Assembly: GCA_002069885.1 (NCBI GenBank)
Contig: MWCD01000023.1
Coordinates: 1 to 55,734 of the forward strand
DNA: 55,734 nt
Source: a bacterium ADurb.Bin236
Lineage (GTDB): Bacteria > UBP15 > UBA6099
Direction of reading: 5' to 3'
Shown in pieces: positions 1-55,734 of the stretch (positions are counted from its first letter, which is position 1; the number at the start of each line of letters is the position of its first letter). Both the position numbers and the translations under genes were made by a program. The notes under the pieces are model-generated. The model did not search any database. It was not told the DNA's origin and was given only the letters and a program-made list of their open reading frames with translations.

Positions 1-3000
1 GATGTCGCGTCCCCGACGGGTTTCTCCGGGAATATGTCGAATATCCGGGCGGCCTTTTCCGCCGCCTCGTCGAACCGCCTCTGGAAGTAGAACAGCACGC
101 TGTCCTCGTGCAGGTCGCAGCATTCGAGCTTGATGTCCGGCAGGCCGTCGGATTTCTTGGCGAGCAGTTCGTATATCTTCACCGGATTCTTATATGCCGA
201 ACTGATTTGTATGTCGAGGAAACGCGTTATTATGAAGTCGTCCGCCTCGGCACGCGTGAACTCGCTTATCGTGGTCTGCGTGGAGTAGAGCTTGCCGGAC
301 GATTCCATGTGCTCGCCGAAGTCCACCTCCGGGCCGATGACGGTGTAGCAGAATCGGTTTGTGGAACCCATGTTGCCGGCTATCATCTCGCCAGTGTTCG
401 CCCCGCAGCGCACCTGAAGGAGATGTTTTCCCTGAGTCTTCCACACCTCCCGCATCTCGGCTATCTTAGCCTGCATATCCAGCGCGTTGTAGCAGACGTT
501 CTTGGCGTGCTCTGGGAAGGGGATGGGAGCGCCGAAGATGCCCACGATCGCGTCGCCGATGTACTTGTCCAGCGTGCCGCCGTACTGCATGAGTATCGCC
601 GTCATCTCCGTCAGATATTCGTTCAGCAACTCGACCAGCTCTTCGGGCGTCAGGGCTTCGGATATGGATGTGAACCCGGCCACGTCGGAGAAGAAAACTG
701 AAGCGCGAGTCCTCTCGCCGCCGAGTTTCAGCTTGTCCGGGTCGGCCAGAAGCGAATCGACGACCTGCGGGTTCACGTACGTCGAGAACATGCCCTTCAT
801 CTTTTTCTTTTCCTGCTCCTCGGTGAGGAAGCGGTAGATGAAGACGCTCAGGAATGTCGCTGTTATGAGCCCGATAGCCGCAAACACCGGAATTTCAATG
901 CGCTTGGTAATGAACAGGTAGTTGGCCGCCGCGAAGTAAGCAGCCGCCACGAACAACATGATTGAGAAGTTGATTACGGCCACCAAGAACGGGTTCGTGT
1001 GCCTGACCGCGCCGCCGGAGAATCCCAGCCCGGCGCCCAGAACCACGAATATCAGCGCCACCCAGATAAACGGCGCTTTGTCGATGAAGAGCCTTTCGAC
1101 TATGGTGTTTATCGCGTTCGCGTGCAGTCCGAGGATTTTATACCTCGGTTCGAGCGGCGTCGGGTTCATGTCGGCAGTGCCTTCCGCCGTCAGCCCGATG
1201 ATTATTATCTTGTCCTTGAGAGCCTTTATCTTTTCGTCCAGAGTCGCCGCTTCCCCGGTCTTGACGATGCTCTCATAAATCTTCGCCTCGTCCTCTTGCA
1301 GAGGGTCCGTCTGCTCTTCCGGCGGAATCTTAGCGTTAGCTCTTCCCCGCTCAAGGATGCTGTGCCGTCCGAGGGTGGAGTAGAAATTCAGGAAGCTGTC
1401 CGTGTCGAACAGCGTGGTGTCCGCCCAGATGCCCGCCCAGTTGACCAGCATCTTGCCGCCGGGAAGCAGCGGGATGGATATGTCCTCGGTCCCGCCTTTC
1501 GCTCCGGGCAGGGTAGCGTTCTTAAGGATGATTTTGTTTTTTTTCAGCAACACATCTTCGGGTTTCACTTTCAGATATTTCAGAGCGATGAGAAAATCCA
1601 CGTGGGGATACAGTTTGTTTTCATAAACATACACGGGCGCGATCATCCGCAGCGTGCCGTCTCTTCTGCTGAACTCCGCCCTCTGCGGGCCTTGACCGGC
1701 GGTGTTCATCCCGATTTCCGGCTGCACGGGATTGACCTTGTTGAGCCGCGGGAACTCGTTTTCAAGTCCGGGGGGAATATCGAAGACGTAGTATTCTTTT
1801 TCAGCCGTCTCGGTTTCTCCCTCCTTCTGCTCCGCTCCGGCCATCCGCAGCACTTTGTCCTTCAGAAGCCTGTCGTTTATCGCGTCGTCGAAAGGCGTCC
1901 CCTCTTTGCCCATCAGGTAGTCCAGATCGCTCGCCGACAGAGATTGGTAAGCTTCGAGCGCGAGGGCTTCCATGGAAGGGGGGGCCGGCGGCGGGTCGGA
2001 CTTCATCGCTTTCTCAAACAGGCTTCTCGCGTAGGCGTCGGTCTTCAGAACCTTCGCGCTCATCGGCGGCGAGTTCTGCTTGTGGAAGTGGTAAAGCTCT
2101 TCTGACTTCCTCTTTCTGTCTTCGGCAATCCTTTTTGCGACAGCGCCCTCGAAAGGCTCGCCTTCGTCTGCGAGAAGGAAGTCGAAGCCGCGCAGGTCAA
2201 GATTCTGGTAGGCGTCGAACACGAGCGCTTCGGCAGGGTTGTCCGGTTTGTTGCGGGTGGGGTAGGATAGCACGCGCTCAAAGACGGCGCGCGTCTTCTT
2301 GTCCAGTTTCAGATCCTTCGGCTCGTGTGGCGTCGGCAGATAGTTCTTCGCGCTGAACGCGAAATAGACATTGCGAGCGGAGGCCGCGGCGCGGCCAACC
2401 GCCTTTTCCCGGTCGGGCGCAAGCTCGTTGAGATGCATGTTGTGCCCGGCGAACCCGGCCACCTGTTCCATCAGGCCGGACACGCTCCCGAGCTCCTCGT
2501 CGAAAACAATCTCCTCGAATCTTGGAGCCAGATCAGCCGCATAAGACGGAGCTTCGGGGTCGTCGAGGAAATCTCTGTATGTCCCTATCTTCTCCATCAT
2601 GCCGAATTTCAGTTCGAGGTTGTAGAACAATATCTGAGAAATCTGCTCAGTGGCTCCTGAGAACCCTTCCCGGACGTCGATGTCCACCTTGCGCCCGAAT
2701 GGGCGCGAGTAGTCGATAGCGAACAGAGTGGCGAGAGCCCCGTGTTTGTCCAGTCCAAGCCCGTTTATCACGTCCACGTAATATATCGGGTCGTCCGGGT
2801 ACGCGCCTTCCCAATCGAGAGTCGAGTCGTCGATCAGCACGTTGTGGATGTCTTTGTTCACGGGCGGCTTCTCAAACCTCTGCCGCACCTTGAACTTGGC
2901 GTCTAGGTCGAGGTTCCCTATCGTGTCTAAAGCTCCGGACGCGAACAGCGCGATGAATAGAGCGGACATTGCAAGCCCTATGAACGGGCCGATTATCTTG

Positions 3001-3038
3001 TTCCTGTCTTCAGCTTTGTGCGGAAGTTTTAGTTTCAT
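1..3038 (-). CDS. CHASE2-domain class III nucleotide cyclase, C1-like half (partial, runs off left edge)
   Basis: Membrane receptor-type cyclase that would make cAMP or cGMP from an NTP; no stop codon occurs before base 1 (1012 codons visible). Start ATG at 3038 is preceded by GGAGAA. An N-terminal membrane segment (about residues 10-32) leads to a long extracytoplasmic CHASE2 sensor, further hydrophobic segments (about 640-720) and the cyclase domain. Both metal-binding aspartates are present: D785 in FSDVAGFT and D829 in KYIGDAI, with the substrate lysine K825. The C-terminal catalytic motif is ruined: the usual GDAVNLASR reads GPEVDFGEH, so the transition-state Asn and Arg are D906 and H910. 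The Thr that usually contacts the base is kept (YTVIG). A homodimer should therefore be inactive. It lies 44 bp downstream of the complementary cyclase at 3083-5956, almost certainly in the same operon. The CHASE2 region holds an internal duplication. Confidence 0.93.
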   Translation of the reverse strand, partial: MKLKLPHKAEDRNKIIGPFIGLAMSALFIALFASGALDTIGNLDLDAKFKVRQRFEKPPVNKDIHNVLIDDSTLDWEGAYPDDPIYYVDVINGLGLDKHGALATLFAIDYSRPFGRKVDIDVREGFSGATEQISQILFYNLELKFGMMEKIGTYRDFLDDPEAPSYAADLAPRFEEIVFDEELGSVSGLMEQVAGFAGHNMHLNELAPDREKAVGRAAASARNVYFAFSAKNYLPTPHEPKDLKLDKKTRAVFERVLSYPTRNKPDNPAEALVFDAYQNLDLRGFDFLLADEGEPFEGAVAKRIAEDRKRKSEELYHFHKQNSPPMSAKVLKTDAYARSLFEKAMKSDPPPAPPSMEALALEAYQSLSASDLDYLMGKEGTPFDDAINDRLLKDKVLRMAGAEQKEGETETAEKEYYVFDIPPGLENEFPRLNKVNPVQPEIGMNTAGQGPQRAEFSRRDGTLRMIAPVYVYENKLYPHVDFLIALKYLKVKPEDVLLKKNKIILKNATLPGAKGGTEDISIPLLPGGKMLVNWAGIWADTTLFDTDSFLNFYSTLGRHSILERGRANAKIPPEEQTDPLQEDEAKIYESIVKTGEAATLDEKIKALKDKIIIIGLTAEGTADMNPTPLEPRYKILGLHANAINTIVERLFIDKAPFIWVALIFVVLGAGLGFSGGAVRHTNPFLVAVINFSIMLFVAAAYFAAANYLFITKRIEIPVFAAIGLITATFLSVFIYRFLTEEQEKKKMKGMFSTYVNPQVVDSLLADPDKLKLGGERTRASVFFSDVAGFTSISEALTPEELVELLNEYLTEMTAILMQYGGTLDKYIGDAIVGIFGAPIPFPEHAKNVCYNALDMQAKIAEMREVWKTQGKHLLQVRCGANTGEMIAGNMGSTNRFCYTVIGPEVDFGEHMESSGKLYSTQTTISEFTRAEADDFIITRFLDIQISSAYKNPVKIYELLAKKSDGLPDIKLECCDLHEDSVLFYFQRRFDEAAEKAARIFDIFPEKPVGDAT
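1870..2305 (-). repeat. Internal duplication of an ~60-residue module in the CHASE2 region
   Basis: Two related protein segments lie in tandem inside the downstream cyclase. The first, about residues 246-306, contains RAVFERVLSYP, ALVFDAYQNL and FDFLLADEGEPFEGAV. The second, about residues 336-390, contains RSLFEKAMKSDP, ALALEAYQSL and LDYLMGKEGTPFDDAI. The sister cyclase upstream has one related copy (around RAMFLKFIG and FEWLLEKSG). This was read by eye from the translation, so the boundaries are approximate. Confidence 0.6.
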
Positions 3039-3082
3039 CGAGGTTCTCCAGTGATTCCGGCATTATGCGGCGCAGGCCGCGG

Positions 3083-5956
3083 CTATTTCTTGGTCATCAC
3101 GTAGACGCCGTCCCACTTGCCGTCGTCGCCGACCGGCGGCGGGGTGGCCTTGTAATCGTCGCAACGGGCCATGTACACCTTGCTTGGGCCGTCTCCGGGC
3201 CGGGCGTCCATCGCCCTCTGGAACCCGGCCTTCGCCTCGTCCCACTTCATTTCCAGATACAGTTCGTACGCCTCCGCGAAACGTTTCGCGCACTCCGCCA
3301 CATCCTCCGGCAGCCCTTCGTCCGTCCTGCCCAGCAACTCGTATACTTTAACAGGCTCCAGTTTCCCGACCACCCGCATCTTGTCCAACATCCTCACTAT
3401 CACGAAATCCTTCGCTTTTTCCAGCGTAAACTCGCTTATCATCAGGCTCGAGCCGTATTGCTTGTTGGCTCCCAGAAGACGGGCCGAGAGGTTGACCGCG
3501 TCGCCCATTATCGTGTAGTTGAACCTCGACTCGGACCCCATGTTCCCGGCTATCATCAGGCCGGAATTCAGCCCGACCATAGTGCGTATCGGCTTCTTTC
3601 CCTCCTGCTCCCATTTCTTGAGAAGCTCGTCGTTGGCCTTCACCATGTCCAGCGCCGCGTAGCAGGCTTTAACCGCGTTGTCCTCGTAGTGAATGGGCGC
3701 GCCGTACACAGCCATAATTATCGCGCCCTCGTACTTGTCCAACATTCCCTGATTGTCAAATATCTTCGCCGTCATCGCCGTAAAATATTCGTTCAGCCTG
3801 TCGACAAGCTCCTCCGGCGACTCGGCTTCCGAAAGCCCCGGCCCGTACGCCATCGCGAACATCGCCGTCAGGTCCATCTTCTCTCCGCCAAGCCTCAGCT
3901 TCTCCGGGTGATGTATCAGCGTCTCCACGACCTCCGGATTCACGTATGTGGAGAACATCGACTTCATCTTTTTCGCTTCCTTGCCCTCTGTCATGTACCT
4001 GTAGACCACGACCAACAGGTAGGAGAGCGAGATCGCCGCGACCACTGACACTAAGGGAGCCCATATCATCGCGGAGCCGAACAGGTATTGGGTTGCCGCG
4101 GCGTACGCGACGATTGTTCCCGCCGCCACCGCGCCGCCGACGGACTGCTTTGACGCGCCGCCGACGAAACCTACCAGCGCGGACAGAACCAGCGCCGCCG
4201 CAAATGTCGCCCAGAACGGAGCCTTCTTTATGAACAGGCTTTTGATTATCGTGTTCACCGCGTTGGCGTGCATTCCGACGAGGGGATCTCTAGGATTGAA
4301 CGGAACCGGGTTCAGGTCGTGCGTGCCAGCCGCCGTCAAACCTATCAGAACCACCTTTTCCCTGAAAAACTCCAACTCCTCGGTCACTCGTTTGGCTTCC
4401 TCGGCGTCGAGGCTTTCCAGAATTGCCGTTTCATGCTGCGCCAGCGGCGCGCCCGCCTCGTTCTTCTTGAGGATGTTGTATTTAACCGCGTCTTCGTAAA
4501 TCTTTCTCACGCTGCGGTGTATGAACGTGTTCGGCTGCAGGAACGCTCCAGCCCAGTTCACCAGCAGCGTCCCTTTTTCATCCAGCGGCATCGTTATAGT
4601 CGTCTTCTTTTCGCTTCCGGGAAACGTTGCGTTCCTTATGACGATTTTTTCCGGATAGAAATCCAAGTCATCGTTCTGAACGCCCAGATAATGCATCGCC
4701 GCGAGGAAGGATATATGGAAATAAAGCGTGTCGTCAAAGTTCAGCGCGGGAGACATCATGCGTATGACGCCGTCCTTCTGCAGTTCGGGCAGAACGTATC
4801 CCACTCCCGCCGAGCCGTCCCCGAACATCGGCATCACCGTCTGGAACTGAACCACGTCTATGTACTCGTCCAAAACGCTCTTCGACGGAACCGGGTTGTC
4901 GGGCCTTATCTTCGCTTTAAACCTTTCATTCACGCCCATTCCGTAATCCGTCTGAGCGCGCACCTTGGCTAGTTCGGCCATGACCAGCTCTTTTTCCTTG
5001 TCGCTGAAAGGTATCGGCTTGCGTCCGCCCGACGGCTTCTCGCCGCTTTTTTCCAGCAGCCACTCGAAATCGCCCGGCCTCAGGTTGCGCAGCGCCTTGT
5101 TCAATTCCACCTCGGCCTGATTGTCCGTCTGCGTCCTGTCGGTCATGCCGATGAACTTCAGGAACATCGCCCTCGCGTCCGGGTCATACAATATGTCGTC
5201 CCGCTTGTATGCGGATTCCTCTTCCTTGTTGGCGAGTTGTCCGAGCAACACGTTGCCCGCCCTTTGTATCGAGTCCGCCAGAATCGCGTCCCTGTCCGGC
5301 GCAAGCGCGTCCAGCGCCGAGTTCTCAAACAGGTACAGCGCGGCGTCGTTGTAAGCCTCGGAGAACCTTGCGAACTGCGGGTCGCCTGTGATCGCGTCAA
5401 GCTCCGCCACCATCTCTTTGATGTCTTTTTCCTCGACCGGCCCCGTCAGCCTGTCCGAAATCTCGTACAGTTTCATCTTCACATTCTGGTCCCACTCTGT
5501 TTCCTCAGGAACGATCGAGGCCAGAGTCTCGAATTTCTTCGAAAACGTGTCGGCCACGCCGGGGTTTAACGCCGGACCTGAACGGTCGAAGAAAAACACG
5601 TCGAACAGAACCATCCTCGCGCCAGCGCCCTCGGCTCCGAGAGCCGTCACTATCTCGCTCCATATCGTCCTGTCGAACGGCCATGTGCGCCACTCGTAGC
5701 TGTCGTCGTCTATGTCCAGCAACACTATGTCCCGCGACACATTTTCTTCCGGCAGCGGGCCTCTCGTGCGGAATCTCTGGTCGTACGCCTTGTGCTCGAA
5801 ACTCTTCAATAGTTCATGGGCCACTCCGACGCCCGGCAGGTCTGCTGCCTTAGGGTGCGGCAGCAGCCCGGCGACCACTCCCACCAACAGCCCCAGCGCG
5901 ACGCCCACGACTTTGTTTCTGGACTCCGGGGTTCTCCATAGCTTCAGTTTCTTCAT
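3083..5956 (-). CDS. CHASE2-domain class III cyclase homologue, C2-like half (metal-site dead)
   Basis: 957-residue paralogue of the downstream cyclase. The start at 5956 has a clear GGAGG six bases upstream. Order: N-terminal membrane segment (about 17-36), large CHASE2 sensor (about 45-570), three hydrophobic segments (about 575-660), linker ending FSTYVNPEVVETL, cyclase domain (about 690-870), and a TPR-like tail. Neither metal ligand survives: the FSDVxGFT motif reads FAMAYGPG (M702 or A701 at the Asp position) and YIGDAI reads YEGAII (A745). In contrast the substrate lysine K741, the base-contacting Thr in YTIMG, and the transition-state N822 and R826 of GDAVNLSAR are intact. Alone it should not catalyse. 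It could supply the Asn/Arg half to the downstream partner. The reading frame is long and undisturbed, which argues against a decaying pseudogene. Confidence 0.93.
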   Translation of the reverse strand: MKKLKLWRTPESRNKVVGVALGLLVGVVAGLLPHPKAADLPGVGVAHELLKSFEHKAYDQRFRTRGPLPEENVSRDIVLLDIDDDSYEWRTWPFDRTIWSEIVTALGAEGAGARMVLFDVFFFDRSGPALNPGVADTFSKKFETLASIVPEETEWDQNVKMKLYEISDRLTGPVEEKDIKEMVAELDAITGDPQFARFSEAYNDAALYLFENSALDALAPDRDAILADSIQRAGNVLLGQLANKEEESAYKRDDILYDPDARAMFLKFIGMTDRTQTDNQAEVELNKALRNLRPGDFEWLLEKSGEKPSGGRKPIPFSDKEKELVMAELAKVRAQTDYGMGVNERFKAKIRPDNPVPSKSVLDEYIDVVQFQTVMPMFGDGSAGVGYVLPELQKDGVIRMMSPALNFDDTLYFHISFLAAMHYLGVQNDDLDFYPEKIVIRNATFPGSEKKTTITMPLDEKGTLLVNWAGAFLQPNTFIHRSVRKIYEDAVKYNILKKNEAGAPLAQHETAILESLDAEEAKRVTEELEFFREKVVLIGLTAAGTHDLNPVPFNPRDPLVGMHANAVNTIIKSLFIKKAPFWATFAAALVLSALVGFVGGASKQSVGGAVAAGTIVAYAAATQYLFGSAMIWAPLVSVVAAISLSYLLVVVYRYMTEGKEAKKMKSMFSTYVNPEVVETLIHHPEKLRLGGEKMDLTAMFAMAYGPGLSEAESPEELVDRLNEYFTAMTAKIFDNQGMLDKYEGAIIMAVYGAPIHYEDNAVKACYAALDMVKANDELLKKWEQEGKKPIRTMVGLNSGLMIAGNMGSESRFNYTIMGDAVNLSARLLGANKQYGSSLMISEFTLEKAKDFVIVRMLDKMRVVGKLEPVKVYELLGRTDEGLPEDVAECAKRFAEAYELYLEMKWDEAKAGFQRAMDARPGDGPSKVYMARCDDYKATPPPVGDDGKWDGVYVMTKK

Positions 5957-6075
5957 TCAAAACCTCCGCGACGCTTGAAAGACGGCTCCGCTCCGGCGGT
6001 TTTCGGAGGCTCTCGCTTCCGCCTTCTCCCGCCGATCCCATACTCTTTTCTTCCCAACCGTCTGTTCTTTCTATA

Positions 6076-6092
6076 ATAATTCTAAGAATTAT
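6076..6092. promoter_or_regulatory. AT-rich palindrome upstream of the cyclase pair, possible operator
   Basis: ATAATTCT-A-AGAATTAT is a perfect inverted repeat with one central base, about 120 bp upstream of the first cyclase start. On the minus strand it lies just after TTGCTA and TATATA boxes that could be a promoter. The binding protein is unknown. Confidence 0.35.
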
Positions 6093-6166
6093 ATAATCTG
6101 TAATTCCTTTTGTATAGCAAACCGCTTCCGGCGCGTGGGGGGCAAAATGCGGAGTTATGGAAAAGA

Positions 6167-6506
6167 TTTAAGGGAAAACTTTTGAAAAAGTTTTCCCTTA
6201 AACCCTTTCAAAACATTTCATGCTAGCGCCGAAGGCGGAGCTTCGCTTCCGCCTTCGGCGCGTATCAAGTGAAAAGATATTGGGAAAGAGCTTTCAGCGG
6301 AATCTGTTTCTTAAAATGATTTCGGCAAGAAAAGAATCGTAGGGGCGACCCGTCGGGTCGCCCGGATATGATGGCTCATTGGCATCTGCTCATAAATGAT
6401 TTTGCATGGGGCGTCGGGAGGGAAACGCGGCAGCGATTCACTCCCGACGACCAGTGAAACGTTTTGAAGAGATTCAAAGAGAAACTTTTTCAAAAGTTTC
6501 TCTTTG
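6167..6506 (-). repeat. Composite palindromic repeat, copy 1
   Basis: Non-coding element with an AT-rich palindrome at each end and GC-rich hairpins inside. Palindrome A (6167-6202) has arms TTTAAGGGAAAACTTTT. Palindrome B (6475-6506) has arms CAAAGAGAAACTTTT. Next to A is a 36-bp hairpin (6226-6261, arms GCGCCGAAGGCGGA). Next to B is a different hairpin (6412-6449, arms CGTCGGGAG). This copy also carries an extra perfect hairpin (6343-6363, arms GGGCGACCC, loop GTC) apparently inserted between two copies of AAATGATTT. Further copies lie at 19234-19505 (opposite orientation) and 39421-39809. It fills most of the gap between the PlsC-like gene and the cyclase pair. No transposase ORF is present, so it looks like a MITE- or REP-type element. 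Confidence 0.8.
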
Positions 6507-6563
6507 TCTTTTCTCTTCGCTTTTTTTGATGTTTATCAGCCGCAGGCGCAATCTAGCCACAGT

Positions 6564-7322
6564 TTATTCGGGATCGTCGAAGAGGGCGCGGGCGGCTTGT
6601 TCGAGACGCGCCGCTTCCGCCTTAAGCTCTTCATGCGGGGAGTCCATAGAAAGGTTTTTTTTGACTCGGAACGGTTTTCCGAAACGCACTTTTACCTCGA
6701 CGGGGGTCCAGACGGGGAGCGCGGCGTAAACCTTTTTGTCCCGGATTGACACGGGGGAGAGCCACGGAAAAATTGCGTTCGCGCCGCGCGCCCACGCGGG
6801 AACTATTGGGACGCCGGTCTCGATGGCGAGCCGGATGACGCCTGTCTTGAAAGGGAAAGTGGAATTGCCCTCGAAGAAAGGGTGGATGACGCCCGCCGGG
6901 AAGATGCCGACGGTGCCGCCCGCGTTCAACACCTCCGCCGCCGCCGCCATAGCCTGTTTCACCTGTTCCGGGTCCGTGCTTTTTCCCCTGTTTGAAGCGA
7001 TGGGGATGCAGCCGAGTTCCTTTAGGACGCCCCCTATGACGGGAGCCTTGAACAAGTCGTCTTCGGCGACCCAGCGGACGGCGCGGCCTTGGCTTGCCGC
7101 CCCGACGGATATCAGCGCGGCGTCCAGCGGCCCGTTGTGGATGCCCGCGACTATCACCCCGCCTTTTCCGAACTGGGGAAGTTTCTTGTGGTCTATTATT
7201 TTAACTCTGTGCATCCGGCGGATCGGAGGCGCGAGAACTTTCAGCAGCCGCCAGTAAAGATCAGGCGCGTCTTCCCGGTAGTACGGCGATTCCGCCGGCG
7301 TCGGCTCCGCTTTTATCTCCAT
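6564..7322 (-). CDS. PlsC-like 1-acylglycerol-3-phosphate acyltransferase
   Basis: 252-residue cytoplasmic-face membrane enzyme expected to transfer an acyl group to a lysophospholipid in phosphatidic acid synthesis. The catalytic HX4D motif is present as H62-NGPL-D67. Motif II is present around CIPIASNR (R112), and motif IV as VPIVPAW. Motif III is unusual: the expected FPEGTRS reads FPAGVIHP (residues 141-148), so the substrate-binding Glu is Ala. Length fits the family (about 240-260). The start at 7322 follows GAGGGAAACGCT. An extended -10 box lies 48-56 bases upstream, just beyond the terminator of the preceding acyl-CoA dehydrogenase gene, so it is probably a single-gene transcript. The substrate could differ from the classical one because of the motif III change. 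Confidence 0.85.
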   Translation of the reverse strand: MEIKAEPTPAESPYYREDAPDLYWRLLKVLAPPIRRMHRVKIIDHKKLPQFGKGGVIVAGIHNGPLDAALISVGAASQGRAVRWVAEDDLFKAPVIGGVLKELGCIPIASNRGKSTDPEQVKQAMAAAAEVLNAGGTVGIFPAGVIHPFFEGNSTFPFKTGVIRLAIETGVPIVPAWARGANAIFPWLSPVSIRDKKVYAALPVWTPVEVKVRFGKPFRVKKNLSMDSPHEELKAEAARLEQAARALFDDPE

Positions 7323-7369
7323 AGCGTTTCCCTCACCCTATAAAGCGTCTATTAGATATATGCAAAAAT

Positions 7370-7378
7370 ATTATACCA
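7370..7378 (-). promoter_or_regulatory. Extended -10 promoter for the PlsC-like gene
   Basis: The minus strand reads TGGTATAAT, a consensus extended -10, about 50 bases before the start codon at 7322. No convincing -35 box is seen, as is usual for extended -10 promoters. Confidence 0.45.
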
Positions 7379-7399
7379 CAAAAGAGCCGGGCGAAACGA

Positions 7400-7431
7400 A
7401 AAAGCCCCCGGCTGAGAGGCCGGGGGCTTTT
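7400..7431 (-). terminator. Rho-independent terminator of the acyl-CoA dehydrogenase gene
   Basis: A 13-bp stem AAAAGCCCCCGGC with a short loop and a T run on the minus strand, 54 bases after the dehydrogenase stop at 7485. The symmetric A/T flanks mean it could also stop transcription from the other side. Confidence 0.9.
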
Positions 7432-7484
7432 GATTGCTTGATGTTTGCCGTCCGCGTCTGAAGCGCGGCGGCGGGAAAACCGGA

Positions 7485-9368
7485 TTACACGAGTTGTTCG
7501 AACACGTCGGCCATCGGGCTGATGTCCATATTCATGATGCCGGCTTCGCGCCAGTAAACGCGCGGGAGCAGGTTCTTCACGAAGAACTCGGCGGTTTTCG
7601 TCTTGGAGAAGTAGAACTTCGCTTCGGAGTTGTCGGCAATGATGGCGGCCTGAGCCTTATCATCGGCGGCGCCCTTTTCGGCGAAGATGGCTTTCAGTTT
7701 GGCGTCCGCGACGGCGGCCTGTTCGGTGAGGAACACAGCGAGGATGACGTCGCCGAACATTTCAAGCAGTCCGCAGGCGTTGATGAGCGGAACGAAAGCC
7801 TTCATGCTCTTTTCGCGTCCGAGGGACATGAACTTCATGATGACGCCGTCGAGTTTGGCTTTGGCGGCGCGGGTCAGGTCGGACAGTTCTTTGGTAGCTT
7901 CGTTCTTTGCGAGGGCGTCGAGGCGGTTGTTGAGTTCCATGACGAAACTCATCAGGACGGAGCCTTTCTTCATGGCCATCTTGCGGCCCAGAAGGTCGAG
8001 CGCCTGAATCCCGTTGGTTCCTTCGTAGATTGCGGTGATCTTCGAGTCGCGGCAGTTCTGTTCCGCGCCGTACTCGGTGCAGTAGCCGTATCCGCCGTGG
8101 GCCTGAATGGCCATCTGGGTGACTTCGAAGCCGTTGTCGGTGCAGTAGGCTTTGCATATCGGGGTGAACAGTTCAACCCAGCCGCCGCACTTTTCGCGCA
8201 TCTTCTCGTCTTCGTGGTGGTGCGCAATGTCGATGTATTTGGCTGTGGTGTAAAGGAGCGCCCTCATGCCTTCGGTGTAAGCCTTCATGGTCATGAGCAT
8301 GCGGCGGACGTCCGGGTGGTTGATGATGGTGACTTTGGGGGCGTCCGGGTCCTTCATGTTGCGGATATCGGAGCCTTGCACGCGCTCTTGGGCGAACTTG
8401 AGGGCGAGCTGGTAGGCGCCTTGCGCGAGGGCGTGGCCCTGCATGCCGACCATCAGCCGCTCTTCGTTCATCATGAGGAACATGTACTTGATGCCGCTGT
8501 AGATGTCGCCGATGAGTTCGCCTTCGCAGTCATTGTTGTCGCCGAAGTTCAGCGTGCAGGTGGGCGAGCCGTGGATGCCCATCTTGTGCTCGATTCCGCT
8601 GCACACCACGTCGTTGGAGCCGGTCACTTTTCCGCTCGCGTCGAACTTCATCTTGGGAACGATGAAGAGGCCGATGCCTCTGGTGCCCGAGGGGGCGCCG
8701 GGGGTGCGGGCCAGCACGAGGTGGATGATGTTCTCGGTCATATCGTGGTCGCCGAAGGTGATGAAGCTCTTCGTGCCGACGATTTTGTAGAAGCCGTCTT
8801 TGCCCTCGATGGGGGTGGCCATAGTCTTGGCGGCGCCCACGTCGGAACCGGCCTGCGGCTCAGTCAGACACATCGAGCCGCCCCATACGCCGGTGAGCAT
8901 CTTTTCGAGGTATGTGGTTTTCTGGGCGTCCGAACCGAACACGTCGATGACGGCTGCGGCGGACTTGGAGAGGCCGGGCAGCATGGTGAACGAGGTGCAG
9001 GCTCCGGTGAAGATTTCGCCGGCGGCCGTGTTGATGATTTCGGGCGCGCCCATCCCGCCGTATTCCGGGTTCGCGGGCAGCGCTCCCCAGCCGTTCTGCA
9101 CGTACAACTGGTACGCTTCCTTGAAGCAGTCCGGGGTCGTCACTTCGCTTGTTTCTTTGTTGTACTTCGCGCCTTCCTGATCCGACGTTTCATTCATCGG
9201 AGCGACTTTCTCGATGGAAAGCTTTCTGGCCTGTTCGACCATGTCCAACAGCATCTCAGGATCGAAACCTCTCTCCTGAAACACGGGCAGACTGCACAAA
9301 TCGTTCAGGTCGAGATACTCGTTCAGGCAGAACCTGATGTCCCTGATGTCAACGCGGTAATCTGGCAT
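7485..9368 (-). CDS. Acyl-CoA dehydrogenase, long (about 600-residue) family
   Basis: 627-residue FAD enzyme expected to introduce a 2,3 double bond into an acyl-CoA, passing electrons to ETF. The N-terminal helical domain, the beta-domain signature CLTEPQAGSDVG (about 190-202), and the C-terminal helical domain with the catalytic base E449 in IYEGTNGIQ are all visible. The extra C-terminal ~150 residues (helical, DLTRAAKAKLDGVIM onward) mark the long AcdA/DmdC-type subfamily rather than the 380-residue one. Substrate cannot be told: straight-chain acyl-CoA or methylmercaptopropionyl-CoA are both known in this subfamily. The start at 9368 has GAGGAGG upstream. A consensus sigma-70 promoter lies 143-171 bases upstream and a terminator follows, so the gene is monocistronic. 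Confidence 0.93.
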   Translation of the reverse strand: MPDYRVDIRDIRFCLNEYLDLNDLCSLPVFQERGFDPEMLLDMVEQARKLSIEKVAPMNETSDQEGAKYNKETSEVTTPDCFKEAYQLYVQNGWGALPANPEYGGMGAPEIINTAAGEIFTGACTSFTMLPGLSKSAAAVIDVFGSDAQKTTYLEKMLTGVWGGSMCLTEPQAGSDVGAAKTMATPIEGKDGFYKIVGTKSFITFGDHDMTENIIHLVLARTPGAPSGTRGIGLFIVPKMKFDASGKVTGSNDVVCSGIEHKMGIHGSPTCTLNFGDNNDCEGELIGDIYSGIKYMFLMMNEERLMVGMQGHALAQGAYQLALKFAQERVQGSDIRNMKDPDAPKVTIINHPDVRRMLMTMKAYTEGMRALLYTTAKYIDIAHHHEDEKMREKCGGWVELFTPICKAYCTDNGFEVTQMAIQAHGGYGYCTEYGAEQNCRDSKITAIYEGTNGIQALDLLGRKMAMKKGSVLMSFVMELNNRLDALAKNEATKELSDLTRAAKAKLDGVIMKFMSLGREKSMKAFVPLINACGLLEMFGDVILAVFLTEQAAVADAKLKAIFAEKGAADDKAQAAIIADNSEAKFYFSKTKTAEFFVKNLLPRVYWREAGIMNMDISPMADVFEQLV

Positions 9369-9510
9369 AACTCCTCCTCTTTATACTTGAAAGTATTTGA
9401 TTTGAACTCCTTCTCCACGGTGGCCGGGAGGGCGGCCGGCGCGCGGCTTGTTGATTTTTTCACAAGCCTCGCTCTAAAAAAAACGCCTCCCCTTTCCTAG
9501 CGCACGTTAG

Positions 9511-9539
9511 ACTATATTCATATTCGCGCGGCGTGTCAA
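9511..9539 (-). promoter_or_regulatory. Sigma-70 promoter of the acyl-CoA dehydrogenase gene
   Basis: The minus strand reads TTGACA, a 17-bp spacer, and TATAGT. Predicted transcription start is near 9504, giving a leader of about 135 bases before the ATG at 9368. Confidence 0.75.
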
Positions 9540-9586
9540 TGAAAATATCCTATTAATGCGGCCTTGCGCAGAGGCGCGCGCGGGGG

Positions 9587-10639
9587 TCAGAATCGGGCGT
9601 CCATCATCTCCGCCACGCCTATCGCGTTCTCCACTTTCATCCTCCGTCCTCCGTCCGTTTCGATATGGCCGTTGAACACCCCCGCCGGCTGAAAATAGTT
9701 TATTCCGGCCCCCGGAATGACGAACTTCTCATGCTTGTCGTGCAAGGGCGTGAAAACGACGTCCGCCCGACCGCTTTCATCTGATATCCGCCACGGTTTC
9801 ATGCGCCGTTTCGGGTCCATCTCGAACCTCGCCGCGCCCAAGAACGAAATCGCGCTCCCCGCCCACACGCAGTTTTCGTTGTTCGCCGATTTGTTGTCGG
9901 CGGTTTCGTGGTCGCCGATGTTCAGCCCGGCGATGCCGCCTTCGGGGTCTCGGAAAGCGAAAGTGGCCCACCGCCACACAGTGCGGCGCGGGAACACGGA
10001 CTTGTGCTCGTCCATGATGGCTATGTCCCGCTCCGGGTCGAGTTCGATTCTCTGTCCGCCTATCCTTACGCGGCCTCCGGCGGGCATCGCCGCCTTGTGG
10101 GTGTATATGAAGCATCCCTCGTCCCGCAGCGGAAAACACGCCGTCAGCGGTTGCGTCTCGGCAAAATCCTCCCGGACGCGTATCTCCATCTCCGCCGAGG
10201 GCGTTCGCGCGTCTCCGTCTATGGCCACCGATATCTCATGGATTCCCTTGTCGAGCGCGCCTTTCGCCTCCACTTTGAACCCGCGCGCGCGGCATTCGCT
10301 AACTCCGCCGTAAGCGGAACGGGCAAGACGCGCGGAGCGTCCGGGCGCGCTTCTCATCCACCTGAACATTTTACCCGTCTCAAGGTTCACTGCGTACACG
10401 TTCGCCGAGCCGAGATATTTCGCGTCCTGCAGGAAGACGGTGAACATCCAGCCGGGAGACTGTATGACGAAGCCGAGCCACTCCTTGAGGCGCGCCTCTC
10501 GGAGCGGGCGGAAAGCGAGAGGGCCGCCGGGCCGCGCGTCGCTCAGGTTCATCCGCCTTACGGGCGCGTCGAAAAAACCATAGTTCATCAGCCCGCCGCT
10601 CACCATGGACGCGGGCGCTTTCTCCAGTTTCCTCTCCAT
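9587..10639 (-). CDS. DUF2804-family protein
   Basis: 350 residues from the ATG at 10639, which follows a GGGAGAGAAGAGG stretch. An upstream in-frame start would add 68 low-complexity residues and overlap the next gene, so it is rejected. The sequence matches the DUF2804 pattern as I know it: a GLMNYGFFDAPVRRMN segment near the N-terminus, LKEWLGFVIQSP, repeated beta-rich segments, a Trp-containing RRTVWRWATF, and NENCVWAGSA. No signal peptide, so it is probably cytoplasmic. Function is unknown for the family. A lipocalin-like fold related to CrtC/AttH has been suggested for proteins of this kind, and a possible AttH-like protein occurs at 29099-30301 in this window. Confidence 0.75.
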   Translation of the reverse strand: MERKLEKAPASMVSGGLMNYGFFDAPVRRMNLSDARPGGPLAFRPLREARLKEWLGFVIQSPGWMFTVFLQDAKYLGSANVYAVNLETGKMFRWMRSAPGRSARLARSAYGGVSECRARGFKVEAKGALDKGIHEISVAIDGDARTPSAEMEIRVREDFAETQPLTACFPLRDEGCFIYTHKAAMPAGGRVRIGGQRIELDPERDIAIMDEHKSVFPRRTVWRWATFAFRDPEGGIAGLNIGDHETADNKSANNENCVWAGSAISFLGAARFEMDPKRRMKPWRISDESGRADVVFTPLHDKHEKFVIPGAGINYFQPAGVFNGHIETDGGRRMKVENAIGVAEMMDARF

Positions 10640-10778
10640 GCCTCTTCTCTCCCTTCCGCCTCTGAAATCATAATCCGGCTCCGCCGCTCCGTCTCGAATT
10701 GCGGCAAATATTTTCAAACGGCGAGGCGCGGGAAGAACGCCGGGCGGCATGTGGCCGAAAGGCTCGTTGTGCGGCGAC

Positions 10779-12890
10779 TTAATCTTGGTTCGTGGGAGAC
10801 ATTTCGACGGCGAATCCCGGCTCGCCGGTGGCGCGCGCTTCAACTTCCAGTTGTCCGTCGTTTTTCGCGGTTATGTAAACTGACAACCGGTTTTGTCCGG
10901 CGCGGAGGTTCTCTACAGCAACGAAACCGACTCCCGGAGGCAGGCTCGGAGACAATGTCGCCCGTTTGGAGCGATGGTCGTATCTGAACCCGGTCAAATA
11001 ATACAACACGGCCTCCGCGTTGATGGCCGTCTCCCACGGGCGCAACACGTTCGGATGCGTGGTGTAGTCCATCCATCTGTTGTTTGCTCCGTAGGCCTCG
11101 GCGAATTCGCCGGTGGAACTCATCGAGCCGTTGAAGAGGCTGTCGAAGGCGAGGTCCGCCTGCGGCGTCAGCCCAAGCGCTTTGAGGTTGTAAAGCAAGT
11201 AGCCGGGCAGCATCCCGGTGAAAGTGGACACGCGGGAGCTTGTCTTCACGCCGCCTGTTTTATTCATCAGTTTTTTTGCCGCCGCAAGCGCGTTGCGCCG
11301 CAGCTTCTCGTCGGATGGCGCGCCGTATCCCATCCACAGCGCGTTGAAATTTATGTCGCCGAAAGGAGAATCAGCGGGGGAGAGAGAGTCCTTTTTCACG
11401 AACGGCGTGTAGTATCCTTCGGCGTCGTTCCAGTAGTGGGCGTCCGTGAGGGCGCGGCAGGCGGCGGCGCGGCTGGCGAACGTTCGCGCGTCCTCATCAA
11501 GGCCGAGCGTGGCCGCCATCTCAGACATCGCTTCCGACGCCGCGACATGCCAGAAATTCGTGTCCACAGAGTAAAAATCGCTCATCGGCGCGCCTGTCTG
11601 CATCATCACGTAGACCTGATACGTCTCGTCCCCGTGGAAGGGCAGGCGGCATTCCGCGTCGAATTGAGAAGTCAGGTTGCGGCGCATGAACCCGTAGTGG
11701 CCGCGAATGTAATCGTCGTCCGCCGCTCCGGCGCGCCACACGTTGTATATGTGCAGAATCAATATGTTCGGGTCGTCGCCCTGTTGGGGCCGGATGGAGT
11801 CCCAATCGAACGCGTCCGGGGCCGCAGACAGGTCGAGGTTCGCCGGATACCTGTTTCTGAAACCGACGAGCCGGGATGCCCTGTCGTAGAAAGAGGCGGC
11901 GGCGCGCGCCTCCTCGAACTTGCCCGACAGCAGGAAGAACCTCACCGGGCTGTAGGCGTCCCTGCACCACGCCCCGGAGTACCGCGACATCACCGCCACC
12001 GCCCCGTTGGCGGCGGACTGCTGCGTCTTAAGCATGACCAGAGTGTTCTCGAAGAAATCCGCGAGCCGGGTGTCCGAGGACTTCACGGACATAGCGCCTT
12101 CCAACCACGCGGCCCATTCCTCGCGGACTTGTTCAAGGAGAAGTTCCGCGTCGCCTATCGCGGTGGCCGGAGAGGGAGACCCCTCGAAAGAGAACGCCGC
12201 GACCGCCGTCGCTCCGGCCTTGCCGCCGGGTGGCATGTCGCCGATGACCCTGCGCAGCGTCCCCGGCGCCGCCTCGCCCGCGCCGTCCGCAAACGAGACC
12301 GTCATCGCCCTGCCGTCGTAGACGAACCGCAACGAGGCGCCTTCAGCGCTCGACACGCTGCCACCCGCTCCCGCGCGGACTGTCAGAGCGACGCCGCGCG
12401 CCGTTTCCTTGCCGCCGTTTTCGATTTCTGCCAGCCTGACTATCGCCGGGATGCCCGGCGGCGCGAACACGACCGTCCGCATCACAAGCCCGCCGAAGTC
12501 CTCCTCGACCACCGCGATGTTCGTCTTCCGTACGCGGTACAGGCGGCTTGACCGGGGCGAGAGCGCAACTCCTTCCGCCTCAAGCGCGTGAGACACCGGA
12601 CCGAACCACTTTTCGCCAGTCTCATAATCCGGCCCAATCATGTTCGATGTGGCGTTTTGCGGCATGTCCAGCCCGATGAGAGCGAACGCCAGCCCGTTGC
12701 CGACGCCCAGCGCCCCCCGGCGGGTCTTCGGCGGAACCCCGGATTCATAGTCGAACGATTGCCCCAGAGAAGAAGCGTCCGCAAGCCATGGATGCCTCTG
12801 TGTCAAACTCCCCGGTTCTTCTCCCGCCATCGCCGCCGCCGCAGTTAACGCGAATGCCGTCGCAAATAGTAGTCTTAAGCGCTGTTTCAT
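10779..12890 (-). CDS. Secreted six-hairpin glycosidase-like protein
   Basis: 703 residues with a clear signal peptide (residues 1-22, cleavage after AMA). The N-terminal third is beta-rich, and the remainder fits an (alpha/alpha)6 barrel of the six-hairpin glycosidase superfamily: repeated helical pairs, aromatic/acidic patches YSGAWCRDAYSP and DFYSVDTNFWH, NDAEGYYTPFV, and a conserved-looking SSTGEFAEAYG followed by HPNVLRPWETA. A C-terminal small beta domain ends the protein, as in GH15/GH65-like enzymes. The likely role is hydrolysis of a polysaccharide in the periplasm or outside. The substrate and catalytic acid cannot be assigned by eye. The start at 12890 has CGGAGGA upstream. It lies 140 bp upstream of the DUF2804 gene on the same strand, so they may be co-transcribed. 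Confidence 0.75.
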   Translation of the reverse strand: MKQRLRLLFATAFALTAAAAMAGEEPGSLTQRHPWLADASSLGQSFDYESGVPPKTRRGALGVGNGLAFALIGLDMPQNATSNMIGPDYETGEKWFGPVSHALEAEGVALSPRSSRLYRVRKTNIAVVEEDFGGLVMRTVVFAPPGIPAIVRLAEIENGGKETARGVALTVRAGAGGSVSSAEGASLRFVYDGRAMTVSFADGAGEAAPGTLRRVIGDMPPGGKAGATAVAAFSFEGSPSPATAIGDAELLLEQVREEWAAWLEGAMSVKSSDTRLADFFENTLVMLKTQQSAANGAVAVMSRYSGAWCRDAYSPVRFFLLSGKFEEARAAASFYDRASRLVGFRNRYPANLDLSAAPDAFDWDSIRPQQGDDPNILILHIYNVWRAGAADDDYIRGHYGFMRRNLTSQFDAECRLPFHGDETYQVYVMMQTGAPMSDFYSVDTNFWHVAASEAMSEMAATLGLDEDARTFASRAAACRALTDAHYWNDAEGYYTPFVKKDSLSPADSPFGDINFNALWMGYGAPSDEKLRRNALAAAKKLMNKTGGVKTSSRVSTFTGMLPGYLLYNLKALGLTPQADLAFDSLFNGSMSSTGEFAEAYGANNRWMDYTTHPNVLRPWETAINAEAVLYYLTGFRYDHRSKRATLSPSLPPGVGFVAVENLRAGQNRLSVYITAKNDGQLEVEARATGEPGFAVEMSPTNQD

Positions 12891-13078
12891 TGAATCCTCC
12901 GAGATTTGCCTGTTTCACTTCGCCATTTAATTTATATGTCATTCGGCTTAAAAACAGCTATTTCTGAATTCAATAATGGTTTTAGCCGAAGACCGCGCCC
13001 ACAAAAAACCCAGAATCATTGATATATACTTTTATCAAAGTCATTATTTATGTTTCGGCATTCCGGCAATATAAGCGT

Positions 13079-13696
13079 TCACCGGGGCAGGGCGGACAGG
13101 AATTGAACGGCGATATCGCCGACGCGGTTTTCGTGGCCGATGAAAAAATGGTCCGCGCCGGAGATTGTTTCGAGTTTGTCCGTGCCGGGCCTGACGTATC
13201 GTTTGATAGCCGAAGCGTCGCAGTATTCGTCTTGCGCGCCTGTTATCATGAGCAAAGGTTTAGAGTTGCTTTTCAGGAAATCGAAAGAGCCGAGAGAGGT
13301 GGGGGGGGCGACGCCGACGAGGGCGGAGACGCGGTCGTCGCCGAGAGCGGCCTTAAGGGCGATCATCGCGCCGAAAGAGTATCCGGCGGCGTATATGGCC
13401 CCGACGGAGGAGTCGGCGGCGAGCAGGTCGATAGCGCGGATGACGTCGTCCATCTCCGCGTCGCCGCCGCCGTACGCGCCGCCGCTGCGCCCGACGCCCC
13501 GGAAGTTGAACCTCAGAGTGGTGTAATCCGCGTCGGATAGAGAGGCTTCAAGGCCGAGCACGACATTGTTGTCCATAGAGCCGCCGAACTGGGGGTGCGG
13601 GTGGCAGATGACGACGCCCGGAGCGCCCGGCGCGTCAGATATCGATATCACTCCGTGCAGTTTGGCGTCCTCGCGTCCGAAGTATATGTCTTTCAT
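13079..13696 (-). CDS. Alpha/beta hydrolase, COG2945-like
   Basis: 205-residue soluble hydrolase. The hallmark [12 protein letters not shown] (32-43), nucleophile elbow GYSFG (S107), acid D156 in GAQDEY and base H183 in GADHFF give a complete Ser-Asp-His triad. The start ATG at 13696 overlaps the stop of the preceding ilvD-like gene as ATGA, with GGAG upstream, indicating translational coupling. A longer in-frame ORF extends into ilvD but has no support. Substrate is unknown. Family members are predicted esterases or dienelactone-hydrolase-like enzymes. Confidence 0.88.
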
Positions 13697-15426
13697 TTTT
13701 TCGGTCTCCGTTTCCGGGGATTGGAATTCGGGGGAAGTGAAGTCGCGCGGGAGGCGGACGGCGGAAGCAAGGCCGCGCCTCTTTCCGCCCCGCAGGCAAG
13801 CTCTCGGTACACCGCCAGCCAACCGGTCGCCTGCGGGCGCTCCGGCGGTATCGATTCCGCAAGCCGTTTCTTTATGAGCGCCGGGGCAACTCTCAGGTCG
13901 AGCCGCCTTGCTGGTATGTCGATGTCTATTATATCGCCGTCCCTGACCGCCGCGATAGGCCCGCCGGCGGCCGCTTCCGGAGCCACATGCCCTATGCACG
14001 GCCCGCGCGTAGCCCCGCTGTACCTGCCGTCGGTGACCATCGCCACGCTGTCCCCCAGCCCCATGCCGACGAGTATCGCCGCCGGGATGGACATCTCGCG
14101 CATCCCCGGCCCGCCCCTCGGCCCTTCGTATCGTATCACCAGAACGTCGCCGCGCTTCACTTTGCCGGATAGCAATCTATTGCGGACGTCCTCCTCAGAA
14201 TCGAAGCAGACCGCCGGGCCGCTGTGCCTGAGCATTGCCGGATGTACCGCGCTCTGTTTGACCATCGCGCCTAGAGGGGCCAGAGAGCCGTACAGCGCGG
14301 CTATTCCGCCTTCGGGCGCGAGCGGGGCGTCCGCGCTCCTGATGACCGCGCCGTCCGGGTTGGGAGCCGCTCGCAGCCGCGCTGCCATCGTCTTTGCCGC
14401 CACATCCCGCGCTCCGCCTTCAATCATCCCCGCCCGCGACAATTCCTTCATCAGCGTCCCGACTCCCCCCGCCTCGTGAAAGTCCAGCAGATTGACCGCC
14501 GACGCCGGCTTGCACCTCGCCAGCAGCGGAGTGTTCCGGCTGACCTTGTCGAAGTCGGACAGTTCAAGATGAATTCCAAGTTCGCCCGCGAGCGCCAGAA
14601 GGTGAAGGACCGCGTTAGTCGAGCCGCCCAGCGCCGCCAGAACTCTCATCGCGTTCGACAACGCCGCCGTTCCCGCAACGTCCCTGAACCTCAGCCCCGC
14701 CGATACCGCCCGCATGACGGCCGCGCCGGTCGCCTTCGCCAGCCTCGTGCGATGCGCGGACAGAGCAGGCCCTGCCGCCGCTCCCGGCAGCGACAATCCC
14801 ATCGCTTCGACCAGACACGCCATCGTGTTGGCCGTCCCCATCATCGAGCAGGCTCCCGCGCCGTGGCACACGTTGTCCCGTATCTCTTCAAAGTGAGCCG
14901 CCGAAATCGCTCCCGCTTTCGCGCGCCCGATGGCTTCCTTTATGTCGCACGCCACAAGAGTCTCGCCCCGCACCCGCGCCGGATACATCGTGCCGCCGGT
15001 CAGGAAAACCGTCGGCAGGTTCAGCCGCGCCGCCGCTATCAGCATCCCCGGAATAATCTTGTCGCAAGAGGCCACCGCAACAAGCGCGTCGAACCTGTGC
15101 GCGCGGCACATCAGTTCCGCGCTCGCCGCTATGATGTCGCGGGACGGCAACACGGAGCGCATGCCCTCGCCCTGAGCGATGCCGTCGCAGGGGGCGATGG
15201 TGTTGAACTCTACGGGAGTTCCGCCCGCCGCCCAAACGCCTCCCTTCACATGCGCCGCAAGCTCGCGCAAATGCGCGTGTCCCGGATTCGCTTCAGTCCA
15301 CGAGTTCGCTATCGCCACCACCGGGCGGCTCAACTCCCGCGCGCCGAACCCGGCTCCGCGCATAAGCCCTTCCCTGTATGTCGTGTCCGCCGCTTCCGGA
15401 CTTTTCAGCGAATCCTTTTTCTTCAT
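13693..15426 (-). CDS. ilvD: Dihydroxy-acid dehydratase (IlvD/Edd family)
   Basis: 577 residues. Iron-sulfur dehydratase that converts 2,3-dihydroxy-3-methylbutanoate or -pentanoate to the 2-keto acid in branched-chain amino acid synthesis. Visible signatures: [18 protein letters not shown] (E. coli-type N-terminus), cluster ligands C121 in SCDKIIPG and C193 in [12 protein letters not shown], and the active-site segment [16 protein letters not shown]80 in APCDGIAQG is an additional cysteine. Length is close to the family norm (550-620). The last ~35 residues are an extra Ser/Pro/Arg-rich basic tail (ending PRKRRPKK) not typical of IlvD. Sugar-acid dehydratases of the same family are an alternative, but the N-terminal signature favours IlvD. 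No other branched-chain biosynthesis gene is nearby. Confidence 0.88.
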
Positions 15427-15604
15427 GTCGGAGACAACGCAGCTTTCGTAGAATTTCAGGCTGATTCAGCCCGCACGTTGAATTTTAACCTGTAACCGCC
15501 GCGCGCGACATCCGCGCAGCGAAAAAACACGCGCCGCGCCCGACGTTAGGGCGGCTCGCCCATGCGGCAATTTCCGAGCGCCGCAAACCTTCGTTCGGCG
15601 TGTC

Positions 15605-15633
15605 TTTTGCCGTCATCGATTTCCATGTATAAT
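15605..15633 (+). promoter_or_regulatory. Possible promoter of the zinc-ribbon gene
   Basis: A perfect TATAAT at 15628-15633 lies 44 bases before the start codon at 15678, with a TTTTGC box 17 bases upstream. The -10 is good and the -35 is weak. Confidence 0.4.
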
Positions 15634-15677
15634 CAAAAATGAGAATCGACGCGACGGACCAAGGGAAACGGAAAAAC

Positions 15678-16538
15678 ATGTTCTGTTCGAAATGCGGAAA
15701 TACGCTGTCGCCACAGGCAAAGTTCTGCGTCGCGTGCGGAGCCGGAACCGGAGCGGCAAAAACGCCCGCCCGGACGACCCCGCAGACGTCCCTAGTTCCT
15801 CCTAACATCGCCTTGCCGCCTGCCAACACTATTTCCGCCCTCCCTCCGCCGGGCGTCTACAGAAAACCCAAAGACGACCTAGGTTTCAGGTTTGACAACC
15901 GGCGCGTCTCGTTCGGGGACTCGTTCGCCAACTGGTCCGTAACCCCGGTTATGCTCGCCATCCTCGCGGTTATCATCGCCGCCGGATACTTCGCCGCGCG
16001 GTTCGTCTCTTCAGGCATACACGGCGTGCCCGTCAGCGGCTCATATTCGAGTCCGAGCCGCGCGTTCAGCCTCGATTTCCCTCCCGGCTGGAACGAGGCC
16101 CCTGAAGCCCAGTACCGCACCGGATACATCAACGCCCTCGGCTACTACTTCCTCGAAGGCGGCAAACAGCCGAAGATAGTTATGAAAGTCTTCTACACGT
16201 CCGCCGACACCGGAATCCCAAAACACTTTTCCCGCAACACCCTCGAATGGATAGAGCCCGGCATAAATGAAATGATGAAAGAAATCAAAGAGGAGGAAGG
16301 CGCGCGATACGAAATGCTCCAGCTTTCCACCTATCTGGTCAACGGCAGAGACGCAATCTGGGTAGAAGGCAACGAGATACGCGGAAGCAAGGATACGAAA
16401 CGCGACTTTACATTCATGACTTTTGAAGGCCACAGGATGTACATCATCGAGTTCGTCATGAGCGAAGAAGATGTTGAAGAAGGCTGGCTCGACGTCCAAG
16501 ACATCCTCTCCACCATGCGATTTCACACATCGCAATAA
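15678..16538 (+). CDS. Zinc-ribbon membrane protein with C-terminal extracytoplasmic domain
   Basis: 286 residues from the ATG at 15678, preceded by AAGGGAAACGG. A 13-codon longer ORF exists but places the ribbon away from the N-terminus. Order: an N-terminal zinc ribbon of the double CxxC type (C3, C6, C17, C20), a Pro/Ala-rich linker, one transmembrane helix (about 88-110), and a C-terminal domain beginning SPSRAFSLDFPPGWN. That opening resembles PsbP/DUF1795-like surface domains that start with a processed aliphatic stretch. It is probably an anchored protein with a cytoplasmic ribbon. Function is unknown. It is monocistronic or weakly linked to the phosphoesterase genes downstream. Confidence 0.8.
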   Translation: MFCSKCGNTLSPQAKFCVACGAGTGAAKTPARTTPQTSLVPPNIALPPANTISALPPPGVYRKPKDDLGFRFDNRRVSFGDSFANWSVTPVMLAILAVIIAAGYFAARFVSSGIHGVPVSGSYSSPSRAFSLDFPPGWNEAPEAQYRTGYINALGYYFLEGGKQPKIVMKVFYTSADTGIPKHFSRNTLEWIEPGINEMMKEIKEEEGARYEMLQLSTYLVNGRDAIWVEGNEIRGSKDTKRDFTFMTFEGHRMYIIEFVMSEEDVEEGWLDVQDILSTMRFHTSQ

Positions 16539-16650
16539 CCCGTTCGCATGTTGAGATGGCTCCCGCTTTCTGTTGAATCTTCCAGCGCGATGTATAAGAA
16601 TAGAGAGGCGGCGGGATGCCGCGGACTTTGACATCATCCGGAGGCGTGTC

Positions 16651-17868
16651 ATGGCGAAAAGGATTGCGGCAATAGCGGTTGCGGTGTGCATGGCGCTGGT
16701 TTCGGCGGGGGCGGCGGTTTCGGCGGAGCTGATTTCGCGCGTGAAAGAAATCAAAAGCCCGCTGCTGAATTCTCCCGCGCTGGTTTTGCGCGGAGGAGAG
16801 TTCAAGCTGGTGGTGGCCGGCGGCAAACAGATTGCTCGCGCGGAGTTGTCGGCGACGGCTGACGCTTCGGCGAAGGTCGCTTTGGGGCTTTCCGCGGCGG
16901 GAGATGAAAACGGCAGGGCGGCGTTCTCTGCGTCCGTTCCGCAGGGCGCGGCGGCGGGGCTGTACGACCTGTCGGTCTTTTTTGCGGACGGCTCTTCCGA
17001 CTCGCAGCCTCACGCGGTGAAGGTCTTCGACGAGTTCAAAAAGGATTTCCATTTCATTCATTTCACGGACATGCACTTCAACACGGGCGACCCCGAACAG
17101 AACGAGGCGCGGGCGAAAGTCATCCGCAGCATGTGCGACTCGAAACCGGAGTTCATCGTGTTCAGCGGCGACCTCGGACTCAGGCCGGCCACGTACGACG
17201 CGGACTATCCTTTTGCTTATGAGCAACTCGCCGCCCGCATGACGGAGCCTGTGTTCTTGGTCCCCGGCAACCACGAGATGTATGTGGACAACAATTTCAC
17301 GCCGAGCATCGACGGTCTTAACCACTGGAACGCGACGTTCGACGTTAAAAACATGGCTTTCGACTACGGCTCTCTGCACGTGGTCGGGATAAACAATTTT
17401 GAGTGGGAAGCAAATTTCAGGGACTGGTGGAACATAGACAACGCGTTTTTCGGCACACAGGGGCTTGCGCGGATAATGCCGGAACAGTGGAAATGGCTTG
17501 TGGCGGACCTGAAGGGGGCAAAGGGCCGCGCGTCTGACACTGTGGCGTTCATGCACGTGCCGCTGGACACGTTTGCGGGGGGCCGCGTGATTGGGCTTAA
17601 GGACAGGCAGAAGATTTCCGGCCCGGACAAAGAGAGGTTCGTCGCGCTCATGAACGAGTTCGGCGTCAGCCACGTGTTCGTCGGCCACATGCACTGGAAC
17701 GAGGAAAAGCAGTACGGAAACATGAAGCAGATAATGACGCTCACGGCCGGCAGCGGCGGCGATAAAAAATGGGGATACCGCAAAGTGTACGTCAAGGACG
17801 GGAAAGTGGCGGGCTGGGATGTGGTTACGTTCGCTCCGGACGGCGCGAACCTGACGCCTATTTACTGA
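16651..17868 (+). CDS. Exported calcineurin-like metallophosphoesterase
   Basis: 405 residues from the ATG at 16651 (CCGGAGG upstream), with a signal peptide to about residue 25. An N-terminal beta-sandwich (about 30-130) precedes the metallophosphoesterase domain. All dimetal motifs are there: D140-x-H142 in FTDMHF, GD at 173-174, GNHE at 206-209, H302 in FMHVPLD and GHMH (345-348). It would act in the periplasm on an unknown phospho-ester. It is followed 43 bp later by a second, lipoprotein phosphoesterase, so the pair is likely an operon. Confidence 0.9.
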   Translation: MAKRIAAIAVAVCMALVSAGAAVSAELISRVKEIKSPLLNSPALVLRGGEFKLVVAGGKQIARAELSATADASAKVALGLSAAGDENGRAAFSASVPQGAAAGLYDLSVFFADGSSDSQPHAVKVFDEFKKDFHFIHFTDMHFNTGDPEQNEARAKVIRSMCDSKPEFIVFSGDLGLRPATYDADYPFAYEQLAARMTEPVFLVPGNHEMYVDNNFTPSIDGLNHWNATFDVKNMAFDYGSLHVVGINNFEWEANFRDWWNIDNAFFGTQGLARIMPEQWKWLVADLKGAKGRASDTVAFMHVPLDTFAGGRVIGLKDRQKISGPDKERFVALMNEFGVSHVFVGHMHWNEEKQYGNMKQIMTLTAGSGGDKKWGYRKVYVKDGKVAGWDVVTFAPDGANLTPIY

Positions 17869-17911
17869 AGCCGGGCCGAAGCGGGCTAGGGCGAATGCGG
17901 GGGGAAGCGCT

Positions 17912-19156
17912 ATGACCGCAGGGAAGAGGCTTCCGGCGCTTGCGGCGGCGATCCTAGTGTGCGCCGCGCTGTTTTCCGGCTGCGGCGGCGGGTCTTCCAA
18001 CTCATCTGTCGCGGTTGACTCTGTGCCCCCAAGCCCGGTGTCGGGTTTTTCCGCTGTTGCCAATGACTGTGTAATCTCTTTGACATGGGCCAACCCAGCG
18101 GACGCTGATTTCGGCCGGGTGGTCGTGCGGCGGGGGGTCAGCGGCTTCTCCCGCAACCCATCGGCTCCTTCGTCCGCTGATGACGCCGTGATTTACTCCG
18201 GCGCCGCTCAGGCATGGTCAGACTCCGGCCTCCGCAACGGCTCGTCATACTACTATACGGCGTTCGCGATCGACGCGGCGGGAAACTACTCGGCGCCTGC
18301 CCGACAGCACGCCGCTTGTGTGTATAAGCCGTTCGTGCTGGCCGCGCTGCCGGACACTCAATATTATTCTCTGGACTATCCCGCCGTCTTTTCCGGCCAG
18401 ACGCAGTGGATAGCCGACAACGCCGCCGCTGAAAATATCAAGTTCGTATTCCACGAGGGAGACCTGACGCACAATAACTCGGCGTCCGAATGGGCAAACG
18501 CGCAGGCCGCTATGAGGCTGCTCGACGGGGTAGTCCCTTACGCTGTAAGCATCGGCAACCACGACGACGGCCCCGGCCGCGACACTTCCCGGTTCAACGC
18601 TTATTTCCCCGTCTCTCATTATGAAACATTCAATCATTTCGGGGGCGTCTTCGAGGCCGGGAAGCTGGATAACGCATATTGCTATTTCAGCGCGGGGGGC
18701 GCGGACTGGCTGGCGCTGTCTCTGGAATTCGACCCGCGCGACGCTGCGCTGGCATGGGCGCGAGGCGTTGTCGAAGGGCACCCCAACCGCCGCGTCATCC
18801 TCGTCACCCACGCGCTCGTTTCTCCTTCCAGCGAACTCAGCTCCATCGGCCTCAATATCTGGAACAACCTGCTCCGCCTCTATCCGAACATATCTCTCGC
18901 ATTCAACGGACACTACACCGCCGGCGAATCCGGCCTCGTCTCCATGTCCGGCGATCACGGCAACATCGTCCACATGATGTTCGCAAACTATCAGGACCTG
19001 CTCCTAGGCGGTCTGGGCTATATGCGCCTCGTGAAAATAGACCCCTTAACCGGAACCGCAGAGGTGAAAACCTACTCTAACCTTCTCGGCGAATTTAAAA
19101 CCGACCCCGGCAACCAGTTCACTCTTTCCAACCTCGACCTGTCCGCTATTGAATAA
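17912..19156 (+). CDS. Lipoprotein with fibronectin type III domain and metallophosphoesterase domain
   Basis: 414 residues. The N-terminus has a hydrophobic stretch and a Cys at position 24 (LFSGC), followed by a Gly/Ser linker, suggesting a lipoprotein, though the lipobox is imperfect. A fibronectin type III-like domain spans about 38-130 (PVSGFSAVA to YYYTAFAIDAAGN). A calcineurin-like phosphoesterase follows (about 138-400) with LPDTQYY, HEGDLTHN, SIGNHDD, THALVS and NGHYTAGE. The last motif has GHYT instead of GHxH, as in some FN3-linked members. It is encoded directly behind another exported phosphoesterase. Substrate is unknown. Confidence 0.88.
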   Translation: MTAGKRLPALAAAILVCAALFSGCGGGSSNSSVAVDSVPPSPVSGFSAVANDCVISLTWANPADADFGRVVVRRGVSGFSRNPSAPSSADDAVIYSGAAQAWSDSGLRNGSSYYYTAFAIDAAGNYSAPARQHAACVYKPFVLAALPDTQYYSLDYPAVFSGQTQWIADNAAAENIKFVFHEGDLTHNNSASEWANAQAAMRLLDGVVPYAVSIGNHDDGPGRDTSRFNAYFPVSHYETFNHFGGVFEAGKLDNAYCYFSAGGADWLALSLEFDPRDAALAWARGVVEGHPNRRVILVTHALVSPSSELSSIGLNIWNNLLRLYPNISLAFNGHYTAGESGLVSMSGDHGNIVHMMFANYQDLLLGGLGYMRLVKIDPLTGTAEVKTYSNLLGEFKTDPGNQFTLSNLDLSAIE

Positions 19157-19233
19157 GGGGGCATAAATTGTCCCTGCAAAAAGCTTTCAAGATTATCAAC
19201 GGAAGAGAGGCATTCTCTTGAAATAGACACGTC

Positions 19234-19505
19234 TTTAAAGCGCCTCCGGCGGCCAAAGAGAAACTTTTGAAAAAGTTTCTCTTTGGAATCTCTTCAAAAC
19301 GTTTCACTGGCCGTCTGGAAAAGACGCGAAAACGCGTCTCTTCCAGACGGCCTATGTAAAATCATTTATGAACTAGATTCCTCTGAAAATTCTTTACCAA
19401 TAACTTTTCATAAGATACGCGCCAAAGGCGGAGACGAAGCTCTGCCTTTGGCGCCAGCATGAAAAGGGATTTTAAGGGAAAACTTTTTCAAAAGTTTTCC
19501 CTTAA
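19234..19505 (+). repeat. Composite palindromic repeat, copy 2
   Basis: Second copy of the element, in the orientation opposite to copies 1 and 3. It opens with TTTAAAGCGCCTCCGGCGG (19234-19252), then palindrome B (19254-19285), a variable hairpin with an 18-base arm (19311-19350, CCGTCTGG...CCAGACGG with an AAAA loop), a conserved spacer (AAAATCATTTATGAA), a second hairpin (19419-19454, arms GCGCCAAAGGC) and palindrome A (19472-19505). The spacers match copy 1 closely while the first hairpin is entirely different. It occupies most of the 446-bp gap between two plus-strand genes. Confidence 0.8.
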
Positions 19506-19602
19506 GCCCCAACCGGGCGGGGCGGGCGGAGCGGGTTTGATGCAAAAAGGCGGGGGTAGTGGTATTATTTAGCGAGATGAAAGATGGAGTGTGAATATTG
19601 TC

Positions 19603-22452
19603 ATGAGAATAAAAAGATATATGGCGGTTGCGATGCTGGCAGCGTCGGTCGGGATGGCCGGGTGCGGGGGCGCAGGGGGCAAAAAGGGAGAAAGCGACAA
19701 GGCGGCAACCGGGGACGCGGTTGTGGCGGGCCGGGTTGATTTGTATTCGGGGTACGGAGTGGCTGCGGACGGAGCGGGCAGGGCGGAAGCGCTGCGCGCC
19801 GGGGCGACTGCTAGACTGTACCGGATACCGCCGGACGGGACGGCGCTGTTGCCGTTGCCGGGGAGCGCGGCGACGACGGTGAACAACGGCGTTTTCAGGA
19901 TAACAGGAGCGCCAGCCGGCGAGAGCGCGCTGGTGGTCAGAGTCGAGACGGGCGACGGCAAGCCTACGCTATCTGCGATACTGCCTCCGCTTTCTGCGGG
20001 GACGAACAGCGTGGCGGTGAACCCTGAGACGGATATCGAGGCGAGGCTGCTGAGAAAGATGACAGAGTCGGGGATCGCCAAGAAGCGGGACGCGAAGCCG
20101 TGGGAGATAGACGCGTCGTTCGTGAAGCAGTTGGTGGACGAGGCGTTGTTTTTTGAGAATGGCGGGCCGGGGGATCCTGAGAAGACGGCGGACAAGTTGC
20201 TGCCGGTGGCGCGGGCGGCGCACGCAAAATATACGGAAATGTTGTTCGGGGCGGGGACGGCGGCGGACGATGCGCGGATGGCGGCGCTGGTCAGGGGGAT
20301 AGCCGGGCCGCTGACGAGGCTGGAGGCGGCGCGGGAGGCGGGGGCGGCCACGGACGCCCTGCGGGAGGCTGCCGAGGCGGCGGTCGCAAAGGAATCGAAA
20401 GAGGCGAAGCTCGCGCGGGGGACGCTGACGGATGTTGCGGCGTGGCGGACGGCGCGGGACATGTCGCTCGACTGGGCGGCCAGATGCATGCGGCAGGGCG
20501 TTCGCGGGGCGGGTTGCCCGGCGGTCGCGGATGGAACGTTCGACATGCCCGCGTACGGGGCGGCTCTAGGGCGCGCGCTGGCGGCGGCAGGGCGAGGGGA
20601 GGACGCGCGCGGGCGCATGAAGGCGTTTGCGGCGGATGGAGCAAGCGAAGCGGTTCCTTCGCCGCTCGAAGCGGTTTCTCTGCTGATATCGCCGACCAAG
20701 ACGGTCCTCGAGGATTTTAGAGACGAAGCCGCGAAAATTGACGCCGAAAAGGACGTCGCGAAGCGGTTTGAACTGAAAAGGAAATGGGCGTCCGATTTGA
20801 GGGATGTGTTGATAATCGGAGAAATCGGACTGGAGGCCGGGGAGGCATACGAGTCGTTCGAGGGGTTGACCGCCGCGGAGCGCAAGATGGCCGAAGCGCT
20901 GAACGGAGCGGAGGCCGACATGGGGAAAGCGGTGGCGGCGCACGCGAAGTTTCTTGCTGAAGCGGAGGCGGCGCTGAAGCCCGTCGGGGAGACAGCGAGG
21001 TCGCGTTTTGTCAAACTGGATGCGGCGGACGCGGGGCGGCTCGAATGGGCGCTCAGGGAGATTTGCATGAACGCCACCCTCTGGTCGCTGCCGACACAAT
21101 ACTATGACGGCCCGGACTCCGACGGCGACGGGGCGTCGGACATCGAGGAGCGGATTGCCGGGACGGACCCCGCGGACGCTGGCTCGGTTCCGGCTCCCAT
21201 ATTGACGGCGGTTCCGTCCGTCCTTCTACCTGCTCCCCCGGCGGACACCGACGGGGACGGTTATTCCGACAGGATTGAGAGGGCGGCGGGGACGGACTTG
21301 GCGAGCGCGGCCTCGAAGCCGGTTCCGGGAAAGATGAAGTTCTGCGAGGCCGGGAAGGCGGCGTGCGTGGTTGCGCCGGGGGCGGCGAAGGCGGGGACGT
21401 CGAGACTGCATGGAAAGGTGGAGCACAAGGGCAAGCCGGTGGGCGGAGCGACGGTCGGCCTCTATGCGTCGGCCCGTTTTCTGAATGAAAAACCGATGAG
21501 CGGGACGGTCGCGGTTAGCGGCGCGGACGGAAAATATACGATAGAAAAAGCGCCGAAGGGGAAGTATTTCGTTGCGGCGTTCAGGGACTCTGACGGAGAT
21601 GGAGCGCCGGGCGACGGGGAGGCTGTCGGGTTCGCTGGGAACGTGTACCCGGCGAGAATAACGGCGGGAGGGGAGAACCCGGAGGGTGAAACGGCTGTCG
21701 TAATGATAGGGGCCGCCGGGGCGCTCAGGTGCGCGAAGGGAAAAGTTTACGATCACGCGGCGAAGAAATGCGTGGACAAGTGTCCGGCGGGGATGACGGC
21801 GTTTGAGATAACGGGGGAGTGCGAGTGCGGAGTGGGCAAGCTGTTGGTGACGGCGACGGGGGAATGCGCGGCGGCGTGCCCGGCAACGATGAGGACTGCG
21901 GCGGGAGCGGGCAGGTGCGAATGCCCGGAGGGCGCGGCGTACGGCGCGGAGACGAAGGAGTGCGAGTGCGGGGCGGGGATGAAGCTGGACAGGGCGACGA
22001 TGATGTGCGCGTGCGAAAAGGGGCTGTTGGTGGAAGGCCGCGGGGGGTGCGTCGAGGAATGTCCGCCGGGCCGCGTCGCCAACGAGAAGGCGGGCGTGTG
22101 CGAGTGTCCTCCGGAGTCGAGATACGACAGGACGGCGGGCAGGTGCGTGTGCGAGGCGGGGAAAATAATGAACCCGGCGGTTGCTGAGTGCGCGGACGCT
22201 TGCGCGGGCGGGATGAAGCCGGACGCGACGGGGTATGAATGCGCATGTGGCGACAGGGAGAGGTATGACGCGGAGTTGAAGCGGTGCGAGTGCGCCGAAG
22301 GGCTTATGAGGGGAAAGGACGGCGTGTGCGGGGCGGTCGAGCGCGGGCCGGAGCCTCGTGGCGAAGCGCCCGCAGTAGAACGCGGCGGAGCGGGAGCCAC
22401 TAGGAGCGTTGTGGCGCCGGAGAGAAAGAACTTGATACCGCTAGATAGATGA
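19603..22452 (+). CDS. Large Cys-rich lipoprotein with calcium-type repeats and EGF-like C-terminal region
   Basis: 949 residues from the ATG at 19603. A GTG at 19591 is possible but sits one base from the only GGAG. A lipoprotein signal ends MAGC. Residues ~25-480 are largely helical with no family I recognise. Two DxDGDG thrombospondin type-3-like repeats follow (PDSDGDGASDIEE and DTDGDGYSDRIE, about 500-570). Next is a carboxypeptidase-regulatory-like beta domain (LHGKVEHKGKPVGGATVGL, about 605-700), with another DSDGDG. Finally about 190 residues contain roughly 26 cysteines in a CxC...CxxxCP...CxC pattern like tandem EGF/TIL modules (about 708-905). Such disulfide-dense tails are uncommon in bacterial lipoproteins. 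It is probably an outer-membrane surface protein. It starts a run of three exported-protein genes leading into a two-component system. Confidence 0.75.
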   Translation: MRIKRYMAVAMLAASVGMAGCGGAGGKKGESDKAATGDAVVAGRVDLYSGYGVAADGAGRAEALRAGATARLYRIPPDGTALLPLPGSAATTVNNGVFRITGAPAGESALVVRVETGDGKPTLSAILPPLSAGTNSVAVNPETDIEARLLRKMTESGIAKKRDAKPWEIDASFVKQLVDEALFFENGGPGDPEKTADKLLPVARAAHAKYTEMLFGAGTAADDARMAALVRGIAGPLTRLEAAREAGAATDALREAAEAAVAKESKEAKLARGTLTDVAAWRTARDMSLDWAARCMRQGVRGAGCPAVADGTFDMPAYGAALGRALAAAGRGEDARGRMKAFAADGASEAVPSPLEAVSLLISPTKTVLEDFRDEAAKIDAEKDVAKRFELKRKWASDLRDVLIIGEIGLEAGEAYESFEGLTAAERKMAEALNGAEADMGKAVAAHAKFLAEAEAALKPVGETARSRFVKLDAADAGRLEWALREICMNATLWSLPTQYYDGPDSDGDGASDIEERIAGTDPADAGSVPAPILTAVPSVLLPAPPADTDGDGYSDRIERAAGTDLASAASKPVPGKMKFCEAGKAACVVAPGAAKAGTSRLHGKVEHKGKPVGGATVGLYASARFLNEKPMSGTVAVSGADGKYTIEKAPKGKYFVAAFRDSDGDGAPGDGEAVGFAGNVYPARITAGGENPEGETAVVMIGAAGALRCAKGKVYDHAAKKCVDKCPAGMTAFEITGECECGVGKLLVTATGECAAACPATMRTAAGAGRCECPEGAAYGAETKECECGAGMKLDRATMMCACEKGLLVEGRGGCVEECPPGRVANEKAGVCECPPESRYDRTAGRCVCEAGKIMNPAVAECADACAGGMKPDATGYECACGDRERYDAELKRCECAEGLMRGKDGVCGAVERGPEPRGEAPAVERGGAGATRSVVAPERKNLIPLDR

Positions 22453-22547
22453 AAGCGAAGATAGAGCGTCATGATCATATTGCGGAATACCAAAAGGAAG
22501 GCGAAACGGGCCGGTTCGGGAATGCGAAAGAGCCGGCGGGCGGAAAA

Positions 22548-24332
22548 ATGAAAAAAAGATGGATACATGCGATGGCGGCACTCGCGGCGGTTATGTCCGC
22601 GGCGGTTGTCGCGGCGGGCGCGGCTGCGGTTGCGATGGAAACTTCTCTGCCGCAGGGGATTGCCGAACTAGTGGCAGAGGATTTCGGAGCGTACATAGGG
22701 GCCGGGGCGGCGACGGCGAAGTCGGTGTCAGTGGCGGTGGCTCCGGCGGCGGACGAGACAGGCGAGTTCGGCTCGGCGCTACAGAGTTTCAGAGCCGACC
22801 TCATGCTTGCGGTTGCTGAAAAGGAATACTTCAGGCTGTTGCCGGCGTCGCGGTTCGACGTGCTTTCGGCGACGACGGCGGGCGGTGGCGGCGCGGGATA
22901 TCTGACGGATGAACAGGTCAGGAGGATAGCGGCGGCGGCTCCTGTGGGATATGTGGCGGAGACGAGGATAGCGGTGGACGCTTCAGGGCGGACGCTGCTT
23001 ACGGCGCGGCTCAGGAGCGCGTCCGGCGGCGTCGCGCTGTCGCGGGAATATCTTTTGAGGAAGGCCGGGTCGTTGAAGACTGAGGAGTACGCAAGCCGCG
23101 CGGGCGCGCCTGATTCCGTTGAAGCGAAACCGGCGGCTGCCCCGGCGGATTCTGACGAAGAAGCGGCGTCTCAGGAAGAGCCTCGGACATCAGTTGAAAG
23201 CTCTCAAAAGCCGGACGACTCGGAAGAAGAGTCGGCGGATGAGGATTCCGGGGACGGCCTTGACCATGAGATGGACGAGAGTATGAGGGCGGCTATAGAG
23301 GAAGCGGCGGCGGCAGTGGAGGCGGAATTGGAGGAGGCTGAGGACGCGCTTCCTGAAGAGGAGATGACTGAGCCGAAGGCGGCAGGAGCTCCCGGCCCGC
23401 TCGACGCCGCGCTTGCGAAGCTGCCGGTAGCAACTCCGGGAACGGTCGAGTATCTGTCAGGAATGCGTTCTGACCTCCCGGTTCTGGCGCTTGCCGCGAT
23501 CCCGCTGAAAGACGACGGGACGCCGGGCATAGCGGTCCTGACATCAGGCGCGCTCGATCTCTATTATTTCTCCGAGCCGGGGCGTCTGAGCAGGGTGTGG
23601 TCAGGGAAGTTCCAGAAGGTGTATCCGAAGAGAGGCGTCGCCGGAACGATGAAGGTGGGGACTTTTGGCGGGAAGAACCTGCTCTTCGTTTCGATGAACC
23701 CGTTTGACAGAGCGTTCGCGTATGAGTGGACGGGGGAGAGCCTTGAGCGGGCCGGGAGAGTGTCGGGATTCGTTGTGGACGCGATGAGGGCGGAAGCCGT
23801 GACTGTGATGTCCGACTACGGGGCCGGGGTGACGAGTTTCAACGGACTGAAGACGCGACTGGTGGACACGTCCGGGGCGTCGCCGCGCACGGTGAATTTC
23901 CCGGTGTCGCCGGACTACTATACGATATGCGCGAGGCGGTGGTCGGACACGAGCGCGAATTTGACGCAGTTGGTGGCGGCGGGCGAAGACGGGGTAATCA
24001 GGATGTACGAGGGGCCCGGCAACGAGAAGGCGAGAACGGAGACGCGGTACGGAGGCGCGGTTCTGTGCGCGAAGGCGGACGAGAGCGCGCCGGGAGCCGC
24101 CCAGTACATCGTGGCGACTACCGAATCGGCGACAGAAGACGCGGTGGCGCTGCTGAGGGCCGAGACGGGGCTGATAACCGAAATATGGCGAGCGGGACCG
24201 TTCAACGGAGCGGTGGTCGCTCTCGCCTCTTGGGACTTCGACGGCGACGGCAGGACTGAAATCATAGGGGCGCTCGACACGGGAGCCGGATTCAGGCTGT
24301 TCAGAGTTCTTCCGCCATACACGAAGCGGTGA
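22548..24332 (+). CDS. Exported protein with CsgG/FlgO-like N-terminus and FG-GAP-type C-terminus
   Basis: 594 residues from the ATG at 22548 (KKRW signal peptide follows). An ORF 33 codons longer has no better ribosome binding site. After the signal (about 1-28) a domain of ~170 residues (SVSVAVAPAADE, EYFRLLPASRFDVL, DEQVRRIAAAAPVGYVAETRI) has the layout of lipoprotein/secretion components that bind or sense nucleotide-like or flagellar partners (CsgG/FlgO/TolB-N type), by pattern only. A strongly acidic, Glu/Asp/Ser-rich linker (about 195-275) separates it from a repeated beta domain (about 300-590) ending in WDFDGDGRTEIIGAL, a calcium-binding FG-GAP/VCBS-like blade. It lies in a tandem with the Cys-rich lipoprotein and a solute-binding protein. 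No specific function can be assigned. Confidence 0.7.
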   Translation: MKKRWIHAMAALAAVMSAAVVAAGAAAVAMETSLPQGIAELVAEDFGAYIGAGAATAKSVSVAVAPAADETGEFGSALQSFRADLMLAVAEKEYFRLLPASRFDVLSATTAGGGGAGYLTDEQVRRIAAAAPVGYVAETRIAVDASGRTLLTARLRSASGGVALSREYLLRKAGSLKTEEYASRAGAPDSVEAKPAAAPADSDEEAASQEEPRTSVESSQKPDDSEEESADEDSGDGLDHEMDESMRAAIEEAAAAVEAELEEAEDALPEEEMTEPKAAGAPGPLDAALAKLPVATPGTVEYLSGMRSDLPVLALAAIPLKDDGTPGIAVLTSGALDLYYFSEPGRLSRVWSGKFQKVYPKRGVAGTMKVGTFGGKNLLFVSMNPFDRAFAYEWTGESLERAGRVSGFVVDAMRAEAVTVMSDYGAGVTSFNGLKTRLVDTSGASPRTVNFPVSPDYYTICARRWSDTSANLTQLVAAGEDGVIRMYEGPGNEKARTETRYGGAVLCAKADESAPGAAQYIVATTESATEDAVALLRAETGLITEIWRAGPFNGAVVALASWDFDGDGRTEIIGALDTGAGFRLFRVLPPYTKR

Positions 24333-24385
24333 CGATAAAGCGGCGCGGACTGCCCGGCGCGGTCCGCGAGCGGACAGGATAATAA

Positions 24386-25834
24386 ATGATGAAAAAAATA
24401 AGAGCGGGCGGATGGAGGGTCAGGGCGGCGGCGCTTGCGGCGGCGGCGCTAATCGCGGTTTGCGCCGCTCCGGCGTCAGCCGTTCTTCCTCCGAAATTCG
24501 GCGGAGAACTGGTTGCTGCGATACCGGACGGGATATCGAAATACGACCCGGCGCTGTTCATATATGACCACGAGTTCTTAGCGGCGGACCTGATATACGA
24601 CACGCTGCTGGCTCCGGGGCCGAGCGGAGCGCCGACGCCTGTTCTGCTGGACTCGATGCCCGTCGTGTCCGACGACGGAATGACGTTTTACTTTAAGCTG
24701 AGGCCGGGAGTGTTGTTTCACAACGGGGCGCAACTGAACTCGGCGGACGTGCTGCACACATTTAAGTCGCTGATAAGCAACAGGAGGTCGCCGTACGGGC
24801 GCCTGCTGGACGGCGTGGCGGGGGCGGCGGAGTTCCGCTCCGGCAAGCAGCGCGGAATTTCAGGGTTCAAGATAACCGACCCTTTGAGGTTCGAGGTCAG
24901 GCTGACGGAGAGACAGCCGAACTTTCTGCGATACCTGTGTTTTCCCGCGCTGTCCATAGTGTCGGCGGCGAACAGGGACTTCTCTCCGCCGATAGGGACG
25001 GGGCCGTTCGCGCTCGTCGAAACGACGTCGAGAGGGGACGCGACGCTGGCGGCGAACCCCAAGTATTTCGAAGGAAGGCCGTATCTGGACAAGATAACGC
25101 TGCGGGTCGTCAAAGACGACCGGGACAGGCTGACGGAGTTCAAGCGCGGGGCGCTCGACGTGTCGGACGTGCCCGCGCACGGGCTGAGCAGGGCCGAGCG
25201 CGAGATGTATCCTCCGCCGCTTGAGTCGGAGATGAAAAACATATATTTCCTAGACGTCAACCCCGACTACCCGGCGCTCGCGGAGCGGGCGGCGAGGTCG
25301 GCCGCGTCCGCGGCGATAGACAGGCAATCGATTGTGAGAGTGATACTCGGCGGAGCGGGGGCGGAGGAGAACAACACCGGACCGGCGAAACATGGATCTT
25401 CGGCCCCTCGCGACGCGGCCATCCCCCTGCCGTTGTGGTATCCTGACACCAGTTCCGCGCTGAAACTAGTTGCTGAAAAGATACAACTAAACCTAGGCCA
25501 AGCGGGCTTCAAGGCGACGCTCAGGGAGCGCGGGCTGGCAGACATCTCTCAATACGCCACGGACGACGCTCCGGCGTTCATACTGAGGTGGATGCCGGTG
25601 ATAATGGGGTTGTCGGAATCGGTGGAGGCGGCGCTTTACGGCCCGGCGGGAACTCTGACGCGCTCGACCGCCATAGCCGGGAGGCTGGGAGCGGACGCTA
25701 AGGGGCAGGGAACGGTCATAATGCTGTTCTCTCGGAAACCGGCGTATTTAAGGCAGAGCAGCGTTTACGGGGCGGAGGCGGGGCCGTTCGGCGCGCCCCG
25801 CATCGATTCGGCTTACATAAGGGAAACGGACTGA
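24386..25834 (+). CDS. ABC transporter family 5 solute-binding protein (Dpp/Opp/Nik type)
   Basis: 482 residues with a signal peptide ending APASA (about 32). Typical family 5 features: FGGELVAAIPDGISKYDP near the mature N-terminus, ADLIYDTLLAPGPSGAPTPVLLDSMPVVSDDGMTFYFKLRPG (family 5 signature region), FHNGAQLNSADVLHTFKSL, GTGPFALVETTSRGDATLAANPKYFEGRPYLDKI. It would bind a peptide, nickel chelate or similar ligand in the periplasm. There are no permease or ATPase genes nearby. Instead the histidine kinase gene starts 4 bp after the stop, so the protein may feed a ligand signal to that kinase (inference). AGGA precedes the start. The C-terminal lobe is slightly shorter than the family norm (500-540). 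Confidence 0.88.
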   Translation: MMKKIRAGGWRVRAAALAAAALIAVCAAPASAVLPPKFGGELVAAIPDGISKYDPALFIYDHEFLAADLIYDTLLAPGPSGAPTPVLLDSMPVVSDDGMTFYFKLRPGVLFHNGAQLNSADVLHTFKSLISNRRSPYGRLLDGVAGAAEFRSGKQRGISGFKITDPLRFEVRLTERQPNFLRYLCFPALSIVSAANRDFSPPIGTGPFALVETTSRGDATLAANPKYFEGRPYLDKITLRVVKDDRDRLTEFKRGALDVSDVPAHGLSRAEREMYPPPLESEMKNIYFLDVNPDYPALAERAARSAASAAIDRQSIVRVILGGAGAEENNTGPAKHGSSAPRDAAIPLPLWYPDTSSALKLVAEKIQLNLGQAGFKATLRERGLADISQYATDDAPAFILRWMPVIMGLSESVEAALYGPAGTLTRSTAIAGRLGADAKGQGTVIMLFSRKPAYLRQSSVYGAEAGPFGAPRIDSAYIRETD

Positions 25835-25838
25835 AGGC

Positions 25839-27692
25839 ATGGCGGCGGACAGACTGGAAACGGACGCGAAAACCGCTACCGCCGAGGGGGCGAGGCGAAG
25901 CCTTTCCATACGCGCCAAACTGATGGGCGTGATGCTGGTCGTCTTTCTCATCCCCATTGCGCCCATGCTCTATCTGCTGAACATGCGGCTCCAGACGAGC
26001 TTCGACAACATAGACCGGGGACGCGTCACCAGCGCCCTAGACGGCATACGAAACGAGCACCGCGCGCTGGTGGAAAACACGAAGGACAGAGTGGAGACGC
26101 TCGCCAACGACCGCTTCCTCATCGAGGACGTCGCCACATACAGCATGTGGCCGAACGTGCTGATAAGACGCGTGGAGGCGATGCGCAAGACTTCCGGACT
26201 GGACATCCTGATGGTGGCCGACGCCGAATACAGGCTTATAGCCGACGGGGCCAACCCGGCTCGGTTCGACATCGAAGCCCGCTCTTTTGCCGACGACGCG
26301 TTCGTGCGCGACGCGCTCGAAAACGGGACTGTCGGCGTTACCCTCAGGAGAGACGAACAAAGCGGCGCGGTCTCGGTTATGATATACCATCCGATCCGTT
26401 ATCTTGGGGTGAACGACGCAGTTCTCATTGGAGGCACGCGGGTAGGTCAAGAATACGTAGACCGGCTCCACCGTCTGGCGTCCGCCAGAGTGGTTTTGTA
26501 TGAAGGCAACAAGGCGACGCTGAGTTCGGAAGAGGGGGACACCGAACTGAGCCTTCCGGTGGGCGACGAGTTTCTAGAGCAACTGGACGCGGAGCCGGAA
26601 ACCACGAAGCGCGTGCACGTGGGGCGCTCGGACTTCACGGTGGGCGGAGTGCCCTTGACTGACCCGGACACCGGACGAGGGATGGGTTATCTGGTCATCG
26701 GCGTGTCGCGGGACACCGTGAACGGGATAGTCGCGCAGACGCGGCGGGACATATTGTACGTGATGCTGCTCGGCCTCGGCGTTTCTATGGCTCTCGCCGT
26801 TATCATGTCCGTGGGGATAACGAGGCCCATCGAGAAGCTGGTGAGGAGCGCCCGGCTGATAGGCTCAGGGCAGTTCGACGTGGCGGAGACGCCCGTCATG
26901 TCCGGCGACGAGATTGGGTTGCTGGCGCGCACCATGAACAAGATGGCGTTCGACCTGCGCGACTACAGCATCCGGCTTGCGCTAACCGAAAGGACGGCGG
27001 CATGGCGCGAGGTCGCCCGCAGGATCGCCCATGAAATTAAAAATCCCCTCTCCCCCATCCAGCTTTCCATCGAAAACCTGAAAGCGGTGTTCGAGGAGAA
27101 CAGGGAAATGTTCGACGAGATGTTCCCGGAATCGTCGGACATGATACTCGAAGAGGTGGACAAGCTGAGGAGACTGGCCAATGAATTCTCGGAGTTCGCG
27201 CAGATGCCGGAGCCGGTGTTCGAGCGCGTGGACGCCGCCGAGATGCTGCATAACCTAGTGAAATTTCACAGCTCGACCGCCCCGGCCGGGGTCAAATTGA
27301 ATATAATAGGTTGCGACAAGGCGATTGTGATCAGGGCCGACCGCGACCAGCTCAACAGGGTTTTCACCAACCTGATAAAGAACGCGGTAGAGGCGATGCC
27401 GGACGGCGGCGATTTGACGGTGTCCGCCGTGAAGACCGATGGCGGGGCCGTCTTCCGCTTCAGGGATACGGGGGTCGGCATGACCGCGGAACAATTGGAG
27501 AGAATATTCACGCCGTATTTCACGTCAAAAAGCGGCGGGACCGGGCTGGGCCTCTCCATCGCAAGAAGGATACTCGCCGACCACGGCGCGAGGATAGAAG
27601 CGTCCGGCGCGCCCGGAAAGGGAGCGGAGTTCGCGGTGACTTTCGGCGATCAGACAGCCGCCGAGACTGGAGGCTCAGGGCTTGAGCGATGA
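25839..27692 (+). CDS. NtrB/NtrY-type sensor histidine kinase
   Basis: 617 residues. One transmembrane helix (about 27-48), an extracytoplasmic sensor of about 250 residues, a second helix (about 302-324), and a HAMP linker (about 325-380, VGITRPIEKLVRSARLI). The DHp domain has H398 in ARRIAHEIKNPLSP. The ATPase has all boxes: N (LIKNAVEAMPDGG), G1 (DTGVGM), F (FTPYFTSK) and G2 (GGTGLGLSI). The H-box sequence HEIKNPLSPIQLS is typical of NtrY-like kinases. The gene begins 4 bp after the solute-binding protein and overlaps the response regulator start by 11 bases. The three genes are therefore expressed together. Confidence 0.94.
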   Translation: MAADRLETDAKTATAEGARRSLSIRAKLMGVMLVVFLIPIAPMLYLLNMRLQTSFDNIDRGRVTSALDGIRNEHRALVENTKDRVETLANDRFLIEDVATYSMWPNVLIRRVEAMRKTSGLDILMVADAEYRLIADGANPARFDIEARSFADDAFVRDALENGTVGVTLRRDEQSGAVSVMIYHPIRYLGVNDAVLIGGTRVGQEYVDRLHRLASARVVLYEGNKATLSSEEGDTELSLPVGDEFLEQLDAEPETTKRVHVGRSDFTVGGVPLTDPDTGRGMGYLVIGVSRDTVNGIVAQTRRDILYVMLLGLGVSMALAVIMSVGITRPIEKLVRSARLIGSGQFDVAETPVMSGDEIGLLARTMNKMAFDLRDYSIRLALTERTAAWREVARRIAHEIKNPLSPIQLSIENLKAVFEENREMFDEMFPESSDMILEEVDKLRRLANEFSEFAQMPEPVFERVDAAEMLHNLVKFHSSTAPAGVKLNIIGCDKAIVIRADRDQLNRVFTNLIKNAVEAMPDGGDLTVSAVKTDGGAVFRFRDTGVGMTAEQLERIFTPYFTSKSGGTGLGLSIARRILADHGARIEASGAPGKGAEFAVTFGDQTAAETGGSGLER

Positions 27693-29043
27693 ATCGATTC
27701 TGATCGTGGACGACGAGAAGAACATCCTATCGACCATATCGATGGCGTTGAAGTCCAACGGGTACGCCGTCAGGACGGCGGAATCAGGAGCAAAGGCGCT
27801 CGATGAGCAGGCCGCCGCCGAGTGTTCCCTCGGAGTGTTCGACATTATGATGCCCGGCATGGACGGGCTTGAGCTTCTGCGCGTCTTCAAGGAGAAATGG
27901 CCCAACACCGCCGTCATAATGATGAGCGGGCACGGAACCATCAGCACCGCGGTCGAGGCCACCAAGCTCGGCGCTTACGACTTTATCGAAAAGCCCGTTT
28001 CGAGGGAAAAACTGTTGCTGACCGTCAAGCGAGCCATAGAGTTCCGTCGGCTGGAAAAAGAGAATATCGCCCTCCGGGACGAGGTCAGGCAGAAGCACGA
28101 CATCATCGGCGAGAGCCCCGCCATGAAAGAGCTTGTCCGCAGAATTATGACGGTCGGCAACTCGCAGAGCAGGGTGATGATAAGAGGCGAGAACGGGGTG
28201 GGCAAGGAACTGGTGGCGAGGGCCCTCCACAACGCCAGCCCCCGAAGGGACTGCCCCTTCATCAAGGTGAACTGCGCGGCCATTCCGCACGAGCTTATAG
28301 AGAGCGAACTGTTCGGCCACGAGAAAGGGGCCTTCACCGGCGCGGCGGCTATGCGGCGCGGAAAGTTCGAGGCGGCCAACAAGGGAACCATCTTTCTTGA
28401 CGAGATCGGCGACATGCACCTCGACACTCAGGCGAAAGTGCTCCGCGTTCTTCAGGAACACGAGTTCCACCGCGTCGGCGGAGATATCACGGTGAGGGTG
28501 GACGTCAGGGTCATCGCGGCCACGAACAAGGACCTCGAAGCGGAAATAAAGTCCAACAGGTTCCGCGAAGACCTCTACTTCAGGCTGAACGTCATCCCGA
28601 TATATGTGCCGCCGCTCCGGGAGCGCAGGGCGGACATACCGCTTTTCGCGCGGCATTTCTTCAGGCAGTTCGCCGACGAGTACGGCCGTCCCTCGAAGCA
28701 GTTGACCGAGTCCGCGGTGGAGGCTCTGATGGACTATTCTTGGCCGGGAAACGTCCGCGAGCTTCAGAACTTCATGGAGCGTCTTTTCATCATGGCTGAA
28801 GAACCGGTCATCGAGGCGAAAACGGTCTACGGCCACCTGCCCGAAGGCGTCGCCCCGGACGACTGGCGCTCAGACGCGCCTCTAGGATCGTTAAAAGAAT
28901 CCATGAACCTTTTCGAAAAAGAGTTCATAGAAAAGAAACTAAGAGAACACGGCTTCAATATCTCAGAGACGGCCCGCTCGCTCCAACTCGAACGCAGCCA
29001 CCTTTATAAAAAAATCAAGGCTCACGGGATACGCGTGCCGTAA
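27682..29043 (+). CDS. NtrC-family sigma-54-dependent response regulator
   Basis: 453 residues. The start is TTG at 27682, inside the end of the kinase gene, with GGAGG eight bases upstream. Receiver domain (1-120) with phospho-acceptor D54 in [11 protein letters not shown] and acidic pair in IVDDEKN. AAA+ domain (about 140-370) with Walker A GENGVGKE, the sigma-54 contact loop GAFTGA, and Walker [11 protein letters not shown] Fis-type helix-turn-helix ends the protein ([23 protein letters not shown]). It should activate sigma-54 promoters when phosphorylated by the kinase. Target genes are not evident. No -24/-12 promoter was recognised in the window. Confidence 0.95.
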
Positions 29044-29098
29044 GCGCGCCGCCCGGTTTTTTCATCGCATATCAATCGACGAACAGCGAGGCAGAGAC

Positions 29099-30301
29099 AT
29101 GACGAAACCGAAATGGAGAAAGGCAGGATTGGCGATTCTTGCGGCGGCTCTATGCATGGCTTGCAAACCGACCGCCTCGGCCTCCGAACTTGCAGGCAGC
29201 GAGAGCTTCTACAAAGATGAAGGCGCTCACTTCGAAGTTCCCTTTGAATATTGGTCCGTTCAGGGCGTCCTCAGAGAAGACGGCGCTGATAAGCCTATCT
29301 ATTTCACCGCGCACTTCAACAGAGCCGGCAGCGGCTACTTCCACGTCCGCAACGGCTACGGCTCGCTGCGGCTGGCCGATGGCGCGCACGACTTTCGCTC
29401 GTTCGGCATGGGCGTTGTTCAAGCCCTAGGAAAAGACTTGCTTCAGATGCGCGCCGAGCAACGGCCCGATTTCCCGGCGTTCAGGCGCGCGTACGAACTC
29501 GCCGAGAAAGGCGAGTTCGAGAACTTCACGCTCATCCCCGAAGAGGACGCCGCGATGCACAGAGGCCGCCTATACATCAACCTCGGCGGCAACAGGCTTG
29601 AGCGGATCTCAAACTCCGCTTTTGACTATCAGATCGACCTGAACACATGGGCCGGGGTTTTGAAACTGTCTTTGCTGTCCGGCCGGGAGCCTCTCTATTT
29701 CGACGCAAACCGCCCCGTCCGCGTTGAAAGCGTCAGCGACCTGTACGGCCCGGAGGCAGGCATGCTGGTCGGCTACGCCGTTCCCCGCCTTAAAGTCTCC
29801 GGCTCCCTCGCCGCCAAAGATGGCGAAGTTAAGCTGTCCGGCGAAGCTTGGCTCGAACACTGGTGGGGCAAACCGAAAGGCGAAGCTATGGCCCAGTCGG
29901 CGAAAACGCTGATTTCATTTCCCGACGGCGGAGACCTTCTGGCGGTTAAATTCTACGACACAAAAGGCGGACAGGTCAGCGCCGTGGCTCTTTACAAAGC
30001 TCCCGACGGCTCGATGCAGCGAGACAACGAGGTTTCGTTCTCCGCGCTCGAAAGCTGGACCAGTCCTGACACGCTGACCATTTACGATGTCGGCTGGAAA
30101 ATCGAATCCGAATACGCGCGGGGCGAAATACGCCCGGCGCAGGGCGCGAAGGACAGCGAATTGATGTTGATGCGCGGAGTCGGCGGGTTCTGGTTCGGGC
30201 CGTGCGAGTTTACAGGCTCGGTCGAGCGAGCCGCTGCCATGCCCGCATCCGGTTTCGGCTTCTGCCGCTTCGCCTCCATAAAGGAATACCGCGCCGACTG
30301 A
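29099..30301 (+). CDS. AttH/CrtC-like lipocalin-fold exported protein
   Basis: 400 residues. The hydrophobic N-terminus carries a Cys (LCMAC) that may be a lipoprotein site. The beta-rich body includes EVPFEYWSVQGVLRED, KLSGEAWLEHWWGKP and a Trp/Tyr-rich core. The GEAW(L)xHxWG segment recalls the conserved motif of AttH/CrtC proteins (predicted secreted hydrolase or carotenoid 1,2-hydratase relatives). Assignment is by motif only, and a plain hypothetical lipoprotein is the alternative. It lies 55 bp after the response regulator and could be part of that transcript. Confidence 0.6.
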   Translation: MTKPKWRKAGLAILAAALCMACKPTASASELAGSESFYKDEGAHFEVPFEYWSVQGVLREDGADKPIYFTAHFNRAGSGYFHVRNGYGSLRLADGAHDFRSFGMGVVQALGKDLLQMRAEQRPDFPAFRRAYELAEKGEFENFTLIPEEDAAMHRGRLYINLGGNRLERISNSAFDYQIDLNTWAGVLKLSLLSGREPLYFDANRPVRVESVSDLYGPEAGMLVGYAVPRLKVSGSLAAKDGEVKLSGEAWLEHWWGKPKGEAMAQSAKTLISFPDGGDLLAVKFYDTKGGQVSAVALYKAPDGSMQRDNEVSFSALESWTSPDTLTIYDVGWKIESEYARGEIRPAQGAKDSELMLMRGVGGFWFGPCEFTGSVERAAAMPASGFGFCRFASIKEYRAD

Positions 30302-30343
30302 CCGCCGCCCGCGTTCGGCACAAATCTCCTCCGGGAGCGCGTT

Positions 30344-31249
30344 TTGATAGAATGCAGCGTGGGCGTCATGGCCCACAACGAAGCTAAAAACATCGGAAAT
30401 GTCCTCGACCGGCTCGCCGGACAGTCGCTGGAGCGCGCGAGCATAACCGAAATCATCGTCGTCGCCGGCGGTTGCGACGACGGAACCGAAGACGTCGTCC
30501 GGCGCAAAGCCGAATCAGACCCTCGCGTCAGGCTCGTCGTCGAGCCTGCCCGAAAGGGAAAAGCCGAGGCTGTCAATCGGTTTCTGGCCGAGGCGACGAA
30601 GGACGTTTGCGTGGTGGTCGGCGCGGACACTCTTCCCGACTCCCGCGCGGTTGAATTCCTCTGTCTTCCGCTGGAACGCGGCGAGGTGGGCATGACCGGG
30701 GCGCGCCCCATTCCCCTCAATTCGAGAAAAACATTCCCCGGATACGTCGTCCATTTTTTGTGGTCCATGCACCACGACGTGGCGCTGAAACGCCCCAAGT
30801 GCGGAGAGATGGTGGCGTTCAAGAAAGTCTTCGACCGCTTGCCCGCCGACACTGTGGTGGACGAGCCTCAGATAGAGGCCCTCGTGCGCGCCGCCGGGCT
30901 TCAGATCGTATACGAGCCGCGCGCCGAAGTATACAACCTCGGCCCGGACAACCTCCGCGAGATAGTCATGCGCAGGCGCAGCATCGTCGCGGGCTATGAA
31001 AGGCTGTCCCGCAGAACCACCCACCGCACTGCCACGCAGAGCCTCCGCTGGTGGCTCTTATCGCGGGTGGCCGTCAGAGCCGCGCGCGGCGAGGAACCCC
31101 TTCTTTTTCTCGCAGGAGCCGTCGCCGTCGAGCTGGCCGCGCGCATCCTCGGCTACTGGGACGCCGTTTTCTCCAAAGAGCCTCTCCATATATGGCCCCC
31201 GGCGGAATCAACTAAAGACCCGGCCGCGTCCTTCCCTCCCCGCCGCTGA
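30344..31249 (+). CDS. Family 2 glycosyltransferase
   Basis: 301 residues, starting with TTG at 30344 (CCGGGAG seven bases upstream). A later ATG would cut into the first beta strand. The GT-A fold N-terminus is CSVGVMAHNEAKNIGNVLDRL. The nucleotide-sugar site is VVGADTLPD (DxD-equivalent) and the acceptor region is EPQIEALVRAAGLQIVYEP. A C-terminal hydrophobic stretch (about 255-275) may anchor it to the membrane. It probably transfers a sugar to a surface polysaccharide or lipid. Donor and acceptor are unknown. Confidence 0.85.
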   Translation: MIECSVGVMAHNEAKNIGNVLDRLAGQSLERASITEIIVVAGGCDDGTEDVVRRKAESDPRVRLVVEPARKGKAEAVNRFLAEATKDVCVVVGADTLPDSRAVEFLCLPLERGEVGMTGARPIPLNSRKTFPGYVVHFLWSMHHDVALKRPKCGEMVAFKKVFDRLPADTVVDEPQIEALVRAAGLQIVYEPRAEVYNLGPDNLREIVMRRRSIVAGYERLSRRTTHRTATQSLRWWLLSRVAVRAARGEEPLLFLAGAVAVELAARILGYWDAVFSKEPLHIWPPAESTKDPAASFPPRR

Positions 31250-31275
31250 CCGGCTTCCTGTTCGCCCTCCCTTGT

Positions 31276-31304
31276 TGTGTTGCGTCCCATGTTGCAAGTA
31301 TAAT
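31276..31304 (+). promoter_or_regulatory. Promoter of the corrinoid-protein gene
   Basis: TATAAT at 31299-31304 with a TTGTGT-like box about 18 bases upstream. The predicted start near 31311 gives a 27-base leader carrying GGAG before the ATG at 31338. Confidence 0.5.
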
Positions 31305-31337
31305 GGTTCCGACATTAACTAGGATTGGAGAAGCGCC

Positions 31338-31976
31338 ATGGAAGAAACATACCAACAATTGAAGCAGTGCGTGCTTGACGGAAACCAGCCGGGAGCGGTC
31401 GAGGCGACCAAAAAGCTGATCGAAGCCGGGGAAGCCCCCCAGAATATTCTGGACTCCGCGCTCGTGCCGTCTATGGAGGAAGTGGGCGACCTCTTCCAGC
31501 GCAACGAATACTTCATACCCGAACTCCTCGTCGCCGCAAGAGCGATGGAGGGCTGCATGGCCATTCTGCAACCTCTCCTTTCGGCCGGCGACTCCAAACC
31601 GAGGGGCGTGGTCGTTATCGGAACTGTCAAAGGCGACCTGCACGACATCGGCAAGAACATCGTCGCAGCCATGCTCAAAGGGGCCGGGTTCAAGATTATC
31701 GATCTCGGCACCGACGTGGACGCCGCAAAATTCGCAAAGGCCGTCGCTGAACACAAACCGGACGTGATCGGCCTCTCCGCGCTTCTAACCACCACCATGC
31801 GCGAGATGAAGTCCATCATCGACGAGCTTGGCGGCAGTGGTCTCAGGGGCGGCGTGAAAGTCATGGTCGGCGGCGCTCCCCTCACTCAGCAGTTTGCGGA
31901 CGAAATCGGCGCCGACGCATTCGGACAGGACGCCGCCGAAGCGGTCAAAAAAGCCAAACAACTCGTCGCAGTCTGA
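31338..31976 (+). CDS. Corrinoid (B12-binding) methyltransferase partner protein
   Basis: 212 residues, the usual size of MtaC/MtbC/MttC-type proteins. The N-terminal four-helix cap (about 1-85) ends with PELLVAARAME. The Rossmann B12 domain has the ligand motif D100-LH102-DIG in GDLHDIGKNIV, the SALLTTTM loop, and the GGAPLTQQFADEIGADAFGQDA tail. The cobalt-carried methyl group would come from a cognate methyltransferase. None is encoded in this window, so its partner must be elsewhere or be unusual. It has its own promoter and a GGAG site before the start. Confidence 0.95.
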   Translation: MEETYQQLKQCVLDGNQPGAVEATKKLIEAGEAPQNILDSALVPSMEEVGDLFQRNEYFIPELLVAARAMEGCMAILQPLLSAGDSKPRGVVVIGTVKGDLHDIGKNIVAAMLKGAGFKIIDLGTDVDAAKFAKAVAEHKPDVIGLSALLTTTMREMKSIIDELGGSGLRGGVKVMVGGAPLTQQFADEIGADAFGQDAAEAVKKAKQLVAV

Positions 31977-32086
31977 ATCAAGACGCGTTTCTCGCGCGGG
32001 ACGGCAGCGGGGCCGCGACAACTGTCCCGGTTCGCGGCGGCATAGGCGCGTCAGAATCAAAGCAAACGCGGCTGCGGGTTTTTAAG

Positions 32087-32584
32087 ATGACGACAAACCG
32101 CAATAATTTCAAAAGGGATTCGGGGAACAATTTGCGCCCGGACGCGGGGCGCGGCGCCTCTGCGGATTTGTTCCATTCGGCAAAAAAAAAGATGAGGCTC
32201 GCGTTGCCCGCGCTCGCTTTCGCCACCGCGTTGGCCGTCGCTGCGCGGCCCGCCGTTTCGTCGGCGTTGTTTCCGTTGCGCGATGAGGGTCATCTGAAGC
32301 TTGAACCTGTTTCTGTGCGTTTCCAGCCCGCTGTTTTCGCCGTAAAAGGCGGGCAGGGCGCAATAGAGGGCTCCATAGATTTCATCCATGACGTGGCGGC
32401 TCCTTTTTACCTCATGCTGGAAGAAACCGTCGCCCGGAGCGAATCGACGCTGCGGGACCGGCTTGCCGCGCTAGATTTCGCCAGAGAGGAACTCCGTTTC
32501 TCACTCGGCGCCCATCTGATGTCAGTCGAGGAGCAGGCGGCTCGCCTTGAAGCAATGCTTAAAAACAGGAGCGCCGTCGAATGA
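32087..32584 (+). CDS. Small hypothetical protein with signal-like segment
   Basis: 165 residues if started at 32087, or 130 from an internal ATG at 32192 that would place the hydrophobic segment (LALPALAFATALAVAA) at the N-terminus. Neither has a strong ribosome binding site. The C-terminal half is helical and charged (EESL-like: DRLAALDFAREELRFSLG, VEEQAARLEAMLKNR), possibly a coiled coil. I do not recognise a family. It lies between the corrinoid-protein gene and the FAD-dependent reductase gene on the same strand. Confidence 0.55.
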   Translation: MTTNRNNFKRDSGNNLRPDAGRGASADLFHSAKKKMRLALPALAFATALAVAARPAVSSALFPLRDEGHLKLEPVSVRFQPAVFAVKGGQGAIEGSIDFIHDVAAPFYLMLEETVARSESTLRDRLAALDFAREELRFSLGAHLMSVEEQAARLEAMLKNRSAVE

Positions 32585-32667
32585 AATCGCGCGGCTTAAC
32601 CCGCCGCGCCAAAAACTGAAATCGCCGCTCTCCCGCTCTGACGGGAAGGGCTTGACCGGGAGGACAA

Positions 32668-34017
32668 ATGAACAAGTATGACGTAGCAATCGCCGGAGCC
32701 GGGGTTGCCGGTTGCCATGCGGCAAGAAACCTCGCGAGGATGGGCCGCAGCGTCGTCCTCATCGACCGGCGCGAGACCTCCGGCCTCGGCCACGACTGGT
32801 GGGACAACGTGAACATGGGCATCTACGACGAGGTCGGGCTGCCCGCCCCCGAACCGCCGGAGTTGCTTCAGGGCAACATCAACTTCAAGGTCTTCCCTCC
32901 CGGACAGAAGACTTTCTCTTTCGTCGCTGACACCGCCGGAAAGATGAACGTGGACAGGAAGATGCTGGCCGCGCGACAGTTGAGATACGCGGTCGAAGCC
33001 GGCGTCCGCTTCATGGAAAAGACCGCCGCGCTCGCTCCTGTCGTCGAGAACGACCGCGTCGTCGGAATGCTCGCGCGCGCAGCGGACGGCTCAAAAATCG
33101 ATATCCGCGCCTCCATCACCATCGACGCCACCGGTATCTCCGGCGCTCTCAGGCAGCATTCATCCGCAAAATACGGCTTCTCCAAATACATCAGCCGCTC
33201 CGAAATGTTCGTCACCCACAGGGAAATCCACAAGGACGACGCCCGCGAGCGCGAAAGCAGGGTCGTCTTCGGCATCAACAACGGCGTTCAGTGGATTCAC
33301 CGCGAGCAGCCGGGCATGGCGGACTTCTTCGCCGGGTTCATCAACTTCCCCGGCAGGCCGCGTCCCAGAGACATCGTCGCTGGACTTCTGGCCGCAACTC
33401 CGGACGTCAAGCCGAACCTGCTTCGCGGCGGTTACGGCGCTCCCATCCCCGTCAGGCGCGGCTTCGACTCGTTCGTCGCCGACGGGTTCGTTCTCTGCGG
33501 CGATTCCGCCTGCCAGTGCAACCCGATTGACGGCTCCGGCGTCGGCAGCTCGCTGCGCGCCGCCACCATCGCCGCGCGCGTCATCCACTCCGCCCTCGAA
33601 AACGGCAGGACGGACGTCGAGGCTCTCTGGCCCTACAACGCAGAATACAAACGCCTTCAGGACGCCTCTTTCGCCCAGCTTCACGCCCTCCAGATGTTCC
33701 TTGTCTCTCAACCGAAAAAACTCCTCGACATACTCCTCGGCAGAGGCATCATCAAACCCAGAGACTTCTGGGGCACGGGCAAGGCGAAACAGGAATCCGC
33801 TCTCGGACGGATTATCAAGATGATGAAAATGATCGACAATCCGAGTTTTATTTTCAAACTGGTCGACGGCATGTCCACCGCGAAAAAAGCAAACGAGCTT
33901 TACATGCAGTTCCCGGAAAAACACGACCCGGCGGAATTCGAGAAGTGGCGGCGCGGCGTGAATCAACTGTTCGCGACCATACCGCCCGCGCTCGACGCTC
34001 CCGCCGAAATGAAATGA
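32668..34017 (+). CDS. FAD-dependent oxidoreductase of the geranylgeranyl reductase family
   Basis: 449 residues with GGGAGG upstream of the ATG. The dinucleotide-binding GAGVAGCHAA is at residues 10-19, followed by a LIDRRE acidic strand end. The second FAD motif is CGDSACQCNPIDGSGVGSSLRAA (about 278-300), characteristic of FixC/geranylgeranyl reductase-like flavoproteins. It could reduce isoprenoid or polyene double bonds, or accept electrons as FixC does. The nearby 3-hydroxyacyl-CoA dehydrogenase genes hint at lipid metabolism. It is probably the first gene of an operon with the following dehydrogenase genes (37-bp gap). Confidence 0.85.
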   Translation: MNKYDVAIAGAGVAGCHAARNLARMGRSVVLIDRRETSGLGHDWWDNVNMGIYDEVGLPAPEPPELLQGNINFKVFPPGQKTFSFVADTAGKMNVDRKMLAARQLRYAVEAGVRFMEKTAALAPVVENDRVVGMLARAADGSKIDIRASITIDATGISGALRQHSSAKYGFSKYISRSEMFVTHREIHKDDARERESRVVFGINNGVQWIHREQPGMADFFAGFINFPGRPRPRDIVAGLLAATPDVKPNLLRGGYGAPIPVRRGFDSFVADGFVLCGDSACQCNPIDGSGVGSSLRAATIAARVIHSALENGRTDVEALWPYNAEYKRLQDASFAQLHALQMFLVSQPKKLLDILLGRGIIKPRDFWGTGKAKQESALGRIIKMMKMIDNPSFIFKLVDGMSTAKKANELYMQFPEKHDPAEFEKWRRGVNQLFATIPPALDAPAEMK

Positions 34018-34054
34018 TTGGGCGCCGCGAGCCGCGCCCGCTTCGGAGGTTGAT

Positions 34055-34912
34055 TTGGACATCAAAAAAATCGGCATAGTCGGAGCCGGTGTCATGGGCG
34101 GCGAAATCGCTTTCGTCGCCACTCAAGCCGGATTCCCTGTGGTTTTGAAAGACATCGAGCTCCGCTTCCTCGACATCGGCGTGGCGAATGCCCGCCAGAT
34201 TTACGAGTTCAAGGTCAGACGCCGCAGAATGTCAGAGGACGAGATGGAGCAGAAATTGAAACTTATCTCCGTCACCCTCGGATACGACGAGCTTGCGGAC
34301 GCAGATTTCATCATCGAGGCCGTTCCGGAAAATCTGGAGCTGAAGCGCCGGGTTTTCTCCGAACTGGACGCGGTCTGCTCCCCCGGCGCAATCCTCGCCA
34401 CCAACACTTCGGCGTTAAGCGTATCGGCCATCGCCGAGGCCGTCTCCCGCCCGGAGCGCGTGGCGGGCATGCACTTCTTCAACCCAGTGTCCATGATGCG
34501 TCTGGTGGAAGTGGTCAGGGGCGCGCGCACGAGCGACGAAGCCATGTCCTCCGTCTGCGCGCTCGCGGAAGCCATCGGCAAATCCCCCGTGCGCTGCGCG
34601 GACTCCGCCGGATTCATCGTCAACAGGCTCCTTTGCGCCGCCATGTTGGAGGCCGCCCGCTGCGAGCGCGAGGGCCTTATGTCCCGCGCAGACATCGACA
34701 GCGCCCTCGTCAAGCCAGACGCCGGGTTGCCAGTCGGCCTCTTTAAAATGGCCGACCAACTCGGCATCGATCTCATACACAAAGTCATGCGCATCCTGCA
34801 GGACGCTTTCGGCGACAGATTCGCTCCGCCCGAAGAAGTCGAGCGCCTCATCGCCTCCGGCCACCTCGGCGTCAAATCCGGAAAGGGATTCTACGACTAT
34901 GGAAAATCGTGA
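34055..34912 (+). CDS. 3-hydroxyacyl-CoA dehydrogenase (3-hydroxybutyryl-CoA type)
   Basis: 285 residues, the normal length. The TTG start at 34055 has GGAGG six bases upstream. NAD-binding motif GAGVMGGEIA (residues ~8-17), domain junction NTSALSVSAIAEAV, catalytic H140 in GMHFFNPV, and C-terminal domain SAGFIVNRLLCAAM. Oxidises (S)-3-hydroxyacyl-CoA to 3-oxoacyl-CoA with NAD. The last 14 bases overlap a short ORF that encodes a second copy of the C-terminal domain in another frame. Confidence 0.94.
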   Translation: MDIKKIGIVGAGVMGGEIAFVATQAGFPVVLKDIELRFLDIGVANARQIYEFKVRRRRMSEDEMEQKLKLISVTLGYDELADADFIIEAVPENLELKRRVFSELDAVCSPGAILATNTSALSVSAIAEAVSRPERVAGMHFFNPVSMMRLVEVVRGARTSDEAMSSVCALAEAIGKSPVRCADSAGFIVNRLLCAAMLEAARCEREGLMSRADIDSALVKPDAGLPVGLFKMADQLGIDLIHKVMRILQDAFGDRFAPPEEVERLIASGHLGVKSGKGFYDYGKS

Positions 34913-35129
34913 GCTTGTCCTGAACAGAATCTTCGCCGCCGTAGTCGCCGAAGCAGAACGCGCCGCCGCTGAAGGCGTCGCCTCTCCGCAGGAAATCGAC
35001 GACGCCATGCGCATGGGCGCTCTCTTCAAAAAAACCCCGTTCGCGTACACAGCGGAGGTCGGCGAGGAAACAATGCGCGCGAGACTCGACGAGTTCGCGG
35101 CCAAATACGGCGACAGGTTCAAAGTCTGA
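34899..35129 (+). CDS. Stand-alone 3-hydroxyacyl-CoA dehydrogenase C-terminal domain
   Basis: 76 residues, ATG at 34899 inside the 3' end of the preceding dehydrogenase gene. The sequence reads like a second 3HCDH C-terminal domain: LNRIFAAVVAEAERAAAEGV, then SPQEIDDAMRMG, then FAAKYGDRF at the end, which is how the last ~90 residues of two-domain dehydrogenases look. The 14-base overlap and +1-type frame change suggest either a subunit made by coupled translation or a fusion split by a frameshift. In multifunctional FadB-like proteins the same domain is covalently attached. Confidence 0.8.
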   Translation: MENRELVLNRIFAAVVAEAERAAAEGVASPQEIDDAMRMGALFKKTPFAYTAEVGEETMRARLDEFAAKYGDRFKV

Positions 35130-35174
35130 AGCCCGCGCTCCCGCGCCGCTCAAGGAGAAAACCGCGAATCGCCA

Positions 35175-36248
35175 ATGTTGATTCCGCTCTCGAAAAAATC
35201 CCCCTCCGTCCTCCGCGACATCCGAAAAATCGGCGTTTACATCGGCGTCCCCGGACTCGGAGACCTGCTTTTCATCACACCACTGTTTAGGGAACTTAAA
35301 AAACTGTTCCCCGGCGCGGAGGTCGTGTTCATCGGAAAGTTGCTACGCGGCTACGTCCAACCTGTGTTCGACAAATGCGAATACATGGACAGGCTGCTCG
35401 AATTTCACCTCTACGATTCCCTGAACGCGCTCTCTTTGGCCCGGTTTGTAAAAATGCTCCGCGCTGAAAAGTTTGATCTGGTTGTGGACACCCAGAGGAA
35501 ACTAGCCCCCAGCCTTCTGCTCCGTCTGGGCGGTCCAAGATTCATGGTGGGCTACAGCAGCAAACAGGCGTTCTCCGATTTCGCCGTGGACGACTCGCGC
35601 AGGGACTCTCGCCACACCGCCGACCTCTCGCTGGACCTTGTCCGCGCCCTCGGCGCCCTGAACCCCGACCCCACGCTGGAAATACCTCTGCCGTCCGCGA
35701 ACAAAGAATACGCCGCCGCTTTCCTCGCATCCAACGGAGTCCCTGAAGGCGCCTGGACGGCTGGCCTGATCCCTTGCGCCGGTCACCCCTCCCGCAGATG
35801 GACTTCCGAAAAATTCGCCGCCCTCGCCAGCAGGCTCCGCGACGAACTCGGCTGCTCCGTTATCTGCTTCGGCTCCCGCGCGGACAAAGAAGTCATTGAC
35901 GAGATTATCGCCGCGACGGGGCAGGGCGCGTTCTGCGAAGACTTTGAGCGCGGCTCCATCCTCGATTCTGCGGCTCTCATGTCTCGTTGCTCCGTGATCG
36001 TTGGCGTGGATTCAGGCCCTCTCCATGTCGCCGACGCCGCAGGGGCTCCCTGCGTCGGCATCTACGGCCCCACTCTCCCAGAAAGATTCGGCCTTATCGG
36101 CTCCCGCTCCAAAAACATCTGTCTATACACCGAATGCTCCCCGTGCTCCGACCCCGAATGCATCCACCGCAAATGCCTAAACCAAATCGAAGTCGCAGAA
36201 GTCTTCAACGCCGCACGCGCGCTCCTCGACAATTCCGCCTCCGACTGA
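35175..36248 (+). CDS. Heptosyltransferase-like family 9 glycosyltransferase
   Basis: 357 residues. N-terminal Rossmann domain opening KIGVYIGVPGLGDLLFITPLFRELKKLFP, typical of ADP-heptose:LPS heptosyltransferases. Donor-binding C-terminal domain has PCAGHPSRRWTSEKFAALA and VGVDSGPLHVADAAGAPCVGIYGPTLPERFG. A cysteine-rich stretch near the end (CSPCSDPECIHRKC) is common in this family. It would add heptose to LPS inner core or another acceptor at the cytoplasmic face of the inner membrane. The AAGGAG site is unusually far (about 15 bases) from the ATG. Confidence 0.9.
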   Translation: MLIPLSKKSPSVLRDIRKIGVYIGVPGLGDLLFITPLFRELKKLFPGAEVVFIGKLLRGYVQPVFDKCEYMDRLLEFHLYDSLNALSLARFVKMLRAEKFDLVVDTQRKLAPSLLLRLGGPRFMVGYSSKQAFSDFAVDDSRRDSRHTADLSLDLVRALGALNPDPTLEIPLPSANKEYAAAFLASNGVPEGAWTAGLIPCAGHPSRRWTSEKFAALASRLRDELGCSVICFGSRADKEVIDEIIAATGQGAFCEDFERGSILDSAALMSRCSVIVGVDSGPLHVADAAGAPCVGIYGPTLPERFGLIGSRSKNICLYTECSPCSDPECIHRKCLNQIEVAEVFNAARALLDNSASD

Positions 36249-36365
36249 TCTGCTGTCGCCCGATAAAATATATCGCGCGAAGGATGCGGGTCGCCCGGAA
36301 TAGGCGATAACCGGCAAAAGACGGACAAAAGAAACAGCGAATCGCCCAGATGGGAAACGACGCGC

Positions 36366-36393
36366 AAAAAAATGCTAATCCATTGTTAGGATT
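36366..36393 (-). terminator. Possible weak terminator after the Gre-like gene
   Basis: On the minus strand AATCC pairs with GGATT around a 7-base loop, followed after four bases by seven T. The stem is only 5 bp, so the call is tentative. Confidence 0.35.
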
Positions 36394-36432
36394 CGGGCTG
36401 AATGTCGGTTTGGTTTTCGGACTATCCGGCGG

Positions 36433-37986
36433 TCAGTCGATGACTTCGCAGTTGTCGAGTATCCGCTCGATCTCGTTCTTGCGGCCCAGAAGCATCCTTT
36501 GCTTGTCCTGAGCGATGTTAAGCTCGGCGTTTTCGGAGATGTCGCCCCATTCGCGGGCGGTGCGGATGTCGGAGAGCGCTTCTTCCATTTTCGAGCTGTT
36601 TATATCTTCAAGCTCGCTCACAAGCTGGTCGTATTTCTCGCGCGTTATCCTGTAGACATCGTCCTGTTCGCTGTGACGTTTTGCTTCGGTCACTTCGATG
36701 CCGGGGTACTTGTTCTTGAGGGCCTGAAGCCGTTTCTGCCGCTCCTCGAAATCGAACGCGATGCAGTCGAAGAAATGAGAGGCGAAGAGGGACACTACTG
36801 CCGCGGGCTGCGCGTCGAGGAACTTGTCGATTTTCTTCTCGTCCTTGAGAAGCTTGACCAGTTCGTCTTCCTCGCGGGTGACGCTTGGGCCGTCGGAATT
36901 GTTGCGGCAGGAGTATGCGGATGTGAAGTGTATGTTGTTGAGAATCCTGAACATGGAGGAAATGACCACGTCCGGGGGAGGCGCGACATCCTCAATATCG
37001 GAACATTTTTCGATCTGGGTTTTCGACACCCACACGAAGGGCTGCATGTTAGTCGCTATATCCGCCATCGCCACATCGACGATGTGTTTGATATAGTCTT
37101 TGTTTTCCATCGCCAACAGCGTGTCGAGCGTCCAGTCGCGCTGGGTTTTCTTGAACCGCTTGGTGAGCATGAAAGCGGTGTCTAGGAACTGTTCAGGGCT
37201 GAGCTCGAGCAAAAGCTCGAAAAGGCGCTTGCGCACCGCGTTGTCCATGACTTCGGACACCGCGACCGCCGACTGTTCAACGTCGAACATGCGGATTTCG
37301 TCGTATATGGAATCTTTGATGGCGTCGTGCTGTTCGGGATCCAGCGTCTCTAAAAAAATGAGCGCCTCCAGTCGGGCGCCCATTTTGTTCGTCTGGTTCA
37401 TCGCGGTTCCCGTGAAGAAGGTCACCGCGGTTTCCCTGACATCCTCCATGGGGACGCCTTTCTGTTCGAGCTGCATCATATCCCTGACGATTTTTTGTTT
37501 GTCCTTCAGGGACGGAGACTGCCTGAAACGGGCGAGCAGCTCCTGAGCGATCTCGCCTAGCTCCCCCTTGTAAGAAATCTTTCCGGCCTTGTCCACTTCG
37601 AAGCGCGGGTCGGATTTCGCCGCCTGCGCTAAACGGGTTTGCCATTCGGCAAACTCATTCTCCGAGACAAGGGCCGGGCAGACCAGCCCCTTCAGTTCGG
37701 CGGGGGTTATCTCCGCCTGTTGGTCTTCCACCAGCGCCAGAGCGGCGTCCAGAGGCTCCTGATTGATATGTTTGGAAAACTGTTCCGCTTCGTCCCTTTT
37801 CCTGAGATGAAAACCCCGGGACGAAAGCTTAACGAGGGGAGCGCGTTTCTTGCCGGCGGTGTCGAATATCTCGTCTTTCCCGCCTTCGAACTCCACGAGC
37901 AGCTCGGAATCGGAACTGAGGCTCACTTTCCCGATGCCGTTGTTTTTATGCCAGACCCAATCGCCTTCCTTGAAACTCTTCGCCAT
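36433..37986 (-). CDS. Gre-like transcription factor: N-terminal SH3-like domain, helical middle, C-terminal GreA coiled coil
   Basis: 517 residues. N-terminus FKEGDWVWHKNNGIGKVSLS resembles CarD/Tudor-like RNA-polymerase-interacting domains. A long helical middle (about 70-440) is not recognised. The last 73 residues match the GreA N-terminal coiled coil, including the acidic tip GDISENAEL (D482 and E485, the residues that coordinate the catalytic metal in RNA polymerase). The protein stops exactly where GreA continues into its FKBP-like domain (NCEVID then stop, versus NAQVID in E. coli GreA), and no such domain is found downstream in any frame. It probably enters the secondary channel of RNA polymerase but is held there by a different body. 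The gene is transcribed alone. Confidence 0.8.
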   Translation of the reverse strand: MAKSFKEGDWVWHKNNGIGKVSLSSDSELLVEFEGGKDEIFDTAGKKRAPLVKLSSRGFHLRKRDEAEQFSKHINQEPLDAALALVEDQQAEITPAELKGLVCPALVSENEFAEWQTRLAQAAKSDPRFEVDKAGKISYKGELGEIAQELLARFRQSPSLKDKQKIVRDMMQLEQKGVPMEDVRETAVTFFTGTAMNQTNKMGARLEALIFLETLDPEQHDAIKDSIYDEIRMFDVEQSAVAVSEVMDNAVRKRLFELLLELSPEQFLDTAFMLTKRFKKTQRDWTLDTLLAMENKDYIKHIVDVAMADIATNMQPFVWVSKTQIEKCSDIEDVAPPPDVVISSMFRILNNIHFTSAYSCRNNSDGPSVTREEDELVKLLKDEKKIDKFLDAQPAAVVSLFASHFFDCIAFDFEERQKRLQALKNKYPGIEVTEAKRHSEQDDVYRITREKYDQLVSELEDINSSKMEEALSDIRTAREWGDISENAELNIAQDKQRMLLGRKNEIERILDNCEVID

Positions 37987-38378
37987 ATTAAAGCGCCTTT
38001 CGGGCTTTTTATGCGCCCGTCCGTCTTTTTCGGACTGTAAATTCTATACATCCGCGTCATCGAAGTCAAGCGCGGGAGGCCAACTTCGACGTAAAACATT
38101 TCAGAGCGCGGAAACAAGCGCGGATTCCGGGTTTGGCTCAATGCGCGTTTATTCGGCGGGAATCCGGTTTTTCCGCAGGCGGGCCTGGATAGGCGGGCTC
38201 GACGCGCGCCGGAGAAGTCGGCGCGGATAGCAACTTTTTCGCGGACAGGATAGCACGGTTAGCGAATATGTAACAACTCGCGCCCGAAATCGCGTTTTTG
38301 CGGGGATGGCTGCGGAGGTTTTGAAAACATAGATAAATAAACTGCTAATATTGCGCCGCGAATAATTAATATTTCTCA
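37987..38378. other. Non-coding stretch without recognised feature
   Basis: About 390 bp upstream of the Gre-like gene. No ORF, RNA gene or clear promoter was recognised, apart from increasing A/T content toward the promoter at 38379. Confidence 0.5.
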
Positions 38379-38406
38379 TTGACAAGCTGTCAAAGGGGCG
38401 TATAAT
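38379..38406 (+). promoter_or_regulatory. Consensus sigma-70 promoter with overlapping palindrome
   Basis: TTGACA at 38379-38384, a 16-bp spacer and TATAAT at 38401-38406: both boxes are perfect. The -35 box is one arm of a perfect palindrome TTGACA-AGC-TGTCAA (38379-38393), which looks like an operator. Confidence 0.8.
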
Positions 38407-38411
38407 CGTAA

Positions 38412-38598
38412 AGGTATTATGAAACACATAAACGTAACACGAAGAAAAGCCGCCAGAAAATGGTTTTGCGTCTAAGGAGGAACTCTCAAATTGAAGGAGC
38501 AGGCGAGCGGTCGCAGCCCGCGCCGCCTTCTATGCCTTAATGCGCAACGTTTTTTCACTCACCCTCTATGCCTCCTACATTTCGGGAGGCTTTTTTTT
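38412..38598 (+). ncRNA. Candidate small RNA or attenuated leader
   Basis: A transcript of about 187 nt is predicted from the consensus promoter to the intrinsic terminator. It contains an 18-codon ORF (38419-38475, MKHINVTRRKAARKWFCV) almost at the 5' end and, overlapping its stop codon, a perfect AAGGAGG (38474-38480) that serves no good ORF. A TTG ten bases later opens a 62-codon frame that runs through the terminator and does not look like a protein. The AGGAGG can pair with CCTCCT of the terminator stem (38571-38576), so an alternative fold is possible. It does not match tmRNA, 6S, SRP RNA or a riboswitch that I know. Confidence 0.5.
38570..38598 (+). terminator. Intrinsic terminator of the small transcript
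   Basis: GCCTCC...GGAGGC stem (38570-38590) followed by eight T. Oriented with the upstream consensus promoter and ahead of the TetR gene. Confidence 0.75.
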
Positions 38599-38754
38599 GC
38601 GCAAAGACTGCTGGCTGGACGCGCGCTGACGCTCGGATTTTCACGAGAAAAATCCGATTCAACCCGAATCCGTCATTAGGATTCGGGAGCGATTGTTCAT
38701 AGCGACGAACTGCTTGGTTGCCGCAGGGTGTAAGCAATTGCATTTGTTTTGTTG

Positions 38755-38776
38755 TTATGCTAGTTTATCCGCATAA
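38755..38776. promoter_or_regulatory. Inverted repeat before the TetR gene, possible operator
   Basis: TTATGC-N10-GCATAA lies 5 bases upstream of the TetR start at 38782. Size and position fit an autoregulatory TetR operator. Confidence 0.4.
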
Positions 38777-38781
38777 GAGAT

Positions 38782-39408
38782 ATGGCAGAAAATATGACAA
38801 AAGCGGACAGGACGCGCCTCAGAATCATCGAGGCCTCATTGCCGTTGTTTCTAGAAAAGGGTTACAACGGCACGTCAATGCGGGAACTGATGTCCGCAAG
38901 CGGGGTCAAGGCGGGCAATTTCTATTTTCATTTCGATAGCAAAAAGGCGCTTGCGCTTGCGGTGATGGATGAGGCGGAAGAGATATTCTTCGATGTGATG
39001 AATGCCGCCTGCGAAGCGGAAGGGCTTTCTCCGGCGCAGAAGCTTGGGGCGATGATGGGGGCGCTGGCGGCGCTGATCGAGGCAAGGGATTGCGCCGGCG
39101 GCTGTCTTTTCGCCAATTTTGCGCTCGAAATGAGCGACGCGGATGAAGACCTACGCGAACGGACCGCCGCTTTCTTCGAGCGTTGGCGACTGATGATCGA
39201 GAAGCTTGTCAGAGACGCCCGCCGCGAAGGCGAACTTCCTTCAAATATCGACTCTTCCGGTTTTTCTGAATATATCATCATGGCCCTAGAGGGCGGAATA
39301 ATGCTATCCCGGCTAAAAAAAGACGCTGCCCCTCTCAAATTCGCCTTCTCCACGCTCCGCGACCACATTTTTTCTCTCAAGGAAAAACCAACGCTTCAAG
39401 ACGGTTAG
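38782..39408 (+). CDS. TetR/AcrR-family transcriptional regulator
   Basis: 208 residues. N-terminal helix-turn-helix: RLRIIEASLPLFLEKGYNGTSMRELMSASGVKAGNFYFHFDSKKALALAVMDEAEE, about residues 11-66. The ligand-binding C-terminal domain includes CAGGCLFANFALEMSD (a region conserved in the YcdC/TetR_C-type subgroup) and a helix bundle to the end. It binds DNA as a dimer and should release it on ligand binding. An inverted repeat directly upstream suggests autoregulation. The neighbouring targets are unclear. It is convergent with an exported-protein gene, with repeat copy 3 between them. Confidence 0.92.
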   Translation: MAENMTKADRTRLRIIEASLPLFLEKGYNGTSMRELMSASGVKAGNFYFHFDSKKALALAVMDEAEEIFFDVMNAACEAEGLSPAQKLGAMMGALAALIEARDCAGGCLFANFALEMSDADEDLRERTAAFFERWRLMIEKLVRDARREGELPSNIDSSGFSEYIIMALEGGIMLSRLKKDAAPLKFAFSTLRDHIFSLKEKPTLQDG

Positions 39409-39420
39409 GTTGTTAAGTTA

Positions 39421-39809
39421 TTAAGGGAAAACTTTTAAAAAGTTTTCCCTTAAAATCCCTTTCAAAACGTTTCACGCTAGCGCCAAAGGCATAGCTTCGC
39501 TTCCGCCTTCGGCGCTTATACATGTTATTAGATGATTCTACCCACTACCAAGTGTGCCATGCGCAAAGCTTTTTCCTTTGCGCATGATGCTTTTTACCAA
39601 AGTAGTTAGTGGGAACTTTCATTTAATTCTTCGTATATCATGCGAAAAGATATTTGTAGAGTTTTCTATGAGAATCTTCTTCTGGAACATTTTCACAAGA
39701 GCGACGGGACGCGACGCGCCAGCGTCGCGTCCCGTCGCGCATTGAAAAGTTTGAAGGATTTTCAAGGAAACTTTTCAAAGTTTCCTTGAACCGCCGGAGG
39801 CGCTTTAAA
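39421..39809 (-). repeat. Composite palindromic repeat, copy 3
   Basis: Same orientation as copy 1. Palindrome A at 39421-39453 (arms TTAAGGGAAAACTTTT), hairpin at 39480-39515 (GCGCC...GGCGC with unequal arms), an extra hairpin CATGCGCAAAG...CTTTGCGCATG (39558-39586), a very stable 38-bp palindrome GCGACGGGACGCGACGC... (39701-39738), an AT-rich palindrome (39761-39790, arms TTCAAGGAAACTTT) and the end sequence CCGCCGGAGGCGCTTTAAA (39791-39809), which is the reverse complement of the beginning of copy 2. It fills the gap between two convergent genes. Confidence 0.75.
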
Positions 39810-39829
39810 TGCCTTGCGGAAGCAAACGC

Positions 39830-40930
39830 TTATTGTACGGTGTAGCCGCGTTTCCTGTAGGCTACTCTTGTTATCAGGGAAATGTCGGTTAGGTCGATGT
39901 CGGCGGGATTTATCTGAGTCATCATGAAAGTCATGAACATAAATTCCAAGGTTCGGCTCGGATTGTCTTTGAACGCTTTGCGGTCAACGGAGATAACGAG
40001 GCGGTTTTCATCCGGAGCGCAGACGGCGGACTTGTTGTCGGCGACGATTTCGCTTCCGTGAAAGTAGTAGAGACCGCATTTGACGGCGATATTCAGGGGG
40101 GCGTAAATGACTACCGCGCCTTGTCGGAGAATCGATTCGATGCCCGTGTCTCCGCTGGAGATGTCCGGGTTCAGCCATCCGGCGACGTAGATGTTCGCGG
40201 CGGTGGGAGACAGCCGGCCGGGAGACACCTTGCCCTGCGTGTTTATCGTTATCAGAACGCGTTCCTGCGTGAATCCGACCCGCGTGGATTTAATATAAAG
40301 CGATTCAGGCGTCCCGCTGTACTCAAACGCGGCCCCGTCGAGTCTTTCGTGGGGTATGGACATCGGGAAGAGGCAGCCGGAGGGGCGAAGCGCGGGGCAG
40401 TCGAGGGTGTCTGCGCGGCAATCCGCTTCTTTTGACATGGCGCCGACCACGACTTCGACGGCGCAGAAGTTCTCTACATACGCTTCGTCGAACGCGTTCA
40501 CCGCGTGTATGCCGAACATGATTTCCGTTCCGGACGGCTGACCGGGGATGACGCCTTTCCAGACGTCGCCGGAGGATGAAGTTCTCTCCATTCTAATTCT
40601 CGAGAAAGAGGCTCCGCCGTCGGCGGTGTAGTTAATGAAAGCCTCCCATACTTCGGCTGTCTCTCTTTTACGGGCTTTTTCGATGACGGCGGATACAGTC
40701 ACCGGCTCGTTTTCGCGCGGGTAAGCGGGCGATATCTCGACTTTGTCGACGGTCGGAAACGCGCGGTTGTCTATAGCGTCCTTGACTTTGTCGGCGTCCT
40801 CGCGGGAAATGCCGAGCTGGTGGAGATAGTTGCTCATGGAAGCCCAGTCCGAGGATTCCTGAGCGGAGACGGGGCAGCGCGCGACCGCGAGCGCCAACGC
40901 GGCCAATGTTGCGGTTATGACTTTTCTCAT
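39830..40930 (-). CDS. Exported protein of unknown function
   Basis: 366 residues with AAGGAG upstream of the ATG at 40930 and a signal peptide cleaved near VSAQ (about 24). A predicted beta-sandwich (about 60-155, VEISPAYPRENEPVTVSAVIEK, then FINYTADGG) looks like an immunoglobulin-like fold seen in surface proteins. The C-terminal half is beta-rich with several Cys (CRADTLDCPALRPSGC), suggesting disulfides, and GWLNPDISSGDTGIES. No family is recognised. It is separated from the crotonase gene by 26 bp on the same strand, and may be the last gene of the efflux operon. Confidence 0.65.
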   Translation of the reverse strand: MRKVITATLAALALAVARCPVSAQESSDWASMSNYLHQLGISREDADKVKDAIDNRAFPTVDKVEISPAYPRENEPVTVSAVIEKARKRETAEVWEAFINYTADGGASFSRIRMERTSSSGDVWKGVIPGQPSGTEIMFGIHAVNAFDEAYVENFCAVEVVVGAMSKEADCRADTLDCPALRPSGCLFPMSIPHERLDGAAFEYSGTPESLYIKSTRVGFTQERVLITINTQGKVSPGRLSPTAANIYVAGWLNPDISSGDTGIESILRQGAVVIYAPLNIAVKCGLYYFHGSEIVADNKSAVCAPDENRLVISVDRKAFKDNPSRTLEFMFMTFMMTQINPADIDLTDISLITRVAYRKRGYTVQ

Positions 40931-40956
40931 ATTGTTAGCTCCTTGCCAATCCGCCG

Positions 40957-41712
40957 TCAGTCCCCCTGTTTCCAGAAAGTTTCGGCGATGATGTCGTTCT
41001 CATATTTTAAGTAATCTTTAAGTTCTTCCACCTTATAGTTCATAAGTTTTTTTATTCCTACGAGAGTTTTGCCGGGGATGCGGGCGAAATGCTCGGCCTT
41101 TTTGAAGGCTGCAGTCTCCAGTTCGGCGGATGGAACTATCTCGTCCACCAGTCCCAGAGAGAGCGCTTCGGCGGCGGTTATGTCATTTTCCGACAGGAGC
41201 AGTTCGTAGGCTTTTGATTTGCCAAGGATTGATGATAGGAAGAATGTGGCTCCGCCTTTAGGGACCATCCCTGTCTTGAAGTATCCTTTCTGAATGACGG
41301 TGTCGTCGGCGACTATCCTGTAGTCGCAGGCAAGGCTCATGTTCAGGAACTGGGCGACGATGTTGCCGCTGTCCACAGAGATGACGAACTTGTCCTGCGA
41401 GTACAGCTCGACGATGAACTGGCTGTAGAAATTCAGCATTCTGTGGATTTTGAGCCTGTCTTTTTCCTTCGATGCGAAATCAATGAACTCCTCGTACTCG
41501 CGCATATCCTTCTGTTCGGAAGTTCTGGCGACGATGATGACTCTGAGGTTTTTGCTATCGCCGCATTCCTTGAAAGTCTTGCTCAACTGGTCCATGTCGC
41601 AAAGTCCGGCGGCGTTGAAAAGAGCTTTGCCCTTGAATCTGAAGATGGCGATGTTGCCGAACGATTCAAACGTGAACGAGTCGTAGATTCTTGCGCATTC
41701 CTTGCCGGTCAT
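40957..41712 (-). CDS. Crotonase-fold protein lacking both catalytic glutamates
   Basis: 251 residues from the ATG at 41712, with GGGAGG nine bases upstream. A TTG at 41781 overlapping the previous stop would add 23 residues but has no comparable site. The fold signature is present: LACDYRIVADD, GMVPKGGATFFLSSILGKSKAYELLLS, AEALSLGLVDEIV, and ARIPGKTLVGIKKLMN at the C-terminus. Compared with rat enoyl-CoA hydratase (GGGCELAMMCD and QPEILLG), the oxyanion-hole glycines read AQF, the first catalytic Glu is Asn (NMSLACD) and the second is Tyr (KGYFKTG). It is therefore unlikely to be a standard hydratase. It is the last clear gene of the efflux operon, 65 bp after the receiver gene. Confidence 0.8.
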   Translation of the reverse strand: MTGKECARIYDSFTFESFGNIAIFRFKGKALFNAAGLCDMDQLSKTFKECGDSKNLRVIIVARTSEQKDMREYEEFIDFASKEKDRLKIHRMLNFYSQFIVELYSQDKFVISVDSGNIVAQFLNMSLACDYRIVADDTVIQKGYFKTGMVPKGGATFFLSSILGKSKAYELLLSENDITAAEALSLGLVDEIVPSAELETAAFKKAEHFARIPGKTLVGIKKLMNYKVEELKDYLKYENDIIAETFWKQGD

Positions 41713-41777
41713 GGCGTGTCCCTCCCTGAGGTTTATAAAAGCGGAGAACCCTGATCCGGGTTCGCTCAAGCCTTGTT

Positions 41778-42185
41778 TCAACCGGGAACTGGGTCTGCGT
41801 CCCCGGAGCGCGCATTATATGATTCGATATATCTTATTTTATCAAGCAACTCAATGGTTTGAACAGGTTTAGAAAGAAATGAGTTCGCGCCCGCCATAAA
41901 GCAGCCAAGCTTGGCAGAGAGGCTGGAGTCGGAGGAAACAGCGATGATTTTCGGGGCGTTTGCGCCGAGGCCGAAGATGGCGCGGCAGGTGTCGTGTCCT
42001 TCAATGCCGGCGGCGTCCATATCGACAATGACGGCTTCGTGGCGTTCTCGCGAGAGGGCTTCGAGGGCTGCGGCGGCTCCTACTGCGAGCGAGACGGAGA
42101 ACCCGGCGGACTCAAACGTCGAGCGCGGACAGGCGCAGTCCTCAATGCTGCCGGATACGATGAGTATTGCGGCTTTGAACGGCAT
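41778..42185 (-). CDS. Single-domain response-regulator receiver with altered acidic pocket
   Basis: 135 residues from the ATG at 42185 (GAGG upstream). A longer frame into tolC is rejected. The receiver fold is clear: ILIVSGS at strand 1, phospho-acceptor Asp in AVIVDMDAAGIEG, switch Ser in IAVSSD, and Lys in FLSKPV. The two acidic residues that normally follow strand 1 (ILIVDD) are S and G here, so magnesium binding and phosphorylation may be weak or lost. No output domain. It lies 59 bp after the TolC gene on the same strand, at the 3' end of the efflux operon. Confidence 0.82.
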   Translation of the reverse strand: MPFKAAILIVSGSIEDCACPRSTFESAGFSVSLAVGAAAALEALSRERHEAVIVDMDAAGIEGHDTCRAIFGLGANAPKIIAVSSDSSLSAKLGCFMAGANSFLSKPVQTIELLDKIRYIESYNARSGDADPVPG

Positions 42186-42244
42186 GATATCGCCTCTATT
42201 TCCCGAAACGGAGCGCGGGCGACAAAGCCCCGTTTGCAGGGCAG

Positions 42245-43672
42245 TCAGTCGGGACGCTTGTCGAATCCGACGAGTCCGCAAGCTGAAGCAAGGCCGGCTT
42301 TAGCCGTTTCATAATCTCGCTTCGCGGACGCGAAATTCAGACCCGCAGAGGTTAAGTTGTGCTCTGCGTCAATGACGTCCAGTTGAGTGGCGAAGCCCTC
42401 CTTGTAAGAAAGGGAGGCGATGCGATAGCCTTCCTCGGCTGCGGAGAGGATGATTCTTGACGTTTCGAGTCTGGCTTTCGCCTCAATGATCTGGAGGTAT
42501 GCGGCTTCCGTCTGAATCTTCACGCCGTTTGAAAGGTCGTCCATTTTCAGGTCGAGATCGTCGGCGCGGAGCCGCGCCTGAGCCGATTTTGCGGAGGCCA
42601 GCCCTTGGTCGAAAAACGGATACTCGACCGCGAGGACGGCGCGCCATGAGTCCTGAGGGCTGAACATTGAGCCTCTGGAATGAAAGGACCATTGTCCGGC
42701 AAAGGCGACGGTCGGTTTGTTCTTTTCAAGTTCCGCCGCTAGGTTCGCCGCGTCTCGCCCTTTCCGGATCTGTTCGAATTCTGGCCTGTTGCTCGCGGCT
42801 AGCGCCAAATAATAATCAAGGGGCGCAAGCTCGATATTCTCGAACGCGTCCCGGTCGGTTATTTTCAGTTCTTTCTCATAGGGCATGCCGACGATGTTTG
42901 CGAGAGCCCGCATTGCTAGGGTTAGGTTCTTTCTTGCCGTCGCCAGTTTTTCTTTGGCAGATTGCAGCTCGACCTCGGAGCGGATGACATCGAGTTTGAT
43001 TCCCAAGCCCGAGTTGAAGAGTTCGACGACATCCTTCATGTGGGACTCGGAGCGCGAGACCGACGATTCTAGCAGTTTGACGGCTTCGCCGGCTAGGATG
43101 GCTCCGTGGAAGAGAGCCTTGACCTCGGCGGCGAGGTTTATTCTCGCCAGCTTGGAATCGAGCGCGGCGATGTCTTTGCCTTTGCGGGCGGCGGAGACGG
43201 CTTTTTCCTTTTTGCCGAAGGTGAACACCGGTTTGACCACATTCAGGTCGCCAGTGTGCTGCCATTCTGGGTTCAGGCTGTATTCAATGAGTTGAATCTT
43301 GGGGACGGGGTTGGAGATGGCGAACATGTCGGAGCCGGATATGTTGACCGGGGCGACTTCGTAATAGGAGAGGGGGAAAGCCAGCTTGCTTGAGCTTTCA
43401 ACGCGCTGGTAGTTGCCGTTGAGTTTCAGGCTTAGTCCGAACCGCGACTTAACCTCCGCGAGCTTTTTCGCGGCGGATTCGGCGGTTAGGTCGGCGGAGC
43501 GGATGGAGCGGTTGGCGGACAGAGCGGTTTCCACCGCTCTGTCCAGAGCGAGCGGAGAGTCCGCGAGATAAAGTTCCTGCGACGGGATGTCCGCCGCCGC
43601 GAGCGGATGAATCGCGGAAAGAGCCAGAGCGGCCGCGCAGGCCGTTATAAATGTTGTTATTCCGATTTTCAT
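42245..43672 (-). CDS. TolC-family outer-membrane efflux protein
   Basis: 475 residues with a signal peptide (cleaved near LAAA). Two OEP repeats with long helices (SADLTAESAAKKLAEVKSRFG, about 60-80; DVVELFNSGLGIKLDVIRSEVELQSAKEKLATARKNL, about 210-245) and the equivalent second half (SYKEGFATQLDVIDAEHNLTSAGLNFASAKRDYETAKAGL). It forms the outer-membrane channel of the tripartite pump. Its ATG overlaps the RND stop codon as ATGA, so it is translationally coupled to the pump. Confidence 0.93.
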   Translation of the reverse strand: MKIGITTFITACAAALALSAIHPLAAADIPSQELYLADSPLALDRAVETALSANRSIRSADLTAESAAKKLAEVKSRFGLSLKLNGNYQRVESSSKLAFPLSYYEVAPVNISGSDMFAISNPVPKIQLIEYSLNPEWQHTGDLNVVKPVFTFGKKEKAVSAARKGKDIAALDSKLARINLAAEVKALFHGAILAGEAVKLLESSVSRSESHMKDVVELFNSGLGIKLDVIRSEVELQSAKEKLATARKNLTLAMRALANIVGMPYEKELKITDRDAFENIELAPLDYYLALAASNRPEFEQIRKGRDAANLAAELEKNKPTVAFAGQWSFHSRGSMFSPQDSWRAVLAVEYPFFDQGLASAKSAQARLRADDLDLKMDDLSNGVKIQTEAAYLQIIEAKARLETSRIILSAAEEGYRIASLSYKEGFATQLDVIDAEHNLTSAGLNFASAKRDYETAKAGLASACGLVGFDKRPD

Positions 43673-46600
43673 TCAGTAGTAGCCTCCCCGTCGGGTGTTT
43701 TCTCCGCTCCGCTCGTCGCGTCGTCGGATCGTGTTTTTGAGAAAAAATTGTAAAGAATCGGCACTACGAACACGGAGAGAACGCCGGAGACCAGAATGCC
43801 GCTGACCAATGCGACGCCGATGTCGTTTCTCATCTCCGAGCCGACGCCTTTCCCGAACGCCATAGGAATCATTCCGAAGATGGCGGCGAGAGTGATCATG
43901 ACGACCGGGCGGAAGCGCTCTTTTGCGGCGTCGATCATCGCCAGCGAACGCGGCCTGCCTTTTTTTACGTTTATGTTGAACTGGTCCATAATCAGTATTG
44001 CGTTGTTGACCACTATGCCGCTCATCATGACAATGCCCATCACGACTGTGATGGAAAGGTTGTAGCCGAACATGTAGAGGCCGATCATGACGCCGATGAG
44101 CGAGAGCGGAATCGTAGTTAGAACGATGAAAGGCTGTTTGAAGGATTCGAGTATGGCGGCGAGGGTGAGGAAGATGAGGGCGATGGCTATGATGCCGGCT
44201 TCGGCGAGACCGCGCTGCCCTTCGTTCATCATCTCGTAGGTGGTTCCGAAAGCGTATTCGTATCCTTGAGGAAGGATGTTCTCGGAGTCCACCGCTTTTG
44301 AAATCCTGTCGCCTGCGATGCCAAGCGGCGTTCCTTCTTCCAGATACGAGACGAGTTTGGAGATGCGGCGTTTGTCTTTTCTGATTATCTGTAAAGGCGT
44401 CTTTGTCTCCTCAATGTCTGCGACGGTGGAAAGCAGGAGCGGGCGGCCGGGCGCGCCGGGCAGCAGGAATTCTCCAACTTGCTCTTTGCCTTTGCGCTCG
44501 TCGAACTTGACGACGATGTCGTAGTTCCTGTCGCCCTGCTTGAAGGTTCCCGCGACAATTCCTTCGAGGTTGCCTCGGAGCGCCATGCCGACGGCGATAG
44601 GAGGAGTTCCGAGGTCGGCCATCACCGCGCGGTTCGGCCTTATCTTTATCTCCGATTTTCCGGGTCTGACGGTAGTGTCGATGTCTCTTAATCCTCCGAG
44701 ATTCCCGGCGATAGCCTGCGCGCGCAGAGCTAGCTCGTCGAGCGTTTCAAGGTCGTCGCCGTAAATCTCGAACTCAATGTCTGGATTCTGTCCCCCGACG
44801 GCGGAGGGGATGGACACCGCGACGATGCAGTCCGGCGTTCCTTTTAACCTTTCCTGAACGATGTCCATGAGGTCGTATATCGATTCTTTTCTTGCTGTTT
44901 TTTCAGGGAACACCAGAAGCATCTGAGCCAGATAGACGCCTTCTGTGTTCTGTCCCGCCACGCCCTCGACTTTGCCTATGGTGGTTAGCACTCTCTTGAG
45001 GCCCGGCACGTCTTTAAGGCGGGATTCGACCAGCTCGACGCGGGATTCCGTGGTCTCGATATTGTAGCCGGTCGGGAATTCGAGTCTCACGCCTATCTGC
45101 GCTCTGTCCATAATGGGAACGAAGCCCATGCCGAGTTTCCCGGCGAGTGAAAGAGAATAGAAGAGGACGAAGACGACCGCCACAAGGAAGATAGCCGCCG
45201 GGACGCGGCGGCGGCGGTTGAATTCGAGGAACGCGCCATAGGCGGAGACCGCCGCGTCGAACATTGAATTCCACGCGCGTTCCATAGACGCGACGGGAGA
45301 CTTGCCTCGCGACGCGGAGGCGGGCTTGAGCATAACCGAACACAGCACAGGGGTCAGCGTGAAGGAGATGAACAGAGAGACGGCGGTCATGATGACCATT
45401 GTCAGCGCGAACGGTTTCAGGAAGAGGCCTATCATATTGTGCATCATGGCTATGGGAAGCAGAACCACGAGGTTGGTTCCCGCGCTGGCGATTACGGCTA
45501 CGGCGGCTTCCGTCGTTCCCATCCGGGAGGATTCCTTAACCCTTCCCGTCCTCTCCAGCCATTTGATTATCGCCTCGATGACCACGATGGAGTTCATGAC
45601 AAGGATTCCGATTGACATTCCGATGGCGAGCAGCGTGGAGCTGTTGAGGGAGTAGCCCATGAAACCCATGAAGAGGAAGCCTATGACGATGGTGATAGGC
45701 ATTGTGATGGCGACAATAAGGGTGGTCCTGAAGTTGTACAGGAAGAGAAAGAGAATGGCGGCTGTCAGCAGTATGCCTTGCCAAGTGTTGGACCAAGCGC
45801 TGTCGACAATCGCCTGAGTGAACACCTCGTCGTCCGACACCCATTCGAGGGTCATGCCGCCGGGGATGTTATTGTTGATGTCGGCGATGGCTTTTCTTAC
45901 GCTGCGGATGACTTCGACGGCGTTAGCGTCCGCTTTTTTCACCACTTTGACGACGACGCAGGGTTTTCCGTCGAGGGTCGCTTTCTGGCGCAACTCTTCG
46001 GTTCCCATCTTGACGACCGCGAAGTCCCCGATGTAGTTGCGCCGGCCGTCCTCGTTTGCCGCCTCGATTAAGGCGATGTCGGAGACGCGTTTGAAGTCGG
46101 CGTCGAACTTGACGGAGTGCTCCTGAGAGCCGCCGCTGACGCGGCCTGAGGGGATGACGCCGACGCCGGAGGAAATGGCCTGAACCACGCTCATGCTGGA
46201 AAGGCCTCTTGCCGCGAGGGCCTCGCGGTCAAGCAACACATGAACCTCCCGCTCCGCGCCGCCGATTACCTGCGTCTGCGCGACGCCTTTGATGGTGGTT
46301 ATCTTGTCGCTGAGGTCGTTGGCCGCGAAATCGTACATCTCGTCGATAGTCGCGTCGCCCGTCAGCGCCATGGTCAGCACGGGAGCTTCGTTTACGTTGA
46401 ATTTCAGTATCTCGGGGTCTCTAACGTCTTTGGGAAAGTCGTTCCTTATCAGGTCGATTTTTTCCCTTACATCCATCGCGACGATGTCGACGTCCACTCC
46501 GGTGTTGAACTGAAGGAGCGTTATCACGACATTTTCCGAGCACATGGATGTGACATGCTTGAGGCCCTCGATGGCGACAACTTGGTCTTCAATTCTTTTG

Positions 46601-46791
46601 GCGACATCGACCTCAAGCTCGTCGGGACCCGCTCCGGGATAGACGGTGACGACGGTGATGATGGGCATCTCCATCCTCGGAGCCATCTCGAGGCCCATCT
46701 TCTTGTAGGCGTTATAGCCGAGGAATGAGAGCGCGATGATCAGGCAGAGCATCGCGACGGGGCGGCGCACTGACGCGTCGGAAAGAAACAT
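43669..46791 (-). CDS. RND efflux transporter (inner-membrane pump, HAE-type)
   Basis: 1040 residues, the normal size, with the two-fold RND topology: TM1 at the N-terminus, a large periplasmic loop (porter and docking domains, about 35-330), six TM segments, a second large loop and six more TM. Features GMTLEWVSDDEVFTQAIVDSAWSN, SLFISFTLTPVLCSVML and FKQPFIVLTTIPLSLIGVMIG are typical. The TM4 proton-relay pair (DD in AcrB, LVDDAIVVVE) reads LVMNSIVVIE (M399, N400), and the TM10 lysine position reads GIVVNNAILIM. The stop of the MFP gene and the ATG of this gene share one base, and TolC follows with a 4-base overlap. The pump exports unknown compounds. Confidence 0.94.
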   Translation of the reverse strand: MFLSDASVRRPVAMLCLIIALSFLGYNAYKKMGLEMAPRMEMPIITVVTVYPGAGPDELEVDVAKRIEDQVVAIEGLKHVTSMCSENVVITLLQFNTGVDVDIVAMDVREKIDLIRNDFPKDVRDPEILKFNVNEAPVLTMALTGDATIDEMYDFAANDLSDKITTIKGVAQTQVIGGAEREVHVLLDREALAARGLSSMSVVQAISSGVGVIPSGRVSGGSQEHSVKFDADFKRVSDIALIEAANEDGRRNYIGDFAVVKMGTEELRQKATLDGKPCVVVKVVKKADANAVEVIRSVRKAIADINNNIPGGMTLEWVSDDEVFTQAIVDSAWSNTWQGILLTAAILFLFLYNFRTTLIVAITMPITIVIGFLFMGFMGYSLNSSTLLAIGMSIGILVMNSIVVIEAIIKWLERTGRVKESSRMGTTEAAVAVIASAGTNLVVLLPIAMMHNMIGLFLKPFALTMVIMTAVSLFISFTLTPVLCSVMLKPASASRGKSPVASMERAWNSMFDAAVSAYGAFLEFNRRRRVPAAIFLVAVVFVLFYSLSLAGKLGMGFVPIMDRAQIGVRLEFPTGYNIETTESRVELVESRLKDVPGLKRVLTTIGKVEGVAGQNTEGVYLAQMLLVFPEKTARKESIYDLMDIVQERLKGTPDCIVAVSIPSAVGGQNPDIEFEIYGDDLETLDELALRAQAIAGNLGGLRDIDTTVRPGKSEIKIRPNRAVMADLGTPPIAVGMALRGNLEGIVAGTFKQGDRNYDIVVKFDERKGKEQVGEFLLPGAPGRPLLLSTVADIEETKTPLQIIRKDKRRISKLVSYLEEGTPLGIAGDRISKAVDSENILPQGYEYAFGTTYEMMNEGQRGLAEAGIIAIALIFLTLAAILESFKQPFIVLTTIPLSLIGVMIGLYMFGYNLSITVVMGIVMMSGIVVNNAILIMDQFNINVKKGRPRSLAMIDAAKERFRPVVMITLAAIFGMIPMAFGKGVGSEMRNDIGVALVSGILVSGVLSVFVVPILYNFFSKTRSDDATSGAEKTPDGEATTE

Positions 46792-47984
46792 TATTCCGCC
46801 TCCCGCCTGACGCTCACAGGCGTCCCGTCGTCAAGGAACCGCTGCCCGCGAACAGCCACCAAATCGCTTTCGGACAAGGCTCCTTCGAGTATCTCGATGA
46901 AGCCGTCTGATTCAAGCCCGGTTTTGACCTCAATCATCTCGGCCTTGCCGTCCCTGATAATGAAAACGACGTTCCCGCCGCGCAATTCGCGGACGCTGTC
47001 GGAGGGAACCGCTATAGATTCCCGCGTTCCGAGAACGACGGCCAAGCCGGCCATAGCTCCCGGAGCGACGCCTTCAGGCGGGTTCGTCACAACGGCTTTC
47101 ACCTCGAACGTCCTCAGCTTCGGATTTATGGTCGGGCTTTTATATGTGATTGTTTTCGGCTCGAACTCGACGCCGGGAATCTCCAGCCTGACTTTAGTTT
47201 CACTTTCCTTTACGCGGGCGAACCACTGCGCGGGCAGGAACGCAGAGGCTTCGAGAACGGATGTGTCTTCGATTCTGACAATGGGATAGCCGGGGGCGGC
47301 CATCTCTCCGGCTTCGGCGAAACGCATCGCGACCCGTCCGCTGATGGGCGCGTATATCAGTGTGTCGCTGAGGTCTTTCTGGGATATGTTCAAGGCGATC
47401 TCGGCTTGTTTCTGTCTTTCGCGGGCCAGAGAAACCGCGCTTTCCGCCTGTTTTTTCGCGGCGGCCAATTGGTCGTGTCCCGACTGCGCTTTTTCCAAGC
47501 TGTCTTTGGAAACGACATCTTTATCATACAGTCCGGCTATCCTTTTAAGGTCTTTTTCCATCTTGAGCAACTGGGCGTTGACCTGTTCGAGGCCGGCTTC
47601 GGCGGCCCTGACGCCTTGTTCGGCCACCGCGCGGTCCTGCCTGCCTATCTCGACCGCGTTCCTGAGTTTTATCGAATCGACTTCGAACAGTTTCGTTCTT
47701 CCCGCCGTCACCGCGTCGCCTTCGCTGACATATACGGCGACTAGAGTCCCCGGAATGCGCGCGGACACGTTGGCGGAGTTTTTCGCCGACAGCGACCCCT
47801 GAGACCTTACGACTTCCTCGAAAGCCCTGACGACGACGGGAGCCGTTTCCACCGACACGGCTTCGCGAGCCGCCGCTCCCGGCCCGGCGTTGTCCGCCTT
47901 TCTGTCCGAACACCCCGACGCGATCGTCAGGCATATCGCCGCAACCGCCATGATTCCGGCTTTTCTTTTCTTTATTCCGTCCAT
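46791..47984 (-). CDS. Membrane fusion protein (periplasmic adaptor) of the RND efflux system
   Basis: 397 residues. Lipoprotein signal with lipobox IASGC (C25). Barrel-sandwich and hairpin: VSARIPGTLVAVYVSEGDAVTAGRTKLFEVD, a coiled-coil hairpin (about 110-220), then DTLIYAPISGRVAMRFAEAGEMAAPGYPIVRI (second lipoyl half) and beta-barrel plus membrane-proximal domains (KTITYKSPTINPKLRTFEVKAVV, GAMAGLAVVLG, VAVRGQRFLDDGTPV). It bridges the RND pump and the TolC channel. It is translated ahead of the pump, with a one-base stop/start overlap. Confidence 0.94.
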   Translation of the reverse strand: MDGIKKRKAGIMAVAAICLTIASGCSDRKADNAGPGAAAREAVSVETAPVVVRAFEEVVRSQGSLSAKNSANVSARIPGTLVAVYVSEGDAVTAGRTKLFEVDSIKLRNAVEIGRQDRAVAEQGVRAAEAGLEQVNAQLLKMEKDLKRIAGLYDKDVVSKDSLEKAQSGHDQLAAAKKQAESAVSLARERQKQAEIALNISQKDLSDTLIYAPISGRVAMRFAEAGEMAAPGYPIVRIEDTSVLEASAFLPAQWFARVKESETKVRLEIPGVEFEPKTITYKSPTINPKLRTFEVKAVVTNPPEGVAPGAMAGLAVVLGTRESIAVPSDSVRELRGGNVVFIIRDGKAEMIEVKTGLESDGFIEILEGALSESDLVAVRGQRFLDDGTPVSVRREAE

Positions 47985-48050
47985 ATTCAGGCGTGCCCCC
48001 CGTATGCTCTTTTTATTCCGCGGCCTCTTTCGAGGCTCGGCGTTGCTTTG

Positions 48051-48656
48051 CTATTCAGCGACAATCCCTTGAACGAAATTGTCGATTATAAAATCCGTGA
48101 TGTCGTTGAGCGGGATTTTCTGGTGCGGCAGATACCCGTAATCGGAGTAGAAAGAGCAGGCGTGCATGAGCAACTCCGCGGCTATCCGCGAATCCAGTTT
48201 CTTGAGGCGTCCCTTTTCAATCCCGTCGTCGATAAACGCCCGAAACATTTCGATGTGATCGTCCACGATCTTCGACAGAAACTTCCTGCCGTTCTCGCTA
48301 AGATCGAAGATTTCCAATCGCAGCACGCGGGCGGCGTGCCTGTATTTCTTGGCGAAATTCAGTTGGACCCTGAGCGCGGCCTGCAACCTATCCATCGGGT
48401 CTTCCATCCCGGCAATCGCTTTGTCGGTTTCTGTCTTAACGAGAGACAGCCCTTCCTTGACGGTAAGCATGAGAATTTCTTCTTTGCTCTGAACGTATTC
48501 GTAAAGCGTGCCTTTAGCCAGACCGGCGGCATCCGCGATTTCCTGCGTGGTGGCGGAACTGTATCCCTTCTGCGCGAACACCTTCGTCGCTCCGTTGAAT
48601 ATCTGCCTTCTCCTTCGCTGCCGTCTGGCTTCCACATATTCTTCCCGCTTAGCCAT
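48051..48656 (-). CDS. TetR-family regulator (proximal to the efflux genes)
   Basis: 201 residues from the ATG at 48656, with GGAGG upstream. A longer ORF into the previous gene is not needed. Helix-turn-helix RQIFNGATKVFAQKGYSSATTQEIADAAGLAKGTLYEYVQSKEEI (about residues 18-60). The C-terminal ligand domain contains RHAARVLRLEIFDLSENGRKFL. It overlaps the second TetR gene by 8 bases and ends 66 bp before the adaptor gene, so it is read with the pump genes. Confidence 0.93.
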   Translation of the reverse strand: MAKREEYVEARRQRRRRQIFNGATKVFAQKGYSSATTQEIADAAGLAKGTLYEYVQSKEEILMLTVKEGLSLVKTETDKAIAGMEDPMDRLQAALRVQLNFAKKYRHAARVLRLEIFDLSENGRKFLSKIVDDHIEMFRAFIDDGIEKGRLKKLDSRIAAELLMHACSFYSDYGYLPHQKIPLNDITDFIIDNFVQGIVAE

Positions 48657-49266
48657 TCTCGGCCTCCTTCCGTCTTCCTGATACGCCTCGTAGAACGAAC
48701 TCTTCAAGCAGCGTTTCGTATGCTTCTATTCCTCCGGCGTTCTTCTTTGCCAAGACTGAATGGGACCACAACAGGCACATGACGGCGATTAGTTCCGCGA
48801 CAACAAGAGATTCCTCTTTGCTGAAGCGTTCGCGTCCCGCCGCTTCGGACACCAGCAAGGCCAGAGCGTTCAGATATCTTTCTTCGAAAACGCGCGTAAT
48901 AAGTTCGCTGTCCTCGTGCTTTATCCGTTCGATCTCGCCGCCCATCACTTCGGCAAGCCGGGAATGCTCATCGAACAGCGCCAGTTGGGACTCTATGGCG
49001 ATTCTTAGTTTTTCCTCAGGCGGCGCGTCCAGACTCGCGGCTTCAGAAATCTTCGCCGACATCAGGGATATGCCCACTTCCGCGATGAGAGGGACGAGGT
49101 CTTCCTTTTTATCAATATATTGATAAATGGTTCCTTTGCCGAGACCTGCGGCGGCGGCTATCTCTCTGATAGTCGCTTTGTGAAAGCCTTTTACGGAAAT
49201 GACCGCAATAGCGGCCTCGAATATCTGCCTGCGGCGTTCTTGGGCTGTGTCGCTCGCTCGTCTCAT
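48649..49266 (-). CDS. TetR-family regulator (first gene of the efflux operon)
   Basis: 205 residues from the ATG at 49266. Helix-turn-helix RRQIFEAAIAVISVKGFHKATIREIAAAAGLGKGTIYQYIDKKEDL (about residues 13-58). The C-terminal domain has LIAVMCLLWSHSVLAKKN. An in-frame upstream start would place 35 more residues over the promoter and operator, so it is rejected. It is the promoter-proximal gene of an operon reading TetR, TetR, MFP, RND, TolC, receiver, crotonase. It is most likely the local repressor, and the two regulators differ in sequence, so each may answer to its own ligand. Confidence 0.93.
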   Translation of the reverse strand: MRRASDTAQERRRQIFEAAIAVISVKGFHKATIREIAAAAGLGKGTIYQYIDKKEDLVPLIAEVGISLMSAKISEAASLDAPPEEKLRIAIESQLALFDEHSRLAEVMGGEIERIKHEDSELITRVFEERYLNALALLVSEAAGRERFSKEESLVVAELIAVMCLLWSHSVLAKKNAGGIEAYETLLEEFVLRGVSGRRKEAENG

Positions 49267-49273
49267 TATTAAC

Positions 49274-49285
49274 CCGACCAGTCGG
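49274..49285. promoter_or_regulatory. TetR-type operator at the efflux promoter
   Basis: CCGAC-CA-GTCGG, a 12-bp inverted repeat overlapping the predicted transcription start and lying 8 bases upstream of the TetR start codon. Position and type fit repression by the TetR proteins encoded next to it. Confidence 0.6.
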
Positions 49286-49294
49286 TCTAGTAAT

Positions 49295-49323
49295 AGATTA
49301 TTGTTATCGAAGCGGGTTGTCAA
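49295..49323 (-). promoter_or_regulatory. Sigma-70 promoter of the efflux operon
   Basis: The minus strand reads TTGACA, a 17-bp spacer and TAATCT. Transcription should start next to the inverted repeat at 49274-49285. Confidence 0.75.
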
Positions 49324-49515
49324 ATGATTTTGAAAATATGTCGCGCGCCTATCGGCGAACGCGGGTTCCAATAAAATGCTGTGTCAAAGAGATCTTCCGA
49401 GAAAAAATCATAAAACAATACCGCATTAATTGTTTTCATGTGTTATTGTTATCGTGTCATATCGCTCCATCATGAAGACTGATGTTTAACATGAAACAAA
49501 TAAAGGAGAGACGGC

Positions 49516-51018
49516 ATGTTTGTGAAGGCTATTGCGGCGGTTGTGGTTTTGATGATGTGTTTGGCGCGGACGGCGTGCGCGGCGGATTTATGGGCGGACG
49601 CGGGGCCGTTGAGAGAGGTCAGGCGCTGCGGGGACGGTGTCCTTTATGAGACCGACGCGTCGCACGGGACGCTGCTTGTGGCGAGGGTGCGCGGGTCTCA
49701 CCGGGAAATGGGCAGGCAGTACGGCTGTCTGTTGGGAGACAAGATAATATCTGTGATGCAGGTTTACACGAAAGCATCCGACCCGAAGGATATAAAAAAG
49801 ACGCTGATATTCCGCGCCTGCCGGAATGTGTGGAAGCGCAATGAGCCGCACGTGCCGAAGGAGTATATGGACGAAATCATCGGAATAGCGCAGGGGGCGA
49901 ACAAGGCGGGATTCGATGTTTCTCCGCAGTTGGTGGAGACGGGGATAGCGTTGCCGAATTTTTCGGACATGCACGATAAGAAGCTGATGATGGGCGGGAT
50001 TGGCGAAGAAGAGGCGGACAGGTTGGGAATGGGGGCCGGGTTCGATTTCCGCACCACGTGCAGCTCGTTCGCGGCGTGGGGCGGCCGCACTGAGGGGGGC
50101 CGCTTGTTCGCGACGCGAGATTTGGACTGGGAATCAAAAACGGGTGTCGGGCAATACGGCCTAGTCACTGTTTACGAGCCTGCCGGGGACGACGGCAGCC
50201 CACGGAACAGGTATGTCACGTTTGGGTATCCGGGGGTCATCGGCGCGATTGCGGGCATGAGCGAAAAGGGGATAACCATTGGCGAGATTGGCGCGGTGAA
50301 CACGGTGGAGACGCAGGAGGGGACGCCGTGGACGATTACGATGCGCCGCGCGCTTGAGGAGGCGGACGACCTCGAAGAGGCGATCGCCATTATCGAAAAA
50401 AGCAAAAACACGGTCGGTTACAATTTCGTCATCGGTTTCGGCGACCCTCTCGGATACGGGACGCCCGGTTTTTCGCCGGCAGCGGTGGCAATAGAGCAGA
50501 ACGGCGAATTCACTTCGGTTTTCACAGACGACGACCCGAAGGAAAGAGAGTCGGCGTGGATAGATGCGGATGGAAACGCGGTTATCGTGGGACTGCCTTT
50601 GAAAGAGGCGGTTTACAGGGCTGACTCTTCGTTCGACTTGAGGATACGACGGACGCAGACGGCGAGCAACGGCCCGGCGCGCGAGAATTCCAATGGAGAT
50701 CCGAGGGAAAGTGGAGCTTATTCTAAAAGGTACGCCCCGAATTTTTATATGCTCGACGCTCTGGCAAAAGGAGAGGCGTATTTGAGCGATGGTCGGGAGA
50801 TTTTCGCGGCGGGCGCTCCGAGGCTGATCTCGGCGGAAGAGACTCTCAGGATTATGGACGCGGTGTCGATGAAGGATTCCAATATTCTGGCGGTAGCCTA
50901 CGACGCGACGGCTCTTGAGTTCTGGGTGGCTTACGAATCAATGTCTGACGGAAACTGGAAACCTGCAAGCGACAACAAGTACGTTAGATTCCGGTTGAGA
51001 GATTTGTTCAGCGAATAG
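49516..51018 (+). CDS. Exported NTN hydrolase of the C45/acyl-CoA:6-APA acyltransferase type
   Basis: 500 residues with AAAGGAG upstream and a signal peptide (cleaved near ACAAD). The NTN-hydrolase core begins at C182 in RTTCSSFAAWGG, the residue that becomes the N-terminal nucleophile after self-cleavage. ATRDLDW follows (the Arg/Asp active-site pair of this family) and GYPGVIGAIAGMSEKGITIGEIGA (substrate-site loop). The ~180-residue region before the cysteine is the expected propeptide or helical part. Relatives hydrolyse or transfer acyl amides (penicillin acyltransferase, ceramidase-like and choloylglycine hydrolases). The export signal points to degrading or modifying an acyl-amide outside the cytoplasm. 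It is transcribed alone, divergent from the efflux operon. Confidence 0.8.
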   Translation: MFVKAIAAVVVLMMCLARTACAADLWADAGPLREVRRCGDGVLYETDASHGTLLVARVRGSHREMGRQYGCLLGDKIISVMQVYTKASDPKDIKKTLIFRACRNVWKRNEPHVPKEYMDEIIGIAQGANKAGFDVSPQLVETGIALPNFSDMHDKKLMMGGIGEEEADRLGMGAGFDFRTTCSSFAAWGGRTEGGRLFATRDLDWESKTGVGQYGLVTVYEPAGDDGSPRNRYVTFGYPGVIGAIAGMSEKGITIGEIGAVNTVETQEGTPWTITMRRALEEADDLEEAIAIIEKSKNTVGYNFVIGFGDPLGYGTPGFSPAAVAIEQNGEFTSVFTDDDPKERESAWIDADGNAVIVGLPLKEAVYRADSSFDLRIRRTQTASNGPARENSNGDPRESGAYSKRYAPNFYMLDALAKGEAYLSDGREIFAAGAPRLISAEETLRIMDAVSMKDSNILAVAYDATALEFWVAYESMSDGNWKPASDNKYVRFRLRDLFSE

Positions 51019-51064
51019 CGGTTTGTCGCAAAACTGTGTTTAAAAACCCGTTTTTTCCACGGCT

Positions 51065-52231
51065 TCAAGGTTCGTAATCGGCTTCGATTTGGCGCATGAC
51101 AGAGCGGATGCTGAAAAGGTTTTCGATGCGCGCGCGAGCCGCGAGGGACATCAAGGAGCGAAGTCCGGGGTCAGACGCGAGCCGGACAAGCGCGGAGGCG
51201 AACGCCTCTGTGTCCCGTTCGGGAACGAGCAGCCCGGTTTCGCCGTCGGCAGTCACTTCGGGGATGCCCGCGTGCAAAGTGGAAACGCAAGGGACGCCGA
51301 GCGCGCCCGCTTCTATGAGGACGGTGGGCGTGCCTTCCATGTCTCCGTCTGCCGCGGTTATCGAGAATAGCGCGAATATGTCGGCGTCCCGAATGGCGGA
51401 GATGATTTCGGCGCGGGGTTTGTGGCCGAAGAATGAAATTCTGTCCGCGAAGCGGCAGGCGGAGGCGCGGGCGGCGGCCTGTTTTTCGAGCGGCCCAGAG
51501 CCGAACAGATGAAGCTCGGCGTCCGCCCCCCGCGAGACGGCTTTTTCAAACGCGTCTATTAGAAGCTCCATACCTTTTTTCTCGACGAATCTGCCTGCCG
51601 AAACGATTCTGACTCGCCTGCGGTCGCGGGTGGTTGCGGTCGCGGGCTTCAGAGCTTCTGTGTCCACCGCCAGATGATGTGTTCTTATTTTTTCCTCCGG
51701 GCATCCGGCGCCCGCCAGACGTTCCGCCATGTCGGCGGACAGCGCGGAGACGACAGAGGCTGTCTTGAACATCCGGCGGTAACTAGCGGCGTGTCGCGGG
51801 TCTCTCAGGAACGCGGACGCGTCTATGCCGTAGAAAGAGACGGTCAGGGGGATGCCGGCCGCTTCCGCCGAGGGGGCGACCGCCGCGCCGACAGGGCCGT
51901 AATGCGCGTGGACGGCGGCGGGTTTTTCCCTCTTAAGCGCCGCGGTGAAATACGGCGAACTGTTCGCCGCTCTCCTCGCGAGCGCGTCCGCCTTCCTCTC
52001 CGTCAGCGAGCGCTCCGCAAGGGTGTGTACCGGGCCTCCAAACGGAAACATATCCATGTTTATGACCGGCTCGTTTGTAAGGATGAACGGCGAATAACGG
52101 ATATGGTTGACCAGCCTGTCGTATATGAAAGTTTCCGTCGGGCGGATATATGGAATCAGAACGTGGGCAACGCGGGGCGAATCAGCTGCCTGCGGGGCTT
52201 CGAGAGCGCTGTTATGGTTTTCCGCAACCAT
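51065..52231 (-). CDS. Family 4 glycosyltransferase
   Basis: 388 residues from the ATG at 52231. A longer start at 52282 would overlap the previous gene and has its AAGG too close. The N-terminal GT-B domain has RVAHVLIPYIRPTETFIYDRLVNH (typical acceptor-side opening) and VHAHYGPVGAAVAPSAEAAG. The C-terminal donor domain has RIVSAGRFVEKKGMELLIDAFEKAV, LHLFGSGPLEKQ, and the E-x7-E segment MEGTPTVLIEAGALGVPCVSTLHAGIPE. Probably a retaining sugar transferase of cell-surface polysaccharide synthesis. It lies 25 bp downstream of a family 2 glycosyltransferase gene. Confidence 0.9.
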   Translation of the reverse strand: MVAENHNSALEAPQAADSPRVAHVLIPYIRPTETFIYDRLVNHIRYSPFILTNEPVINMDMFPFGGPVHTLAERSLTERKADALARRAANSSPYFTAALKREKPAAVHAHYGPVGAAVAPSAEAAGIPLTVSFYGIDASAFLRDPRHAASYRRMFKTASVVSALSADMAERLAGAGCPEEKIRTHHLAVDTEALKPATATTRDRRRVRIVSAGRFVEKKGMELLIDAFEKAVSRGADAELHLFGSGPLEKQAAARASACRFADRISFFGHKPRAEIISAIRDADIFALFSITAADGDMEGTPTVLIEAGALGVPCVSTLHAGIPEVTADGETGLLVPERDTEAFASALVRLASDPGLRSLMSLAARARIENLFSIRSVMRQIEADYEP

Positions 52232-52256
52232 TATTTTGCCTTTAATTCGGTTTTCG

Positions 52257-53174
52257 CTATTTCTCGAACAGCTTGAAAACATCCTTGTCTGATAGAATCG
52301 AAGCGGCGGCTTGTTTTCTGGCCTTTAGGATGTCTGGCAGGCGGGCCAGAGCGCCCGCGAGACCTTTGAGATAGTGGAAGTCGCCTTTGAGAGCGGCGCG
52401 CGCCGCCTGCGGCCCGGTCCACGCTATGAGCGACGCTGTCATCCGGGGATCATGTATGTTCTTCCAAGCAAAAGTGATAAGGTTTTTCTGAATCATAGAG
52501 AGGATTTCGTCTCTGGAGAAAAGCCTGTCGGCGGTGATGGCGCCGAAGTGGATCATCTCGGCGGCAGGCTCGAAGATGATTTTCCAGCCGCGCCGCAGGG
52601 CGCGCCATGAGAGATCCAAGTCTTCCTGATAAAACGGAGAGAACAGAGGGTCGATGCCGCCGAGGGCGAGGAATTTCTCGCGGCTCACGACGGATTGTCC
52701 GCCCAGCGCGTGGAGAGTCAGCCCGCGCGCGCCGTCTTCTCCGGTGTCCACGTACCAGAACCTGCCCCGCTTGAACTCCGGACGGCGGCGAGTGGCCTGA
52801 AGAGAGCCGTCCCGCCTGAAGACTTTCCCGGTGACCGCGAACGCGTCCGGGTCGTCAAAAGGCGCAAGCAGCGCCTCCAAGCATCCGGGGCGCAGAAGCA
52901 TGTCGTTGTTTAGCAGAAAAAGGTGTTCCCTTTTAGCAACTCGCGCGCCGTCGTTCAGCGCGAATATCGCTTTGTTTTCCGGCAGCCGGACGACTCGGCA
53001 TTGCGGATAGTTGTCGGCGATGAATTCAGCCGTGCCGTCGCCGCTCGCGTTGTCCAGAATGATAATCTCGTCGTCCGCGCGCCTTTCGGTCGCGGCGTCC
53101 ACTATATTCGGCAGGCATTGTTCCAGTATGTCCCTGCCGTTGTATGTCGGTATCAGAATCGAACAGTTTCTCAT
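52257..53174 (-). CDS. Family 2 glycosyltransferase (rhamnosyltransferase-like)
   Basis: 305 residues. GT-A domain: CSILIPTYNGRDILEQCLPNIVDA, DNASGDGTAEFIADNYP, the DxD-equivalent LLNNDMLLRPG, GGIDPLFSPFYQEDLDLSWRALRRGWKI (the acceptor/catalytic EDxDLxxR motif, with D-L-S-W-R). The hydrophobic C-terminus is helical. The sequence resembles WbbL/rhamnosyltransferase-type enzymes of O-antigen or capsule synthesis. No strong ribosome binding site is seen. Runs into the family 4 glycosyltransferase gene with a 25-base gap. Confidence 0.9.
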   Translation of the reverse strand: MRNCSILIPTYNGRDILEQCLPNIVDAATERRADDEIIILDNASGDGTAEFIADNYPQCRVVRLPENKAIFALNDGARVAKREHLFLLNNDMLLRPGCLEALLAPFDDPDAFAVTGKVFRRDGSLQATRRRPEFKRGRFWYVDTGEDGARGLTLHALGGQSVVSREKFLALGGIDPLFSPFYQEDLDLSWRALRRGWKIIFEPAAEMIHFGAITADRLFSRDEILSMIQKNLITFAWKNIHDPRMTASLIAWTGPQAARAALKGDFHYLKGLAGALARLPDILKARKQAAASILSDKDVFKLFEK

Positions 53175-53352
53175 AGTGATACGCAGAGCGTTCTTTTCTC
53201 CGGGAAACTAGGCTTAATAATCCGCATAAGCGACGCCGCTTGAACGGGATTTTTAGAGTCTCCGAATGTTGCGCAAAACAAAAACAGCTTTGCCGACGCA
53301 CAGATTTCGTCAATCCGATAGCTAATTATACTATATCTCAGCGCCGAACGTT

Positions 53353-54411
53353 TTATAATGCCGGCGGAGAGAATTCCGATTTCAGTTTATCGATGATGGA
53401 CACATCCATCAAGCCTTCATCCCGCATCCAGTCGACAGTCTCGATGACGCCGATGCGCACATCCGGGTACTCGAATTCGTAGCCGAGGTCGCGGATTTTG
53501 CGGTTGCTGATGTCAAGCGAGGTCGGGAAGAAGCGGAGCGGTTCTTTTTCTAGTAGCGGGCGTTTTTTGGTTACGTGTTTGGCGAGAAGTTCGGAGATTG
53601 TGGCCGCAACAAGGCCCATTTTTGCCGACAGTTTGGGAGGAACGTAGAGAGGGATGGTGTTTTTATTCATCGCCGCTGCGATGTACCGGAAGAATTCGGC
53701 GATGGTGACGTCCGAGTTGTCCACAACGCCGTAAATCTGTCCGACCGCTTCGGGTTTTGTTGCGGCGAAGAGCGCGGCGCCGCCGATGTCTCGCGCGTGG
53801 ATGGTTCCGAGTTTGTACTTGTCGAAATTGACGGGGATAGGAATAACCGGAAGCATGGCGAACGTGTCGAAGAACTGCATGGCGCCGTACTTGGCGCGTG
53901 GGCCGTAAACGATTCCGGGGCGGATGATGGTGGTGGGCAGTCCTTCCTCGGCGCAATATCTGAGGGCGATTTTATCCTGTTTGTGTTTGGAGATGCTGTA
54001 TTTGTCGATGGGTTTGACGGGGTAGTCCTCGCAGATGGGGAGAGTGTCGAACTGCTGGTTGCCGTACACGCCGCTTGTGCTCCAAGAGACGAAGCGTTTG
54101 ATCCCCGCTTTTTTCGCGGCGGCGCACATGTTTTCCATGCCTGTGACGTTGACGGCGTTGAGTTGTTCCTCCGTGGCGGACCAGTCGAAGATGGCCGCTG
54201 GGTGAAGCACGATGTCTATGCCGTCCATGAGCGGCTCGACCTCGGCGAGGTTCGTGATGTCAGCCGGAACGAACTCGCAGTCCGGAGGCAGCCACTGCCG
54301 GTTCGCCCCCGCGATGTCAGTGGCCCTGAACGGGAGTCCCCGCTCGTACAGCAGGTCGCAAGTGTGAGAGCCTGTGAAGCCGCAAGCTCCTGTGACAAGA
54401 TATTTATCCAT
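53353..54411 (-). CDS. NAD-dependent epimerase/dehydratase (extended SDR)
   Basis: 352 residues from the ATG at 54411 (GGGAGGAG upstream); a longer frame starts in the promoter. NAD-binding GACGFTGSH (residues 8-16), DITN acidic segment (51-54), VLHPAAI (68-74), the catalytic triad S(T)SGVYG at ~111-117, Y138 and K142 in YSISK. Substrate-side loop IIRPGIVYGPRAKYG and a C-terminal helical cap (KPEAVGQIYGVVDNSDVTIAEFFR). It could act on a nucleotide sugar (as in surface polysaccharide genes nearby) or on a small 3-ketosteroid-like compound. The identity of the substrate cannot be read from the sequence. Confidence 0.88.
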   Translation of the reverse strand: MDKYLVTGACGFTGSHTCDLLYERGLPFRATDIAGANRQWLPPDCEFVPADITNLAEVEPLMDGIDIVLHPAAIFDWSATEEQLNAVNVTGMENMCAAAKKAGIKRFVSWSTSGVYGNQQFDTLPICEDYPVKPIDKYSISKHKQDKIALRYCAEEGLPTTIIRPGIVYGPRAKYGAMQFFDTFAMLPVIPIPVNFDKYKLGTIHARDIGGAALFAATKPEAVGQIYGVVDNSDVTIAEFFRYIAAAMNKNTIPLYVPPKLSAKMGLVAATISELLAKHVTKKRPLLEKEPLRFFPTSLDISNRKIRDLGYEFEYPDVRIGVIETVDWMRDEGLMDVSIIDKLKSEFSPPAL

Positions 54412-54511
54412 GTCGGTCTCCTCCCGCAAACCCATTTGTGAATTTTGTAACGCGCGCTCAGCATATCACACATCAGCATCCCGCACAACAAGCCTCTTAT
54501 TTCGGCGCGCT

Positions 54512-54540
54512 CTTTAATGTCGCAGTCAAAAGCTTATAAT
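54512..54540 (+). promoter_or_regulatory. Possible promoter of the exonuclease gene
   Basis: A perfect TATAAT at 54535-54540, 60 bases before the ATG at 54600, with only a weak CTTTAA 17 bases upstream. Confidence 0.35.
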
Positions 54541-54599
54541 GATTGGCGACGCGGGGGCGCGTTCGCGCCGCTCCCCGGACACGACGAAAGCGGCTTCTT

Positions 54600-55460
54600 A
54601 TGGACGGCGTCAGCGGAAACGAATTGCTTTTCGACACCGAGATAGTGGTGTTCGACCTCGAAACGACGGGACTCAGCCAGAGGTTCGGAGACGAGATAGT
54701 GGAGATAGGCGCGGTGAAGGCGCGAGGCGCGCGTGTGGTCGGCGAGTTCCAGACGCTGGTCAACCCGCGCCGCCCGGTGTCGCCGGGCGCTTCGGCGGTA
54801 AACGGAATTACGGACGACATGCTATCCGGCGCTCCGCTCATAACCGAGGCTCTGCCCGCTTTTCTCGACTTCATCGGCCATCTGCCGCTGGTGGCCCACA
54901 ACGCCATGTTCGACATGGGATTCGTCGCTTGGAAGATGGCCGAGCTGAATATGCCTAAAGCGCGCAACCCGGTGTTCGACACCGTTAGGATGGCGCGCGC
55001 GCTTCATCCGGGGCTTCCCGGCGGATACAGCCTCGCGTCTATGGTTTCCCACTTCGGGCTTGAAGCCGGGCAGACACACCGCGCCTCCGGGGATACTATG
55101 GCCACTTGGCAACTGTTCCGCGCTCTGCTTGAGCCTGTCGCCGCCGCGCCGAACCCGCCTCTCACGCTGCGCCGCGCCCTTTCGCTTCAGGGCGGCTCCA
55201 TGCAGTGGCCCCGCGTCGGCTTCGAGGACATCGTCTTCGCTCCGTCTTCAGCGGCTGAAAATATCCTCGCGCGCGCCATCGAAGGCAAATCCACCGTAGC
55301 TATCGCCTACAAATCTTCAGGCAACTTCCTCAGCGAACGGAACATCAAACCGATTAAGTTGTTCCGCTCATGCGGCAGAACATACGTCACCGCCGACTGC
55401 CTCCTGCGCAACGAACAACGCATCTTCCGCCTCGACCGCATAACTCATATAAAAGAATGA
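54600..55460 (+). CDS. DEDDh exonuclease with C-terminal WYL-like domain
   Basis: 286 residues from the ATG at 54600. A TTG start 57 bases earlier would add an Arg-rich, unlike-family stretch. The exonuclease domain (about 10-180) has all four DEDDh catalytic positions: D19 and E21 in FDLETTGL, D105 in HNAMFDMGF, and H160 with D165 in THRASGDTMA. It resembles DNA polymerase III epsilon and PolC-type proofreading nucleases. After a short linker the last ~70 residues (ARAIEGKSTVAIAYKSSGNF, IKPIKLFRSCGRTYVTADCL, FRLDRITHIKE) look like a WYL domain, the ligand- or nucleic-acid-sensing module of defence-linked regulators. The role may be DNA repair, replication proofreading or defence. A recombinase gene follows 185 bp later. 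Confidence 0.88.
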   Translation: MDGVSGNELLFDTEIVVFDLETTGLSQRFGDEIVEIGAVKARGARVVGEFQTLVNPRRPVSPGASAVNGITDDMLSGAPLITEALPAFLDFIGHLPLVAHNAMFDMGFVAWKMAELNMPKARNPVFDTVRMARALHPGLPGGYSLASMVSHFGLEAGQTHRASGDTMATWQLFRALLEPVAAAPNPPLTLRRALSLQGGSMQWPRVGFEDIVFAPSSAAENILARAIEGKSTVAIAYKSSGNFLSERNIKPIKLFRSCGRTYVTADCLLRNEQRIFRLDRITHIKE

Positions 55461-55484
55461 ATTGAAGACAGAAAGAAGGAATGT

Positions 55485-55510
55485 TAAGGGAAAACTTTTG
55501 AAACGTTTCG
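55485..55510. repeat. Truncated remnant of the composite palindromic repeat
   Basis: TTAAGGGAAAACTTTT (left arm of palindrome A) is followed directly by GAAACGTTTC, a piece that in complete copies lies beyond the right arm (AAAACGTTTCAC in copy 3). The rest of the element is missing. This fourth, damaged copy lies immediately before the recombinase gene and could mark a deletion or integration scar. Confidence 0.6.
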
Positions 55511-55645
55511 TCACGAGTATCCATAAGCGAAGCTGCTAACTATTATTTGCTTTGTTATAAAGCTTATTTATTCCATAGACAGCTTGATTGATTTTACAGA
55601 ATCCATTACTATTCATGGCATGAAATCGGTCTTTCTGGAGCGCAA

Positions 55646-55734
55646 ATGAGCGAGAAGGAAATCGTTGCGGCGGGATACTGCAGAGTGAGCACGCCGACGC
55701 AGGTTGACGGGCTGTCGCTCGACATTCAGCAGGA
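55646..55734 (+). CDS. Serine site-specific recombinase, N-terminal part (runs off right edge)
   Basis: Only 29 codons are in the window: ATG at 55646 with TCTGGAG six bases upstream. The N-terminus reads AAGYCRVSTPTQVDGLSLDIQQ, the resolvase/invertase signature YxRVSTxxQ with the nucleophilic S15. The G-L-S-L-D-x-Q continuation is the pattern of large serine integrases and cassette recombinases rather than small resolvases, but only the full length could prove it. It implies a phage, integrative element or recombinase cassette begins at the right edge. Confidence 0.85.
   Translation, partial: MSEKEIVAAGYCRVSTPTQVDGLSLDIQQ

Follow-up and report, generated by a model that had tools for sequence, protein, structure and literature searches.

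Tandem CHASE2 receptor cyclases with complementary active-site losses: a predicted bacterial heterodimer of the C1/C2 type

Two adjacent genes of a UBP15 bacterium encode CHASE2 receptor cyclases, each of which has lost the part of the class III active site that the other retains. Judged from their sequences, the two proteins are very probably the subunits of a single obligate heterodimeric membrane receptor cyclase; both the dimer and its activity are inferred. The window, that is, the whole stretch of DNA analysed, is the entire contig C23 (55,734 bp) of a 3.87-Mb draft genome, whose closest named relatives are UBP15_UBA6099, USMO_maxbin.112 and USCA_metabat.19 (UBP15 or unclassified bacterial assemblies). 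The pair occupies the left edge of the window as two leftward genes, both with open reading frames (Table 1). Pairs of this kind recur in other bacterial phyla, and trees require four or more separate origins of the split in bacteria.

The gene pair and its catalytic residues

The layout is that of a two-gene operon. The genes are contiguous or overlapping in the relatives G001-G006, and in the pair at L046 they are in frame with a single stop between them. The downstream frame of the window is incomplete because contig C23 starts there; its intact orthologue in G001 is ~1097 aa long (ORF of 1105 codons). No ORF carrying two cyclase domains was present among the scanned loci, and the window pair likewise consists of two ORFs. 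The upstream and downstream proteins are homologous over their full length (36% identity across 661 aa and 25% across the 310 aa at the N-terminus), which fits a tandem duplication of the entire gene.

Table 1. Features of the tandem cyclase locus, in window positions
Feature	Position	Strand	Basis or remark
Upstream cyclase gene, C2-like	3083..5956	-	ORF and translation, 957 aa
Downstream cyclase gene, C1-like	3..3038	-	ORF and translation, 1012 aa; cut by contig end
Intact orthologues of the downstream gene			L043-L045
Intergenic gap, 44 bp	3039..3082	-	Sequence read; GGAG ribosome-binding-like site precedes the second ATG
Architecture, C2-like			N-terminal TM, CHASE2 sensor (aa 48-594), TM bundle, class III cyclase domain (~aa 690-876), C-terminal helical tail
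Me1 and Me2 motifs, C2-like (FAMAYGPG ... LDKYEGA, aa 698-745)	3722..3865	-	Metal site lost, K741 retained
Base, transition-state and phosphate residues, C2-like (T815, D819, N822, R826, K865)	3362..3514	-	Retained
Architecture, C1-like			N-terminal TM, CHASE2 sensor, TM bundle, class III cyclase domain; end missing at contig edge
Metal site, C1-like (D785 ... D829)	552..686	-	Retained
Degenerate half, C1-like (P903, D906, H910, Y949)	192..332	-	Residues from alignment

Both proteins qualify as CHASE2 receptor cyclases, with PF05226 over its cut-off (1.1e-34 in the C2-like protein) and hydrophobic segments on either side of the sensor. PF00211 is also over cut-off in both (C2-like, 1.8e-11; C1-like, 1e-19). 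AlphaFold models of the catalytic domains are confident (pLDDT 90.5 for the C2-like and 92.1 for the C1-like domain) and match solved structures in the PDB with Z up to 26.9 and 26.8, respectively. The matches to CyaB, Cya2 and CyaC (Z 25-27, rmsd ~2 A over 185-195 residues) place both domains in class III. The CHASE2 region of both proteins far exceeds the Pfam model; in the upstream protein it takes up aa 48-594, as against 257 model positions. The extra stretch holds a module of ~50 aa (TRTQTDNQAEVELNKALRNL...DFEWLL), present twice in the downstream protein (3-3038). Elsewhere in the source genome, a 385-aa CHASE2 protein without a visible cyclase domain (L002:1420-2574) adjoins what looks, by eye, like a radical-SAM gene.

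Catalytic residues were assigned by alignment to P. aeruginosa CyaB (3r5g), Synechocystis Cya2 (2w01), 6fht and the mammalian VC1 and VC2 domains, letters being compared with the PDB entries. The upstream, C2-like protein has lost both metal-binding Asp residues (M702 or A701, and A745) and retains K741, T815, D819, N822, R826 and K865. Which residue stands at Me1 is ambiguous because the motif carries a one-residue deletion (FAMAYG-PGLSE), and neither candidate is Asp. The downstream, C1-like protein retains the metal ligands D785 and D829; P903, D906, H910 and Y949 replace the Asp of GDxVN, the Asn, the Arg and the phosphate Lys. The first-pass annotation had argued from M702/A701, K741, A745, N822 and R826 in one protein and D785, D829, D906 and H910 in the other. 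Its ORF positions and every residue number are right, and the alignments to CyaB, Cya2, 6fht, VC1 and VC2 agree that the named residues occupy the metal, Asn and Arg positions. An intact Asp, Asn or Arg at a lost position would have refuted it; none was found in either protein in these alignments, and the complementary losses in these tandem CHASE2 cyclases are real. Its reading of the pair as a C1/C2-type heterodimer is thus supported as far as sequence can carry it, activity and physical pairing remaining inferred.

A position outside that argument divides in the same way. The phosphate-binding Lys is kept in the C2-like protein (K865) and is Tyr in the C1-like protein (Y949). In mammalian C2 the corresponding residue, K1065, binds the substrate phosphates. 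T815 is the base-contacting partner of K741, and both T815 and T899 of the C1-like protein sit in the column of mammalian D1018. Thr or Ser instead of Asp at this position is the mark of class IIIb, to which the pair is therefore assigned, unlike the class IIIa mammalian C1/C2 domains. The Asp of GDxVN was also considered as the base-specificity residue and rejected, since VC2 and the Rv1625c paper point to the Thr of YT.

Set against the known classes, i) a homodimeric class III cyclase has two metal Asp residues, Lys, Asn and Arg in each chain, and neither protein does, each lacking the complementary part; ii) a tmAC-type split site has its metals in one subunit only and its Asn, Arg and phosphate Lys in the other only, as is the case here, although the single polypeptide of the tmAC type is not; and iii) the H-NOX haem sensor domain of soluble guanylyl cyclases is absent from the Pfam scan of the window pair, in which the base position is Lys.

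Conservation and separate origins of split pairs

The same gene pair with the same complementary losses was sought in relatives and found. The CHASE2 pair is intact and complementary in 7/7 sampled UBP15 genomes at 45-98% identity (98% within the genus, 45-51% beyond it), in separate assemblies and with full-length open frames. The C2-like proteins of these pairs have Met or Leu at Me1 and Ala, Ser or His at Me2; in the C1-like proteins the Asn is replaced by Asp or Glu and the Arg by His. The lost residues thus keep varying, and the retained ones are constant. The neighbouring genes change outside the genus, so the pair is held together without general synteny. In genomes of the same genus, the C1 gene is followed after ~50-100 bp by a PF01663 type I phosphodiesterase/nucleotide pyrophosphatase-like gene (L134:522-2090, L135:539-2131, L136:37-1578); none was seen beside the cyclase pair in the more distant UBP15 genomes.

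A census of the seven UBP15 genomes covered every PF00211 domain (n=65). It contains 16 intact tandem pairs, without exception complementary, and four further split-type domains adjoin contig ends. Among the 29 unpaired domains, 24 scored as complete and one more (L100) looks so by eye. The association of incompleteness with tandem pairing (Fisher p 2e-12 on the stricter count) is descriptive only because orthologues are not independent. The concentration of incomplete cyclases in tandem pairs, together with the conservation of the CHASE2 pair, argues against chance or decay. A few cyclases of UBP15 relatives depart from the complete set: in an unpaired one (L110, on G004:C445) the sole change is Arg to His, and three divergent ones (L098, L099, L101) miss parts of the site.

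The source genome carries two more complementary tandem pairs, made of TM-GAF cyclases (contig C2:36.5-40.4 kb and contig C8:85.4-89.2 kb), and the relatives carry other pairs of this type. Two multi-TM proteins of ~300 aa usually lie between the GAF-type cyclases. Four of them were scanned and gave no Pfam match; it is possible that they serve as the membrane sensors of the pair. The resulting four-gene block, C1 - M1 - M2 - C2, is seen at L050:3907-5744 and L057:3244-5000 and also at L049, L051, L052, L054 and L056; the block at L053 apparently has one multi-TM protein. The GAF-type C2-like proteins have Glu for Asp at Me1 and a mostly intact Asp at Me2, and could still bind metal to some extent. 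The Arg is retained in three of the GAF-type C1-like proteins.

A profile search of 386 genomes with follow-up of loci extended the finding beyond UBP15. Tandem CHASE2 pairs of ~1,200-aa proteins occur in all sampled genomes of three small phyla (G035/G182/G317; G074/G215; G138/G275) and pairs of ~680-aa proteins in one large phylum (G023, G170, G420, G409; G+C of the G023 lineage, 0.42-0.45). All of them are complementary. Over all examined loci, complementarity holds for 27 of 28 tandem pairs on the same strand; among the scored unpaired cyclases, 55 of 59 have all four residues. Because a C2-like profile was used to find the loci outside UBP15, the proportion of complementary pairs among them cannot be taken as unbiased; the UBP15 census is free of that bias. 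A homologous pair with both members complete, which would have spoken against the first-pass annotation, was looked for and not seen. The one exception (L059:2293-6838) differs in architecture: a CHASE2 - degenerate cyclase - Ser/Thr kinase protein is followed by an FHA-GAF cyclase in which the base-specifying Lys is Glu.

Taken over the collected sequences, the two half-sites behave differently. In the C2-like proteins (n=21) the Lys, the Thr, the Asp of GDxVN, the Asn, the Arg and the phosphate Lys are invariant, and the metal positions vary (M, L, S, A, W or E at the first; A, S, H, E or D at the second). In the C1-like proteins (n=20) both metal Asp residues are invariant, the Asn and the phosphate Lys are lost in 20/20 and the Arg in 17/20. 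The phosphate Lys, in the column of mammalian C2 K1065, is therefore present in 21/21 C2-like and 0/20 C1-like sequences.

Trees of the catalytic domains were built with the catalytic columns masked. Strongly supported branches require that the C1-like state arose independently four or more times, and the C2-like state likewise. AU tests reject a single clade of all C2-like (p 8e-47) and of all C1-like domains (p 8e-40), and also of the CHASE2 subsets alone (C2-like, p 1.9e-7; C1-like, p 4e-11). In two lineages the C1 halves join the C2 halves in a single, strongly supported clade (100/98 and 100/99); the grouping is weaker in UBP15 (87/71 for the CHASE2 pairs and 81/17 for the GAF type). Obligate C1/C2 heterodimers made of tandem receptors are thus probably a recurrent and unrecognised bacterial architecture, with at least four origins by duplication and reciprocal loss, and the split would not be only eukaryotic.

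Predicted mechanism and alternative explanations

In each subunit the CHASE2 sensor would be extracytoplasmic and the class III catalytic domain cytoplasmic. A head-to-tail dimer would have one complete interface site out of two. At this site the two metals would be bound by D785 and D829 of the downstream, C1-like protein. The upstream, C2-like protein would contribute K741 and T815, which contact the base, the transition-state residues N822 and R826, and K865, which binds the phosphates. The second interface site, without metal, Asn, Arg or phosphate residues, is probably structural or regulatory, like the mammalian forskolin site. Neither homodimer would be expected to cyclise. In known C1-C2 heterodimers, likewise, C1 binds the metals and C2 provides the residues for the base and the transition state, hence one potential active site per heterodimer (PMC4174876).

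The Lys/Thr pair predicts conversion of ATP to cAMP, and the paired CHASE2 sensors may integrate a signal or transmit it asymmetrically. Dimer formation, activity, product, the CHASE2 input and the signalling role of the paired sensors are all inferred. The source genome has 13 matches to cNMP-binding domains, and it is possible that these proteins receive the signal of the pair.

Within the heterodimer reading the product may differ. A heterodimer that makes cGMP, or uses another nucleotide, stays a minor possibility: the substrate prediction from Lys/Thr is itself only an inference, and the guanylyl cyclase Cya2 ranks level with the adenylyl cyclase CyaB among the structures closest in fold to the C1-like subunit. 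However, K741 and T815 form the ATP-type pair of class IIIb, as established for CyaC-type enzymes, and this pair is kept in 21/21 C2-like proteins. The heterodimer might also form but have little or no catalytic activity, and serve instead as a paired sensor or as a nucleotide-binding regulator of other cyclases. Each protein alone is without essential residues and pseudo-cyclase domains do exist, as in the first gene of L059, but such a pair would give no reason for complementary half-sites to be kept across deep divergence and four origins, and we consider this unlikely. It is more doubtful still that one or both proteins are homodimers with a non-canonical site, for example with other metal ligands, the tandem being a mere duplicate. 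The Glu and Asp of the GAF-type C2-like proteins might bind metal, but the window protein has M/A and A at these positions and its relatives L, S and H, with no conserved replacement, and in the C1-like partner three different residues of the opposite half-site are gone. Decay of both genes to pseudogenes, or sequencing errors, could account for missing metal and Asn/Arg residues but is refuted by full-length frames and invariant remaining catalytic residues in 7 separately assembled genomes. A single obligate heterodimeric cyclase accordingly remains the preferred reading of the two genes.

Relation to known cyclases and significance

The closest parallel is the C1a/C2a arrangement of mammalian ADCY1-9, in which, as in the window pair, the metals come from one domain, the base, Asn/Arg and phosphate Lys residues come from the other, and one site is complete and one degenerate. 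The likeness extends to single replacements: the His that stands for Arg in the window C1-like protein (GEHME, H910) is also present in VC1 (ANHME), and both metal positions are Ser in mammalian C2, where some bacterial C2-like proteins have Ser at one. ADCY1-9 are, however, eukaryotic single polypeptides with two 6-TM bundles and belong to class IIIa, with Asp at the base position, whereas the window pair consists of two genes with CHASE2 sensors, has the class IIIb Thr and represents separate bacterial origins. As the Lys/Thr pair marks class IIIb, the simplest reading is parallel invention rather than kinship with the mammalian split.

Two-gene heterodimers of homologous subunits are also known. 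The alpha and beta subunits of soluble guanylyl cyclase are described in this way (PMC3591389), which resembles what is proposed for the window pair; that animal enzyme differs in its soluble haem sensor, its substrate, GTP, and the lack of CHASE2. The chytrid rhodopsin cyclases RGC/NeoR are two membrane receptor-cyclase genes functional only as a heterodimer, but RGC1 and RGC2 retain all catalytic residues (PMC8815786), so their obligate pairing is not due to split active sites. The catalytic fold of the window pair is common to the bacterial homodimers Rv1625c/Cya, CyaC and CyaB and to S. meliloti CyaD1/CyaD2/CyaK, the last being CHASE2 receptor cyclases known to produce cAMP (PMC13001267). 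The review literature assigns pseudoheterodimers to eukaryotes and describes the two active centres of bacterial enzymes such as Rv1625c as built equally by both monomers (PMC9552081). A full-text literature search found no description of a bacterial split-site heterodimer; most subscription journals were not covered and this is weak evidence. The predicted chemistry is already known from eukaryotic C1/C2, and it is the genetic and taxonomic setting that appears to be new.

In these pairs bacteria would have an equivalent of the mammalian C1/C2 split with each half still encoded by its own gene. Since there are several origins, the shared changes (in C1, replacement of Arg by His or Glu and absence of the phosphate Lys; in C2, replacement of Asp by Ser or His) show the tendencies of the architecture. 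It becomes testable why symmetric two-site homodimers evolve into asymmetric one-site cyclases, and what a degenerate site and two non-identical sensors add. The small two-gene systems could also serve as reporters of obligate heterodimer formation.
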